Shown here: positions 1 to 64,000 of the stretch, piece after piece
Layout: each line of letters starts with the position of its first letter
How positions within the stretch are numbered: the stretch's first letter is position 1
From: Quercus robur
Lineage: Eukaryota; Streptophyta; Magnoliopsida; Fagales; Fagaceae
DNA length: 64,000 bases
Direction: 5' to 3'
Assembly: GCF_932294415.1 (NCBI RefSeq)
Contig: NC_065545.1
Location: forward strand, 40,958,327 to 41,022,326
Notes under the pieces: model-generated
The model's input: the letters and a program-made list of their open reading frames with translations, nothing else
Databases searched by the model: none
Told to the model about the DNA's origin: nothing
Position numbers and translations under genes: made by a program

Positions 1-117
1 CAATATAAACATGTATAGAATTTCCCGATCATAAGATTACTATATCATGTAATTGATTAATATCTCATGGCCTTGCTAACTGATAGATGATAGGTAAGGC
101 AAAAATTTCCCAATCAT

Positions 118-1560
118 TTTTTTTTTTTGATAAATAACGTAAGAATATTATTAATAATAAAAATTACCAAACCGAGTACATTGGGGATGTACTATGGGGG
201 CACAAATCAAGAAACAAAAGAACAACAGTCAAGAAAAATAGAAAAGGAAGAACAAGAAAAATGAGAAAAAACCACACTCCATTCAAAGAGAGTGCGTAAG
301 AAAAAGGATTTAATCTCCAGCAAAGAGCGTTCGCAACCCTCAAAGCTTCTAGCATTCCTTTCACGCCAAATGCACCAAATCAAGCAATGAGGCACTAATT
401 TCCGAACATCAATGTGACGATGTCGCGCAAACTTTCCTTCCCAAGCCTCAAAACAACTCAAGAACAGTATGAGGCATAACCCATCGAATACCAAACAAGC
501 AGAAAACCAAAGACCACAACTCCCAAGCTATGGAACAATGAAGTAGAAGATGATCCACCGACTCCCCACACCTCTTACACATATAGCACCAGTCAAGCAC
601 TATCACTCGCCTTTTACAAAGGTTATCTATTGTTAAGATCTTACCTAAGGAAGCAGACTGAGAAAAGAAAGCTACCCTTGGAGGAACCTTCGATTGCCAT
701 ATCATTTTCCATGGAAAGGAAACAAGATTAGGAGCGTAGAAGGAACTATAATAACCTCTAACCTCAAAACCTCTATTCCTTGCAGCCTTCCAACAAACCT
801 TATCTGGGCCAAACCCCTACACTGACGAAGAATATACCAACTCCATAAACCGATCAAAGGCTTCTTCTTCCCAATCTTGTGGTGGACGACGAAATTGCAC
901 ATTCCAGTGAAATCTCCCAACCGACCAATCCATAACTTCAGCCACCGAGGAATCCTTTGACCTACTAAGATAGTAAAGCTTTGGAAAGGCCTCTTGGAGG
1001 GTACAATCCCCACACCGCACATGCTTCCAAAATTTCACTCTAGTACCATCCCCCACATCATAAACAAGAAATTTAGAGAAGTTCAACCAGCCACTTCTAA
1101 TGTATCTCCACAAGCTGACCCCATAAGGACTTGTCACCTTCTTCGTACATCAACCACCCCAAATATTCCCATATTTTGCCTCTATAACCCTCCTCCATAA
1201 AGCATCAGTCTCCGAGCCATACCTCCACAACCATTTACCTAGTAAGGCAGAATTAAAGGTACCCAACCGTCTAATACCCAACCCCCCAACCTGCAAAGGC
1301 CTACAAACCTTGGCCCAATTAAGTAAATGAATTTTAGGTTCACCTCCAATCCCATTCCACAAAAAATCTCTCTGTAATTTCTCCATACGCTTAGCCATCT
1401 TACCTGGTAAAGGAAGAAGGGAAAGAAAGTATATAGGTAAAGAAGATAGTGAGCTTTTAATGAGTGTCACCTTACCCCCTTTAGATAAATACATTCTCTT
1501 CCAACCTGCTAATCTCCTCTCCATTCTCTCTAGGATAGGATTCCAAACAGACAAATCCTT
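118..1560 (-). mobile_element. 5'-truncated LINE (non-LTR retrotransposon)
   Basis: Minus-strand frames read the C-terminal end of a plant L1-type reverse transcriptase. A segment at about 1560-1150 contains [20 protein letters not shown] and [19 protein letters not shown], typical of the region after the RT fingers and palm. Further along (about 640-540) comes a zf-RVT zinc-binding module with CYMCKRCGESVDHLLLHC, then the usual final stretch with WCIWRERNARSFE. The frame changes several times, so the copy is dead. The 3' end on this strand is an A-tail, seen as a T-run at 118-129. The insertion is flanked by an exact 15-bp target duplication, AAATTTCCCAATCAT, at 103-117 and 1561-1575, so both borders are firm and the element is strongly 5'-truncated. 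It probably lies in a beta-amylase intron, in the same orientation as that gene. Confidence 0.93.
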
Positions 1561-1575
1561 AAATTTCCCAATCAT

Positions 1576-2175
1576 AAGATTAGTTTTCTAAACAATAACA
1601 TGTATTTGGTATTCCATGCAAGTATTAGCATGTTTGTATTTTTCTGTCAGTGTATGTGTGCTTTTGTGATGTAAGTATGCATTCATGTTATGTTGCATGT
1701 ATATATTGTGAAAATTTCAGTTTGGAAAGTAACAATGTAAAGTAGGACCATGTCAGAGATAGAAAGATTAGGGGCAGCATATTATTTGTATACATATATC
1801 AATACTTTTTTTGATACATTTTAAGTGGGGGAGGGGGGCTCCATACCCTGGACGTCTCCATTGAAAACACCTGGAAATGCATTTGACCTAAAGGTAATTG
1901 GTGTGCACATATATCAATACTAACGGTTCTGAAACAAACCCTTATAAAATGATGACCCAATGGATAGCAGTATGGCCTAGTGCATTTCTTTTCCATACAT
2001 TAAAAAGAACTAGGATTTCAGGGCAATGGGATGATGTTAATGCATTCTTATTCCATTTAAAAATAAAAACTCACAATATACAGAAGAAAACGTCGACTAT
2101 AGAGTTACAATAAATAAAACTGAAGGTGTATATATATATATATATATATATGGAGCAGTTAGGTTTACTAGATAC
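1576..2175. other. probable intron sequence, no gene seen
   Basis: AT-rich DNA between the LINE and the last beta-amylase exon visible in the window. No exon matching the next expected beta-amylase segment (starting CYDKYLQ) is visible here or in 1-102, so this is most likely intron. A (TA)n microsatellite lies at 2131-2152, close to the splice donor at 2175. Confidence 0.5.
2131..2152. repeat. (TA)n microsatellite
   Basis: Alternating TA run beside the splice donor of the last visible beta-amylase exon. Confidence 0.9.
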
Positions 2176-5100
2176 CTGAAATTCACCAATACCAGGATAC
2201 CTCCATCCCATCCTTTCAGAAGAAGAAGGATACTTCAGCTCCCCAGATGCCCCGAGTCCGATCTCTACAGAAGAAATTTGACCCTCTGCAAACAAGTCAT
2301 CAAATTCTGTCCGGAAGCTTCTCATGAAATCAAAATAGACCTGCACAAATTTGAGACTGCTGATGAGTAACAAAAATCCAAAAGATATAAGCATAAATGA
2401 GTTTTAACTTTCGACTGAGAACAACTGGTCCTATGCATAAAAGACTTGTTATGAAGAACCATTTTGAGATTAACTGACTTGAACAAAAAAAAAGACAAAC
2501 ATTTACAATAGACATAAGCATAAATGCGAGACTACTAATGAGCAACAAAAAGCATAAATGAGTTCCAACTGAGAACAACAGGTCCCATGCATAAAAGACT
2601 CATGTTATGAAGTACCATTTTGTGATTAACTAACATGAAAGAAAAAAAAAAAGAACATTAACAAGAGAAAGTGGCGACAATGTCTTAGTAGAAGTTCAAT
2701 AAAATAAAATTTATAGCTTCATTTTCAATAGTAAAGAAAGACAAATTTATCAATTCAATAAATACCTCAATGGCAGTTCTTCCTTTTAGAACTCGTTCTT
2801 TATCAATGCCCCATGACAGACATTCAGGATTCCTCCTACCTTCACGATCTGTGAAGAATATATCCGGGTTGTCTTTTCCAATCTCCATAACCCATTGTGG
2901 AAGGGCAATCAACGTGTCACCAGAGTCATTTCCTCCATACTCATGAAATGCCATCACAACCTTTGGAATTTTATAAGATATTTTAAAAATTATTCAACAA
3001 CAATGAGTAATATGCATTCTCTTAAAAAGACAAACTGTCAATTAGAGAAACCCTTACCTATAAAAATCAGTCATAATAATGTTTCCATAATAACCCTATA
3101 TTCTCACCGATTAGAAAAGAATCATGAATTAGAATTTTTAACATGAAAATTTTAGGTAGCAAAGCACTTTGAGCTCCTATACTTGGTAGGGTTCAAGAAT
3201 ACGCCGAAACTTGAGAGACCAATAAACAGACACAACAGTGTAAATGTAGGTTCTCAGGGAGTACCACATTTTTTTTTTTTTTTTTTTTTGGTTTTACAAC
3301 ATGTTTTATTGATAAGGGACTACCTCAAATCCTATTGTATCTATGAATAAATAAAAAAGACAAACTTCAATTTACTTATAAAAAAAATCCTAAAGAATTA
3401 TAAAAATGCAGTTACAAATAAATGAATAATATGACAGGGGACTCAATTTATCCACAGTAGAATGACTTTCACTAGGACCCAAGACACAATACACTATGAA
3501 TATGTTAGAGTCTGCCATTACATCCATCAAAAGAAAAAATACAATTCGAAAATTTCAGAAATGCAACTTTATAGAATGTAAAAAAATCAGAAACACTTAG
3601 AAATGTTTGGAAACATTGAAAAAGATATTCAAAAAATATATATATCTAGCAAATGATAAAGCAAGCATGAAGAGCCTATACACTTAGACTTATGCGAGAC
3701 TAATGTCAAACAAGTTAGAAGACGTGTCAACAGAATGAAACTCTTCTACATAGTGACTAAAATTTCTTTCAGAAAATTGTGGTTGATGTGATCTACAACA
3801 TCTTCAACAAAATGTTCAGTTAATCAACATCTACACATGAAATTCTATTGAAGTCATCAACAGAATGGGTTCATCTCTCATTATTTGACTCGCCAAATTG
3901 GTAGATGACATGAGAACACGAGTAACTTAAACTTTTCTAAAATGTTTTCAACTTTTGGTAGGTCTATCTCATCGAAGATGGTCACACTTTGATCAAAACT
4001 AAATTATTCCGTAAGGAAGCACCGCCTTACAAAAGCTAGTTATATATTGAAATAAATAAATATATGACACAAATCCATTCTTTTGAAAGACAAGTGATCA
4101 CTAGTTTTATACATTACATAACATATTTATATGTATATGTGTGTATTTGTGATGGTTCTTATGTGATGTGTATCATTTCTTCATATAAACTGGGAAGATT
4201 TGATTTTATGTTTAGATTTATTTGACAATTTCAATCCTACACATGAATCCGCCAATAGGCTCTCCAGTTAACAATAGAGGAACATATAGTGCAAAATTGT
4301 ATAGGTCCAAACCATTCAACTTAAACTACAAACAACAAAGATGGGGGGATCTTTCATATTTACTTAAATTAGTAGAATGGGTCATATTTTTTTTATATTT
4401 AAATGATAAATGGCATTGCAAGTGTGAGAAAAAAAAATGTATGATCAATTTTTACATAAACAACATTTTTATTTTTATTTTGATAAGTATAAACAACATT
4501 TTTATTTTATTATCTTTACTTTGTTATTTTTCAAATAAGGGGTACTTAATCTATTGATGGCCAGCATTAAAATAAATAAATAAATAAGTAAAGACATTGT
4601 ATGTACATGGGTGACATCCTATGAATTTAGATATGGTAAAATTCACCAACATATACATAATATATTGGACATGTTTATGCACATGTTTAAAATATTTGAA
4701 CCTATGCCAAATACCATACACATAACTCAATTAAATCCTGGGAGTCTACCTGCAAATTCAGCTTGAATTCCTGGATGATGTTAAAGAGTTCCCTATAGCC
4801 AGACCATACGTATTTCTGTGGACTCCAGCCTTCAACAATACCCCACCAACAATCAATAACAACACCATCTACATTTAAAGACTTCAAATGACTAAGCTCC
4901 TGTCTAACACCTTCAGGATCAATCAACTGGCAGAAATTGTTGATAACACCAGTCTGCCACAGAAGTCTAAGGATTTTACAATTCATAGAAACAATTACAA
5001 AATCTGAAAATAGAGTACACATGATATAATTTGTAAACGCAGAAGAAAAATGTATAAAAACAAAATTAAAATATGAAAAAGAAAGCAAGCAGATAATTAA

Positions 5101-8100
5101 GTAAGCACTTGTCAAAAGATTAATCTCAATACAAAATATTATAAATCAGAAAATGAAAAACACCTACCGGAAGCTTTACATAAACAGGGACATATGGAGT
5201 GCTTGTAAAACCATTCCCATGCTCCCCAGAATGAATATCTTGAATAAGCTGCACCAATAAACCACCTGATCAGATATTTTCTTACTTGACAGCTTCAAAC
5301 AACAATGACGCTCCCCAGACAATTATATCAGATAACAAATGTCTCGTGTGTGACCAATGAACCAAAAATATTGTGACACATGCACACAAATACATACCCT
5401 GACACAAGACAAAACCAAAACTGATGCAACTCTAAAATTAAAGAAATGAAAAATAAAATAACCTTGAAATAAGCACTTTGGCTTGTTTGGAATTGGTACC
5501 AAACAAGGAAGCATAACCTAGGAATCCACACCACCTAGGGTCGCTTAGAATCAGCACCAAGGAATTGAAGAAAAAATTCCAACAAATAATTTTTATTACT
5601 CAGGCAAATATGAACGATCTTCATTGGAGTACAATAGTGTGTTTATATAGACTAATAGGAGTTAAGCCTAATTCTAATTGACTTAGAAAAGCCTAATTAT
5701 TGAATTAGAAAAATAACCTATCTCTAGGAAATCAAATAAATACCTGTGAGGACACAATTTGGAACGACCCCTAATAATGTTGGGTTCGCGCGTAAAAAGA
5801 CCCAAACAATATTATTTATAGAGCGTGGGTTTGAAAGGCTAGACCTTGGTCACAAGACAGTGGTTTTCCGTGGCGTTCATACATAATTAAATCGTGTTCG
5901 CCTTAGGAGTCTTTCTCCTGGAGGCGGGCTGGGTGGCTCTGATTTTTGGCCATTTTTCCCAGCCTCTTTCCCCGGATTGCTTCTTTTTCCTTTTATACTA
6001 GCCTGTATCCCTTATCCAACGTCCACGTGTGGGTTCAATTTTCCATGACTAATACTTGTCCCATCAGCCCATACCCAGAGTGATTGGGGGTGGTTGTAAA
6101 AGCTGAAGAGTATGGCTCTGTCAGGTGCAGAGTATTGAATGGCAGTAAGAGCAGTTTTCCCTTTGTACTTGGTCGTTATACTATCCAGCGTACCCTTCTC
6201 TATTGACCTAGATATTTTAGATTTTTTCCCAAACTGTTCCTATACCGTTTTTGCCCTTTCTTCCAGGGAGACCTCGAATATGCCGAGGACAAAATCATCC
6301 TCGGCTGGGTCTCAAGACTATTTGGACTTCTATTACCTATCCTCGGCTATAACCTTCCTCGGCTCGGGCCTTGGGCCCCAGTGTAAAAATGGGCCAGGGC
6401 CACAAATTATTGGACCCCACTATCCCCTCAAAATCCTGCTGTCCGACCTCTTGGTCGGAGAGGAGGGTTTTAGTAATGCCACGCCTTTATTGCGGTCTGC
6501 TTAGATCTGCCCTTCATCAATGTGGGTGTCTCTCCACCTATCCAGGAAACATACCGGACTACGAGATGCGGTTTGCTTTGAATTCATTCATGATGCGTTC
6601 CTGTCGCTTCATTATCTGAAACGCGCCTTTAATGATTTCCCTTTACGAGACCATTTAAATTCAACAGTTATTGACGGCGTGGGGAAGTGGAACGGGTATA
6701 TTCTCGTTTACCGATTTTCTTGGAAACTTGGACAGATTAAATGCCTCCCGTTTTGCCCTTCATATAAGAAGGAAAGCAGGAGGCTACCTCTCTTACACAG
6801 AGACCTTTCAATCCTTTTAAAGTCTGAAAACCCTTAGTCTCCCCCAGAGTTTCCCTTATCCGCTCGCTTGCACTTTGAATTGTGATTTGTCCACGATAGG
6901 AGCGGGAATGAAGAGACCATACCCTTCCCAGAAATGCTACGTTCTTGTGAAACTCAAAATGGCTTGGTCAGGGCAGGGATGGCAAAGACTCAAGATACTT
7001 CTCATCCTCCTTTCAGCCAAAATCCGAAGCAGGGGCTCATCACGTCAAACTTTTGGCGCGACTGAGCTGGGGTCACCCATTATCAGTACCAGCCGCTCTC
7101 TTGTGAGCATAGCTAACATGGCACCGGCGTGTTAGGAGTCAGGACTGACGTAGGGACAAAGTATCCCTGCTTCTTCCTCTCTTCCTTCACTGGTGCCTCC
7201 TTTTGCCTCTCCTTCTTCTTCTTTCCCATCACCAGATCCATCTTGGTGCTTTTCCTTCTTCCTCTTCTTCTCCTCTCACCCCTAGGAAGGTCCTCCTCTC
7301 AATATGGGCGTCACTGGGGCAGAATTTGGAAAGACTTGGAAGCAGAGCTTAAAAAGATTTCTGGTTGTTTGTTTGTTTGTTTTTTTTTTTTTTTTTTTTT
7401 TTTATTGCTTTTGTAATTCGTTTTTTATATAGTCTTGTTTAAGCCCTTCATTGTACGCTGTAATGCCTCTTTATATTAATAAAAAGTCATCATGCTTTAC
7501 TTCATATATTCTATCTTTTTTTTTTTAAATGGTTATGCCGTGAATAGACGTACTACCCTGTGATTTTTTAGTTTTGTACTATGAACGATGCTTAGGGCCG
7601 AAATCCCAATCAATAAAAAGACCTTGCTTTGTACTTATTGAAACTATCCGACATAATAAGTTCGATTTGAACAAATGATACTTAGGGCTGAAATCCTTAC
7701 TAAGAAGAAAAGGAAAAGATATTATGATGAGCTTATTAGAGCTGTCTGGCATAATAACGCCGACCTGAGAAAACAATATTTTGGGCCGAAATCCCTTACC
7801 AAGAAAAAAGATGTCATGATGAACTTATTAGAGGTATCGTGTACAATAAGACCAACCTGAAAATGGGTTGTATACCCCAAACAAGTTTGGGTTGTATACC
7901 CCAAACTTGTTTAAGCCCTTCATTGTACACTGTAATGCCTCTTTATATTAATAAAAAGTCATCATGCTTTACTTCATATATTCTATCTCTTTTTTTTTAA
8001 ATGGTTATGCCATGAATAGACGTACTACCCTGTGATTTTTTAGTTTTGTACTATGAACGATGCTTAGGGCCGAAATCCCAGTCAATAAAAAGACCTTGCT

Positions 8101-11100
8101 TTGTACTTATTGAAACTATCCGACATAATAAGGCCGATTTGAACAAATGATACTTAGGGCTGAAATCCTTACTAAGAAGAAAAGGAAAAAATATTATGAT
8201 GAGCTTATTAGAGCTGTCTGGCATAATAACGCCGACCTGAGAAAACAATATTTTGGGCCGAAATCCCTTACCAAGAAAAAAGATGTCATGATGAACTTAT
8301 TAGAGGTATCGTGTACAATAAGACCAACCTGAAAATGGGTTGTATACCCCAAACTTGAGCGAGGTGACGGCTGAATGCTCGATGCCGACATGAAAATGGG
8401 TTGTATACCCCAAATTTGAACAAGGTGATGGCTGAATGCTCGATGCCATGTAGGAAGTAATCATCCGAGGATATATAACCCAAAATGTACAACCCCTGTA
8501 GGTCACTGAGTAATAAGGCGTTTCGCCATCTTCCTAATAACTTTCATAGCCTTAACCTTTTATGGTATTTGGTCCGAGGACTGAGCGACTTAGAATTCTT
8601 CTTAAGTAGCTGACTTCTCCATAGGTTTGAGTCCGAGGACCATGCAATACCTTGGTTGTGGCCAAAACTTGATTTCTAAGTAGTTGGTTTCCCCATAGGT
8701 TTGAGTCCGAAGACCATGCAATACCTTGGTTCTGTCCGAAACTTGGTATTTAAGTAGTTGGTTTCCCCATATGTTTGAGTCCGAGAACCATGCAATACCT
8801 TGGTTCTGTCCGAAACTTGATATTTAAGTAACTTGATATTTAAGTAGTTGGTTTCCCCATAAGTTTGAGTCCGAGAACCATGCAATACCTTGATTCTGTC
8901 CAAAACTTGATTTTTAAGTAGTTGGGGGAATTAACCCCTTAGTTATGGCGTGGGACCTTGGTTTAGGGGAATTAGCTTCTCGGCCAAGCCCCTAGAACCA
9001 TCAGTGCTGCTGACGCTACGAAGCGCAGTCCCTAGTAAAGAAACATAGACCCTAGCGAAGAAACGTAGCCCTTAGTGGAACTTTACGCTAGAACACTACA
9101 ACCGGCTGTTAGAAATGACAAGGGAACTGTCTCGACCTACCGCCTATGCCAACACACAAGCCTTCCTCACAGACGGCGCCAATTGTGAGGACACAATTTG
9201 GAACGACCCCTAATAATGTTGGGTTCGCGCGTAAAAAAACCCAAACAATATCATTTATAGAGCGTGGGTTTGAAAGGCTAGACCTTGGTCTCAAGACAGT
9301 GGTTTTCCATGACGTTCATACATAATTAAATCGTGTTCGCCTTAGGAGTCTTTCTCCTGGAGGCGGGCTGGGTGGCTCTGGTTTTTGGCCATTTTTCCCA
9401 GCCTCTTTCCCCGGATTGCTTCATTTTCCTTTTATACTAGCCTGTATCCCTTATCCAACGTCCACATATGGGTTCAATTTTCCATGACTGATACTTGTCC
9501 CATCAGCCCATACCCAGAGTGGTTGGGGGTGGTTGTAAAAGCTGAAGAGTATGGCTCTGTCAGGTGCAGAGTATTGAATGGCAGTAAGGGCAGCTTTTCC
9601 TTTGTACTTGGTCGTTATACTATCCAGCGTACCCTTCTCTATTGACCTAGATATTTTAGATTTTTTCCCAAACTGTTCCTATACCGTTTTTGCCCTTTCT
9701 TCCAGGGAGACCTCGGATATGCCGAGGACAAAATCATCCTCGGCTGTGTCTCAAGACTATTTGGACTTCTATTACCTATCCTCGGCTATAACCTTCCTCG
9801 GCTCGGGCCTTGAGCCCCAGTGTAAAAATGGACCAGGGTCACAAATTATTGGACCCCACAATACCAATAACCTAACTAACTAATAAGATTTAAAATAAAT
9901 CCAGCAGACCAAAAGTAAAAGATATAATTGACTTCTAAAAGTATACAAAGCTAAATTAAAATAAAACTGTCTTCGCACATCATACCAAAACGAATGTAAC
10001 TCTGGACAAAAAAAAAAAAAAAAATCTAATAACAAGCACCACTTGTTTGGAATTGGCTTCAAGCAAGCAACTAAAACCTAGGAATTTGCACATAGGATCA
10101 CCTAGAATCAGCACGTAGGGTCACCTAGAATCAGCAGCTACTAAGAGAAGAAACTCCAACAAATTTTTTGATTACCAAAGCAAACTGTAAACAATCTCCA
10201 TTGGAGTACAATAGTGTGCCTAAATATTGCATTACAAAGATAATCTTTCTCTAAGGGATTAAATAAAATACTAATCACTTAGAATAATCAATGGACCAAT
10301 AGTAAAAAACAATTGACTTATAAAATTAGAAAAAACTAAAGTAAATTAAATTTTCTTTGCATTTCTTGCATCACACCCCACCCACCTACACGTATATGTA
10401 GATGTAGGTATTTGCACATAAAGGAAATATTAAACTACCCCCTTTCACCTAGAGGTCAACCTTATCACCGTGATTTACAAAAAACAACAACAATAATAAT
10501 AATAATAATAATAATAAAGAAATAAAAATTAATAAGTTGACATTGCCAACAAAAGTAGAACAAATTTTTTGAACGAAAGACATGTTGATAACCCTGTTTG
10601 CAAGGTAGCATTCATATCGATAAATTGGTAAAAGAAATGAAGGTGATGAGGGTCTACCTCTATACCGCATTGGACCGAAGTCGAATTGATGGGGCTTACA
10701 GAGGCTGAGGCTACAGTGGTATATTTGGTATCCATCTCTCTGTCTCTCTCTCCTATTACAACAGATGAATCAAGAGAAGCTGGTGACAAGCTGTCATCAA
10801 TTCCAAGAAGCGACGGTGAACACTCTATTGTTGTTTGTTTGACAGAACAATGTGTCAAACTCATAGCCGCAGCAGAAGCAGATAGTGGACTCTCAACTGG
10901 AAATGCTGCTGCCTGTCAATGCATATGCAATTGCATAATTATATAGGGTTTTGATTGTCTCACACTCCCTTACGTACTCTCCGTACACATCATGTGTCAA
11001 AATGTAAACATTCTTGAAACATTCAGACACCTTGTGTGAAAGTGTATAGATTGTGTGTACAGGAGTGTACATCATCAAGTGTGAAACAAAAATTTTCCAA

Positions 11101-12297
11101 TTGTCAAAAAATAGAGTGTGATAAATAAACTTCTTGTATTATTGATATGCCTAAATTACATCACTAAACACTCTTATATATATATATATATATATATATA
11201 AGAGGTAGCCCAAGAAAATATCACTAACAAATTAACTAATTCTGACCGAATACAAAAGGCATATGTGGAACCATAGAGTGACCCCCAAATAAAACTAGTT
11301 CATATTCTACTTATATAAGAACTGAACAAGAACGAGTTACCTCAACATACAAACCAACTTAACTTACTAAAATAGAGGTTTGTCTTTTTTTCCATAACAT
11401 TCAAAGCTCAATTTTTTTTTTCTCTCTTTTCATTCACTTTCTCAATAACCAAACATAGACAAAGCTTATTTTTAACTAACTGACTGACTAAATAGAGATT
11501 TTTTTTTTCTTTCCCACAACATGCAAAGATCAAAAAAAAAAAAATCTCTTTTCATTCACTTTCTCAGCAACCAAACAGAAATACAGCCAATTTCTAACTA
11601 ATTAACTAACTGACTAAATAGTGGTTTTTTTATATATATTTAAATTCCATTACTTTCAAAGCTCAAGTTTTTTTTTCCATCTCTTTCCATTCACTTTATA
11701 AGTATAGAAAAAAAAAAATTTCCATAACACTTAAAGCTCAATTTTTCCCCTCTTTCATCCACTTTCTCAGCAACCAAACAGAGATAAAAGCCAATTTCTA
11801 AACATTAATCATACACATTATATAAAAATTCAAAACACAATTACAATCCAAATTGAATTTCAAATTATCGCCTAAATTTGTATCAAATCGATAATTACCA
11901 ATTGCGGCAATTGGGATTGGGAAGGAGCGGGTGCGGGTGCGGGCGTGGGCGGCGATTGTCGATACGTGGTCCCGTCGGCCTCGACGACCCACCCGGCCTC
12001 ACGCGCCAGCGCGGCGAGCACGTCGTTCATGTCGGCACGCGCCGGGAGCGGGAAATTACCGTACTGCCTGAGACCGGCAAGCATGCGGCTTGTAATGGCG
12101 CGGCGGTGTCGCTCTCTGAGCTTCGTTCTCTCTTTCTCCTTCTCCCTCTCCTTTTTTCCCTTGTTTCCCGACGCGCCTCCGGCCGCTACTGCGGCGAATC
12201 CACGTGGCCGGCGTGTCTGGGTTTGGGCCTGCGGGTTTGGTACTACCAAGTTGGTGGTGGTGGTGGTGGTGGTGGTAATGGTATCGTCTTCGTCCAT
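2176..12297 (-). CDS. BAM7: BAM7/BAM8-like beta-amylase with N-terminal BZR1-type DNA-binding domain (5' part; 3' exons off the left edge)
   Basis: Six exons, all phase 0 with GT/AG borders: 12297-11899, 10912-10658, 5248-5168, 4953-4750, 2960-2766 and 2340-2176, giving 433 codons. Exon 1 starts MDEDD and encodes the basic BZR1/BES1-type domain ([20 protein letters not shown], then [18 protein letters not shown]). Exon 2 is a Ser-rich linker. Exons 3-6 enter the glycosyl hydrolase 14 barrel: [55 protein letters not shown] and [15 protein letters not shown]; the Glu in GELKYP aligns with the catalytic acid of soybean beta-amylase. The remaining roughly 260 residues, with the second catalytic Glu, should lie left of position 1. 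In Arabidopsis the BZR1-BAM proteins are nuclear regulators with little or no amylase activity. BAM7 is preferred over BAM8 by general resemblance only. Exon 1 is much more GC-rich than its surroundings. Intron 2 is 5.4 kb because of an LTR-element insertion. Confidence 0.9.
2352..2665. repeat. two-copy tandem duplication in a beta-amylase intron
   Basis: A unit of about 170 bp is present twice. Both copies share AGCATAAATGAGTT, GAGAACAAC, GTCC-ATGCATAAAAGACT and TTATGAAG-ACCATTTTG, at about 2390-2470 and 2550-2625. The copies differ at many positions, so the duplication is not recent. It fills most of the intron between exons 5 and 6. Confidence 0.75.
2961..4749. other. beta-amylase intron 4, no further feature
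   Basis: The intron runs between exon 5 (ends 2960) and exon 4 (starts 4750). It is AT-rich with a long T-run at about 3269-3289, which may be the A-tail of an old minus-strand retroposon. I could not identify an element body next to it. Confidence 0.45.
5745..6421 (-). repeat. 3' LTR of the non-autonomous element
   Basis: Begins TGTGAGGACACAATTTGG on the plus strand and matches 9184-9860 along its whole length. It contains several TCCTCGGC-type short motifs near its right end. Confidence 0.9.
7434..8353. repeat. 472-bp tandem duplication inside the LTR element
   Basis: Positions 7434-7905 are repeated at 7906-8353 with very few changes. The unit contains a poly-T stretch and smaller degenerate repeats around GGGC-GAAATCC and GAGCTTATTAGAG. 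Its high identity shows that it arose late. A further partial repeat of GAAAATGGGTTGTATACCCC follows at 8393-8416. Confidence 0.9.
8624..8925. repeat. about 75-bp tandem repeat, four units, inside the LTR element
   Basis: Units start at about 8624, 8698, 8772 and 8862, each with TTTGAGTCCGA, ACCATGCAATACCTTG, and AAGTAGTTGG. The third unit has a short internal duplication of ACTTGATATTTAAGTA. Confidence 0.88.
9184..9860 (-). repeat. 5' LTR of the non-autonomous element
   Basis: Same sequence as 5745-6421 with about 3% difference; ends GGACCCCACA on the plus strand, next to target duplication ATACC. Confidence 0.9.
11177..11200. repeat. (TA)n microsatellite
   Basis: Simple TA run in beta-amylase intron 1. 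Confidence 0.85.
11391..11800. repeat. degenerate four-copy tandem repeat in beta-amylase intron 1
   Basis: The phrase CCATAACATTCAAAGCTCA or a near copy recurs at 11392, 11514, 11646 and 11722. It is followed each time by a T-rich run and TCATTCACTTTCTCA-CAACCAAAC or part of it. Spacing is 74-133 bp because the homopolymer runs differ. It lies just downstream of the exon 1 splice donor. Confidence 0.75.
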
Positions 12298-12487
12298 GGT
12301 GGGGGATTTTTTGTGGTAGTAGTAGCGAGTACTGTGTGGCGAGTGGTTTTCAGTTTGTTAGTTGTTAGTGTTACCGCTTGTTAAGTTTAGATAGATCATG
12401 CTTTCTTTGTTTTTTTTTTTTTTTTAAAAATTCCTTGTTTCTCGTGATAATAGTTCTGTATAATAGCAAAACACCGATTAATTTTTG

Positions 12488-12568
12488 ATGTAGGTAGAAA
12501 TTGAATCTCAGATCTCTTATTCAATTATCAAAAAATTTACCAGTTTAATTAACTGGAATCCACTATTT
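12488..12568 (-). mobile_element. SINE fragment, same family as 31469-31637
   Basis: Read on the minus strand: GTGGATTCCAGTTAATTAAACTGG, then GAATAAGAGATCTGAGATTC. This matches the head of the tRNA-like SINE at 31469, including the A-box and B-box regions. The 3' half is missing. Confidence 0.6.
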
Positions 12569-12606
12569 TTATGTTACTTGGTAGTATGAATCAGAGAAAA
12601 ACTTTA

Positions 12607-13548
12607 GGCAAAAATGCAAAACTGACCCTCTAACTTTCACATTTTTTTATTTTAGTCCTCTCACTTTTAGTTTTGTCAATTTAGTCTTCTAACTTTCAAT
12701 TTTTGTCAATGTAGAGCTCCGTTACATTTCTGTTAGTTACTGCCGTTAGACCCACCGAAATGATGCTGTTTTGCATTTTATATTTTTTTTTTTAATTCGG
12801 AATTAAAAGTAAATAAAAAAATTAAAAAAACATTAAGGGGAACTCGATGTAACTCATTCCTTGCTGATGGTGGACTAAATGCCGAGGGTGTTGCGGTGGA
12901 GAGAGTCGAGGTCGAGGTCGAGGTCAGGACGCTCAAGGGACTTGCTAGTGGGGTCACCAACGCGAGCGGTGGCTCCGTCGATGAGGGCGACGGGCTGGTG
13001 GCCGAAGCGGTGGAACCAGGAGAGGACGATGAGGCTGAGGAGGTTGTCGAGGTGGAGAGACTGAGCGGTGGGGTTGAAATCGCAGTAAACTTTAAGAGCT
13101 GAGGAGAAAAGGAGGAAACAGCGATGGCGGTGTCGTGGAGGTCAAGGCTGATTAGGGATTCAATGAGGCCACGTTGCTAAAGGATTTTGATGACGTTGTT
13201 GTTGTTGTTGAGGCGAGGAGGAGAGGATTGGGGTTGTGTGGAGGAGTGGTAGCAGCAATAGGTGTAGGATTCTGAATCGGTGATGTGTTAGGGGAACGAA
13301 ATGTTTTTTTTTTTTTTTTCCAGATTTTTTTTATTTTCTTTTAATTCCGAATTAAAAAAAATTAAAAATAAAAATAAAATACAAAACAGCGTTGTTTTAG
13401 TGGGTCTAACGGCAGCCACTAACAGAAATGTAACGGAGCCTTACATTGACAAAAATTGAAAGTTAAATGACTGAATTGACAAAATTGAAAGTTAGAGGAC
13501 TAAAATGAAAAAAAGTGAAAGTTAGAGGGTCGGTTTTGCATTTTTGCC
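12607..13548. mobile_element. Mutator-like (Pack-MULE) element with about 200-bp terminal inverted repeats
   Basis: The two ends are inverted copies of each other for about 200 bp: GGCAAAAATGCAAAACTGAC at the left, and GTCGGTTTTGCATTTTTGCC at the right. A 9-bp duplication, AAAACTTTA, flanks the element (12598-12606 and 13549-13557). Long inverted repeats plus a 9-bp duplication are the signature of Mutator-like elements. There is no transposase; the GC-rich centre is a captured host-gene fragment (see 12862-13215). Non-autonomous. Confidence 0.88.
12862..13215 (-). pseudogene. captured fragment of an organellar-type tyrosyl-tRNA synthetase gene
   Basis: Inside the Mutator-like element the minus strand reads, in one frame, RGLIES, then KVYCDFNPTAQSLHLDNLLS, IVLSWFHRFGHQPVALIDGA, TARVGDPTSKSLERPDLDL and HRNTLGI. 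This is the start of the Rossmann fold of bacterial/organellar TyrRS, where intact enzymes read KVYCGFDPTA.SLHLGNL and GGATG.IGDPSGK. The HLGN signature is HLDN here, the glycine-rich GGATG is DGATA, and there are stop codons at both ends of the match, so it cannot encode a working enzyme. Only the N-terminal part of the catalytic domain is present. The sequence is far more GC-rich than its surroundings, as expected for captured exon DNA. Confidence 0.85.
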
Positions 13549-13564
13549 AAAACTTTAATAATAG

Positions 13565-14123
13565 TCTGTATATATTAAGAGGATTCAGAAAGTTAGTTAT
13601 TGCTTTTTTTCCTGTCAAAAATATCCCTAAATTAATTAACCAACAATTTAAAAATAGGATTAAAATAGTAAATTGGAAAAAGAAAGTTAGTTTTTTTTTT
13701 TTACTGTCAAAAATATCCCTACCTAAAACTTAAAAATGGGGTTAAAATAGTAAATTGATAAAAATAATAAATTCTTATTTCTACGTTGAAATATCTTCCT
13801 GCTTCTAATAAACTTCTACTTTTACGTTAATTTAAATTCCTACTTCTACTCACTAACTTCCTACAAAATAGGATTACTTTTTTGTTAGTTTTACCTCACG
13901 TATTCTTTTTTTACTTTTTTACTTCATCAGGATGTATTTGTTTCTTCTGTACTCTTTTTTTTTTCTTTTTTTTTCATTACACCCTTAGGTTTTGTTTTTT
14001 TTTTTTTTTTTTAAGATTAGAAAAAGTAGAAATCTCAAATTATAATAAATGCGAATTATTAATTTTTACCAAAAAAATAGAAGAGCCTCTAAGCACGGGC
14101 GTGAGCGCGTGCTTAGAGACTAG
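13565..14123 (+). mobile_element. non-autonomous Helitron
   Basis: The left end reads TCTGTATATATTAAGAGGAT, a common start of plant Helitrons. The right end has a near-perfect hairpin (CTCTAAGCACG ... CGTGCTTAGAG) a few bases before CTAG, followed by T. Length 559 bp, AT-rich, no coding sequence. The base before the left end is G rather than the expected A. Confidence 0.65.
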
Positions 14124-15102
14124 TAATCAATAATGTTTTGGGACAAAATATTTGGCATCAAATTGTCATCTAACCTTTATTATAAAATTATTATGAAAAA
14201 ATTATGGATATAGAAGTGGAAATAGTTGCTTTTTTTTTGTTTTTGAAAAAATAATTTGACATCCCTTAAACTTAGAGTAGGGTGACTACTAAACCACTTT
14301 AACTTTTATTTTAACCAATTCAAGTTTGCCAAATTGAGACTTTCATTGGTCTACCGTTAAATTCACTAATGTCCTCAGGTGACACGCATGTGGATAAATA
14401 AAATAAAATAAAACAAAAAAGAACAAGTTTCACCTAATTGAAAGAGGAGAGAGAGAACAAAAAATTGGGTTTTAGTTTTTGTGAGAGAGAAACTAGAGGA
14501 TCCCCCTTAAAGAAATTGTTGTGATCTCGTTGTTTAAGGTCCCAACGGCATTGTGTGTGTTCCCGCCTCCATCAATGGAGATAACAAAAACTAGAGCTTT
14601 CCAAATCTAAAAGTAACACCACTGCATACCATTAATGTGATAGTCACTTCATAAGTATATGTGTTTGTAGGGTATAAGGGGCAAAGATCGAAGTTCAAGT
14701 CTCTAGAAATAAGCTTTACGTATATATACACTTAGATTATGCCAAAGTAGAATTCTATTAAAGAGTAGAAGCATTTGAGCAATCTACACATTTTCTCATA
14801 TTTACCCCCAGTTTTTTTTCTTTGATCGGGTGAAAATTGTTTTTTTCAATCCATGTGTGTGTCAAATTTGGTTAGAACTTTAGTGAATTTAAGGGTTCGT
14901 TTGGTTGGAATGATAGAAAAGTGAGAAAATAGAAAATGGAAAGCGATTGAAAAAGTGGGAGGATATAAAAGATTTTAGTTTCTCTCATTTGTGTTTAGTT
15001 GAAAGAGTAGTAAAGTTGAAAGATGAAAAACTCTTTCTTTTTTCTTTTTTCTTTTTTTGTTGAGGAGAAAAATAGGACGATAGAAAATGTAATATATATA
15101 TA
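14124..15102. other. intergenic, no gene seen
   Basis: AT-rich. Besides the SINE at 14628-14766 it holds a GGTTCGTTTGGTTGGAATGA motif at about 14894, which looks like the end of a hAT-type MITE. I could not find its other end. Confidence 0.4.
14628..14766 (+). mobile_element. tRNA-type SINE copy
   Basis: Contains GATAGTCACTTCATAAGTAT, a B-box-like GAAGTTCAAGTCTC, and the tail TATACACTTAGATTATGCC. A second member of the same family lies at 52107-52250. Confidence 0.6.
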
Positions 15103-15111
15103 TCTATATAT

Positions 15112-15655
15112 ATAATAATAGGTGAAACTGAGAAAAACTAAAATTATAATTCCAAATTAAAGTTCTAATTTTGCGTCATGTGCCTTAAATTATTTATTTT
15201 TAAAGAGTTTTATTTCTTATTTTTAGAATCAAATGTGAGACCACATCATAAATATTCATCCAAGTGAGTTATTAAGTACAAAAATTAAAAAGTCTAAAAT
15301 AAATGAATCGTAAAAAAAATAAAAAGTGCTTCACAATAATTTTTTTTTTTAAAATGACAATTTACATTTTATACCTAATAATAAGTGAAGTTGAGAAAAA
15401 CTCAAATTAGAATTCCAAATTAGAGTTCCAATTTTGCACCATGTATCATAAATTATTTATTTTAAAAAAGTTTTATTTCTTAATTTTAGAATCAAACATG
15501 GACCACATCATAAATATTCATCAAAATGAGTTATTAAGTACAAAAACTAAAGTGTTTAGAATAAATGAATTGTAAAAAAAAAAAAAAAAAAAAGTGCTTC
15601 ACAATAATAAATAATAAAAAAATGGACAATTTACATTTTATACCTAATAATATCC
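15112..15655. repeat. two-copy tandem repeat, about 265 bp per unit
   Basis: Both copies contain GAAAAACT-AAATTA-AATTCC, TTTTATTTCTTA-TTTTAGAA, ACCACATCATAAATATTCAT, GAGTTATTAAGTACAAAAA and AGTGCTTCACAATAAT. Copy 1 starts near 15112 and copy 2 near 15376. The unit begins with the Helitron head, so it repeats the 5' part of the element. Confidence 0.85.
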
Positions 15656-15996
15656 TTACAAAATTTTTTAAAGAGTTAACAAAATATAAAAATAGTCAGT
15701 AGTATTTAAATTATATATATATATATATAAGAATTATATTACGCATCTTATTGTATCTCTTTAAGTGTATCCATGCATATTCATAGGGTTACAAGCCAGT
15801 TTATATATATAGCCAAAGTTTAGAGAAAATCCAATTAAATTTTAATTGGATTCTCAACTTTGTGCCACATGTCCAATTTAATTTTTAATTTTGTGCCAAC
15901 TAAATTATTGAATGTAAAAATCAAAGAGTTAAAATCCAATTAGATTTCAGTACAAAAACAGAAGAGTTTAAGACCAATTAAATTCTAAATTATATA

Positions 15997-16775
15997 TGTA
16001 GGGGCAAGGGCCCAAGATCGTATATTGAGCCTTGAGCTTTATCCGAGGATACAAATGGGTCCGAGGAGAAGCAAATAATTATGAAATATTCTCATACTAG
16101 GTCCCATTAGCACAGAGCAAATGAAGGATCGTCCGAGGAGTACATCCTCTTCGAACTTAATGAATAGGGTTCAAAATATATAATCCAGCAATTAAAGTAA
16201 CCTTTCAAGAAGTTTCAATGACATAAATGTACTTCGCGGACACATGAGAAGGAAGAAAACCTAAAAATATCTAAGAGAATGCTGTCACCACCACATTAAA
16301 TGTATTGTAGCTAATTTTCTGGCCGCATTTATGTGGAGAAGACCTCCTAAAAGTGTTACCTTAGCTACCACAACTCACAAAGAGCTTGAAATGGTGTCTG
16401 ATAGGACAATTACTCAAATAGAGTTTTGGATGATCAACAAGTGGAGGGTAAAGATTATTCAAAGGAGGATATATAATGCGAAGGACTCTTTCATGGAGGG
16501 GGATTGGAAAGGAGAGAGAAAAAAATGTATAGCAATTTGAACCATTTTGATATTCTAGAGTGATCATTATATACAGATTTAACCTCCTCGGACTGAAAGT
16601 TTATTGATATCAGCACCTTTTATTTTTGTTTGATCGCCATACAATTCAATACTAGCCGTTGTCCAACTCATTAGAAATTAGTTCTTTGACTCATTCTCTA
16701 TAAATTCATTGTATAGAGCTTATTGGACCAAGATTTCATACATTTTAGGCTTGGGCCTCAAATTGAGACCCCACA
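15997..16775 (-). mobile_element. probable solo LTR (Ty3-type family)
   Basis: Starts TGTAGGGGCAAGGGCCC and ends GAGACCCCACA on the plus strand. The ends and the internal CCGAGGA motifs resemble the LTR at 5745-6421, so it is probably a related family in the same orientation. No interior and no second LTR are present. A clean target duplication is not visible because the flanks are TA-rich. Confidence 0.55.
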
Positions 16776-16883
16776 ATTTATATATATATATATATATAAA
16801 ATGAGAAATCATTACATATTTTTGAAATGTATGGTTTAAAAAAAGTGTAAGTTAATACAATGTATAATTTGAACATCCTCTAT

Positions 16884-16919
<36 letters not shown>

Positions 16920-16981
16920 CAACCGTACAATTGTAATTGTTTTTAATTGTACTTGTGCATATATACGAGGTTACACACTAG

Positions 16982-17126
16982 TTTATATAAATTTACAAAC
17001 ATATCTCTATAAGATAAACAAAAAATAACACTTTTTATATTTTTATTTAAAAAAAAATGAATGGGCACTTCATTTTTTTTTTAAAGCACAAGAAATCCAA
17101 GAACCCAAAATTATTTTCTATATAAG

Positions 17127-17166
<40 letters not shown>

Positions 17167-17859
17167 AACGGGAAAATACGTTGTCTAACAGCAAATGAAG
17201 ATTAAGATGGTAGGAAAACCAAAAAAAAAAAAAAAAAACAAACAAACAAAAAAACATGTTGTCAACGTAGGTAGTGAGCATTTTAGTCCAAAATTTTGCA
17301 CCCCATTTTCACTCCTATTTTCTTCTCATTTTAGGAAGATTGAGTTTTGATAGACTTCGAAAGGAAAAAAAACGAGCCTCGTCATTTTTCTCTCCCCTTT
17401 TCCCTCCCAATCAAACACTCCTCCCACTAGGGGCAGAAGGAGAGGTTGCCTAGATTTTCCAAAAACGCCCCTCCCCTCTATTATAATGTTAAAATTTTAA
17501 ATATTGGGTAAATTTTAGGTAATGCCCCTTCTTTTTTTAGTCAAAATCTTTTGTCATACTTCCCCTGCTTTACTCTATATTGCACAAATAAAAACTTGTC
17601 ATTCATCTACCTATTCCATTAAATGCTAATTTTCTACATTTTCTTATTTTAGTTTTCAAAAATAATTTTTTTTCAAATCAACAAATCAGATTTCCACACT
17701 ACCTTCACCGGTACCGCTACAAAGAGTTTGCCGACATCATCAATGGTCATCAACCACTGCCTGTGCACACTATGCCAGTCAGTAACCAACAAATCAAATC
17801 TCCACTAGCCAGGCAACCACACCCATTTAAAATTGATGATGCTGAAAAATCAACAGTAA
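16982..17859. other. intergenic, homopolymer-rich, no gene seen
   Basis: Holds a long A-run at about 17121-17163 and another at 17221-17238. No reading frame or element end is recognisable. Confidence 0.5.
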
Positions 17860-18399
17860 ATCACACGATTCTCATGTGCTCAAAACATCACCTGCATTAT
17901 AAAAAGAGAAGACCTTACAGAAAGTACCGGTGTGGTGCCGGCTAAGTACCCTCTGAAAGTCAAGTTAGAACTTCTCACAACTCTAGAGTGCCAGAGCGGG
18001 GTAAATTATGCGTACCTTGGTTAGTAAGGGAATTGAGGCTTTTATAGTAGAAAAAAGGTTGACATCTCTTTCCTTGGTTTAGAAGTCTTTTCCTTATAGG
18101 AATCTTCATAAGCATATTTTTCAAAATCCTTTCCTTGTAGGAGTCTTTTTGATCAACATTGGGCGTGGGGCACAATAAATTTCTTTATATGTATGCGTGG
18201 AGACCAAGTTAGAGTTACGTCAGAACCGTCAGCCTAGTTCCTCCCTTCATCATGGCGGTGTCAGCTTTCAATCCCCGTCCTAAGTTAATCCCGTCAGCTT
18301 TGTAGACTTACTGTTTGTCATGTGTTGATAGACGCAACGCTGACGGGTTGGTTTGGGGCGTCACTCTACGCCTTGTCATGGGTAAGTCCCAATATTACA
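17860..18399 (-). mobile_element. LTR-retroelement fragment (probable solo LTR)
   Basis: On the minus strand it starts TGTAATATTGGGACTTACCC, has a TATA-like CTATAAAAGCC, and continues through CGCTCTGGCACTCTAGAG and GGGTACTTAGCCGGCACCAC. This order is LTR-like. The far border and target duplication are not clear. Confidence 0.4.
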
Positions 18400-18576
18400 A
18401 AATTCCTTATAAAAAATTGTTGTAGTTGGGATTGATTGTTCCAAATCTAATTGTAAAGACATCAAACACTAAACTACAAGCCAAAGAACAGAGTGCCCAT
18501 TCTTTTTTTAGTTTTTCAAAATTCTCCCTTGTAGATAATGGGTACCTCCAGTTGGTGTTGAATACAGAACAAGGGC

Positions 18577-20136
18577 CCGTTTGGTAATGTTGTTCTAGTA
18601 ATGTTGTTTGTATTTTTTAAAAACGTGTAGATGAAAAAGTGTATGGAAATCAGTGGTGACTCTAGGAATTTTGTCCAAGGTGTTCCTATTTCACTTCGAA
18701 AATTTTTTGGGTTATTTCAGTCTATTTCGTGTGTTTCGGGACATTTTGGTAAATACCAGCCGAAATTCAAGATTTGGCCTTAAAAAAAAAAAAAAAAAAA
18801 TCTTAAAACCAAAACAAATTTGCATTCTATACACCAAAAAACCTCAAAAGGAAAAAAATGAAAAGAAAATAAATGAATAAAGGTACCTGTACAATAAACT
18901 ATAAGTTTATTTGAAATATTAATAAAATTATTAATTATTATTGTTTAGTTGTTTCATAAATTTGTTTGTCTTTTATAAACTATAATTTGTTGTATTGTTG
19001 TTTCATTAATTATTAAATTATTAATTATTGTTTAGCCTAACATAATTTAATTTGTTTGTCTTTTATAATGTATTAATTAATTAAATTATTAATTATTGGT
19101 GTTTAGTTGCTTCATTAATTTTTTTTTACTAACTACTAGCAGTCTCAACAGACTGCTTTAATTATTGTTTACTCGACCTATGTGCCCATCAGCCCATCTA
19201 ATCATCTATCCCCACCCCACTCAACAGACAAAAACAAGCCTTATGCCTAATGCAGTGATGGCCCCAATCACAATAGCCAGCTGCCAATCAGAAAATTTCA
19301 CAATTACAGATTCACAAATCATAATACACATTACACTAAAAGACAATCAATATCTCACCAACACATTGACCAACACCAACGGATAAGATTTAGATAAAGC
19401 CAAATTCAAATTTCAAAAAAACAAAAAACAGGCAAAAAGCAAAATATTAATAAAGCTATTCGGCCAACCATTAGCCAATCAGAGACTTACAGTTCAAAAG
19501 AGAGAGAGATTTACTGAGTTAGACTATTAAAGAATAAAGAGAGAAAGACTAAATCATTTATTTCATTTCATTTTCATAGTTTTTATTTCAGTGAGTAGTG
19601 AGATAAAGAGAGAGAGAGTGAGACTGAGAGAGAATCAGAGAGAAAAAGAGAGCGAAATACCTTGAGGGAGGGAGCACCGAGCATCGGAGCAGAGCGATGT
19701 GTGATCTACGATCTGCGAGCTGCGATGAGGGGCGAGCAACGACGATGAGGGGCGAGCAAGCATGCGATGACGACGACGATGAGCGACTGCGATTGCGAGC
19801 GACCGGCGACGGACGACGTGATCGTGGGTTTGGTTTACTTTGTATTGGGGGTTGGTTTTGGTTTGCTCTGTATTTAGGGGTTTTTTTATTTTTATTTTTT
19901 ATTTTTTATTTATTTTTATAAACACCTCTGTGAGTTTGTTTTGCTTTTGCTCTTATAGATTGTATTGGGGTTTGGTTTTCTCTACCAGCGACATGACCGT
20001 GGGTTTGATTTTTGATTCTCTATATATATATATATATATATTTTTTTTTTTGAGAATCCGTGGGTTTGCTTTGCTACCTCTGTGATCTGTTGCCTGTTGG
20101 GCTCGTCGTAGGCTTGCCGTGGGCTTGGCTCTGTTA

Positions 20137-20183
<47 letters not shown>

Positions 20184-20400
20184 CAGATTTTAGTTCAAAT
20201 TTTTTTTTGGGCTTTTTCTCTTTTTTTGCTTGAAAGTAGAACAGATAATTTTTTTTAAAAGATTAAATATAAATTTTTTTTAAAAATTTTGTTCAGGTCA
20301 GAATGTTCCTGGGAACACCTTGAGTTGTATGTGGCGCCGCCATTGATGGAAATGCGTATAATGTTATTTAAATACTGATGTTCAAAATACACTACCAAAT
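18577..20400. mobile_element. MITE split by the hAT insertion
   Basis: CCCGTTTGGTAATGTTGTTCTAGTAATG at 18577 onward matches the head of the MITE at 47773 and stops at 18650. The sequence resumes after 20353 and seems to end at CACTACCAAA near 20400. Without the hAT insertion it would be roughly 120 bp. Confidence 0.5.
18651..20345. mobile_element. non-autonomous hAT transposon with perfect 8-bp target duplication
   Basis: Ends are imperfect inverted repeats: CAGTGGTGACTCTAGGAATT at the left, and CAATGGCGGCGCCACATAC (read inward) at the right, close to the CAGTGGCGGAGCC ends of plant hAT elements. The 8-bp duplication ATGGAAAT flanks it (18643-18650 and 20346-20353). GTTCC-type subterminal repeats occur near both ends (AGGTGTTCC). 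The interior has a GA-rich stretch (19500-19660), a GC-rich stretch near 19680-19830 and T-runs. No transposase is recognisable. Confidence 0.87.
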
Positions 20401-22660
20401 TATTTAAAACACAATTGACTCATGTTAGTTATTTATACATTGGTTATGAAATGGTCAAACTTTTGGACCAGAAAGTGAAATTCTTAAATTCGGTTGCATA
20501 AAAATTCTTCAAAATTTTCCAATTTGCTTTTGGTATGGGGCTTTTTGGAGGTATACCGTATATGGAGAGATAACGATTCTAAAAATAAATAAGCTAAAGG
20601 ATACAGAGATGTGAAAGATAGATTGATGTGAAATCAGGCATGCTTTTGCTTGGCACCAATTCTCAACTATTTGCTTATGATAGCTATGTCAAGAGTCAAG
20701 ACGAATCTCAATCTTACGTTAGAATATTGGTGTCCATTTCTTTTAGATTTTGTAAATTGCAAAAGTGTACCATCTCCAAGTTTGTGCTCACTTGAAATTT
20801 TTTTAAGTGCCAAAGCCCTCAAGTAAACTTTAGGAAGCAAACAGTTTATTTCGGCCTAATTTTAATGTACTATTTATAGCGCATCACATGATGCAAGCTA
20901 GTCACTCTCTTTTGCCAACATGCATATCTATTTAGTGTGAAGTTGCTTATTTTCTTTTTGTTAAACAGTAACTCAATACCTCTATTGAGCTACTATTCAT
21001 TAAGGCAGTGTTTGGATTGCGCATTTGCGCGTCTAGCGTCTGCATTTCCTTTTTTTTTTTTTAGCCGTAATATTTGACTTTTCAGCAATACCAGAGGGTC
21101 CCGTGCACTGTTTACGGGACCCACAAACCTCACTTTTCAGTAACTTTTTTATTAAAAATGAGTTCCATGGCACTATTTACACATTTAAAATTTATTTTAC
21201 TACAGTGTTTTCAATTTTCAGTAAAATAAGTTGTATTCAAATGGACCTTAACAAAACTAAATAAATTCTTTTATTTATTGTAGATTTCGGGATTACAAAT
21301 GTGAATGAAATAAGAAATAGGAAGAATATAAGAAATAGGTGATGTAATATTGAAACTGATGCAAGTGTTTGTACAAAGAAATTGCTAAACTAAAAAAAGT
21401 TAAGTTTTTTGGGCTAATTTAGTTAAGAATGTATATAACTTAGATGGGAATGTTATTCCTTCTTTTGTGGAATAATATTATACTTCTTTTACTAAGCAAA
21501 AATAAATAAATGACCGTTGTGACTGGAGATATGACGGAATCAATTTCCCTACTCACACAAAACATATAATTTGGTAGACCTATATATATATATATTTGTC
21601 ATTTCTATTTTCTCTCTCGTGGAAAAGAAAATAATAAAAATAATATAGTAGATCAAATAGTAAATAATATCTAATTGATATAAAATTTGGCATAAGTATT
21701 TAAGGAAATAAAGATAACATATAATTCAATGATCATAAAAGTATTAATTCAATAAAAAGCTATTTGATAATGTAAAACTGCTTAAAAATTAAACCAAGTA
21801 TAACTTTTTTTTTTTTTTTGAGAGACAAACCAAGTATAACTTGAAACTGGTGTGTGGCTGCTGTGACACTGTGGCTTTTAAATTTGCTATGATTATTTTG
21901 GCTCTCTGAAAAATATATTTTGACTCCATCACTGATTTGGTCTATGTAATAAGTGTATCATTTGTGAGTTTTTTTTTTTTTAATGTTTCATTCTCATGAA
22001 TATTTAAATTTAAGAGATTCATTTTTTTTAAGAGGGGGACGTGATTTTGGGCCTAAGGATAGCAAGCGAATTTGTAATTATGTTTATTCAGTATTTAAAA
22101 AAATAATAATATTTTGACAGAGAGGGAAAGGGGGAAATAATAATAATATTCTGATTTTGGGTCTATGTAATAATTATGTTTCATTCTCCTAGCTCCAGTC
22201 CTTGTTTTTTGTACCCTTAAACAAAAGCCTTTAAAATGAATATAATAACAAAATCCAAAAAAAATACTATATTTGTTGAGAGATTGGTATTGTTTGACCA
22301 CAACAACACACAGCTCAAGGTCAATTCAATTCTACGGACACTTCCTCCAAAACCTTTATACGCAAACTAAACTAAAGGTTTTTTTTTTTTTTTTTTTTAA
22401 CAAAAAGAAAGAAAAAGTAAAATAAAGCTCATGGCTTACATAGCACGCGCAAAACTTAGAAAGCTCATGAAGACATGAACATCGTGATAAAAGCGAAATT
22501 TGAATCTTTCCCCAAAAATAAAGGCGAAGGGCCTGGGCCAGAGGCATACAAAGCAAACCAAGACAACACAAGCACGGCACAGACAACACCATGGTTGTTC
22601 AATAATTAATACTCATACTTCATAATAATTATTCCCTTTCTTTAAAGGAAAAAAAAAGAG
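20401..22660. other. intergenic, one MITE, no gene seen
   Basis: AT-rich sequence with T- and A-runs (21807-21819, 22380-22398) and the MITE at 21007-21243. No exon-like stretch was recognised on either strand. Confidence 0.5.
21007..21243. mobile_element. hAT-type MITE, same family as 24234-24614
   Basis: GTGTTTGGATTGCGCATTTG at the left, then GGGTCCCGTGCACTGTTTAC and GGACCCACAAACCTCA, ending TTCAAATGGACC. Its reverse complement matches the MITE at 24234 over most of its length. Confidence 0.6.
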
Positions 22661-23686
22661 GATAATTATAGATTATGCACCTGTACTTTAGCCCAAATTT
22701 AACTTACCCACCCGTAATTTCATTTTTGACACTTTACTCACCTGTACTTCCTTCCGTTATTATTCCGTAATCCACCTCTCTTTCAAACGATACTCTAACA
22801 CATAATTTATCAAAAATGAAATCCAAAACAGATTAAACACTCCTTACTCCCAAAACACACTCCCATCTGAACACGTGCAAATTACAGCAAAAAAATTGGC
22901 AAAATTTATATTTAACTTTCCCACACGTTCTCACCAACCAAACAAGTTAGATCCACAAAAATAAATAAATAAATGAAAAAAAAAATCAACAATGAAACCA
23001 GCTTCAATATTCATCTAAAGATAATGAGATTAAGTAATCTGCACATGCCAAATAAATTACTCACTTAATAAAGAGTCGGCTCATCTGAAGATCCCTTCTT
23101 TGATCCGTGTTGTAGATCACAAATCTCGCGTCGGTACTCTTCTCAGTTTTGTCCTTAAACCTTGATTTCTCACATAAAGACCCAAATCTCCTTTGATGAC
23201 AACAAAGAAGGCAAACTCTTATGAAGATACATATGTGAATGAATTGGAATCATCAATCTCTGTTGTTGATTCATCTGAGGAGAGGGCTTTGGTAAGTTCA
23301 TTCTTGAAGCCAAGGAAAGTATTGCACAAGAGGAAAGGCATACCTCACACATTGACATGCTGATTGTCATTGCAGTTAGCCAAAGAGAGAGTTATCATCG
23401 GGAGAAGCAATGGCTGTGGAGCTCTAGAACAGTGACAAGATCAAGGAGGAGCTCATCCACACAAACCACAACACAAAAACAGACAATATTATTAAAAGTT
23501 TTTGTTTTGTTTGATTTGTTTTGGGTTTTGTTTTTGATGAGTTATGTGTTAGAGTAACATCTAAAAGGGAGGTGGATTACGAAGTAGTAACGGAGGAAAA
23601 CACAGGTAGGTAAAAGTGTCAAAAATGAAACCACATGTGGGTAAGTTAAATTTTGGCTAAACCACAGGTGGTAATTTGTAATTATC
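22661..23686. mobile_element. long-inverted-repeat DNA element (Mutator-like), possible gene capture
   Basis: Terminal inverted repeats of about 170 bp: GATAATTATAGATTATGCAC at the left, and GATAATTACAAATTACCACC (read inward) at the right. Both arms also share ATTTAACTTACCCAC, TTTCATTTTTGACACTTT and CGTAATCCACCTC. Flanks are A-rich, so the target duplication is uncertain. The centre has a plus-strand frame MTTKKANSYEDTYVNELESS ending in a donor-like GTAAGTTC, then a TTGCAG acceptor-like site at about 23372. It looks like captured exon-intron-exon DNA, but I do not recognise the source gene. Confidence 0.7.
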
Positions 23687-23916
23687 AAAAAAAAAAAAAA
23701 GTTAATGAATGTCTTATAAGCATCGCTTTAGAAAATATTTTTAAAAAACTTTAGTGAGAAAAATATAAAAAACAACTAACTTTTTTAATAGCTTTTTTAT
23801 ATTTCAAAATTTTCCTTAAATAGTTCATAAATAAAAATTTTAAGAGCACCTGATAATTGGATTGATTATTTAGAGTAAAATGCTATATTCCTTCAAAAAA
23901 ACAAAAAGTAAAATGT

Positions 23917-24066
23917 GGGGGTGTTTGGTACACCCACTCAAACACACATTTTCAGTTTTAAAATAACATTACATGTATTTTCATACACTTTTTCACCCAC
24001 ACGTATTTCCACACATGTTTTCAAACAACAAAACACACGTTTTTAAACATATGTACCAAACACCCC
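23917..24066. mobile_element. 150-bp MITE with GGGGTGTTTGGTAC ends
   Basis: Perfect terminal inverted repeat GGGGTGTTTGGTAC / GTACCAAACACCCC. The interior holds TAACATTACA-GTATTTTCAT, shared with the copy at 48861. Confidence 0.75.
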
Positions 24067-24233
24067 AGTCACTTAGCATTGCTATTACCGCCTAATAAAA
24101 ATAAGGAAAATTAAAGTTTCACGGACACGCTACTCCTCTTATGGACACTAATATAACATGTCTACATTTAAGACATGACATTTAGTGTTTACCAAGTCTC
24201 AGATAATCAAAACCCTAAAATTTTGGATTAAGG

Positions 24234-24614
24234 GTCCGTTTAAATACCGTTTATTTTGCTGAAAACTGAAAACACTGTAATAAAATAAATTTAAAATGTG
24301 TGAACAGTGCTATGAGATCCATTTTTAATTAAAATTTTGGCGAAAGAAGATGTTTGTGGGTCCCGTAAATAGTACAAGGGACCCATTGACAGTGCCATTC
24401 CAGTGAAATGTGTAGATGTTCAAAGAGTAGTGGGTCCCGTGCATGAAATTTGTAGATGTTCAAAGAGTAGTGGGTCTCGTGCACAGTGCACAGGACCCAT
24501 TGACAGGTCTGTGTCCCACGTGAACGCGCTTCTAGTAAAAAGAAAAAAAAAAAAAAAAAAAAAAAGGAAACTTGAAACACAAAATGCACCATTTTCATCT
24601 ATATCCAAACGGAT
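24234..24614. mobile_element. hAT-type MITE with internal tandem duplication
   Basis: GGGTCCGTTTAAATACCGTT at the left, CCAAACGG near the right. It matches the MITE at 21007 in reverse orientation (AAAACTGAAAACACTGTAAT, GGGTCCCGTAAA). A unit with TGTAGATGTTCAAAGAGTAG is repeated in the middle (24412 and 24452). Confidence 0.55.
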
Positions 24615-24744
24615 ATTGAATACAAAAACTACCATTGAGGTATTTGGGCTAATAATGCCTACTAACAGAACTTTTCAAAAACATCAAGTCAAGTATGCTG
24701 ACTAAGCACAGACATTACTTAAGCATAGTTTGAAAATTTCACTA

Positions 24745-24943
24745 TTTTTTTTTCTTGGTAAAGGAAAAATGAGTTGGGGGGACCCATGTGGCTACACTAC
24801 CTAGGAGTTACCATAACAAAGCCCAACTCGCTCCAGGGCGCAAATGGATAGGGCAACAACAAAATGCTGATGGGCGTGCTCGAACCCATGTAATGTGCAT
24901 GGGAGCCCAAGTCATTTTTCATCAGGACACCAAATGTGTGGGT
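24745..24943 (-). mobile_element. tRNA-derived SINE with 11-bp target duplication
   Basis: On the minus strand it carries a B-box-like GGGTTCGAGCAC and ends in an A-tail (the T-run at 24745-24753). An exact duplication AAATTTCACTA flanks it (24734-24744 and 24944-24954). Length about 199 bp. Confidence 0.8.
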
Positions 24944-24954
24944 AAATTTCACTA

Positions 24955-25786
24955 CTTCTCCATTTCATTCTCATAACATTTATTTGTGTATACGATTGCC
25001 ATAATGTAATCTCATGTAAAGATCTAGCCATTAAGGCAAGCTATAGGAAGAAAATAGATAACTTATTAGAAAAGTAAGAAACTTTCAAATAATAGTTACA
25101 CTCTAGCTTCCTTCATCTTTCTTTTCTAAAGTTGCAAAATAGATATTTTTGAAAAGTTTTGGTAGCAATTGATATTATTCAAAACCTCAATATTTTTATA
25201 TTTTATCCTATAAGTTATTTTTTAAAAATAAAATAAAAAACTTAACTTTTGCAATTGGGAATGATGGACATTTTTTTACTCATTGACCTATCAAATTTTG
25301 TCGACCATTCATGGTTACATAAATAAATAAATGGTAAAATTAAGTATGAGAATATTCTAACTTTTACTATCAAAAGAGAGAGAAAGAGAGAGTGAAATTG
25401 AAAATGAATAGACAAGTGTCTAAAAAACATGTGAGGCCCTACCTACTTTTGTGGGAGCCCGGAGCAGCGCTAAGTTTTTCCCCCAAAAAAAACAATCTCC
25501 CTCCTTTTACTCAAAACTTTCCCATATAATAATCATATTCATTACCTTCCCTATCACACTTTTTTTAAAAAAAGAAAAAGTTTTACCAAACAAACAAAGA
25601 GAAAAGAATTGTAAAAATGTGAGTGAGTGAGTGAGTTCCCTCTTCATCACACATTACACGTAGATGTGTAATAGATCTGAAGAGAAACAGATTCATTCAA
25701 CATTGTAATAAGAAAACCAAACTGCAAACACAGTCAGTCAGACTCAGACACTCACTCTGTCTGTCAGAACACACATTTGTCCGAAA
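24955..25786. promoter_or_regulatory. upstream region of the RING-H2 gene
   Basis: No gene seen. A TATA-like CATATAATAATC lies at about 25524. The presumed 5' leader holds a (GTGA)n run at 25621-25638. Transcription start cannot be fixed from sequence alone. Confidence 0.35.
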
Positions 25787-28700
25787 ATGGGATCCAGTAG
25801 TAGCAAAGGGTCAAGCAGTGCTGGTAGTGGTGGTGGTGGTGGTGGTGGTGCTTCTGCTACGACGTCGTTTAGTAGTAGTAACAGGCACCGAGGAGGAGGA
25901 GTTTTGAAGTCATTTTGTCTGAAAGGAGGAACAACCACATCTACTACCAATGAAGACGATGATCATCAGGTTCGGTCCTTTTAACTCTTCCCATTTTGCC
26001 CCTTCCCATTTCAATCATATTTCAGATCCCACATTGTTTTGAATGTTGTTAATTAATTTATTATTATTATCATTATTATTATTAGATTTAGATCAGATGT
26101 TATTGTATGACCCACCTTTGATCTTTCTAATCACATCTTGGTTTAAGGAAATTTATGCAACATTAGTTTTGTTTTGTTTTGTTTTTTTCTTATAGATGAA
26201 TCGAATCAATGTGAGTGAAGGCCGGGTCGGGTTGGGTTGTGAGGTTGCATTGCGTTATATACATACATACATTACATACATAATTGGGTATATATATGTA
26301 TAAACATTACATACATAGATGTGTGTGTGCACGCGAGTGCGGGTTTGTGTTTGTTTAGAGAATATAATTTAAAAACTTAATGCTTTTTGAGAAATGACTA
26401 ACCTAATACAATATCATGTAAAGATTTTATAAAGATTAATAAAAATTGAAATTTTTAAAGAACTTAACTTTTCTTTACACAAAAAAAGAAATGTGAATTG
26501 AACGTTTTTATTATCTTTGTAATGTGATTATACCTTTATTTTCTTTTTATGAATGTTTGAATTTACGAAAGATGTCTACTTTTTTTTGGTTGGGGATAGG
26601 GGCAGGCGTAGGGGGGGGGGGGGGGGTTGTTATTTATTTGTTTTGGGGTGAGGGGGGATGGCCCCCCAACTTACCACCTAGTTCTGCGTTGGTGCATAGT
26701 GACAGACTATCATTTTTAGTGCTACAATTATCGAAGGGCATATTGACGAAATGTAATCATTTAGTTAAAGTCTTGTTGGACCTGACATTTTATGCGGCTA
26801 ATCTGTGCTTGTATTGTACTATTGTTATTTATCCAGAAGTTTACTATTATCAGTTTTTACAAATGACATATGTGTCATATGTAAATCATGCTTCAGGTTT
26901 GCAATTATGGGAAGGCAGGAAATGGTGGTGGTATAGCTCCATGTACAAGTAGAACTGAAACCGAGTCAGATGAGGAGAAAACTGAGTGTTACAGAAAGGT
27001 TAAAGATGAAAAATCTGATGAACTGCCTTGTCTATCGTCTGATGTTGATCTTGATGGATGGGGACAATCAAGTGTCACAAGTACTGTATCCAGAACTGGT
27101 AGCAGCTCTGCCCGAGCTTCTTCAACTCAATCCTTAAACCCTTCAAGTCGTTTCCTTTCTCGCTTTAGTTTTATTCCTGGTAATATAAGCTTCAGACTCA
27201 GCAGAGCGACCAGTTTAGGGTCATCGAGGCCTTATCCTGTTTCTACAACAAATCTTGCAATATTGAATGATGAAGATGAGCTTCATCTACGAGCAGGACC
27301 TGCCAATGGCTTCATTCATAGAAATGAAACTCAACAAGGTAGTGACTTGCTTCCTGCATCATTGATTAATGAAACATCCACGCGATGTTGCGAAGATACT
27401 AACAGTAGTTTGAGTTTAAATGCTCCAGCACCTGATTGTTCTGACAATTTGCAAGACAATCAGACAATGTCTAATATCCACAATGTGGCCAGAGATGGTG
27501 ATAGTACAAGAAATGGGGTTGATGTAAACTTGTATTTGCCAAGATTTCATCCAGAAACTGAGAGTGTTGAGACTAGACATTCTGATAGGCGGATTGGAGC
27601 TCGCGAACCTGTTGAACGTAATGTTCGTTTCAGTCGAACCCTAAGTGTTGGGAGACTTCGTGACAGAGTTCTTCGTCGATCATCGTTGTCTGATTTAACA
27701 GTTTGTCCTTTGCAACAAGAGGGAGAAGTGAGAGATGCTAGTCAGCGTAGTGGTAGACAGGCCTGGGAGGGTGAGACAAGGGAATCAGTAGCTGAAGCTA
27801 GTGCCGTAAATACTCCAACTACTTCTGGTTATCCTCCACCCAGTAATTCTAGCTCCTTATACAGTATCCAAGATTATGAGGTGGAAACTTCACGATCGCG
27901 AGAAGGCAGGTATCATGATCTTCTGGAACATAGATCAAATTTTCTCGAACGGAGAAGAAGAATACGATCCCAGGTTTGTAAATTTTCTCACTGATTAAAT
28001 ATTTGTGGTCTGCTGAAATCTTTAGCCAAAAAAGATGTAACTAGATCTCAAGTTTTTAATTTATGTTACGTTTCGAGAAAGTCTTCAATTTTATTGCAAA
28101 TCCAGACTATCTAGCATAGCAATAGTGGCTGCAATACACATGCCATACATGTTGGTTAGTGGTGCTTACCATTAGGCAGCCTCATTTGGAACATGACTAG
28201 GCCCAACATTGATCTCAATGGTCATTGGTCAATCTAAACGCATTTTGTTGTGCTGGACTCTGCTTAGTTCCCACCTAGACCCTTTTCCCCCTTGTTGTAA
28301 GGAAATTTTAATAAGGTTATCCATCATTATGTTTGTGTTTTTCATGGTGACTAACATTTCATTGTGTAGGTTCGTGCTCTTCAGCGGTTGGGAAGTCGTT
28401 TTGAAAACTTGTCTGGACATGAGAGGTCTTGTATATTATCCGGTCAACATCGGACGGGTCGTTGTACATGTCATATTAGTAACCGGGATGCCAACTTAAA
28501 TGATGACAGCGGTGCTAGGGCCAGCATATCAAGAATTGTTATGCTAGCTGAAGCATTATTTGAGGTAATGCTAATATGTAATAGCCTCTCTGATGGCCAT
28601 TTTTTACATTATTTATACAAGTTGAATATTCTTTACATATTTTAATTAGGTTCTGGATGAAATTCACCAGCAATCTGTAGTTTTATCCTCCCGGCCTTCT

Positions 28701-31700
28701 GTATCTTCGATTGGATCTGTCCCTGCACCTAATGAAGTTGTAGAGTCTCTGCCTGTGAAATTTTACACCAAGTTGCAAAAACATCAGAATGAGGAGGCTG
28801 CACAGTAAGTTTTTTTATATTCTCTACTGTCTGGCTGTCAGACCAGTTCACTAGATGTCTTTAATTGAGGTGATTGAATATTAAACTGCTTGTATCACCT
28901 ATGCATGTAGCAATCATAACATATTGGGACTTCTATCAATTTCTTAGTCTCTAACTCCATGTATAGTAACGTCACTCTCTGCACATTCAATGCGAAAAGA
29001 GAAACAAGTGGAAAATACATTGGTACTTTTGTTTGCAAGCCATTAACTGCAGTACTTGTTCACTGCAGAATGAGTCAGAAATTTCAACATGTGGAAATGT
29101 TTAAACTTTTGAGCAAAATGATACGGATGTTTAACTAAGGGCTAATGGTGGGGTGGATGCAGCCAGCTTGGCTGTCCAGGTTGTGGACTCTCTTATCAAA
29201 TCACCTAACAACATTTTTTGTAACCTTATATATCAAGGGTGTGCCAATTTGTTATGTTCATTTGTAGAGGTCATTGTCATTGTTTGGTTTACCATCTCTT
29301 TTTCTAGTCCATTAGCTCTTTGATGAGCTCTTGGAATGTAATGAAGTAGGTGTAGGCTCATGACTCTTTCCATACCCATGGCTTTTGGTGGTGTAATTGG
29401 GATGGTATTAGTTTAAGTTTTATCAAGAAGATGGAGGGAAAAAAGGATGGGGGGGGGGGTGGGGAGTTTGTCAAGTGATGAAAGTTGCCTTAGTGGGAAT
29501 GAGATATTGCATTATAAATCGATTGAGGCAATCAAAAAAGTAAAATATTAGAAAAAGATCAATTAATTTGAGTGCTTTTACTCTTATCAGTCCCCCCAAA
29601 TAAAAAAATTGAGCTAGTTCTGTTATGTGATGACAAGGAACTTGTTCCACAAAGAGAAGTTATGTAAGATTCTGCTATCAAAGAAAACCATCCTGAACAA
29701 TGGTTGCAGAAGTGTGCCAATTGAACTAAAAGTGAATCTTGATGTCAAACAAGGGATTTTGTTTAATATTTTGGAAATAAGTTTGCAAATTTCACATTGG
29801 TTTTTAATGATGAGGAACAGTTTTTGGGGTTCATTGATGAAGTGATGATACATATGATAAGACAACAGTTGAGATGTTAAGGAAGGGAGGTTTAGGAAGC
29901 AGAGGAACACTGTTTTTTGGCATGGTATTCCACTTTGAGAGCCTGCTTGCCAAATATGGGGAAGCTATGCAAGATTTTGTTGAATATAGTGGTATTGTCT
30001 GTTTGTTGGTCTGTTTGGATGGAGAGGAGTCTTCAACTTTTGAAGATTGTAAAGGTAAAGTGTGATCTTTCTAAGAAGATGGAAGAATTTTTTTTCCCTC
30101 TAAAATATAATTATTGTGCTTGAAATTTTGTCCAAATTTGATTTTTGTCCCTCAAATTTGGAAAGTTGCATTATTGTTGAAAAAAAAAAAAAAAATAGAA
30201 GGTATATCATTTGGTCCTTTTGTCCATCTACCATTAAAGAAATTGCATATATGGCAGGCAGAGTGTTGATGTAGCCTAGAATAATGTTAACAATGGATGG
30301 ATGGAAGACCAAATGAATACTTTTTTTAAAATTTTAACTTTTAAATTGAGGGGTAAAACTTGAACTTGGATTACATTTTGGGGAAGAAAAGTATATTTAA
30401 GACTCTTTTTGGGCCTCGTTCTACTTTCTTGCTTTTTTTTGCCAATTGTCATTAGACCAAATGTCACCTTCCCCCATAAATAAGTAGTGGTAGGTGAGAC
30501 CAGGGTTCAATATGTGGGAGTTGTATTTTACCTAAAAAGGAATAAAAGGAGAGAGAGAGAGAGGTCTGTCTTCTTTTTGGGTTTACTCTTCTTTAATTTC
30601 ACTTGGCCTTGAAAAATAAATAAAGAATGTATTCACATCTCTTTGATGCATAAAGGCGAAGGATTTACAATTGAGGTGGAGGCTCAAGTTCTTAGTGGTC
30701 TACTGGTGTAAGGCAGTCTCTGTGTTGCACCCCTTTCTTTTACTAATTGAGGGGAAAAATGGGATTTACAGGTGGAAGGCAGCTCTTATCTCCTAGACTA
30801 GATGAAAGAGGAGGTGTAGGGAAGCTGGAGATTTTGGCGACTTATGAGAGAAATTTTGAATGGTGTATTGAATTGCATATGAGTTGGAAGATTTTCTTGG
30901 CAGAGGGTCTACATATTAACACAACATCTCTATGACATTTTACCTGCTGTGAGCTTCAAGTGAAAACAATTCCTACCGTCTGGTTGATGGTGAGTTCGGG
31001 AATGAAATAAGGGAGAGAGTTGGGCATGACTGATAATCAGAATGTGGGGTACTTAGTTAGGAATATGGCTTGGAAAGGGGGCAATCACATACTCTGGCAG
31101 CAGCGTTTGAGCTAAAAATATAGCTCTACTACAAGATATTATACTGAATGCTTGTTTCTTTCAGATGATTCCAAACCAATGTTTACTCTGTAGTGGCTAA
31201 AAGAGTGTTTTCTAGGGTTAGTTTTGTCAGTAGGTTTGGGAAAAGTTTCAACCTTGGTGTTGCTATGCTGCTGGAAACTGAGGCTTGGCTACCTCAAATT
31301 AGCCATAAAAATTGAATTCCTACTCTACTTCAATCTCATAACAATAGAATATTCACTCATCATGTTCTCATAATTTGAATCTCCTATTTTAGTAGGGTTA
31401 TCATTTAAATATTTAAATTGTTGTTGCCGATATAGAAAGATTTTCACAGCATGTGTCCAAGCTAGATAGTGGATTCCAATTAGTTCAACTGGTAAAGTAT
31501 CTTGTCGTTAAATAAGAGATTTGTGGTTCAAACTCTGCCTACATAAAAAACCAATGGTGTCTTGGCTTGATGACAAAAAAATCATCATGAAGTGAACACC
31601 ATAAATTGAAATTCTATTGTATCTATCAAAAGAAAAAGTGTCCAAGCTAGATAATTTAGACTATTCAATTTTTTCAAGTTAGTTTATATAGGCATACCAT

Positions 31701-34700
31701 CATCGTTAAGTAGTGTTGGTTTTCCCTCAGTCTTGAGAGTAAATATTTATTCAATCAGATCAATATAGTATAAATTCGAAGAATCAACAGAACTATATAA
31801 AAAAAAAACTATAAATCAACCAATCATCAACAATAGAATTTCAGCCTATGGTGTACTTCCTACTCGTGTAATGCGAAGTCTCTCAAATTCAAAAAATATG
31901 GCATAAATCTTCCATAAATCAGCAAACAACCATCAATTTGGTCCTTTTGAGGCCTATTTGAAACTTATGGATCTAAGCCCATCTGACAAAAATAGCAGAA
32001 GAGCTCCAGAATCAAAGATTGAAAAAATATGCTGGTAAATTGAAAAATCATTGTAAACTAGAAAACTCACGAATGGCCTAAAAATTTACCCAAAAATCAC
32101 TGTAGAGAGAGGTGAAGCATGTGATCACTGGACTGGTGTTTGTACCAACATTAGTGTCAACATTATGTAATTGGATAGATGTTGACGTTGGCATCCTTTT
32201 TTATCTCACAACTATTTCTAAATTGTTTTAATGGCTTTTAGTTTGGCTTTGATATCAAGTTAAATTATTCCATCGCCATTGTTGGTTCCTGCTTATCCAT
32301 GGTGGTTTCTTTAAAAAATTCTCTAGTTAAAGAATACAGGCACTGGTTTAATTTCTTAAATATTTCTTCAAAGCAAGCAATACCATTTTTTGTGATATTA
32401 CAAATGCACCAACATTATAGAGAATCTTATTTAAGTACAGCACCTCTTTTGGGTTAGGTGAGATGTGGGTTTCATTATTAAATGAGCGAAGTAGCATTAC
32501 CCCTTTTGCTTTAATGGAAACTTTCTTTAAATATGGAATGGTACCTAAATTAGGATTCAAATCTCATTAGTTAGATAAGTAAAATTTATCTAACAGAAGA
32601 GGAAAGATACGCAAAAATGAGACTTTTCCTTTTTTTAAAAGGATTGGATACCATCCACTAAGCATTATACCATTAAAAAATTAGTTTAAGTAAATTGTTC
32701 TAATTCTTGTTTGCTTTTGGCCTTATAAACATCAAGCATGATCCTATGAGGAACTGTACTTTTTCATTGAAAATTTTAATTATTGTCTGACATACTTGAG
32801 CATTAATCTTACGATTCTTGATCTGATCTGTAAGGTTCCTCTACCAATCCTGTAGGATATTAATTTTAACAACCTCGGTAGGGGGTGGCTCAGATATGGT
32901 TCTACCCTTCATCATTTTTTGCATGAACTGGTGTTATCAATTGATAATTGGGTTACAATCTTTTATATAAATTGTTTGGCAGAATTTTTTTTTTTGGATT
33001 ATCCTTTTTATTTGTAATTATTAAGAGTTGCTGCCCTTTATTACCTTTCACTGCTACATGAGGTTTCTTCCCTTTTCTCTTTCTATTACTTGTACACTTC
33101 TGTGAATATGATGTAATTAATAAGTTTGTTCTTTTTATTTTTTTGGGTTCAATATAGTTTAGAGTGATTTGAAATTCTATTACAATTGTATCTCATTGTA
33201 CTGGATTGTCTTAAGTTGCCTTCTGTTTTTGATGATCTTGTAGATGTTATATATGCCTTGTGGAATACGAGGAGGGAGATAGCTTGCGGATTTTGCCTTG
33301 CCATCATGAATTTCATAGAACATGTGTAGACAAGTGGCTCAAGGAGATTCACAGGTATGAGATGGGTCCGGTCTTCTATCATTCTTACATATGATTTCCA
33401 TATATGAATACAATTGCATACATGTGTAAGTTTGTTTACAATTGCATTGTTGAGTAAGTGCCAGTATATTTGTTTCTTGGACTGTGACACTCAAAAATTG
33501 GTCTTAGCTGACCTAGAAGAGTGAAAATGTGGATAAGTGCTTCCACAGCCTCTTGTATAGTTTGAGAGTGACATGGTGAAGAATAATTCTAATAGATCGT
33601 GATATTAGCAAAATATGAGTTGAACCAACCAGACTTGAAGACCCCCCAAATACTCATGTAATTTCATTACTTGGTTACATATGTTTTCTGCAGATAGGTA
33701 CTCCTAAAGAAAAAGAATAAAAGTTTATGGTCATGTAATTTGTACCAACTTGCAGACTTGGATCCTTGGAATTACAAACAATTGTCAAGTTTATAATGCG
33801 GGCATGATTTTGCTTCAGAATCTTTTGTCATTGTAAAATTAAGGGAAAAAGGGGGGGGGGGGGGGGTTGGGGAGAGAGATTAAAACCTAGTAGTATAGTC
33901 TCAAATTGGGTATAATTTTTTTTTTTTTGAAATTCTAACTAAAACAGTAAATTTTTTGCATGCTGGAGAAAATATCATGGTATCATCTTTTTCAGATATT
34001 AACTAGGAGTGTTTTTGCACCAAGGAAAAAAAAAACATGTATAGAGGATGTTGTCCCATGCCATAAGAGGAGAGGGAATTGTGTTTCCAATTACAATAGG
34101 TTTATCCATCTTTGAACCTGAATGAGCTTATCAAGCATATGCCAGAAGTTGTCCCGTTGATAATGTTTTCTGTTGGCAGTGTACTTAATGAAACTAGAGT
34201 TGGAACTGTTCACAGGTCAAATATAAGGAGATATTTCAGATTTCAAGGTCATGTTTCATGTGACTGACAAGTGACAACATACAGAAAATGTCTTTTGGTA
34301 GCCCCTTATTGAACCCAGTTACTAAATGATTTTGCCCAAGACATTATTTGGATTTGCTCCAATAGATGACTCAAAATTAGAAGTATAAGACTGCCATGAA
34401 AAGGGGGTTATGTTCTTTTTCCCAGTTGAGCTATTGAATCAATTATATGTACTCCTTGCTTTTGAGAACAAATGTCATTGATACTTATCAAAAAAAAAGA
34501 GAATGAATGTCATTGATGTCTCTGTGCACCTGCTGAGGGTCACGGGGGGGATGATGGGCTCTTCTGTCAAAGATAATATGCCAGTTATGGATGTTGTAGG
34601 CTTTCTTCTCCTTTTGGTGTCTTTGCATGGCTTATGTATAGGACAAGTGTAATCAATGTTACTATGTCTGACCCTTTGATTTCTCTCTTTTCTGTAGTCA

Positions 34701-35101
34701 CCTTGGTTATCTTGTGGTGTCATTTTGTTTTGACAATGAAATTCATTTGCAAGCTATATTAGAAGGCTTTCCAAAATCATAAAATGGACTGACATGTTAT
34801 GGAGGTGTAGAAAAGATCCATGATACGCTACTTATCATAAGAGATGAAAAAAAAATCCATGATAAGATTGAGCTTATGTCATTGGTACTCTCCATATGAA
34901 TGATGTTCTATTTACTTGTCATGATTGAGTGCAAGTTTCATTCATGTGTCCACTTCCCTAAATCTAACTTGCTGCATTACTAATAAAAGTGTTGTTTGCT
35001 GCCACCAATGCTAAGACAATTTTCCTTCTATGGTGCACAGGGTATGCCCACTTTGTCGGGGGGATATCTGCAGATCTGATTCGTTGCCTACAGAAAACTA
35101 A
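25787..35101 (+). CDS. RING-H2 zinc-finger protein, probable E3 ubiquitin ligase with N-myristoylation signal
   Basis: Six exons with GT/AG borders: 25787-25969, 26897-27973, 28370-28564, 28650-28804, 33244-33354 and 35041-35101 (TAA). Frames join cleanly to give 593 aa. The N-terminus [10 protein letters not shown] fits an N-myristoylation signal (Gly2, Ser6, Lys7), suggesting membrane attachment, and is followed by a Gly run. Residues about 62-480 are low-complexity, Ser/Arg-rich and probably disordered, with a conserved-looking [17 protein letters not shown] segment at the start of exon 3. The C-terminal RING-H2 finger is split by intron 5: CYIC, 14 residues, CHHEFH, RTC, 11 residues, CPLC, so all eight zinc ligands are present. 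The protein ends 12 residues after the finger. Such fingers recruit E2 enzymes; the substrate cannot be predicted. Introns 4 and 5 are 4.4 and 1.7 kb and hold repeat debris. I recognise the plant RING-H2 family but cannot assign a named member. Confidence 0.92.
26619..26637. repeat. poly-G tract in RING gene intron 1
   Basis: Uninterrupted G-run within a G-rich stretch. Similar tracts occur at 29451-29462, 33850-33867 and 61989-62003. Confidence 0.8.
29905..30100 (+). mobile_element. short LINE remnant in RING gene intron 4
   Basis: A plus-strand frame reads [10 protein letters not shown], and a neighbouring frame reads FEDCKG. This resembles the C-terminal WCIWRERN...FE region of plant LINEs, as in the element at 118-1560. 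Very decayed, no border seen. Confidence 0.35.
31469..31637 (+). mobile_element. tRNA-derived SINE with 16-bp target duplication, in RING gene intron 4
   Basis: Head TTAGTTCAACTGGTAAAGTA (A-box region), then GTGGTTCAAACTCTGCC (B-box), GGTGTCTTGGCTTGATGA, and a tail ending in an A-rich stretch. The exact duplication GTGTCCAAGCTAGATA flanks it at 31453-31468 and 31638-31653. 169 bp, apparently full length. A truncated relative is at 12488-12568. Confidence 0.88.
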
Positions 35102-35268
35102 AGTGGCCAGTTTCGCAATCAGTTTTCTTAAAACTCCTGAGCTCTTGAGGAGTGAAGTTTTCCACCTAGGCAAGAAAAGAAAAAAAAAAGTATGATGCTC
35201 AAGAAGTTAGGGTATTTTTTCTGCTGTAATTTTCACTCTTGGCTGTGGCTAATTGCTCTAATTGCACA

Positions 35269-35375
35269 GTGGAACCTCCAACCCTCATAGAATTAGACTG
35301 AACTACTTGCAATCAGCCACGCCTCCAACCAGAACTCAGTTTTTACCCGGGCACTCTCCACTGCCCTGGGGTAGG
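35269..35375 (-). mobile_element. short SINE-like repeat, copy 1
   Basis: The plus strand shares CCAACCCTCA-AGAATT and TTGCAATCAGCCA-GCCTC with 42911-43005. On the minus strand the piece carries a B-box-like AGTTCAATC / AGTTCAGTC. Borders are uncertain. Confidence 0.5.
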
Positions 35376-37214
35376 GGTTGGTTGAGAGAGAGAGAAAGCA
35401 TTGGTTCTTTTTTGCAAAGAAATATTGTGAATATGCTGAGCAGTTCCCGCTGATGTGTCCTAAATTCTTTGCATCTTGCTTTATTTGTGCTAGTTTCTCT
35501 TAATAATTCTTGAACTTGTTTAGTGTTAGATTTGTGCTGTCAATGTTGGAGTAAATATGATGAATGTCTGCCAAGGTGAACTAGCACTCAATGGAGACGT
35601 TTATGGTTGAAATCCTCCATTCTTCATTGTTGTAACTATCGAATCATAACAGTATTAAAAAAGAAAGAAAAGAAAGAATATCTAAGACAAGCTAACTCTC
35701 CTGAGATTCATGAATTAACCGTTTTATGGGCCCATCATTTAATTGGTAAAGTAAAACTTGATCCGCTTGTAACATGGTTCTGTTAGTGTTGGGGCAATAT
35801 ATGCTTCCCAAATATGTTGATGCCCACCTGACAATTGTTAGTAGCAACTGGCATGTTTTTGTTTAAGTACTTAGTATGCAATGTATCCGCACTATTAAGG
35901 GATTTTCAAGATTTCCTCTTAGTACCTATAATTGTATTTTTCGAAATCCCCAAGTTAAAATAAGATGCACAAAACGGAACCAAATAAGGTAAAACAGTAC
36001 AAAGTGCAGCAAAAAGCCAAGAAGGTTGTCTAAAACCGGGGCCAAATTTGCCATTTAACATCATTTTAGGAACTATTTAGTTAGTTAGCATGTTTCCTAA
36101 ACATTTTAGCAAACTAACATCTCGAGTTTTAGAGACTTGAGTTTAAAGAAAGAACTTGAGTTCTAAGTGGTGGCAGCCTAATGCAGAAAAAAGTACATGT
36201 GAGTTCCACAAAACTAAACCAAAGACCGGATTCACTTTACCTTTAGTTCCTCACCCAACAAACGCACCACCAGATTCACAAACACCTTAGCTTCCCACTC
36301 AACAAATGCACCACCTCATCTTGATCATAAACTGCAAACCTAAACCCAAACCCAACAAACTCATCTTGATCGGAACTTGCAAAGAGAGGGAGAAAATTCC
36401 AAGAGAGATAGGGAACGAGATTGAGATAGAACCTCAGTGAGTTTTGGCCTTGGAGGCCTAATTTTGGCTACTTTGTTCTTCGGCCGACGATCAAGAGAGT
36501 CGCCTCTCTCTCTCTCGTTGTGGCAGTGGAGGAAAGGAGGAATTTTTGAGAAAGGGAAGAAAAGGAAGAACATGGTATGAGCATGGTTTTGAAACTCGGA
36601 CCATTTATCGAATCACAAAAGGAAGAGGGTCAAAGTTTTTGAGGTCGAACTATGATGACATTATAGTTAATTTAATAATTATTTAAAATTTAAATTAATA
36701 TATTTAATTAGTATTAATATAAAATTTGACTAAAATAAACCAAATAAATATAAAGACCATCTTTCAAAATTTGAAGTCATAATTATTTCAAATGTATTTT
36801 TCAAAAATCAACACAATATTATCAATTTTTAAACAAAATAATAATATAAATTAATATAAATTATTTGTTTACAATTTACTATCAAGGGGACCCTTGTCCT
36901 ATTACCTCTTCATTTTGGGACATGAAATTTTATTTATTATGCTGGATCATGTGTTGGAAACTATTATGAATAAAGTTAATTTGGCAACAAGCTTGGTTGT
37001 AACTTAAGGCTACAGCTGTATTTAATATCTTTTTATTAGATGCAAATTTTGACAAATCCACAAATGGATTATATTTTCTTTTTATAGCAAAATTTTCGGA
37101 AGATCAAAGATCAATAGTTATGTTATGATTGTTATCAATTAAATGTTTAAATTTTAAAATTTTGTAGTATAAAATTATGCATAAAAAATAAGTTATGGAT
37201 CGGATAGTAAAGAC
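35376..37214. other. intergenic, no gene seen
   Basis: Downstream of the RING gene. A moderately GC-rich, CT/GA-rich patch at 36360-36580 has an open minus-strand frame of 70 codons (MFFLFFPFSKIPPF...). It looks like low-complexity composition, possibly an old 5' leader, and I cannot support a gene. Confidence 0.4.
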
Positions 37215-39115
37215 ATGTTTAAGTGGGGGGCTGTGCTAGTGGTGTTGGGCTGCTTCCTGTGGCACTAGACCCAAGTTTTCTGGATAAGGGAGTTGGGACT
37301 GGTCCAGCTGCAACTCAAGTTGGTATGGCTTGTGCGTAAACTAAGCCAGGTTTGCTAGGAACGTGCTTGCGGCAGGTAGAGCTGTTTCAGACAAGTTATG
37401 GTAGACAAACATAATAATAATAATAAAATAAATAAAATATCTAGCTACTCAGTGGAAAATGACCAAACAACCCTTAAACACAATTAGAGCAATAATAATC
37501 ACTTTTACAGAAGGAAAAGAACAGAACAAAAGTGAACAAATATTAATATGTATGGGTTAATAAGAAGATGAAAAAATTAACTAAAATCTGGTCCGTAGGA
37601 GCAAAACCAGAGAGGGAAGAACGTTCCTTCTCAATGCAATTAATCTCTCAAGAAAAGTCTTGTCGTGGAGATTAACTGCCATGAGAGAAACGGACCTGAA
37701 TGGTTTACGCATAGAGGCTTCTTGTGGTTTTCACAGAGAGTAGGATTTCGTGAGGGAGAGAGGGAATCAATCTACCGGTGCATGTCTGCCGTTCTAATTC
37801 TCACTTTATTTTCTCTCTAGTTGTTTTCTTTCTTTCCTTCCCATTCGTTTCTTTTTTTATTTCTTGGTTTCTCTTTTCAAATTCCTATTTCTTAGTCAAG
37901 GTTCCCGTTGTTGCTTCGTTTTTCTGTTCACGGTAAGATCCTCTTTTTATAGTGCTTGCCGTGACCAGATTTTACTGTTTTAGCCCTTAACCTCCTTTAT
38001 CTGGTTTAGGTGTATTGGCTGATCATTACTGTTCCGTCTGTATGCCACCCCCCATCACCAGACAAAGAAGGGTATTTTGTTTGCTTATCTGCCGTGGCAT
38101 CCTTTCCTGCTACGGTTTGGGTTCTTTCTCTTTCCCTATCCCTCATGGTATGCACCTAGTGGTTCCAACTTAGCTTGCTTCTTTTGGGTAGTAAGTCATC
38201 CCAGCAGGACACTTCCTTGAAAGAGTCTGAGCCGGAACCTCAAAAATAGATTTTTCCCCTCTCCCCACCACCAAACCATGCCCTCTGAATCTCTGACCTC
38301 CGACCTCACCATGCCCTGTATTGGCTGGGTACAGGCTGGTGGTGCCTGGGCCTTGCGCGTGCCTTCCTTCCATATGTGTCCAAAATCTGCCTGCTGCCCA
38401 TTTGTCTGCCGTGATCTGGAGGCTTGCTTGCATAGCCTGCTGTCCATTTTCTTTGACATTTTATGTGGACTGCTTTTCGATTTCCCGCTCCTCTGGAGCT
38501 GGGCCTTATCTGATTATGGACCTTATATTTCTTTGGCCCACTTCTTGATTTCTCTTATTTCCTACCATATTGTTCTATTATTCCTGTTGTAATGACTCAA
38601 TCTTACTGGGCCTCTTTAGGCCAGCTGTTTACTCTTTCCCCCAGTGGCTTGGTATGGCCATTGGTTTTCCTACTTATGGACTCCTGTGTCCCTTTTGTCT
38701 TTCTCTTGGGCATCCTTAGCCTACTTGCTTTCTTTGGGTTTCCTTGGCCCTTTTACTAACTCTGCATTCCCATGGGTTTTTACTAACTTAATTGGGCTTC
38801 CCTGGCCTAATTACCTTATTCTCATCCTTGGGGTTCATGGGCCTGCCATAAACCCCTTACTTTCTTTGTTTGCATTATTTTGGGCTTGCGGCGGCCCTTT
38901 CTCACTTTTCTATATTATATACTGCCCATGGGTTTGCTATTTCTCTCTTTTCGGGCTTCTTTAAGCCCACTTGCCTCTTCAAGGCCCATTTGTTTATTTC
39001 ATGGGCTTGTGATCCATTATTCTTGCTGCTTGGGCCTAATGATTTTGCCATCTGCTTGCCAATTCTTTATTGCCCTTGTTGTTGGGCTTTTCTTCTTTCT
39101 ACTTGGGTTCTCACA
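37215..39115 (-). mobile_element. probable long solo LTR or LTR fragment
   Basis: On the minus strand the sequence starts TGTGAGAACCCAAGTAGAAA at 39115 and continues with many GGGCC/CCCAT motifs, as in long LTRs of plant Ty3 and Ty1 elements. The far end is uncertain: TGTTTAAGTGGGG at 37215 would give a CA end, but no target duplication matches. Composition (T- and C-rich, GGGCTT/GGCCC repeated) differs sharply from both flanks. No coding interior. Confidence 0.4.
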
Positions 39116-39360
39116 AATGACCCTCAACAACATGTAATATGATTTTCACAAAATTTAATATATGTGCTAAAAACATAAAGACATGTAATCCAACGGTTAG
39201 ATTTTCAAAATATATAGTCAAGTTAATTTTTTTAACCAAGTTTGTAACCAAACTTTATTTTAACTATTACTGTTATTGTATTGAATTATTATACAAATTT
39301 TTATCTATAATAATTGTATGAAATTATTATACAAATTGACTTGATATAAATGTTAAGGGG

Positions 39361-39613
39361 AAATTACACTTTACCACCCTAAACTATACCTTAGATTACA
39401 CTTTGCACTCTAAACTATTCGAATACACATTTTGCACTCTAAACTATTACATTTGTTATACTTTGCACCTCGATGTTAATTTAACTGTTATGTTGGATGG
39501 AAAACTTTAGCACATGACTTGCACATGTGTATTGCTGAAATGGCACAAAGTCAAAAGACCAAAACCTCCCTCTTTCCAATTAATTAAAAACAAAAACTTA
39601 TTTCTTTATTTTT

Positions 39614-39647
<34 letters not shown>

Positions 39648-40588
39648 ATCAAAATTTGTGAAACCCTAAATCCCCAAAACAAAATTATCAATGTCACCAC
39701 CACCACTTCACCATTACTCCCCCACTATAACATTTTCGTTATTTGGCTCCCATAAACTAAAAAATATTTCAAGATGGCTGGTCCAATTTAAAAACAATGA
39801 TGATGATGGAAATCTTCAACATTAGAACAAAACATGGTCCCAAGTAAATATATCGGTAAATTTTGTTATCGGAGCACTTAGGAAATGTTATACTACACAG
39901 AGGTAAGATCATGGTTAATTTGCCATGGAAGAGAAAAGGTCAGTGTGAGCATTTAAAATTATGTCTTTCCATTGAATATTATAATTAAGTTCAACGTAAG
40001 TTTGCACTCCTTTTTGCAGTAAGTGGCTATCAAAAAGCTGATATATGGCTTACAAGTTAATATTAATTAAAGATCCAGTGCCATAAAATTGGTAGCCTCG
40101 TGGCATTGGCAAAGCCACATATTAACTGCTAAGGAAAAGGTTGTTTTTCACTTTCCCTCATGGACATGTTCAGTGGCTCTTGTAAAGACCATTTAACCAT
40201 TTATATTCAAGAGGTCAAGTCGGCCATTCATTGCAGTGGTGGTCTTGGTGGAGCAGTAGTGGTGCCATTGATGATTTGATTTGGGAAGAGGAGCTGCTAT
40301 GCACGCACAAGAGGGAGAGAGAGAGAGTTGGGTAAAAAAAAATAAAGAAATAACTTTTTGTTTTTAATTAATTGGAAAGAGGGGGGGTTTGGTCTTTTGA
40401 TTTTGTGCCACTTCAGCAATACACGTGCAAGTCATGTGCTCAAGATTTCCATCTAACATAACAGTAAAATTAACATCGGGGTGCAAAGTGTAACAAATGT
40501 AATAGTTTAGGGTGCAAAATGTGCATTCGAATAGTTTATGGTGCAAAGTGTAATTTGGAGTATAATTTAGGATGGTAAAGTGTAATTT
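39361..40588. mobile_element. long-inverted-repeat DNA element (Mutator-like or foldback)
   Basis: Arms of about 285 bp are inverted copies. The left arm has AAATTACACTTTACCACCC, TTACACTTTGCAC, AAACTATTCGAAT and a (CT)n run at 39619-39643. The right arm has the complement, including (GA)n at 40310-40327. The 650-bp centre shows no recognisable gene. The target duplication is not clear, so the superfamily is uncertain. Confidence 0.75.
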
Positions 40589-41107
40589 CTTCAAATTTTG
40601 AAGATTAATTTTGATGGTCATACATTGTATTGCAATCACGCCGAAGGCACTAATCACGCGTTATTATTGTATTGGAAAAATGCATTAATCCGACAAAAGC
40701 ATAAAGAGTTGATTATAAAAATGGACAAATAAATTCATCTTGATTTCAAAAATTTTAAGAAACAAAACCAAAAAAATAAACTGCCATCCTTTGACCACGC
40801 GCGTGCAAAGATTAACAAAGTACTTATATATTAACATTTATAAATCAGGCAACTTTCAACAAACTTCATTTTTTTTCTTTAAAATTTGCTACACTCCCAC
40901 GTAAACATCTATATATAGAGAGTCACCAAAATTTTTTTGGAATTTTCAGAACACGAAAAAATAGTACTCTCTTCTTACATTTTGGTAAACTTCATCGTGA
41001 TTTTAATAAGTGGACTCTACCATAAATAAGAGAGAATGAAACATTATTCTCTGTGTTTCTAAAGTACTTAAGAATTATTTTAGAGTTACTTCAGCTCTAC
41101 TTCGAAA

Positions 41108-41398
41108 ATGGACCCATATCATGATCGCAGCAAATCCAGTGCATTGAAGGCGTTGGACAGAAGCCTGGCCCTTAGTATTTTATTCCTTACTTTTTCAACT
41201 CTCAATACCATCGTCCATTCCTTTTCTTCTCTCACATTACTACTCTGGTTGCTCTTCTTCTCTTTCTTAACCTTCTCACGTTGCTTCTTCTCCATCTTCT
41301 TTGTTCTGTTTTTTGTTTTTGTTTTTTTCATTCACACGTTTTCTGACTCTCAGACTCTTAATATATCCCTCACCTTTGTGACGTATCTCTACCATTAG
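41108..41398 (+). CDS. hypothetical 96-aa hydrophobic ORF upstream of F-box gene A
   Basis: Opens with MDPYHDRSKSSALKALDRSL in a good start context (AAAATGG), followed by a Leu/Phe-rich stretch that could form two or three membrane segments. It ends 77 bp before the F-box start. It may be an upstream ORF in the leader of that gene, a small membrane protein, or chance. I see no counterpart upstream of F-box gene B. No family recognised. Confidence 0.2.
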   Translation: MDPYHDRSKSSALKALDRSLALSILFLTFSTLNTIVHSFSSLTLLLWLLFFSFLTFSRCFFSIFFVLFFVFVFFIHTFSDSQTLNISLTFVTYLYH

Positions 41399-41475
41399 AT
41401 TCACTGCTTTTCTCTGGTACGTACAATAGAACAGAACGAAATTCAAAACTCTGCTCTGTCCCCTTCCTTCAAAAA

Positions 41476-42576
41476 ATGTCTCAAACAAGAGAACCCACAA
41501 AAGCACAACCACCAACCCTTGGAAAGATCAAGAACAACCATCTTCCGGACGACATGATATTCAACATCTTAGCAAGGCTACCAGTTAAATCACTCATCAG
41601 ATTCAGGTGTGTTTCTAAATCCTGTAACTCCTTAATCACAAGCCCCTATTTCATCTCCACTCACCTTATTAGTTATAATAACAATAATCATGATAATAAG
41701 GATCGTGGTTATATCCTTGACATGTCATGTTTCAATTCTCCTCCTCCTACAAATAGACCAGTTATTACGTTTTATTGCGACCATGAGTTTGATAAAATTT
41801 TCCAGTTTGAAGTTCCCTTAAACCTTCCTTCTCATCATGCCACCTTCTTAGTCGGTTCGTGCAATGGCCTTTTGTGTCTGAATTTTTGTCCTCCACGCAC
41901 TATGATTAATGTTATTTACGTGTGGAACCCCAACATCAGAAAGTTAAAGAGGTTGCCTGATCCTTGTGAAAGCCAATCACACCTTGTGTCACTTGGATTT
42001 GGTTATCAATCTAAGAGTATTGACTACAAGGTTGTTAAGATTTTACGTTGCGTTACCTCTCAACTTGAGGTTGAGGTGTACTTATCGAAATCGGATTCTT
42101 GGAGAAGGGCTGGGTTTTCATTTAGAACTAATGTTGAGTTTGAAATTCATCATAATTATTATTTGCCAATCCCATTCTTTGGTGGAGCTTTGCATTGGTT
42201 ATTAGATACCATACCAGATGAAGAGAACAACAAGAGTGAAATGATTTTGTCATTTGATATCGATAAGGAGACATTCGAAGAGCTAGCGCCACCTGATCAT
42301 TGCTCAGATGGAGAGCATCCTGGGAGATGTCTTATGTTATTTAGGGGGAAGCTAGCTTTGATTAGATTTGTGAGCGTTGGTGAACATAAATTCACATGCA
42401 TATGGGTGATAAAAGATTATGGCACACGTAAATCTTGGAATAAACCTCTTGTTGTACCCAAAAAATATGATGGTTTCAATGGTTTCACCAAGTGTGGTTT
42501 AATTCTATCGCATGAACAATTTCGGATGTCTTCTAATGGTGAATTAAGACGAGGAAAAAAACTAAATATGTTTTAA
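41476..42576 (+). CDS. F-box protein with F-box-associated (FBA) domain, copy A, C-terminus frameshifted
   Basis: Intronless, 366 aa. Residues about 20-62 form the F-box (LPDDMIFNILARLPVKSLIR, FRCVSKSCNSLITSPYFI). The FBA-type beta domain follows, with GSCNGLLCL, VWNPNIRKLKRLP, DYKVVKI, SDSWRR, FFGGALHWLL and MILSFDI. F-box proteins bind SKP1 and bring substrates to SCF ubiquitin ligases; FBA members often act in defence or development. Compared with copy B (59896-61140), the frame shifts in an A-run near 42556-42562, so this copy ends at KLNMF. The other frame continues with YVLIDPE and ISFVATFMESLALLDGANVI to a stop at 42689, matching copy B. About 38 C-terminal residues are thus lost. It may still fold, but the loss could also mark early decay, or a sequencing error in the A-run. 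Confidence 0.85.
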   Translation: MSQTREPTKAQPPTLGKIKNNHLPDDMIFNILARLPVKSLIRFRCVSKSCNSLITSPYFISTHLISYNNNNHDNKDRGYILDMSCFNSPPPTNRPVITFYCDHEFDKIFQFEVPLNLPSHHATFLVGSCNGLLCLNFCPPRTMINVIYVWNPNIRKLKRLPDPCESQSHLVSLGFGYQSKSIDYKVVKILRCVTSQLEVEVYLSKSDSWRRAGFSFRTNVEFEIHHNYYLPIPFFGGALHWLLDTIPDEENNKSEMILSFDIDKETFEELAPPDHCSDGEHPGRCLMLFRGKLALIRFVSVGEHKFTCIWVIKDYGTRKSWNKPLVVPKKYDGFNGFTKCGLILSHEQFRMSSNGELRRGKKLNMF

Positions 42577-42689
42577 TTGACCCTGAAACTTTTCGTGAAA
42601 AACGTGTTCGTATTCAAAATATTTCATTTGTAGCTACTTTCATGGAGAGCTTAGCCTTACTCGATGGAGCAAATGTGATAACTTATTAA

Positions 42690-43535
42690 GTGCATGGAGA
42701 TGTTTGTACTAAAAAGTGAAGTTATCGGTTGTATAAATGAAATAAAATCTTTGTAATGCTTTTCCTTTTGAGTTATATATTCTAGAATCAGACACACAGT
42801 CACTCAATCTAAGTGTCTAATTCAACTTTGAAGACATATATTTGTCCGAAAATGGAGCTAGTAATGTACAGAGGGGTTGATAGAGAGGAAAACTAGGAGG
42901 AATTTTCCACTGGAACATCCAACCCTCACAGAATTGGATTGAACTGCTTGCAATCAGCCATGCCTCTAACCAGAACTCAACTTTTACCCAGGCACCCCCT
43001 TTACCCTGTTTTGGAATATTTTTGTAAAGAATACAATATTTTTATTAAATGTTGATTTAAGTGTGTAAATAGAAATCAATTTTATTCTTTGATGTCTTTC
43101 CTATATATTATGGAGTAATTTTTAGTTACTCCTGAAGTACAGAGAATAATGTTCTTTCTTCTCACATTTATGGTGAGGTTCACTCATTAAATTTATGGTG
43201 AAGTCTACTCATTAAATTCATAATGGGGTTTACCATGAATGTAAGATGAGGGAGCATTATTTCTTCGTACTCCAGGAGTACCTCAGAATTTTCTTATATT
43301 AAGAGTTGGCCAAATTAATGCATATTGATTAGCAAACCTTTCCAAATGTTGGTGCACCTTATGTACTTCCTTATTAAATATTTTCTTCAAACGTTTTCTG
43401 AATTGTTAATCTGATATGTTTCTTTAAATGAATTTTAATTGGCATGGATTTTTTACTTTTAAATAGATTTCTATATCCAGCCATATGTGTTAGAGAAAAC
43501 CATTATTCTCATGGGCACTATTTTCTACAACCAAT
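42690..43535. other. intergenic, no gene seen
   Basis: 3' flank of F-box gene A, including a likely polyadenylation region (AATGAAATAAAATC near 42737) and the SINE-like repeat at 42911. Confidence 0.5.
42911..43005 (-). mobile_element. short SINE-like repeat, copy 2
   Basis: Second copy of the repeat at 35269-35375 (CATCCAACCCTCACAGAATT, GCTTGCAATCAGCCATGCC). Confidence 0.5.
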
Positions 43536-44236
43536 TTGGTCTGTGTAGTTATCACCACCTTATTTCCCTTTGAGCTACCTATCAAAAGTCTTTTTAAGTT
43601 ACACCACATTTTCTCATCATTGTTCTATACATTATCCAACACAATTAAGTACTTCTTTTGTTTGAGTTCTTTGCGAAGTTTGCAAATGATCCATATCAAG
43701 GATTTCAAGTTTCATACCAGTTGCAGATCCAATTATCTTTTTAACAATTGTTTTCACATCAAAGACATCAGAGACGCACACTTACTTCTTCAACTCAAAA
43801 TAAGTCTTCACTTTCTCATCATTGTATACATATTGAGAAAGTGCGGTCTTCCCCATCCTTTGATTTCCACTATGTATATGAACGAGACATTTTCTTCCAC
43901 ATCAATGTTCAATAATAAATCTGTGGTCATTTTCTTATCCTCTTCTCCCCCAACAACTTACTCTTCTCGTACGAATGAGTGAGTTTGGTCCCTCTTCCTC
44001 ACCTTCATTTGCAAAGGATGTTCCTATCATTTGCTGTTGCATCAAGTCTCTCCCTTATGGCCATTATTTTGTGAGCCATGTTAAAATAAAAAGCAATTTG
44101 GTTTGAGATCGAAAAGAAAGTGTGTACCTTCTTTGCCATTTTATCACCACCCATCACCCTTCGTCGCAAGTCTTTAGTAGAGAAATCACTCAACAGATCA
44201 TCCTCGCCATATACTGCATCTCTAAGCTTCTTGACT
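43536..44236 (-). pseudogene. decayed CC-NBS-LRR resistance-gene fragment, copy A
   Basis: Minus-strand frames show the end of the Rx-type coiled coil: KKLRDAVYGEDDLLSDFSTK, DLRRRVMGGDKMAKKVHTFF and FNMAHKIMAIRERLDATAND. Shifted frames then give the linker and NB-ARC pieces: THSFVREE, DLLLNIDVEENVSFI and KKYLIVLDNV (kinase-2 motif). The P-loop position reads IKGWGRPHF instead of GGLGKTT. Several frame breaks and stops separate these parts, and there is no N-terminal start and no LRR region. It belongs to the RGA-like class of nucleotide-binding immune receptors but cannot encode one. Confidence 0.85.
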
Positions 44237-44329
44237 ATTAGTGATACTATCTTGTTTCCTTCATTAATTTTTATTTTATTTTATGTATTTCATCTTTTAT
44301 TTATATCATATGTAATAATAATATATTAT

Positions 44330-45790
44330 ACTGTTATTATTTTATATATTATATGTCAATCTTTATTTGAAAAATAAATAAATAATCTCCGGTATTTTGT
44401 CAATGTCTTTCAAAGGTTCAAGACCTAAAAAAGAAAATAAATATTGAAAAGAAATTTTAAAAATATAAAGAGGTATGAGTTCAAAACCCAAAAAAAAAAA
44501 AAAAAAAAAACACAAATTGTTAACTTAATAATTTATTGTTCCTCGTGTAAATTTGTGTATAAGTAACAATATATATATATATATGTAAGAATGATTCCAT
44601 AATAATCTTAAAGTTTATTATTACTTTCGATTATGAAGTTTCAAATACATATATCTTCCATTAATCATTCTTCATGATTCTTAAACTTGGGTTTGTCAAT
44701 CTATTTGTGTTGCTTTTTGTTCAATTCATTGGTATAGTACATTAACCATATATATGTGAGACGCCCACATCCATTCTTATATCTTGGTGAGTCTTTAATT
44801 GCAAGTTATTTTACAAATTTGAAAATTTAGACTTTTGGAAAATGGGGCTCTTTTGTTAGATAACACATAATTTTTTTTCTTTAACTAAAATTGGCATGTA
44901 ACAAATTAAGGATTAGCCTCTGTTGTTTGCATTCATGAAGTCTTGTTGTAAGTATATATTGTAAAGCATCCTATAGCAATGGATAATAATTACATGAAAT
45001 TTGCGTCTCAAACAGCACATCAGGAAAGAATTTCATGTTCGTGTACTAACTATGTGAGTAGAAAACTGTTTGGTCTAGGACTGATCTGTTTGGCAAGTAG
45101 TTCAAACAATAGTTTTTAGTGTTTAAACATTGGAAACTGTGGGCCTTAGAAAAAACAATGCATTTAGTAAGAGATTTCATCTAGGAGTGTTTGAGTTACA
45201 TTTCTTATTTTAGGGTGTTTGAACACTAAATTTAAAAAACTCCTCATACCATTTTTCCAATAATATTGCTTAATGGCACTTTTGTAAATATTTAGAAAAG
45301 TATAAGACCCATTTGATAAGACCTAACATAACTACAACTCACTCTCTCTCCCTCTCTCACGTTCACATCTCATCTCATCTTTTTTTTTTTTAATAGATAT
45401 TAATAAAATAATTATACATGTCAAAAAGTTACCACTTAAAAAAAAAAAAACACATACGCAATATTCTTTTACATTTTAAAATATGATACCAAACACATTT
45501 TTTGCATTATAAATACTATAAACACGTATTTTTACAACACTTTTTAAATCACAGTTTTCATATCATTTTGAACAATAGTACTTGAAAGCTACTGCCAAAC
45601 AATGTTGCATGTGATCACCTATTTTCGTATGGGATTGTTAAGGGTTATTAAACTTGGGTATTTCATGGAAAATCAAAGTTTGCAATGACTCCTATTGAAA
45701 ATCCAATGGTTACATCCAAAAAATCTTTAATGAATATGGTGATATTCGTGAGATATTGCATGACTATTCCCCATGCATGATATGGTGTCA
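44330..45790. repeat. duplicated intergenic block, copy 1 (pairs with 57610-58560)
   Basis: The two blocks match almost base for base over long stretches, e.g. ATAAATAAATAATCTCCG, TTGTTAACTTAATAATTTAT, AGCCTCTGTTGTTTGCATTC and GTTGCATGTGATCACCTA. This copy has one large extra piece, the MITE at 45087-45601. Confidence 0.9.
45087..45601. mobile_element. about 515-bp MITE, absent from the paralogous block
   Basis: Ends TGTTTGGCAAGTAGTTCAAA at the left, and TGTTTGGCAGTAGCTTTCAA (read inward) at the right. In the paralogous block the two flanks are joined (GGTCTAGGACTCTAGATGTTGC at about 58348), so that copy is an empty site and proves insertion after the duplication. Confidence 0.8.
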
Positions 45791-45988
45791 AAACCATATT
45801 TGAAGATACATGTACAAAATCCCATGGCTATTTGTAACGCAAATATAATCATCTGGTTATCACCTTGTATGCATATTGCATAGTGCACTGTCACCTTGAG
45901 ATATAGGGCTGAATGGACAGTTTCATTATTCATGGAAAGAATCTATCTTTTAAATGATGTCGTATTGGGTAGATAAAACTGAAGAAGG

Positions 45989-45989
<1 letters not shown>

Positions 45990-46013
<24 letters not shown>
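45990..46013. repeat. (TA)n microsatellite
   Basis: Simple TA run. Confidence 0.9.
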
Positions 46014-46020
<7 letters not shown>

Positions 46021-46024
46021 GCAA

Positions 46025-46256
46025 ATGTTAACAATCACCATATACTAAAATAGGTACTATTTAATAAAAAATTAAATAAATAAAAAAAGACATAAAACTA
46101 ATCCTTTTAGTTATTTTAATATTTTTTTTCTCTACAAAGTTGACTCCGTACTAAAATAATGACATAAAACTACAGAAAAAGACAAAAAACTGTATTAAAA
46201 AAAGTCAAAAGTTATTGTTAACAGGCAACTTACGGTAAGTTGCCTGCTAACACAAC
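46025..46256. mobile_element. MITE-like element ending in a hairpin
   Basis: Starts AATGTTAACA and ends with the palindrome GGCAACTTACGGTAAGTTGCC followed by TGCTAACACAACCC. The same TGTTAAC...GTTAACATAACCC layout is seen at 50903-51067. Confidence 0.45.
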
Positions 46257-46320
46257 CCATATATAAAAGGGTGAGCCAAACACATTCAATGCATAGGCAA
46301 ATGCCAAATGACATGTGTTA

Positions 46321-47300
46321 GAATTATGCCTAAGCTCTATTTATTGATTTGGGCATAGAACCCCATATATTAATGAACTTAAGACCTACCTCGCCAAATG
46401 ACCAACATATATAAAGTCGGGTCCAAAAGACGTGTCAGGCCGGATTTCATGATCAAAAAAATCATAAAGCTAGACCAAACGGCCCGCAATCAAGTCCAGC
46501 CTAAAAGACATGCAAATCAAACCAGGCTTGATGACCCACAACTCAATTTGCCAACAATACACAACTCACACATTCGTCTTGGGTAAATGACCCATACAAA
46601 TTAGACTTGCATCTTGGGCTAGAAGGTTTGGTTTGATTTGCAAACCCAATTTATTACTTATGTCATGTTTAAACAACAAGTTGCTTCTAATACTCTCCGA
46701 CACAATAAGGTATAAAAAACGACATTGTAATATAGCCATTGAGTTGAGGATATGAGGTTTTTTTTTCCAAATGCTTTCCATTACGAGATTCGAATTTAGG
46801 ACCTCTACTTACAAACCACTTGAGAGTAAGTCTAATGACCATTAGATTTAGAGCACCACTCTCTTGTACGCCTAAATTCTATTTATTGATTTGAGCTTAG
46901 AACCCAATAATTTAATGAACCTAAAAGCCCTGCTAAATGATTAACACATTAAGTTGGTCCAAAAAACCCACTCCGAGGCCGGATTTCAAGATCAACCAAA
47001 ACCCTAAGCTAGACTAAACGGCCCACAATCAAGTCCATCTAAAAGACTGGCAAATCAAACCAGGCTTGATGATCCCCATAACTCTATTAGACAATTTAGA
47101 CTAGCATGACTCACACTAGAAGTCTTGGTCTTACTTTCAAGCCTAATTCAAAGTCTCTTTTTTTTTTTTTTTGAAAAACTCTCTTATTATAATGACCCCT
47201 ACTAATTCAACACACCGACATTGTCCATTTATATCATGTCCAAACGTAATATTGTTTTTAATGCTCTCCGGCCCAATAAGGTATAGAAACGACATCGCAA
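46321..47300. repeat. two-copy tandem repeat, about 545 bp per unit
   Basis: Copy 1 starts at 46321 and copy 2 at about 46866. Shared: TCTATTTATTGATTTG, GGCCGGATTTCA, CAATCAAGTCCA, CAAATCAAACCAGGCTTGAT and CTCTCCG-C-CAATAAGGTATA. Diverged; unclassified. Confidence 0.75.
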
Positions 47301-47772
47301 TCGAAGCCTAGAAGGTTCACATGGGTTTTATTAAACCTTAATCTTTGTTCAAAAAGCAAAAAAGATTAAGGTTTTATTAAACCTTAATCTTCAATATACT
47401 TATGTAGATTTGATATTGAATTACATAACTTTATAAATAGATTTATATGGTATCAAATTATTATTAGTTTATTGACAAAATAAATAGTCTATTCATAGTA
47501 AAAATTCATAGATTTGTGAAAAGGTAAACAATTTTAGTCAAAATTTTATTATATATGAAAAATGAGTAGGTTAATCAAGTTGCTCTTGAATAAATTCGAG
47601 TTTGTTCTACAAGAAAATGAATCAAGCTTTGTTATACTGTTTATTATGAGCACGAGCTTGTTTCAAGTTTAAAAAAAAATTAAATGACCAATGCATTAAG
47701 CTGGGTCAAAACTAAACTTTTTGGTCTTTCTTTCTCTATTTATATCATAGTATTACATTTTCATTTACACTG

Positions 47773-47909
47773 AATCCGTTTGGTAATGTTGTTCTAATAA
47801 TGTTGTTTAAGTGTTGTGAAAATACGTGTAGGTGAAAAAATGTTGTGAAAATATGTGTTGTGTTGTTTAAATAACATTCGTTGTTTAAACAACACAACTA
47901 AACACCCCC
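47773..47909. mobile_element. MITE of the GTTTGGTAATG family
   Basis: Starts ATCCGTTTGGTAATGTTG and ends CTAAACACCCC. Related heads occur at 47988 and 18577. Confidence 0.6.
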
Positions 47910-48401
47910 TATATATGTGTGTGTGTTTCTCAAAAAAAAAAAAAAAAAACAACAACAAAAACCAATGTTTTGTCTCCAGGCAAACGACTGTTTGGTAATG
48001 TTGTTCTTGTAATGTTGTTTAAATATTGTGGAAATGCATGTGAATAAAAAAGTGTTATGAAAATATGTGTGCGCTCAATCTCGTTTCGAGAATCTCAAGG
48101 CCCAAGGCTTGAATCACTTCACTCCTTAGTATCAACCCGGTTGAACAACGATTTCCTGTCTTGCAAGAACAAGAGATGAAGAACAAATTCGTACCACAAT
48201 CAAGTTGCTAAGAAGAGGAGGCGTAGTAGGACTGTAGGAGTGAGACCAATGCTTGTTTGGAGAAGGAGGTTAAGGTTGTTCCTCGGCGCATTCGAAGGAG
48301 AATTGAGCTTCGGATGAATCAAGAGAAAGGGTTTTCGTTCTGGAGATGGGACTAAGAGGCTTAGAACACATGTTTGGTATACCAATCAGTTTACAAAGAA
48401 A

Positions 48402-48582
48402 AATGTGAGGTTTTAAAAATTTGTGTCTAAGCAAATAGACAGAATGAGCTAGAAACTGAAACAAATGGACCCTAAGACTAAGTATTGTGGTATATGAAAT
48501 AATTGTGAGGATTTAAAATTTTGTGTCTAAGCAAATAGATAGAATGAGCTCGAAACTGAAACAAATGGACCCTGAGAGATGT
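48402..48582. repeat. tandem duplication in a POP1-pseudogene intron
   Basis: A unit of about 105 bp containing TTTGTGTCTAAGCAAATAGA and GAAACTGAAACAAATGGACC occurs at about 48402 and 48507. Confidence 0.85.
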
Positions 48583-48860
48583 TTCAAAGTCCTATGATCA
48601 ATGAATTTTGAACTTATAAAAAAAAAAAATGATGGAAGAATTTTGAAAATTGAAATCAATACTAAATTTCACATATCTATTTCTGTCAATAAGAATGGAA
48701 AGATTGAAGAGTCAATTTAGTGCAAGGCAAGTGTAACATACGAAAAATCGGGGGTAAACTGATGTTGACTGACCCTATATTTTATGTTTGATAGGATTGT
48801 TTGGAAAAGTGAGAATTGGATAATGGACTGAGTAAAAGTGTGTGTTTTGAATATACTTAA

Positions 48861-48991
48861 GGGGTGTTTGGTACACCATTTCAAATAATAATTTTCAATT
48901 TTTAAATAACATTACACGTATTTTCATCCAATTTCACATATGTTTTTAAACAAGAAAACACATATTTTTAAGTGCATGCATCAAACACCCC
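48861..48991. mobile_element. MITE, same family as 23917-24066, in the POP1 pseudogene
   Basis: GGGGTGTTTGGTACACC at the left and CATCAAACACCCC at the right; interior TAACATTACACGTATTTTCA shared with the 23917 copy. Confidence 0.7.
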
Positions 48992-50902
48992 TTTTGTTTT
49001 TAAGCTATACGGACAAAGGTGTATGTGCCTTATACTATTTAATTGTTGACAATGATTTATAAATGTTTTTTGTAGAGGAAGGGGTTCAAGGGCACTCCTG
49101 AAGTGGTTCAAACAAGAAGTTCTCATACGTGATGCGAGTTATCATGTTTCTGTCCAATTAGAGGGTCCGGAGGTAGGCATTCCCTCTTCTTGTTACAAAC
49201 TTTTTTTGATTCTAATGTGAATGAAATGGGTTTAGAATAAAAAAAGGTCTTTAATCAATAGTTGGAATAATTATTTCCAGCTCCACTGGCCCAAAAAAAA
49301 AAAAGTCATGCAATTTGTTTTTATTCTATTATGATAAATGTAATCTGGTCTTGTGTTGTATGCTTCCAGGATTCTTTAATATCGGTTCTAAAAACTCTGA
49401 TGGTGCTTTCCCCTTCAGATCTTTCTGAAACTTCTTCTTGCTCTGTTATTTCGGGTGCCATGCATGTAAGCGCTATGGTAGGTTATCTCATTAAGTGATC
49501 TCATATGAACGGGGATTACATAAGGATTTAGATATATGAATTCCTTGTTCTTCGCTGCTTCATCATGTTGGAGCACCACTTTCTCAGCAGAATAGAGATA
49601 GTGATGCTATGGACCATGATGGTGATGGCTGTGACAAGCCGAGAACATCAAGTTCAGTTCTTCCTTTTGCCAGATGTGGGTGTGGATACATGTTTCTGCT
49701 TTTAGTGAAGGATTTGATGCTCTAAAATTTGCCTGCCAAGAGGAGGTACACATTCTAAATTTGGTTCTCATAAGAGAATCATATTTATCTTTATTTTTTG
49801 AAGCTTAGTAGGCTTAAACTTCCAACTTCAAATGAGGTGTCATATGTGGGAAGTCTTGTTACTCTAAGCTGCATTAAAATTTTCTGGAAACTACCCTATA
49901 AGTGAATGATAATCTCAAGGGATCCTTACATTATAATTTTAAAAAAAGACATTGTTGTTGATGTTATAGTTTTCTTTGTAGTTACATTAGATATATGTCA
50001 TGTGTCCAATGTTATACTAAGTTGTTTTAATGTCTTTTGGTGATAGGTTTCACTTGCCTCTAGTATTAGATAGTATAATAGAGATACAGTTGGTGCTTAG
50101 ATCACTCATCACATACTCTCGTAACGTTTATTTTCCCCCTTCATGTGTTCTATCTTCAGATGGATGAAAGGGGCATTTTAATCAATTGTGTTTCACTTGA
50201 AGGTCAACTTGCAAAATTAGAAGTAAGGATTAAAGGCATTTCAACATCTTCAGAAGGTATTACATCCTGTTACTTGGTGAGTTAGTTAATGCTAGAAATA
50301 CGTCTTACTAAGTGAAGAAGTGCAAGATGGCTAATTGGTGTTGACTGACTTTACAGTTCTTCAGAGAACTCTTGGCAATTGAGGAAGCATTCAGCTGTAG
50401 AGTCCGACCATGACTCCCAATTGAAGAAGTCTTCTGTACTTGAAAATGAGGAGAATTTTTCTACTCATGCAATTGTGTCTCTTAGAGTCAAGGATCCTCA
50501 TCGCATAATGCCTGAGAAAAAGGTTTGCAGATGTTCCAGAGTCACTTTCTACAGGCATGCTCAGCGTATCAGAAGCTGAAGCTAAAGAGGATGTTGCATT
50601 AGCTGGAATACTAGACAAGAACAAGGAGTTGTTATTTGGGACAAGCCCGAAGGAAATAGCATTATTTAGATAACGAGGATTTATGGGATAGTAGCAGTGG
50701 AGTAAGTCCCCCTGTAAAAGAGAGTGTATTGTGTATGGAAAAAAATAGCCTGCGTATGGATAAGTTCTGCCTCGATGCTTCAAATTCGGGAATGCTGAAC
50801 ACTTCAACCAAGGTGCAGTGCTCAAGATCTTGCCCTATTCTTCTTTTAAAAAAGGAAAATGTTAACAAGTAAGGTGTGGTGCTTGTTAAGATTTCCCTTA
50901 AT

Positions 50903-51067
50903 GGGTTGTGTTAATAAAAAGGACAAAAAGTTATTAAAAAGATTACCAAAAAAGATAAAAATAAAAAAATTGCTAAAAAATTATCAAAGAGGACAAAAAG
51001 TAAAAAAAATGTGTAAAAAGCTGTTGTTAACAAACACCACACCTTATGGTGTTCGTTAACATAACCC
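50903..51067. mobile_element. MITE-like element with GGGTTRTGTTAA ends
   Basis: Left end GGGTTGTGTTAATAAAAAGG; right end, read inward, GGGTTATGTTAACGAACACC. A further inverted pair (AAGGTGTGGTGCTTGTTAA near 50872 and the complement near 51028) brackets it. Confidence 0.5.
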
Positions 51068-52106
51068 TTTAAAAAATAATGACCAAAAGGGATTGCATAT
51101 AGCGTAACTCATTTTATCCTAGCAAAATCTCCATTTTTTGTCTTACTCGAATAAAGTTAATTCTTACTATTGGGAGCCTAATTCTTAATTTACATTTAAC
51201 ACATGCATAACTATCCATGGTGACTTACTATTATTGTTCATTGATTAGGCTCCATTGTGTTATGCATCAGAAGAGTAAAATTGTCAGTTATGAAAATTCT
51301 GATTTAATAAATGGCTTTGGCTGTAGAAAAGAGTTATAAGAATGACAAATAGTGCAAATTTTAGATCCTAAGAATCTGTGATTAGCCTTTTCCTTAGTAC
51401 GTGCTTAGCCTCCCGTCAGTGGAAATTTATTTTTAAGAATACAATTAGATTTATGACATTAATGTTTCAGATGAAGAAAAGCACTTTGACTTTCACAGTT
51501 GTTTCCATTTGGTATATTTTTTTTGGGTAACTTCCATTTTGATATCTAATTAACATTTTAAATGAAGAGAAGCATCTTGATTTCCTGAATTTTTATTGCA
51601 AAATTTAAAATTATGATGGTCCATAAGATAGCTGACAAATCTGTTAAACAGTTTTCAGGTGAAAGCAAAATGTGAATTTATGAATTATGTAGTTTAGCCA
51701 AATAATTTATATATATATATATATAATAAAGAATTTTCAAAATTTTGGGAGGGACATAGCCCTCGATCCATGCCTTCCCTCTCTTTCTGTGCAGTGCTAG
51801 GAAACACTAAAAACCACTGTTTCATAAAACCTTACCCATGTTTTTACTACTCTGTCATTAACTTTGTCCAAATTAACAATATTGGAGTAGTAATTCTTAA
51901 GTACTCTCGGGATATGAAGAATGGTGCTCACTCTTTTCACATTCATGGAGCATCATTTTTTCGTACTCCAAAAGTACTTAAGAATTTTTCATATTGGAGA
52001 CATGGAAGTAAATTTGGTCACTATCATTAATTCACGTTGCTAACTTGTGATCAATTTAGTCACTATCATGGGAAATTATCATTAACTCATTAATATCACC
52101 ACGCAC
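51068..52106. other. intergenic, no gene seen
   Basis: AT-rich, with a (TA)n run at about 51709-51726. No exon or element border recognised. Confidence 0.45.
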
Positions 52107-52250
52107 CCTTGATGTAGTGGTCACTTCACACGTATAAATGCTTGTGGGGGGTAAGAGCTGGGGTTTAAGTCTCCAGGAAGGAATTTCACACATATATACA
52201 CTTAGATTAGGCTAGAGTAGAAATTCTATCTTGTATATATAAAAAAAAAT
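52107..52250 (+). mobile_element. tRNA-type SINE copy
   Basis: TGATGTAGTGGTCACTTCAC (A-box region), GGGTTTAAGTCTCC (B-box), and the tail TATACACTTAGATTAGGC, as in 14628-14766. Confidence 0.65.
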
Positions 52251-52419
52251 CATTAACTCATTAATGAAAAATGCTTACATAACGTATTGCATTGTTGGTA
52301 CACTACTAAAATAATAATAAAATATTTTGTTTGCTATTTTTTTTTCCATAAAAAAAAAAACCTAGAAAAAATCCCTTAATCAGAAAAATTCCCAAAACCC
52401 CTTATCACCTTTCACATAA

Positions 52420-52712
52420 ATCATGATTCAAAACTGATGAGAGAACCACAGGATCTATACCCAGTACCCTAGCCACAATTGTTGAGCCAAATTTTTTTTT
52501 TTTTGCTCAGATCTACAATTTTTCATATCTCACAAACTCAAAACACAAAAGAGAAGCTAATAAAGACTGAACTGAGATCGACTGTTGTGCTTGAAATCGA
52601 TGCCGATTTGCTCTTTAGGTTCATCATTAATTGTAGGATTGTCAAACGTTAATCACAAAATTACAAATTCTAAAGTAAATTATACTTTGCCAAACTGATC
52701 TCTAGTTATTGG
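52420..52712. repeat. duplicated block (pairs with 58825-59165)
   Basis: Both contain GAGAAGCTAATAAAGAC, GAAATCGATGCCGATTTGC and TTTGCCAAACTGATCTCTAG. The 58.8-kb copy has an extra stretch of about 55 bp (CATAGTGGCTCAAGC...) in the middle. Confidence 0.88.
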
Positions 52713-52915
52713 TGTGGGAGGAAACTTAGTTTCGAACCCTAATTAAGTATTGTCCTCTTCGGAATTAGCGGCACAGGGCACAGGACTAATCTTTAAGGTT
52801 TTGCTTAATCTCACATTGGAGAGAGATGCCTCCCACCCTTGCTTTATAAGCACTTAGCCTAAGGAAGAGTATACCATAGTGTATGTGATTGTTTGAGACT
52901 AAGTTTCCTTCCACA
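52713..52915. mobile_element. about 200-bp inverted-repeat element
   Basis: TGTGGGAGGAAACTTAGTTTC at the left and GAGACTAAGTTTCCTTCCACA at the right form an inverted repeat of about 21 bp. The 59.1-kb paralogous block lacks it (GTTATTGG runs straight into GATAAATAG). Either a MITE or a small LTR; a TATA-like CTTTATAAGCAC is inside. Confidence 0.55.
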
Positions 52916-52994
52916 ATAATAATAATAATAATAATAACTAGTCGCTAACCCGTGCGATGCACGGGATAATCAGTTAAATAACTATTACAAATAG

Positions 52995-53026
<32 letters not shown>

Positions 53027-53644
53027 TACATGTTCTTTGATTACAAATGTAGGATATTCCACATAACACATAAAGGCCACACCCTGTTTGCTTTATGGCA
53101 ATGAAAACATTATTACCAACATTCCAAAAGCTCTTAAGTCATAGCTTCAAACATAGATTTGGGCACAAGATGAGAGTAGGACATGTAAAATAAGCATTAT
53201 TAAGTTATTAATATGTAAAGGGAATAATTTATAACAATAATAGTTTTGTACTGAATTTTTTTTTTTTTTTTTTTTTTTGGGTTTAGCAGTTATTAGTAGA
53301 ACATAATTAGTTTAAATTTCTTTATTAGTTCTATCATTTCAATCAAAAAAAAAAAAAACTTTATTAGTTGATTTAAATTTCTTTATTAGATAAGAAAAGA
53401 AAAGCGAGAGTTATATATTAATCTAAACTCTATGATTGGTTTTATATAGAATAAAAAAATTTAAATTTCTTTATTAGATAAGACAAGAGAGAGTTATGTA
53501 TTAATCCAAACTTTGTATTCGGGTTAAACTTATCTAATACAGTATTCTTTAAAATTGGATAGATTGGATTGTTATAAAAAAAATTTAAAGTTATTTTGTT
53601 AAATTTATTTTGGTAATAGGTGGGATAAGAATAAGATGATCCAA

Positions 53645-54050
53645 AAAAAGGTGGAGTAACATTGAAAGCAAATTTTTACATTGCAAATACTTTGAAGGGA
53701 TAAGCATAAGTTTAAATGTGATAACTGATAAGCTTAAATAGAACAAAATTTAAAATAAGAACAATAGTGAAAGCCTTAATACTGTTCACATTTATTTCTT
53801 TTCCAGTACAATTCTAGCAACAAATGAAGCATCAAATTAATAACATTTCCACACATTGTTTACTATTTAGTTTGATCCTAAAAAAAAGGTGGAGTAACAT
53901 TGAAAGCAAATTTTTACATTGCAAATACTTTGAAGGGATAAGTATAAGTTTAAACATGATAACTGATAAGCTTACCAAGCAGAAAATTTAAAATAAGAAC
54001 AATTGTAAAAGCCTTAATATTGTTTACATTTATTTCTTTTCTAGTACAAT
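53645..54050. repeat. tandem duplication inside the Helitron, about 237 bp per unit
   Basis: GGTGGAGTAACATTGAAAGC through ACTTTGAAGGGATAAG and GATAACTGATAAGCTTA occurs at 53651 and 53889; each copy is followed by AAAGCCTTAATA-TGTT. Confidence 0.9.
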
Positions 54051-55522
54051 TCCAGCAACAAATTAATAAGGTTAACAGTTTTATTGATCAGGATAGCTGG
54101 CTAAACTTGTTGCAAAGTAGTTTGATCAGGTCAGTGACCTTGTTCATGATAAGAATGGCTACTATCCGAAACCAAAATAAAATAAACTCATCATTGCATC
54201 ATCACATCATGTTCACAATAAAAATTACTACTACCCTAAGCTAAAATAAAGATATTTATAACCTATCATGACATTATCATAAAGATGAGGGGTGATGTCA
54301 TGCATTTTGAAATGAAAGGGGAAAGACTTTCCAAGCACAACAGATAAGTGAATAAAAGGAAAAAAAGAATAATTGTTTATAATATATTGTTTTCTGCATC
54401 AAATAGGGAAATAAACACCAAACATCAAATTTATTTTAGAAAACATCAAAGCTTTCTGCATCAAATAGGGAAATTAACACCAAACAACAAATTTATTTTA
54501 GAAAACAACAAAAGTAATGTGAAAAATGTTAAGGAAGTTTATATATGTTATTATTTAAAATTAAAAAAAAAAAAAAAAAAAACTCACATAGACAAAGAGG
54601 GAAAGGCTTACCTAACACCAATATGCAGGATTTGTTACAGAAAGAAGACTCTCATTGGAGTTCTCTTCAAGAAATCTTCTCTTAAGGTATTCTTTACTTG
54701 ATCTTCAAGATGCAGAACTTACACGAGGTTTGTTTGAAGCAACAACAGTAATAGAAAATTTTCAAAATTGTCTAAATGCTTATATAACTTAATAAGGATA
54801 ACAATATGTTTAAATGCTTACGTGCCAAATTGGTAAAGTTTATTTTTCAGCTTTTGGAAAATGGGGTTATTTGAAAAGGTTGTTCCTAAGAAAAAGTATT
54901 TTGAAAAGGTTACCGCATAGGCACATGGCTTAATAATGATAAGAATATATCAAAGCATATCAAAAGGTGGTAGACCCTCCGACCTCATTGATCACTTGAA
55001 CATCCAATATACATTATATGTTGCTCTCATTTAAATTCACACAATCACCATTGCAGCTTTCTTTGGTTGACTACAAACGCATGAAACATTACTTTGATTT
55101 AGAAAGATTTAATTCAAATTAAAAGATGATCTATATGCTAGCTTAGGTATGTGCAGTAGAATTAACAGAACAAATGAAGCAAGATGAGACGTGGCATACC
55201 TTATGGAGTTCATCTAATATAAGTATCAACTGGTCGAATGAGATTCTTGAATTATCATCAACAAAATCATCCGTCTTTCAGTTCCCAGGCACGTCCCTGA
55301 TAAAATGTTGAAATGCACATCTTTAATTTGAATACAAATAGAAATCTAAAAACATTAAGATTGGAAGATTGCATTTTCCTTTGCCTATTCTGAGACTTAA
55401 CAAAACAAATAAATTCTACCACACACCTTAACAATAAATGTAGAAAGTTTGCAAATTAGTGTATATGTGATTTGATAGACCTACTGCAAGGTATTCATTT
55501 AGTTTTCATGTTTTTGTTTTAG

Positions 55523-55690
55523 GTGCTAATGAAGATGAGTTAAAGAAAGTGAAGCATGCGGTTCAATATGGAGTTTCATCATGTATTACTTGGCCGTAGA
55601 GACTTATTTTCTTCAGTGAATCATGAAGATCCAAAAAATGTCCCTATTTTAGATTTGCCTTCATCACTCAGCTATACACAAACTTGCTTA
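55523..55690 (+). pseudogene. captured exon resembling the CCT/chaperonin-like domain of FAB1 (PtdIns3P 5-kinase)
   Basis: After an acceptor-like TTTTGTTTTAG the plus strand reads GANEDELKKVKHAVQYGV; after a one-base frame change, MYYLAVETYFL. Plant FAB1 proteins have LKKVK.VVQYGVFAAYHLALETSFLADE in this place. The frame break and lack of neighbouring exons make it a fragment. It lies inside the Helitron in opposite orientation. Identification rests on memory of the family motif. Confidence 0.6.
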
Positions 55691-56348
55691 CAAAATGGTT
55701 TCTAAAAATAAATAAATAAATTGCTAACTGAATTATACCCTCATATTCAAATTCAGCTCCAGCTGCATTACCTGCATCAAAACCAAGCTTGGCTCAATAA
55801 ACAGATAACATAATATATTACACATTGACTGAAGGAACTTTCAAAATAGGCCAACTAACACAATAGAGTTTGGTCAGTATAAGTAAAGCAGCAAATAGTT
55901 TTAAGTTCCTACCAAGTGAGCAAAAACAACCTTACCATGTGGCTGAGGACCATTCGAAGCAATAGGAAGTAAAAAGAAATAAACAAACTAAAAATTAATG
56001 GTCTTTTTGTAAAAGAATCAAGATGCAAACAAACACCAAAGTTGACATTCATTAGGTTTTAGTGTGTGAACTGTACAAACCTTACCATAACTAAAAAATA
56101 AAATTCGTAGAATAAAAATCAAGATTAGAATTACCATAACTTGCTTCTCAAAAAAAAAAAAAAAATTACCATAAGTTACAGTCACCTATTTCCATTTTTG
56201 ACATTCATCAGGTCTTTTCCATTTATATCCTGTGGGTTTTTTAATAAGATTTAAGCTTTCACACTCCTCTCATTCACCAGGGGATGTTGAACCACTAAGC
56301 TATCCTTAGCAATGGGTTTGAAATTATGACCATGATACCCAAAGTCTT

Positions 56349-56387
<39 letters not shown>

Positions 56388-57059
56388 GATAGTTTTATAT
56401 ATGATCCCAATTAAGCACTTTAAAATACATGATGCACAAATTATTCTTGATAGTTAAAAACCAATCAAATTAGACCCAAATTCACAAACTCTAATCTCAA
56501 TGCACAAACTTACTGTGAAATAAATCAATAAAAAATCAAACCCACTTCTCAATATCCCTTAAACTTTCAAATTGATAATCTCATATACCATTGTGATTCA
56601 ATTAATCTCCTTTCTACTATATAAACCTATCTCACCATCAATATCAATCCCAATATCTAACATATAAATCATAAAAAATTCAAACCCATAGCTCAATTTC
56701 CACTAAAATTTCAAATACACAATCTCAAAGAATCAGAATTTAAAATTCCTAGTGAATTTCGAATTTATATCTAGAATTAAAAGGCTCATAGATCAATGCC
56801 TACAGAGAAACTATACACTAAAATCAAATTTCTAAGTGGTAGCCACATGAACCCAGATAAGAATTCACAAAATTAAATCCAAAAAAAAAAACCTAACAAT
56901 ACCCAACAACAGTATTAGCAAAAGAACTGAATAAAAAATCAAAATATTCCTTACGCAACAACAGTAATTTAGTCTAGGAATCAACAAAAAGAAGCAAAGC
57001 CAATGAACATTAAAAAACAAATATTTAGAAAGAGAGAGAGAGGGAAAGATTAGATATAT

Positions 57060-57430
57060 GATTAAGAGCATCTCACCTGCGTAACTGGGCCTGCAACATT
57101 GGAGACTTTGCGATGGCTATGATGGGTAACGGCTCAGTCATGGGTGGGAGAGATGGCTATGGTGGACTATAAGGGATATAGAGAGAACGGCATAGAAAGG
57201 CAGAGAGAACGGTTGGTTTCAGACTTTTAGGGTTTTGATAATTGAGAGAGGCAAAGGCAAAGAAGCTTATCGGCAAAACCTGACAGAAGTATACAGTGAG
57301 AGCGAGTGAAGGGTAGATGAAGACTGAAGAGAGCGAGAACAGGGAGAGCGAGAACAGGGTGCTCTGCGTTTAAGCCAAAGAGAAACGAATGAGGGATAAA
57401 GACTGAAGAGAGAGATAAGTATTAGGTTTC
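57060..57430 (-). pseudogene. captured 5' end of an unidentified gene in the Helitron
   Basis: The minus strand has a CT-rich leader-like stretch (TCTCTCTTCAGTC, CTCACTCGCTCTC-type sequence), a possible start ATGTTGCAGGCCCAGTTACG, then a donor GTGAGATGC and a long T-rich, intron-like region. Only about 8 codons lie before the donor, so the source gene cannot be named. Confidence 0.4.
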
Positions 57431-57609
57431 AAATTAAAAAAAAAAAAGAAAAAAAAAGAATTAGGTTTTGAAAATAGTGTTTTTAATTTAATTTTTAAAT
57501 TTTTAAATATTGTGTTGTGCTGACGTGGAAAATTGTGGTGTTAGCAGAGGCTTCGGTTTTATATATAGAATATATAGATAATAATAATAATAATAATATA
57601 TTAGACTAT

Positions 57610-58560
57610 TATTATCTTTTATTTTATATGTCAATCTTCATTTGAAAAATAAATAAATAATCTCCGTTATTTTGTCAATGTCTTTTAAAGGTTCAAAACC
57701 TAAAAAAGAAAATAAATATTGAAAAGAAAATTTAAAAATATAAAGAAGTACGTACGAGTTTAAAACCAAAAAAAAGAAGAAAGAAAACACAAATTGTTAA
57801 CTTAATAATTTATTGTTCCTCATGTAAATTTATGTATAAGTAATAAAAAACATATATGTAAGAATGATTCCAATAATAAACTTGAAGTTTATTATTACTT
57901 TCGATTATGAAGTTTCAAATACATATATCTTTCATTAACCATTCTTCATGATTCTTAAACTTGGATTTTGTCAATCTATTTGTGTTGCTTTTTGTTCAAT
58001 TCATTGGTTAAGTACAATAACCATATATTTGAGACGCCCACATCCATACTTATATCTTGGTGTGTCTTGCAAGTTATTTTACAAATTTGAAAATTTAGAC
58101 TTTTGGAACATGGGGCTCTTTTGTTAGATAACGCATAATTTTTTTTCTTCAACTAAAATTGGCATGTAACAAATTAAGGATTAGCCTCTGTTGTTTGCAT
58201 TCGTGAAGTCGTGTTGTAGGTATATATTGTAAAGTATCCTATAGGCTATAGCAATGGATAATAATTAGATGAATTTGCGTCTCAAACAGCACACTAGGAA
58301 AGGATTTCATGCCCGTGTACTAACTGTGTGAGTAGAAAACTGTTTGGTCTAGGACTCTAGATGTTGCATGTGATCACCTACTTTCATATGGGATTGTTAA
58401 GGGTTATTTATAACCTTGGGTTTTTCATGGAAAATCAACGTTTGCAATGACTTCTACTGAATATCTAATGGTTAAATCCAAAAAATCTTTAATGAATATG
58501 GTGATATTTGTGAGATAATGAGCATGACTATCCCCATGCATGATATGGTGTCAAAACCAG
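57610..58560. repeat. duplicated intergenic block, copy 2 (pairs with 44330-45790)
   Basis: Aligns with 44330-45076 and 45602-45790. It lacks the MITE present in copy 1 and diverges after GGTGTCAAAACCA. Confidence 0.9.
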
Positions 58561-58824
58561 TGAAAGAAGGCCTTAGTGTGCAACGAGCTACACAAGTTTC
58601 TAATGAAGACAAAACTTAGATATAGTAGTTTTCACTAGTTTAAAATTTTAAAATAAAGTAATGGGCTTTTTTTTTGGTTGGGTTCTAAGTGCCAATTTGT
58701 AAATGTTTGGGGAGAGGTGGACCAAGGGTAATTATTTTGGACCTAAATGTTAAAAGAATTCAGAATATATAACTATTATGATTTAAAAAAAATTTTGGGG
58801 GGCCACTGCCCCTCTCGTCAATGA

Positions 58825-59165
58825 ACAGCTCTTGATGAGAGAACTATAGAATCTATATCTAGTACCCCCAGCCACAATTGTGGAACCATTTTTTTTTTTT
58901 TTTGGCTCAGATTTGTAAACTTTTCATATCTCACAAACTCAAAACACAAAAGAGAAGCTAATAAAGACCAAACTGAGATCGACGGTTGTGCTTGAAATCG
59001 ATGCCGATTTGCTCTTCAGGTTCATCATTAATTGCAGGATTGTGATCATAGTGGCTCAAGCTTTCATTGCAAATCTCCAGCCACCTCCTTTGTTATGTCA
59101 AACGTTAATCACAAAGTTACAAATTCTAAAGTAAATTATACTTTGCCAAACTGATCTCTAGTTAT
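58825..59165. repeat. duplicated block (pairs with 52420-52712)
   Basis: See 52420-52712; this copy is about 55 bp longer and is not followed by the inverted-repeat element. Confidence 0.88.
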
Positions 59166-59296
59166 TGGGATAAATAGATATAAAGGTACGTAATACAAAT
59201 TCTAAAGTAGATATATAGAGTGACCCTACTTCCTCTCTTCCTTCTTCTCTTCTTCTTCCTTCTTTCTTTCTCTTTTTTTTTTTTTTTTTTTTTTTG

Positions 59297-59663
59297 GGTA
59301 AATTACGTATTTGATTCTTATCCTATACACTATATTTCAATTTAATCCCTAACCGTACAATTGTGTTAATTTAGTTTTTAACCTTTTAGTATCGTGTCAA
59401 TTTAGTCATTGTCATTATTTTTTTTTATGAAAATTGATGACTTATCTAATGGCCTAAATAAAAAATAAACTTCCATTTATGTCATAATAAACTTAAAATT
59501 TATTTTAGCCGTTTGTTATATCAGTAATTTTCATCTAAGATATAACGGTATGGACTAAATTGACACGATATTAAAGGTTAGAGACCAAATTGATACAATT
59601 AAAAAAGTTATAGACTAAATTAAAATATAGTGTAAATATTAGAGACCAAATATGTAGTTTACC
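59297..59663. mobile_element. 367-bp MITE with about 120-bp inverted arms
   Basis: GGTAAATTACGTATTTGATT at the left, and GGTAAACTACATATTTGGTC (read inward) at the right. Both arms contain ACACTATATTT-AATTTA and ATATCGTGTCAATTTAGTC or near copies. No clean target duplication; flanks are T-rich. It ends about 230 bp upstream of F-box gene B. Confidence 0.8.
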
Positions 59664-59770
59664 ATTTATTTTTCCTTTAAAAAATCATTATATATATATT
59701 TTTTAATGTTCATGGATTTTTTTTATTACGTGGAGACGTGGCTTTTTATTATCTTACAATTACTTTATTA

Positions 59771-59895
59771 ATATATATATATATATATATATATATTCCT
59801 CGGAATTTCTCAGGAGCGTTAATAAAAACCCTACCTCTCTTTATATTAATAAAAACCCTAAAAACCCTACGTCTCTCTCTCTCTCTCTCTGAAAA
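59771..59895 (+). promoter_or_regulatory. core promoter/leader region of F-box gene B
   Basis: A (TA)n run at 59771-59797 could serve as TATA element, followed by a pyrimidine patch (CT)n at 59871-59890 directly before the ATG at 59896. Such CT patches are common in plant leaders. Confidence 0.35.
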
Positions 59896-61140
59896 ATGTC
59901 TCAGATAAGAGAACCAGCAAGAGAACAACCACCGACCACCCTTCGACGTCAGAAGTATATTCACTACAGTATTGTACTAAACATCCTGGCAAGGCTACCA
60001 GTTAAATCACTCCTAAGATTCAGGTGTGTTTGCAAATCTTGGGACTCCTTAATCACCAGTCCATATTTCATCTCCACCCACTTATATATCAATAACGTTG
60101 ATCGTGGTGATTATATTGTTAACATGCCCTGGTATGTGAACCCTTCTTCTCCTCCTTATTCCAACAGACCAGTCATTACGTTTTATTGCGATCATGATGG
60201 GTTTGATAAAATTTTCGAGTTTGAAATTCCCTCAAGGTTTCCGCCTTATCAAGCTAACTTAGTCGGTTCGTGCAATGGCCTTTTGTGTTTGGAATTTCAA
60301 GTATGGGAGGAGAGATGGCAAGCAGCATCTAAAACTGCTATTATCTACTTGTGGAATCCCAGTATTAGAAAATTAAAGAGGTTGCCTGATATTATGTTTG
60401 ACTGCTTTTTTGACTGCTTTATTCCACTCGGATTTGCTTATCATTCCGAGGATAATGACTACAAAGTTGTCAAGATTTCATATTATTCCAGGAGAAAGCT
60501 TGAGGTTGAGGTGTACACATCAAAATCAGATTCGTGGAGAACACTTGAGGACCTTGACGTTTCATTGAGACCCAAGACTGATGACTTTGGATTTCATTTT
60601 TCTTTGCCAATCCCATTTTTTGGTGGAGCTTTGCATTGGTTAGTAGATATCATACAAGGCGAAGAGAAGCACAAGACTGAAATGATTTTGTCATTTGATG
60701 TCAATAATGAGACATTTGAAGAGCTAGCTGTGCCTGACCGTTGCTTTGATGGAGCAGGCAATGAATTTGATGGGAAATGTATTTCGTTATTTAGGGGGAA
60801 ACTAGCTTTGATTAGATTGGAGACAGTTGGAGAACAAAGTTTTGCATGTGTATGGGCCATAAAGGAGTATGGCAAGCATAAATCCTGGAATAAACCTCTT
60901 GTTGTACGAGAACAATATGATCGTTTCTATGGTCTCACCAAGCGGGGTTTCATTCTTTTGGAAGATGAATCCCACATCTCTGGTAATGGTCAATTAGAAA
61001 TGCAGAAAAAAAGAAAGCTCGTTTTAATTGATCCCGAAGCTCGATGTGAAGAGTGTTTTGATTTTCAAGATATTTCATTCGTAGCTACTTTCATGGAGAG
61101 CTTAGCCTTACTTGATGAAGCAAATGTGATAACTTATTAA
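59896..61140 (+). CDS. F-box protein with F-box-associated (FBA) domain, copy B, intact
   Basis: Intronless, 414 aa. F-box at about residues 22-62 (IVLNILARLPVKSLLRFRCV, CKSWDSLITSPYFISTHL), with the usual LPVKSL core. The FBA-type C-terminal domain follows: GSCNGLLCLEF, LWNPSIRKLKRLPD, DYKVVKISYY, SKSDSWRTLEDL, PIPFFGGALHWLVD, MILSFDV, FEELAVPDRC, LFRGKLALIRLE and KSWNKPLVV. It ends ISFVATFMESLALLDEANVI. The start matches that of copy A (MSQ.REP) and gives the full F-box. Predicted SCF ubiquitin-ligase receptor; the substrate is unknown. It is the closest relative of the gene at 41476 and shares its whole layout, including a resistance-gene fragment downstream, so both come from a segmental duplication. 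A likely polyadenylation region with GAAATGAAATC follows at about 61178. Confidence 0.93.
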   Translation: MSQIREPAREQPPTTLRRQKYIHYSIVLNILARLPVKSLLRFRCVCKSWDSLITSPYFISTHLYINNVDRGDYIVNMPWYVNPSSPPYSNRPVITFYCDHDGFDKIFEFEIPSRFPPYQANLVGSCNGLLCLEFQVWEERWQAASKTAIIYLWNPSIRKLKRLPDIMFDCFFDCFIPLGFAYHSEDNDYKVVKISYYSRRKLEVEVYTSKSDSWRTLEDLDVSLRPKTDDFGFHFSLPIPFFGGALHWLVDIIQGEEKHKTEMILSFDVNNETFEELAVPDRCFDGAGNEFDGKCISLFRGKLALIRLETVGEQSFACVWAIKEYGKHKSWNKPLVVREQYDRFYGLTKRGFILLEDESHISGNGQLEMQKKRKLVLIDPEARCEECFDFQDISFVATFMESLALLDEANVITY

Positions 61141-61712
61141 GATGTGTGTAAAAACTGAAGTCATTACTGGTATGACTGAAATGAAATCTTTATAAGGCTT
61201 TTCCATTTAGCAGCATATATATATTTAATGGTCGTGGCTATTTTATATATATTAGTAATTGATATTATTATGTGGATAGTACATACCCAGATTACAGCTC
61301 TGTCTATTAACATTCTCTGGTCACCTTCTTGTTTGCTAGTTCTAGCTATATGGTCTTTGCTGGTCTGTGCTTCTATTAATTAGTGCTTTTGTATGCATCA
61401 AGGATAAGCATTTCACAGATTGTGATAGAATACAAACTCTCTTCCAAAGACCACATATAACTATGAGTAGAGATGGGCATGTTAATGCCAAAAAAGAGTC
61501 AAATCTATTTATTAATTACCATGGGGGATCCATTGATTACCAAATTTTAATGTTAGGATCCTGTCTCTTTGCTTGCTGGTGGCCACTGCTAGTGCTAGTA
61601 GTTCTCTATTTGTGCTTGCTGTTGTATCACTGCAAGTTGCAAAGTTGCTGCATATAATATATAGGAGCTGCGTACCACACCACTAGAGCGCTGCAATACT
61701 GCTATTATATTG

Positions 61713-61920
61713 CAGTGTTATCGTGTCATGTACTAATATTTATTAGCAGCCAGTCTATTAGTAATTTAGTAGTACTCCTATTAGTTAATTACAACATGTG
61801 CTCTATCTAAAATAATTATAGCATGCAGTGTTATTGTGTCATTTACTCATATTAATTAGCAGTAGTCTATTTATTAGTCATTAGTAATCCTATTAGTCAA
61901 TCACAACATTTTCTTCTATG
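61713..61920. repeat. two-copy tandem repeat, about 114 bp spacing
   Basis: GCAGTGTTATCGTGTCATGTACT...CCTATTAGTTAATTACAACA at 61711 and GCAGTGTTATTGTGTCATTTACT...CCTATTAGTCAATCACAACA at 61825. Confidence 0.8.
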
Positions 61921-62429
61921 ATGTAGAACAGACAGCAAACTTTTCTTGAGCAGCAAGGGTGTCGGAAGTCAGTACAACACAAGATGAAGGGGGGGGGGGG
62001 GGGAGGGTGCTAATAGAGGTCATCGGAGTGATGATGTCGAAATTGCATGAAATTTGGTAGATTAAAGGGAAACAACATTCTGATCCAGACTCAAGATTTT
62101 AGTTTCAAAGTTAGAATAAAGTCTCTTTTGTTTTGGGATGTCTCTTAGAGACAATATTTTAAATTTTCGCAATTATCTAAATTTTGTTATTTTTGGCAAA
62201 AATAGCTATTTGTCACCTAATAACGTGATTAGCATAGATTAGGATTTTTAGGTGTTTTCATAGCCGCCCTAGGGTTTCTTTTACTATTTAAACATATTGT
62301 AGCCTTCAGGACAATTTAGTTTTCAAATTTATAGAAATACAGACTTTGTCTAATTCTCTCTGGTGTTTAGTTTCTTTTTCATTCAGAAAAAAACGTGTTT
62401 GTTTTCTTGTAGCTTCCGCGACATCATTC

Positions 62430-62650
62430 TATCTAATTGGCTATGTGATTAATTTGGAGTACTTAGTCAGTTAGTTGGTACTGCATTTAGTTAGTTACTA
62501 GCTAGTCTAACAGATTGTCAATGGCCTAGTTAAATATATAAGGCTGATTCTCATGATAGATTATTGTACATTCATTCATTCATTCAAGAAATATATATTT
62601 CTAGTCTCAAACAAACTCCTCTCAATTGCTCTATTCATTGTGCTCTTTTA
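62430..62650 (+). mobile_element. possible LTR fragment
   Basis: TTAGTTAGTTACTAGCTAG, a TATA-like AAATATATAAGGCTG, then GATTATTGTACATTCATTCA, AGAAATATATATT and CTCTCAATTGCTCTATTC resemble the end of a Ty1-type LTR. No borders or internal region. Confidence 0.35.
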
Positions 62651-63049
62651 GAATAAGTGAATGATCACAGGTTTGGAGATTGAACCCTCTTCACACTTAA
62701 GCGGCAATTGAGCTCGCTCGGCCCTGTAATCCCATAAAGCTTATCCATCCCTATTATTCTTTTACTGGGCCCTGAGCTGAGCCCACGAGCCCGTTATTCT
62801 ATTTTCAGATCCCCACGCAAAGTATCCTTGCTACCGTGAATTGTGAAATATAGAGACTTTTCTTCTTGCTATACGAAAGGATTTAGACAAGAAAATGACT
62901 TTAGAAATTACCAATGTTTTTAAACATATATAGTGTGTGGTGAAATCTTATAATCATGCCATAAAATCCTCAATCAAATTCTTTTTTATAAGTTTTGAAT
63001 GAATCTCTGGTGCATGTGGTGGAATTACTCAGTTGTTTGACTTGCAAAA

Positions 63050-63545
63050 CTCTAAAGAGAAAGTGTGGTCTTCCCCATCTCTTTAATTCCCACTATGGAT
63101 ATGAACGAAACATTTTCTTCCACATCAATGTTAAATAATAAATCTATGATCATTTTCTTATCCTCTTCTCTCCCAACAACTTATTCTTCTCGTACGAATG
63201 AGTGAGTTTGGTCCCTCTCCCTCACCTTTATTTGCAAAGGATGCTCTATCAATTGGAATTTGTTCCTATCATTTGCTGTTGCATGCCATCAAGTCTCTCC
63301 CTTATGGCCATTAATTTGTGAGCCATTTTAAAATAAAAAGCAATTTGGTTTGAGCTCAAAAAGAAAGTGTGTACCTTCTTTGCCATTTTATCACCACCCA
63401 TCACCCTTCGGCGCAAGTCTTCAGTAGAGAAATCACTCAACAGATCATCCTCGCCATATACTGCATCTCTAAGCTTCTTGAGCCAGTCCCTGACTTGATG
63501 ATTCCTGTCTTGCTGCTCCTCTGCATCCTTGTCCTGAAGTCTGCC
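63050..63545 (-). pseudogene. CC-NBS-LRR resistance-gene fragment, copy B
   Basis: An exon-like stretch starts at 63545 after an acceptor-like TTTTTCTTAG and reads DAEEQQDRNHQVRDWLKKL, RDAVYGEDDLLSDFSTEDLR, RRVMGGDKMAKKVHTFF and MAHKLMAIRERLD, the Rx-type coiled coil of RGA-like receptors. It stops at 63249 after GTNSN. Beyond, the linker and start of NB-ARC are still recognisable down to about 63050 but out of frame (DNA matches 43840-44000). The N-terminal start, P-loop and LRRs are absent. An exon border at this place is unusual for the family and may be a chance splice site beside a truncation point. Confidence 0.8.
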
Positions 63546-64000
63546 CTAAGAAAAATAGTTAAGATGCATTTAATTCTTTATTAAATTGAGGTAAACCAAA
63601 AGTAATGTAAAATAAAAACCTTTATAGCCGGTTAAAAAGTAACGTAAAATACACTTAAAAAGCTAGTGAGAAGCAATGTAAAAAGAAGAATGGGTCACAA
63701 TATTCAGCAAAAAGAAAAATAACTGGTCATAGAGCAATATAATAAGAAGTTGTTTGTCATCTTTTATGGTCTAACGAAGGTTTATGGGAAATTTCCTAAA
63801 TGCATGTGATCTGCAATTTGCTCCTCAAACGTCAAAAGAAGGGTTAGAAATTTCTTACACCATGCCAAACTTGTTTGTCCTCTCCCTCAAAGTGTTTGGT
63901 GGGGGCAAATAATTCATTGGAAATTTTCACAACTACAGTATTCTCCTCAAAAGTTGTGCCAATCTACTTTTTCTCTCTCTCTCTCTCTGAAATTAATACA
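63546..64000. other. right edge, no gene seen
   Basis: AT-rich DNA ending in a (CT)n run at 63971-63989. If the resistance-gene copy were whole, its N-terminal exon should lie here or beyond; none is visible. Confidence 0.4.

Follow-up and report, generated by a model that had tools for sequence, protein, structure and literature searches.

The 942-bp element at positions 12607-13548 of the analysed stretch of Quercus robur DNA (the window, 64,000 nucleotides; C41:40958327-41022326) is almost certainly a non-autonomous Mutator-like element (MULE) of the Pack-MULE kind, carrying a broken piece of a tyrosyl-tRNA synthetase (TyrRS) gene. Two papers describe Pack-MULEs as non-autonomous MULEs with long terminal inverted repeats (TIRs), a target-site duplication of 9-11 bp and a fragment of a host gene (PMC3310237, PMC4858842). 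The identification rests on the ends of the element, on its cargo, on an intact donor gene in the same genome and on related elements elsewhere in that genome.

Structure of the element

Both strands of the element start with GGCAAAAATGCAAAAC, and an exact 9-bp target-site duplication, AAAACTTTA, flanks it at 12598-12606 and 13549-13557. The left TIR (12607-12821, plus strand) and the right TIR (13326-13548, minus strand) are complementary to each other and align over 223 columns with 87% identity (E 7e-76). The arms are thus about 215-223 bp long, where a MULE is expected to have TIRs of at least 50 bp, and the duplication falls within the range of 9-11 bp that is typical of MULEs. The first 174 ungapped TIR bases include 19 differences, 15 of which are transitions. 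By chance, one exact 9-mer pair was seen among 90,072 displaced placements nearby; at the spacing of the element, 5 of 62,800 placements across the whole window had one, including the element's own pair. The core of the element has a GC content of 0.55 versus 0.34 for the window. Because of the inverted arms, the single-strand RNA fold of the element is much more stable than those of shuffled sequences (z -29.3; 0 of 20 shuffles as stable).

Five frames of the element were scanned against Pfam and only the TyrRS frame matched, i.e. no transposase was found inside the 942 bp. As cargo it carries part of a host gene other than a transposon gene, with the donor at C39:38381846-38383345, and the same TIRs enclose other cargo in 26 elements, a usual though not strictly defining trait of Pack-MULEs. 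The sequence-only reading had proposed a 942-bp Pack-MULE with inverted repeats of about 200 bp, an exact 9-bp duplication and GC-rich enclosed DNA; each of these features was borne out, and the Pack-MULE identity is supported by the TIRs, the duplication, the TyrRS cargo and the donor in the same genome. One TIR pattern was also searched in public viral contigs and gave 0 matches.

The captured TyrRS fragment

The minus-strand frame 12875-13141 matches the Pfam family tRNA-synt_1b (E 5.3e-9), exceeding the cut-off of the model, and the NCBIfam model tyrS (E 8.7e-15, 54.7 bits). The latter score is under the whole-protein cut-off of 113.8, as expected of a fragment. When the PDB was searched with the cargo frame, 26 of the 28 sequences listed were named TyrRS, four of them mitochondrial by name; we take the remaining TyrRS entries to be bacterial. 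Both cargo and donor resemble bacterial and mitochondrial TyrRS, the cargo by the tyrS model and the PDB matches and the donor by its match to a bacterial TyrRS. This agrees with the earlier proposal of a minus-strand start of an organellar-type TyrRS, a label that holds if taken to mean bacterial-type, and best matches to proteins other than TyrRS, which had been named as evidence against that proposal, did not arise in the profile and PDB searches. At least one prokaryotic relative of the fragment was confirmed, locus L001, which served as our TyrRS yardstick.

Adding the N-terminal 33 amino acids to the rest of the cargo raised the best PDB score from 56.2 to 64.6 bits, and searched alone against the PDB these residues found no TyrRS. 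Two proteins that they did match were set aside: an engineered protein (E 2e-5, with no single significant stretch) and a ribosomal protein (E 0.7), neither of which is a TyrRS. A tblastn search of the window for the rest of TyrRS gave a single further match, at E 6.4, which was taken as chance.

Aligned to the donor, the cargo is part of the 5' end of the coding sequence and consists of two minus-strand pieces. The larger, at 12866-13268, corresponds to donor coding bases 143-549 (82% identity) and the smaller, at 12840-12865, to bases 701-726 (96% identity over 26 bp). The 151 donor bases between them, 550-700, are deleted in the window copy and retained in the sister copies L012 and L013. 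Translation and a tblastn search with the donor protein place stop codons in the captured minus-strand frame at 12875-12877 and 13177-13179, and a net frameshift in the region 13111-13126, where donor-protein segments in different frames overlap. Of the donor motifs, HLGN has become HLDN, and IGGAT has aspartate in place of its first glycine.

Changes in the window copy are consistent with methylation-driven decay. It differs from the donor at 44 of 405 sites, comprising 29 C>T or G>A changes, six in the reverse direction and nine transversions; these directions treat the donor as the starting state, a rough approximation, and their counts carry no correction for the high GC content of that start. 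Nineteen of the 29 C>T or G>A changes are in CG or CHG contexts, versus a background of 150/413 for the donor stretch (p 0.0016). The corresponding shares in the sister copies are 20/29 (L011), 19/30 (L012), 23/31 (L014) and 16/21 (L015); the excess is absent in L013 (6/15). The window differences are spread over the three codon positions as 15/10/19 (p 0.26), with no sign of protein constraint.

The donor gene

A search of the genome (785.7 Mb, 42 contigs) for the parental TyrRS gene, which had been suggested as a check, located an intact frame of 499 amino acids at C39:38381846-38383345 (L010:5347-6846). It has the whole TyrRS architecture, namely tRNA-synt_1b (E 3.1e-78), the SYY C-terminal domain (E 3.3e-12) and S4 (E 3e-5), with no intron in the coding frame, and is 46% identical to the bacterial TyrRS of L001 over 423 alignment columns. 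Its N-terminal extension reads like a transit peptide. The genome search with the donor frame gave nine matches (8 of 8 candidates scored): the donor itself, six element-borne fragments and one partial near-copy in two pieces. This near-copy (C39:38375558-38375857, in L061) is 97-100% identical to the donor and lies about 6 kb upstream of it.

At 5 of 190 common columns the six element-borne copies agree on one base unlike that of today's donor, so the capture may have been from an earlier allele or from a paralogue since lost.

It is very improbable that the resemblance to TyrRS arose by chance, or that TIR sequences inserted into a separate pseudogene: nothing was found in its favour, six elements match the donor at the nucleotide level and five of these have one common breakpoint.

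A family of elements with the same TIRs

In the whole genome there are 216 exact copies of the 16-base terminus, 97 of them forward and 119 reverse; a reversed control pattern is found once. We examined 32 further TIR places, 27 chosen as pairs and five as single arms; paired ends, delimiting elements of about 1 kb, were found at 26 and none at six. The interiors of these 26 elements form 17 clusters, none of which is joined to the TyrRS copies (L013, with one end absent, was left out of the clustering). Interior GC exceeds flank GC in all 26 (medians 0.43 versus 0.28).

Nine-bp duplications at the elements with these TIRs are far above chance. With ends movable by two bases, the duplication is exact in 15 of 26 elements, has at most one mismatch in 23 and at most two in 25, versus means of 0.03, 0.31 and 2.01 (maxima 1, 3 and 7) in displaced controls. 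With fixed ends it is exact in 15 and has at most two mismatches in 22.

For the content of the interiors, 119 frames (up to five per element) were scanned singly against Pfam at E 0.001 or better, and matched 13 families, including TORTIFOLIA1, EMC3, GT8, WD40, GH17 and fasciclin. When nine frames were held to curated cut-offs, EMC3 (in two elements), TORTIFOLIA1 and GH17 passed; in the same nine, DUF874 failed and five frames matched nothing. Some members of the TIR family (among L016-L041) carry fragments of EMC3, TORTIFOLIA1 and GH17 genes, and perhaps of others.

Among 149 transposase-domain places (from the best 150 of 1,249 candidates) and 130 TIR entries (with 100 of the 216 exact termini listed), no autonomous partner was found, the nearest pair being 18.7 kb apart. 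Among the matches listed, five exact termini on one strand of G000:C5:57522426-57527549 are spaced by about 1.0, 2.0, 1.0 and 1.0 kb, perhaps a tandem array of the element or of its arm.

One member of the family, the 1.2-kb L018, has arms that extend over some 310-360 bp (72% identity) and lacks a clear target duplication. In the TyrRS copies, the stretch that separates the core TIR from the cargo matches the inner part of the L018 arms. In the window copy this stretch, at 13269-13305 (minus strand), runs from the core TIR to the captured piece, and its inner part matches both L018 arms, marking it as a remnant of an inner, extended TIR. A second captured gene piece beside the cargo, which we had considered, is ruled out by this match.

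Sister copies and the number of captures

Searching for other copies with the same inverted repeats, as the sequence-only reading had advised, thus yielded five more TyrRS carriers in addition to the 26 elements with other cargo; with the window copy, the genome search with the donor gives six. In the window copy, donor coding bases 143-549 and 701-726 are present and the 9-bp duplication is exact. L012 (C41, 2.77 Mb) and L013 (C3) hold bases 143-726, the former with a duplication matching at 8 of 9 positions and the latter with its right end absent. L011 (C35) holds bases 143-596, with an 8/9 duplication within an A-rich run, and L014 (C38) bases 143-598, with a 7/8 duplication and one end displaced. 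L015 (C4) holds bases 317-757 and has a duplication exact over 9. The breakpoint at donor base 143 is therefore common to five of the six copies, and L015 differs at both breakpoints.

In L014 the TyrRS frame (L014:1198-1653) has no stops over about 150-157 codons, corresponding to donor residues 44-200; such a frame could be expressed.

A tree of the copies was built from 268 donor columns, with the region past the deletion of the window copy masked. It groups the window copy with L012 and L013 (support 95) and L011 with L014 (98); L015 joins the latter pair with a support of only 52. The three deep-branch topologies are indistinguishable (AU p 0.38, 0.62 and 0.38).

We somewhat favour two captures by one TIR family, one starting at base 143 that gave rise to the window copy, L011, L012, L013 and L014, and another of bases 317-757 that gave rise to L015. 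A second capture becomes likelier because L015 differs both in arm orientation and at both breakpoints: these lie at 317 and 757, whereas the other copies start at 143 and end at 726, 596 or 598, and the long inner-arm remnant meets the 3' end of TyrRS in L015 and its 5' end in the other five copies. However, the deep branches of the tree do not separate the topologies, and an inversion with trimming could also give L015. A single capture of at least donor bases 143-757, later trimmed at differing ends and inverted in L015, is accordingly a reading to which we give a smaller though real share of belief. It would account for the same non-donor base being present in all six copies at coding bases 363, 388, 528, 531 and 534, and for coding base 538 differing from the donor in all six, in two states. 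Four of these five shared states are, however, at third positions and are just as compatible with the donor having changed after the capture, and the other breakpoints and reversed arm asymmetry of L015 speak against a single event. In rice, repeated capture of a single gene is known. The preferred reading of two captures refines the Pack-MULE explanation rather than opposing it.

As a model, we propose that roughly 584 bp of the donor TyrRS gene, probably spanning the transit-peptide region and the beginning of the catalytic domain, was captured by an ancestral element, which would have spread by means of a MULE transposase supplied in trans. Cytosine methylation would then have sped its decay. 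The captured piece would make no working TyrRS, and the insertion in the window would now be mostly inert.

The neighbouring BZR1-BAM gene

Next to the element, on the minus strand, is a gene whose first exon encodes a BES1/BZR1 domain (BES1_N, E 5.5e-43) and which has a Glyco_hydro_14 match in frame 4702-5145. The combination of BES1/BZR1 and glycosyl hydrolase 14 domains gives the BZR1-BAMs their name (PMC6394054); in Arabidopsis these are BAM7 and BAM8. By its domains, the neighbour is a BZR1-BAM gene. Its ATG is at 12297-12295 (minus strand), with the element 309 bp upstream, as the earlier estimate of about 300 bp had it. One TATA-like string, which is weak evidence, was found in this spacer (12298-12606, minus strand), 165 bp upstream of the ATG. 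A genome search for an empty site with 12300-12606 recovered only the query itself at full length; the remaining 39 of the best 40 matches, from 1,617 candidates, were parts of query bases 96-290. These correspond to a dispersed repeat at 12395-12589, between the ATG and the element, which to us reads like a SINE.

The element may influence the BAM promoter, and small RNA may arise from its inverted repeats. In our estimate, the insertion is unlikely to act as a functional regulatory component of the promoter. The ATG is 309 bp away, the TyrRS piece and the BAM gene are on the same strand, and a rice MULE located 0.4 kb upstream of OsPsbS1 was linked to higher expression (PMC4178011); however, the dispersed repeat separates the element from the ATG. 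A still broader scenario strikes us as more doubtful again: the same TIR family would have taken the essential organellar TyrRS twice, in opposite orientations, with small RNAs from the copies adjusting the donor and the window copy adjusting the BZR1-BAM promoter.

Other elements and genes in the window

A Helitron-like element at 13565-14123 apparently abuts the Pack-MULE. It starts with TC (TCTGTATATATTAAGAGG), ends with CTAG and has a hairpin rich in GC at 14084-14121; neither end pattern recurs elsewhere in the window. Elements at 39360-40589, 22661-23686 and 21096-24384, the second nested within the third, also have long inverted repeats (80-89% identical). A MITE-like element with MULE-style subterminal repeats (59297-59663) is directly upstream of an F-box gene; there are two F-box genes with F-box-associated domains, at 41362-42576 and 59893-61140. 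Across the four long-inverted-repeat pairs besides the Pack-MULE, and the one MITE-like element, no clean duplication abutting the ends was found, the only one seen being in A-runs. Nine frames from two of those elements gave one weak Pfam match, below the cut-off (DUF4731, E 0.009).

Discussion

The element is an ordinary Pack-MULE, a well-documented member of an established class of gene-carrying transposons and not a new system. Like the Pack-MULEs described from rice, maize, tomato and other plants, it has long TIRs, a 9-bp duplication and a host gene fragment; it differs from them in host and cargo, and in the AT-rich genome around it (window GC 0.34). For monocots, GC-rich acquisitions and placement at the 5' ends of genes are reported (PMC4858842).

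A close counterpart is tomato PM-ZIBP-1 (PMC3310237), which at 944 bp has a 9-bp duplication, 87% TIR identity and one fragment with a named donor, although that fragment comes from a gene for a zinc-ion binding protein; 13 sister copies with tandem TIRs are reported for it. OsMULE/JSS (PMC4178011) is likewise a MULE with a 9-bp duplication upstream of a gene (OsPsbS1, 0.4 kb). It differs in its length of about 2.7 kb, its transposase-like frame and its TIRs of about 80 bp, and in the effect on expression that is reported for it. Literature matches for Pack-MULEs and tRNA synthetases included a gene for aspartyl-tRNA synthetase flanked by repeats (PMC2869330). Among the matches listed for Mutator-like elements with tyrosyl-tRNA synthetase, the synthetase was absent. 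The window element itself was not found among the literature matches listed for Pack-MULEs with tRNA synthetase or Quercus, or for Mutator-like elements with TyrRS.

The internal deletion, the inner-TIR remnant, the donor gene and the five sister copies go beyond the sequence-only reading. The general picture of Pack-MULEs is unchanged by the element. What it offers is a case traced within one genome, with the donor, the captured range, five sister copies, several junction types and a neighbour that can be named, and hence concrete junctions for the study of how MULEs acquire sequence. It is also a warning that the TyrRS-like stretch upstream of the BAM gene is transposon cargo and not a gene.
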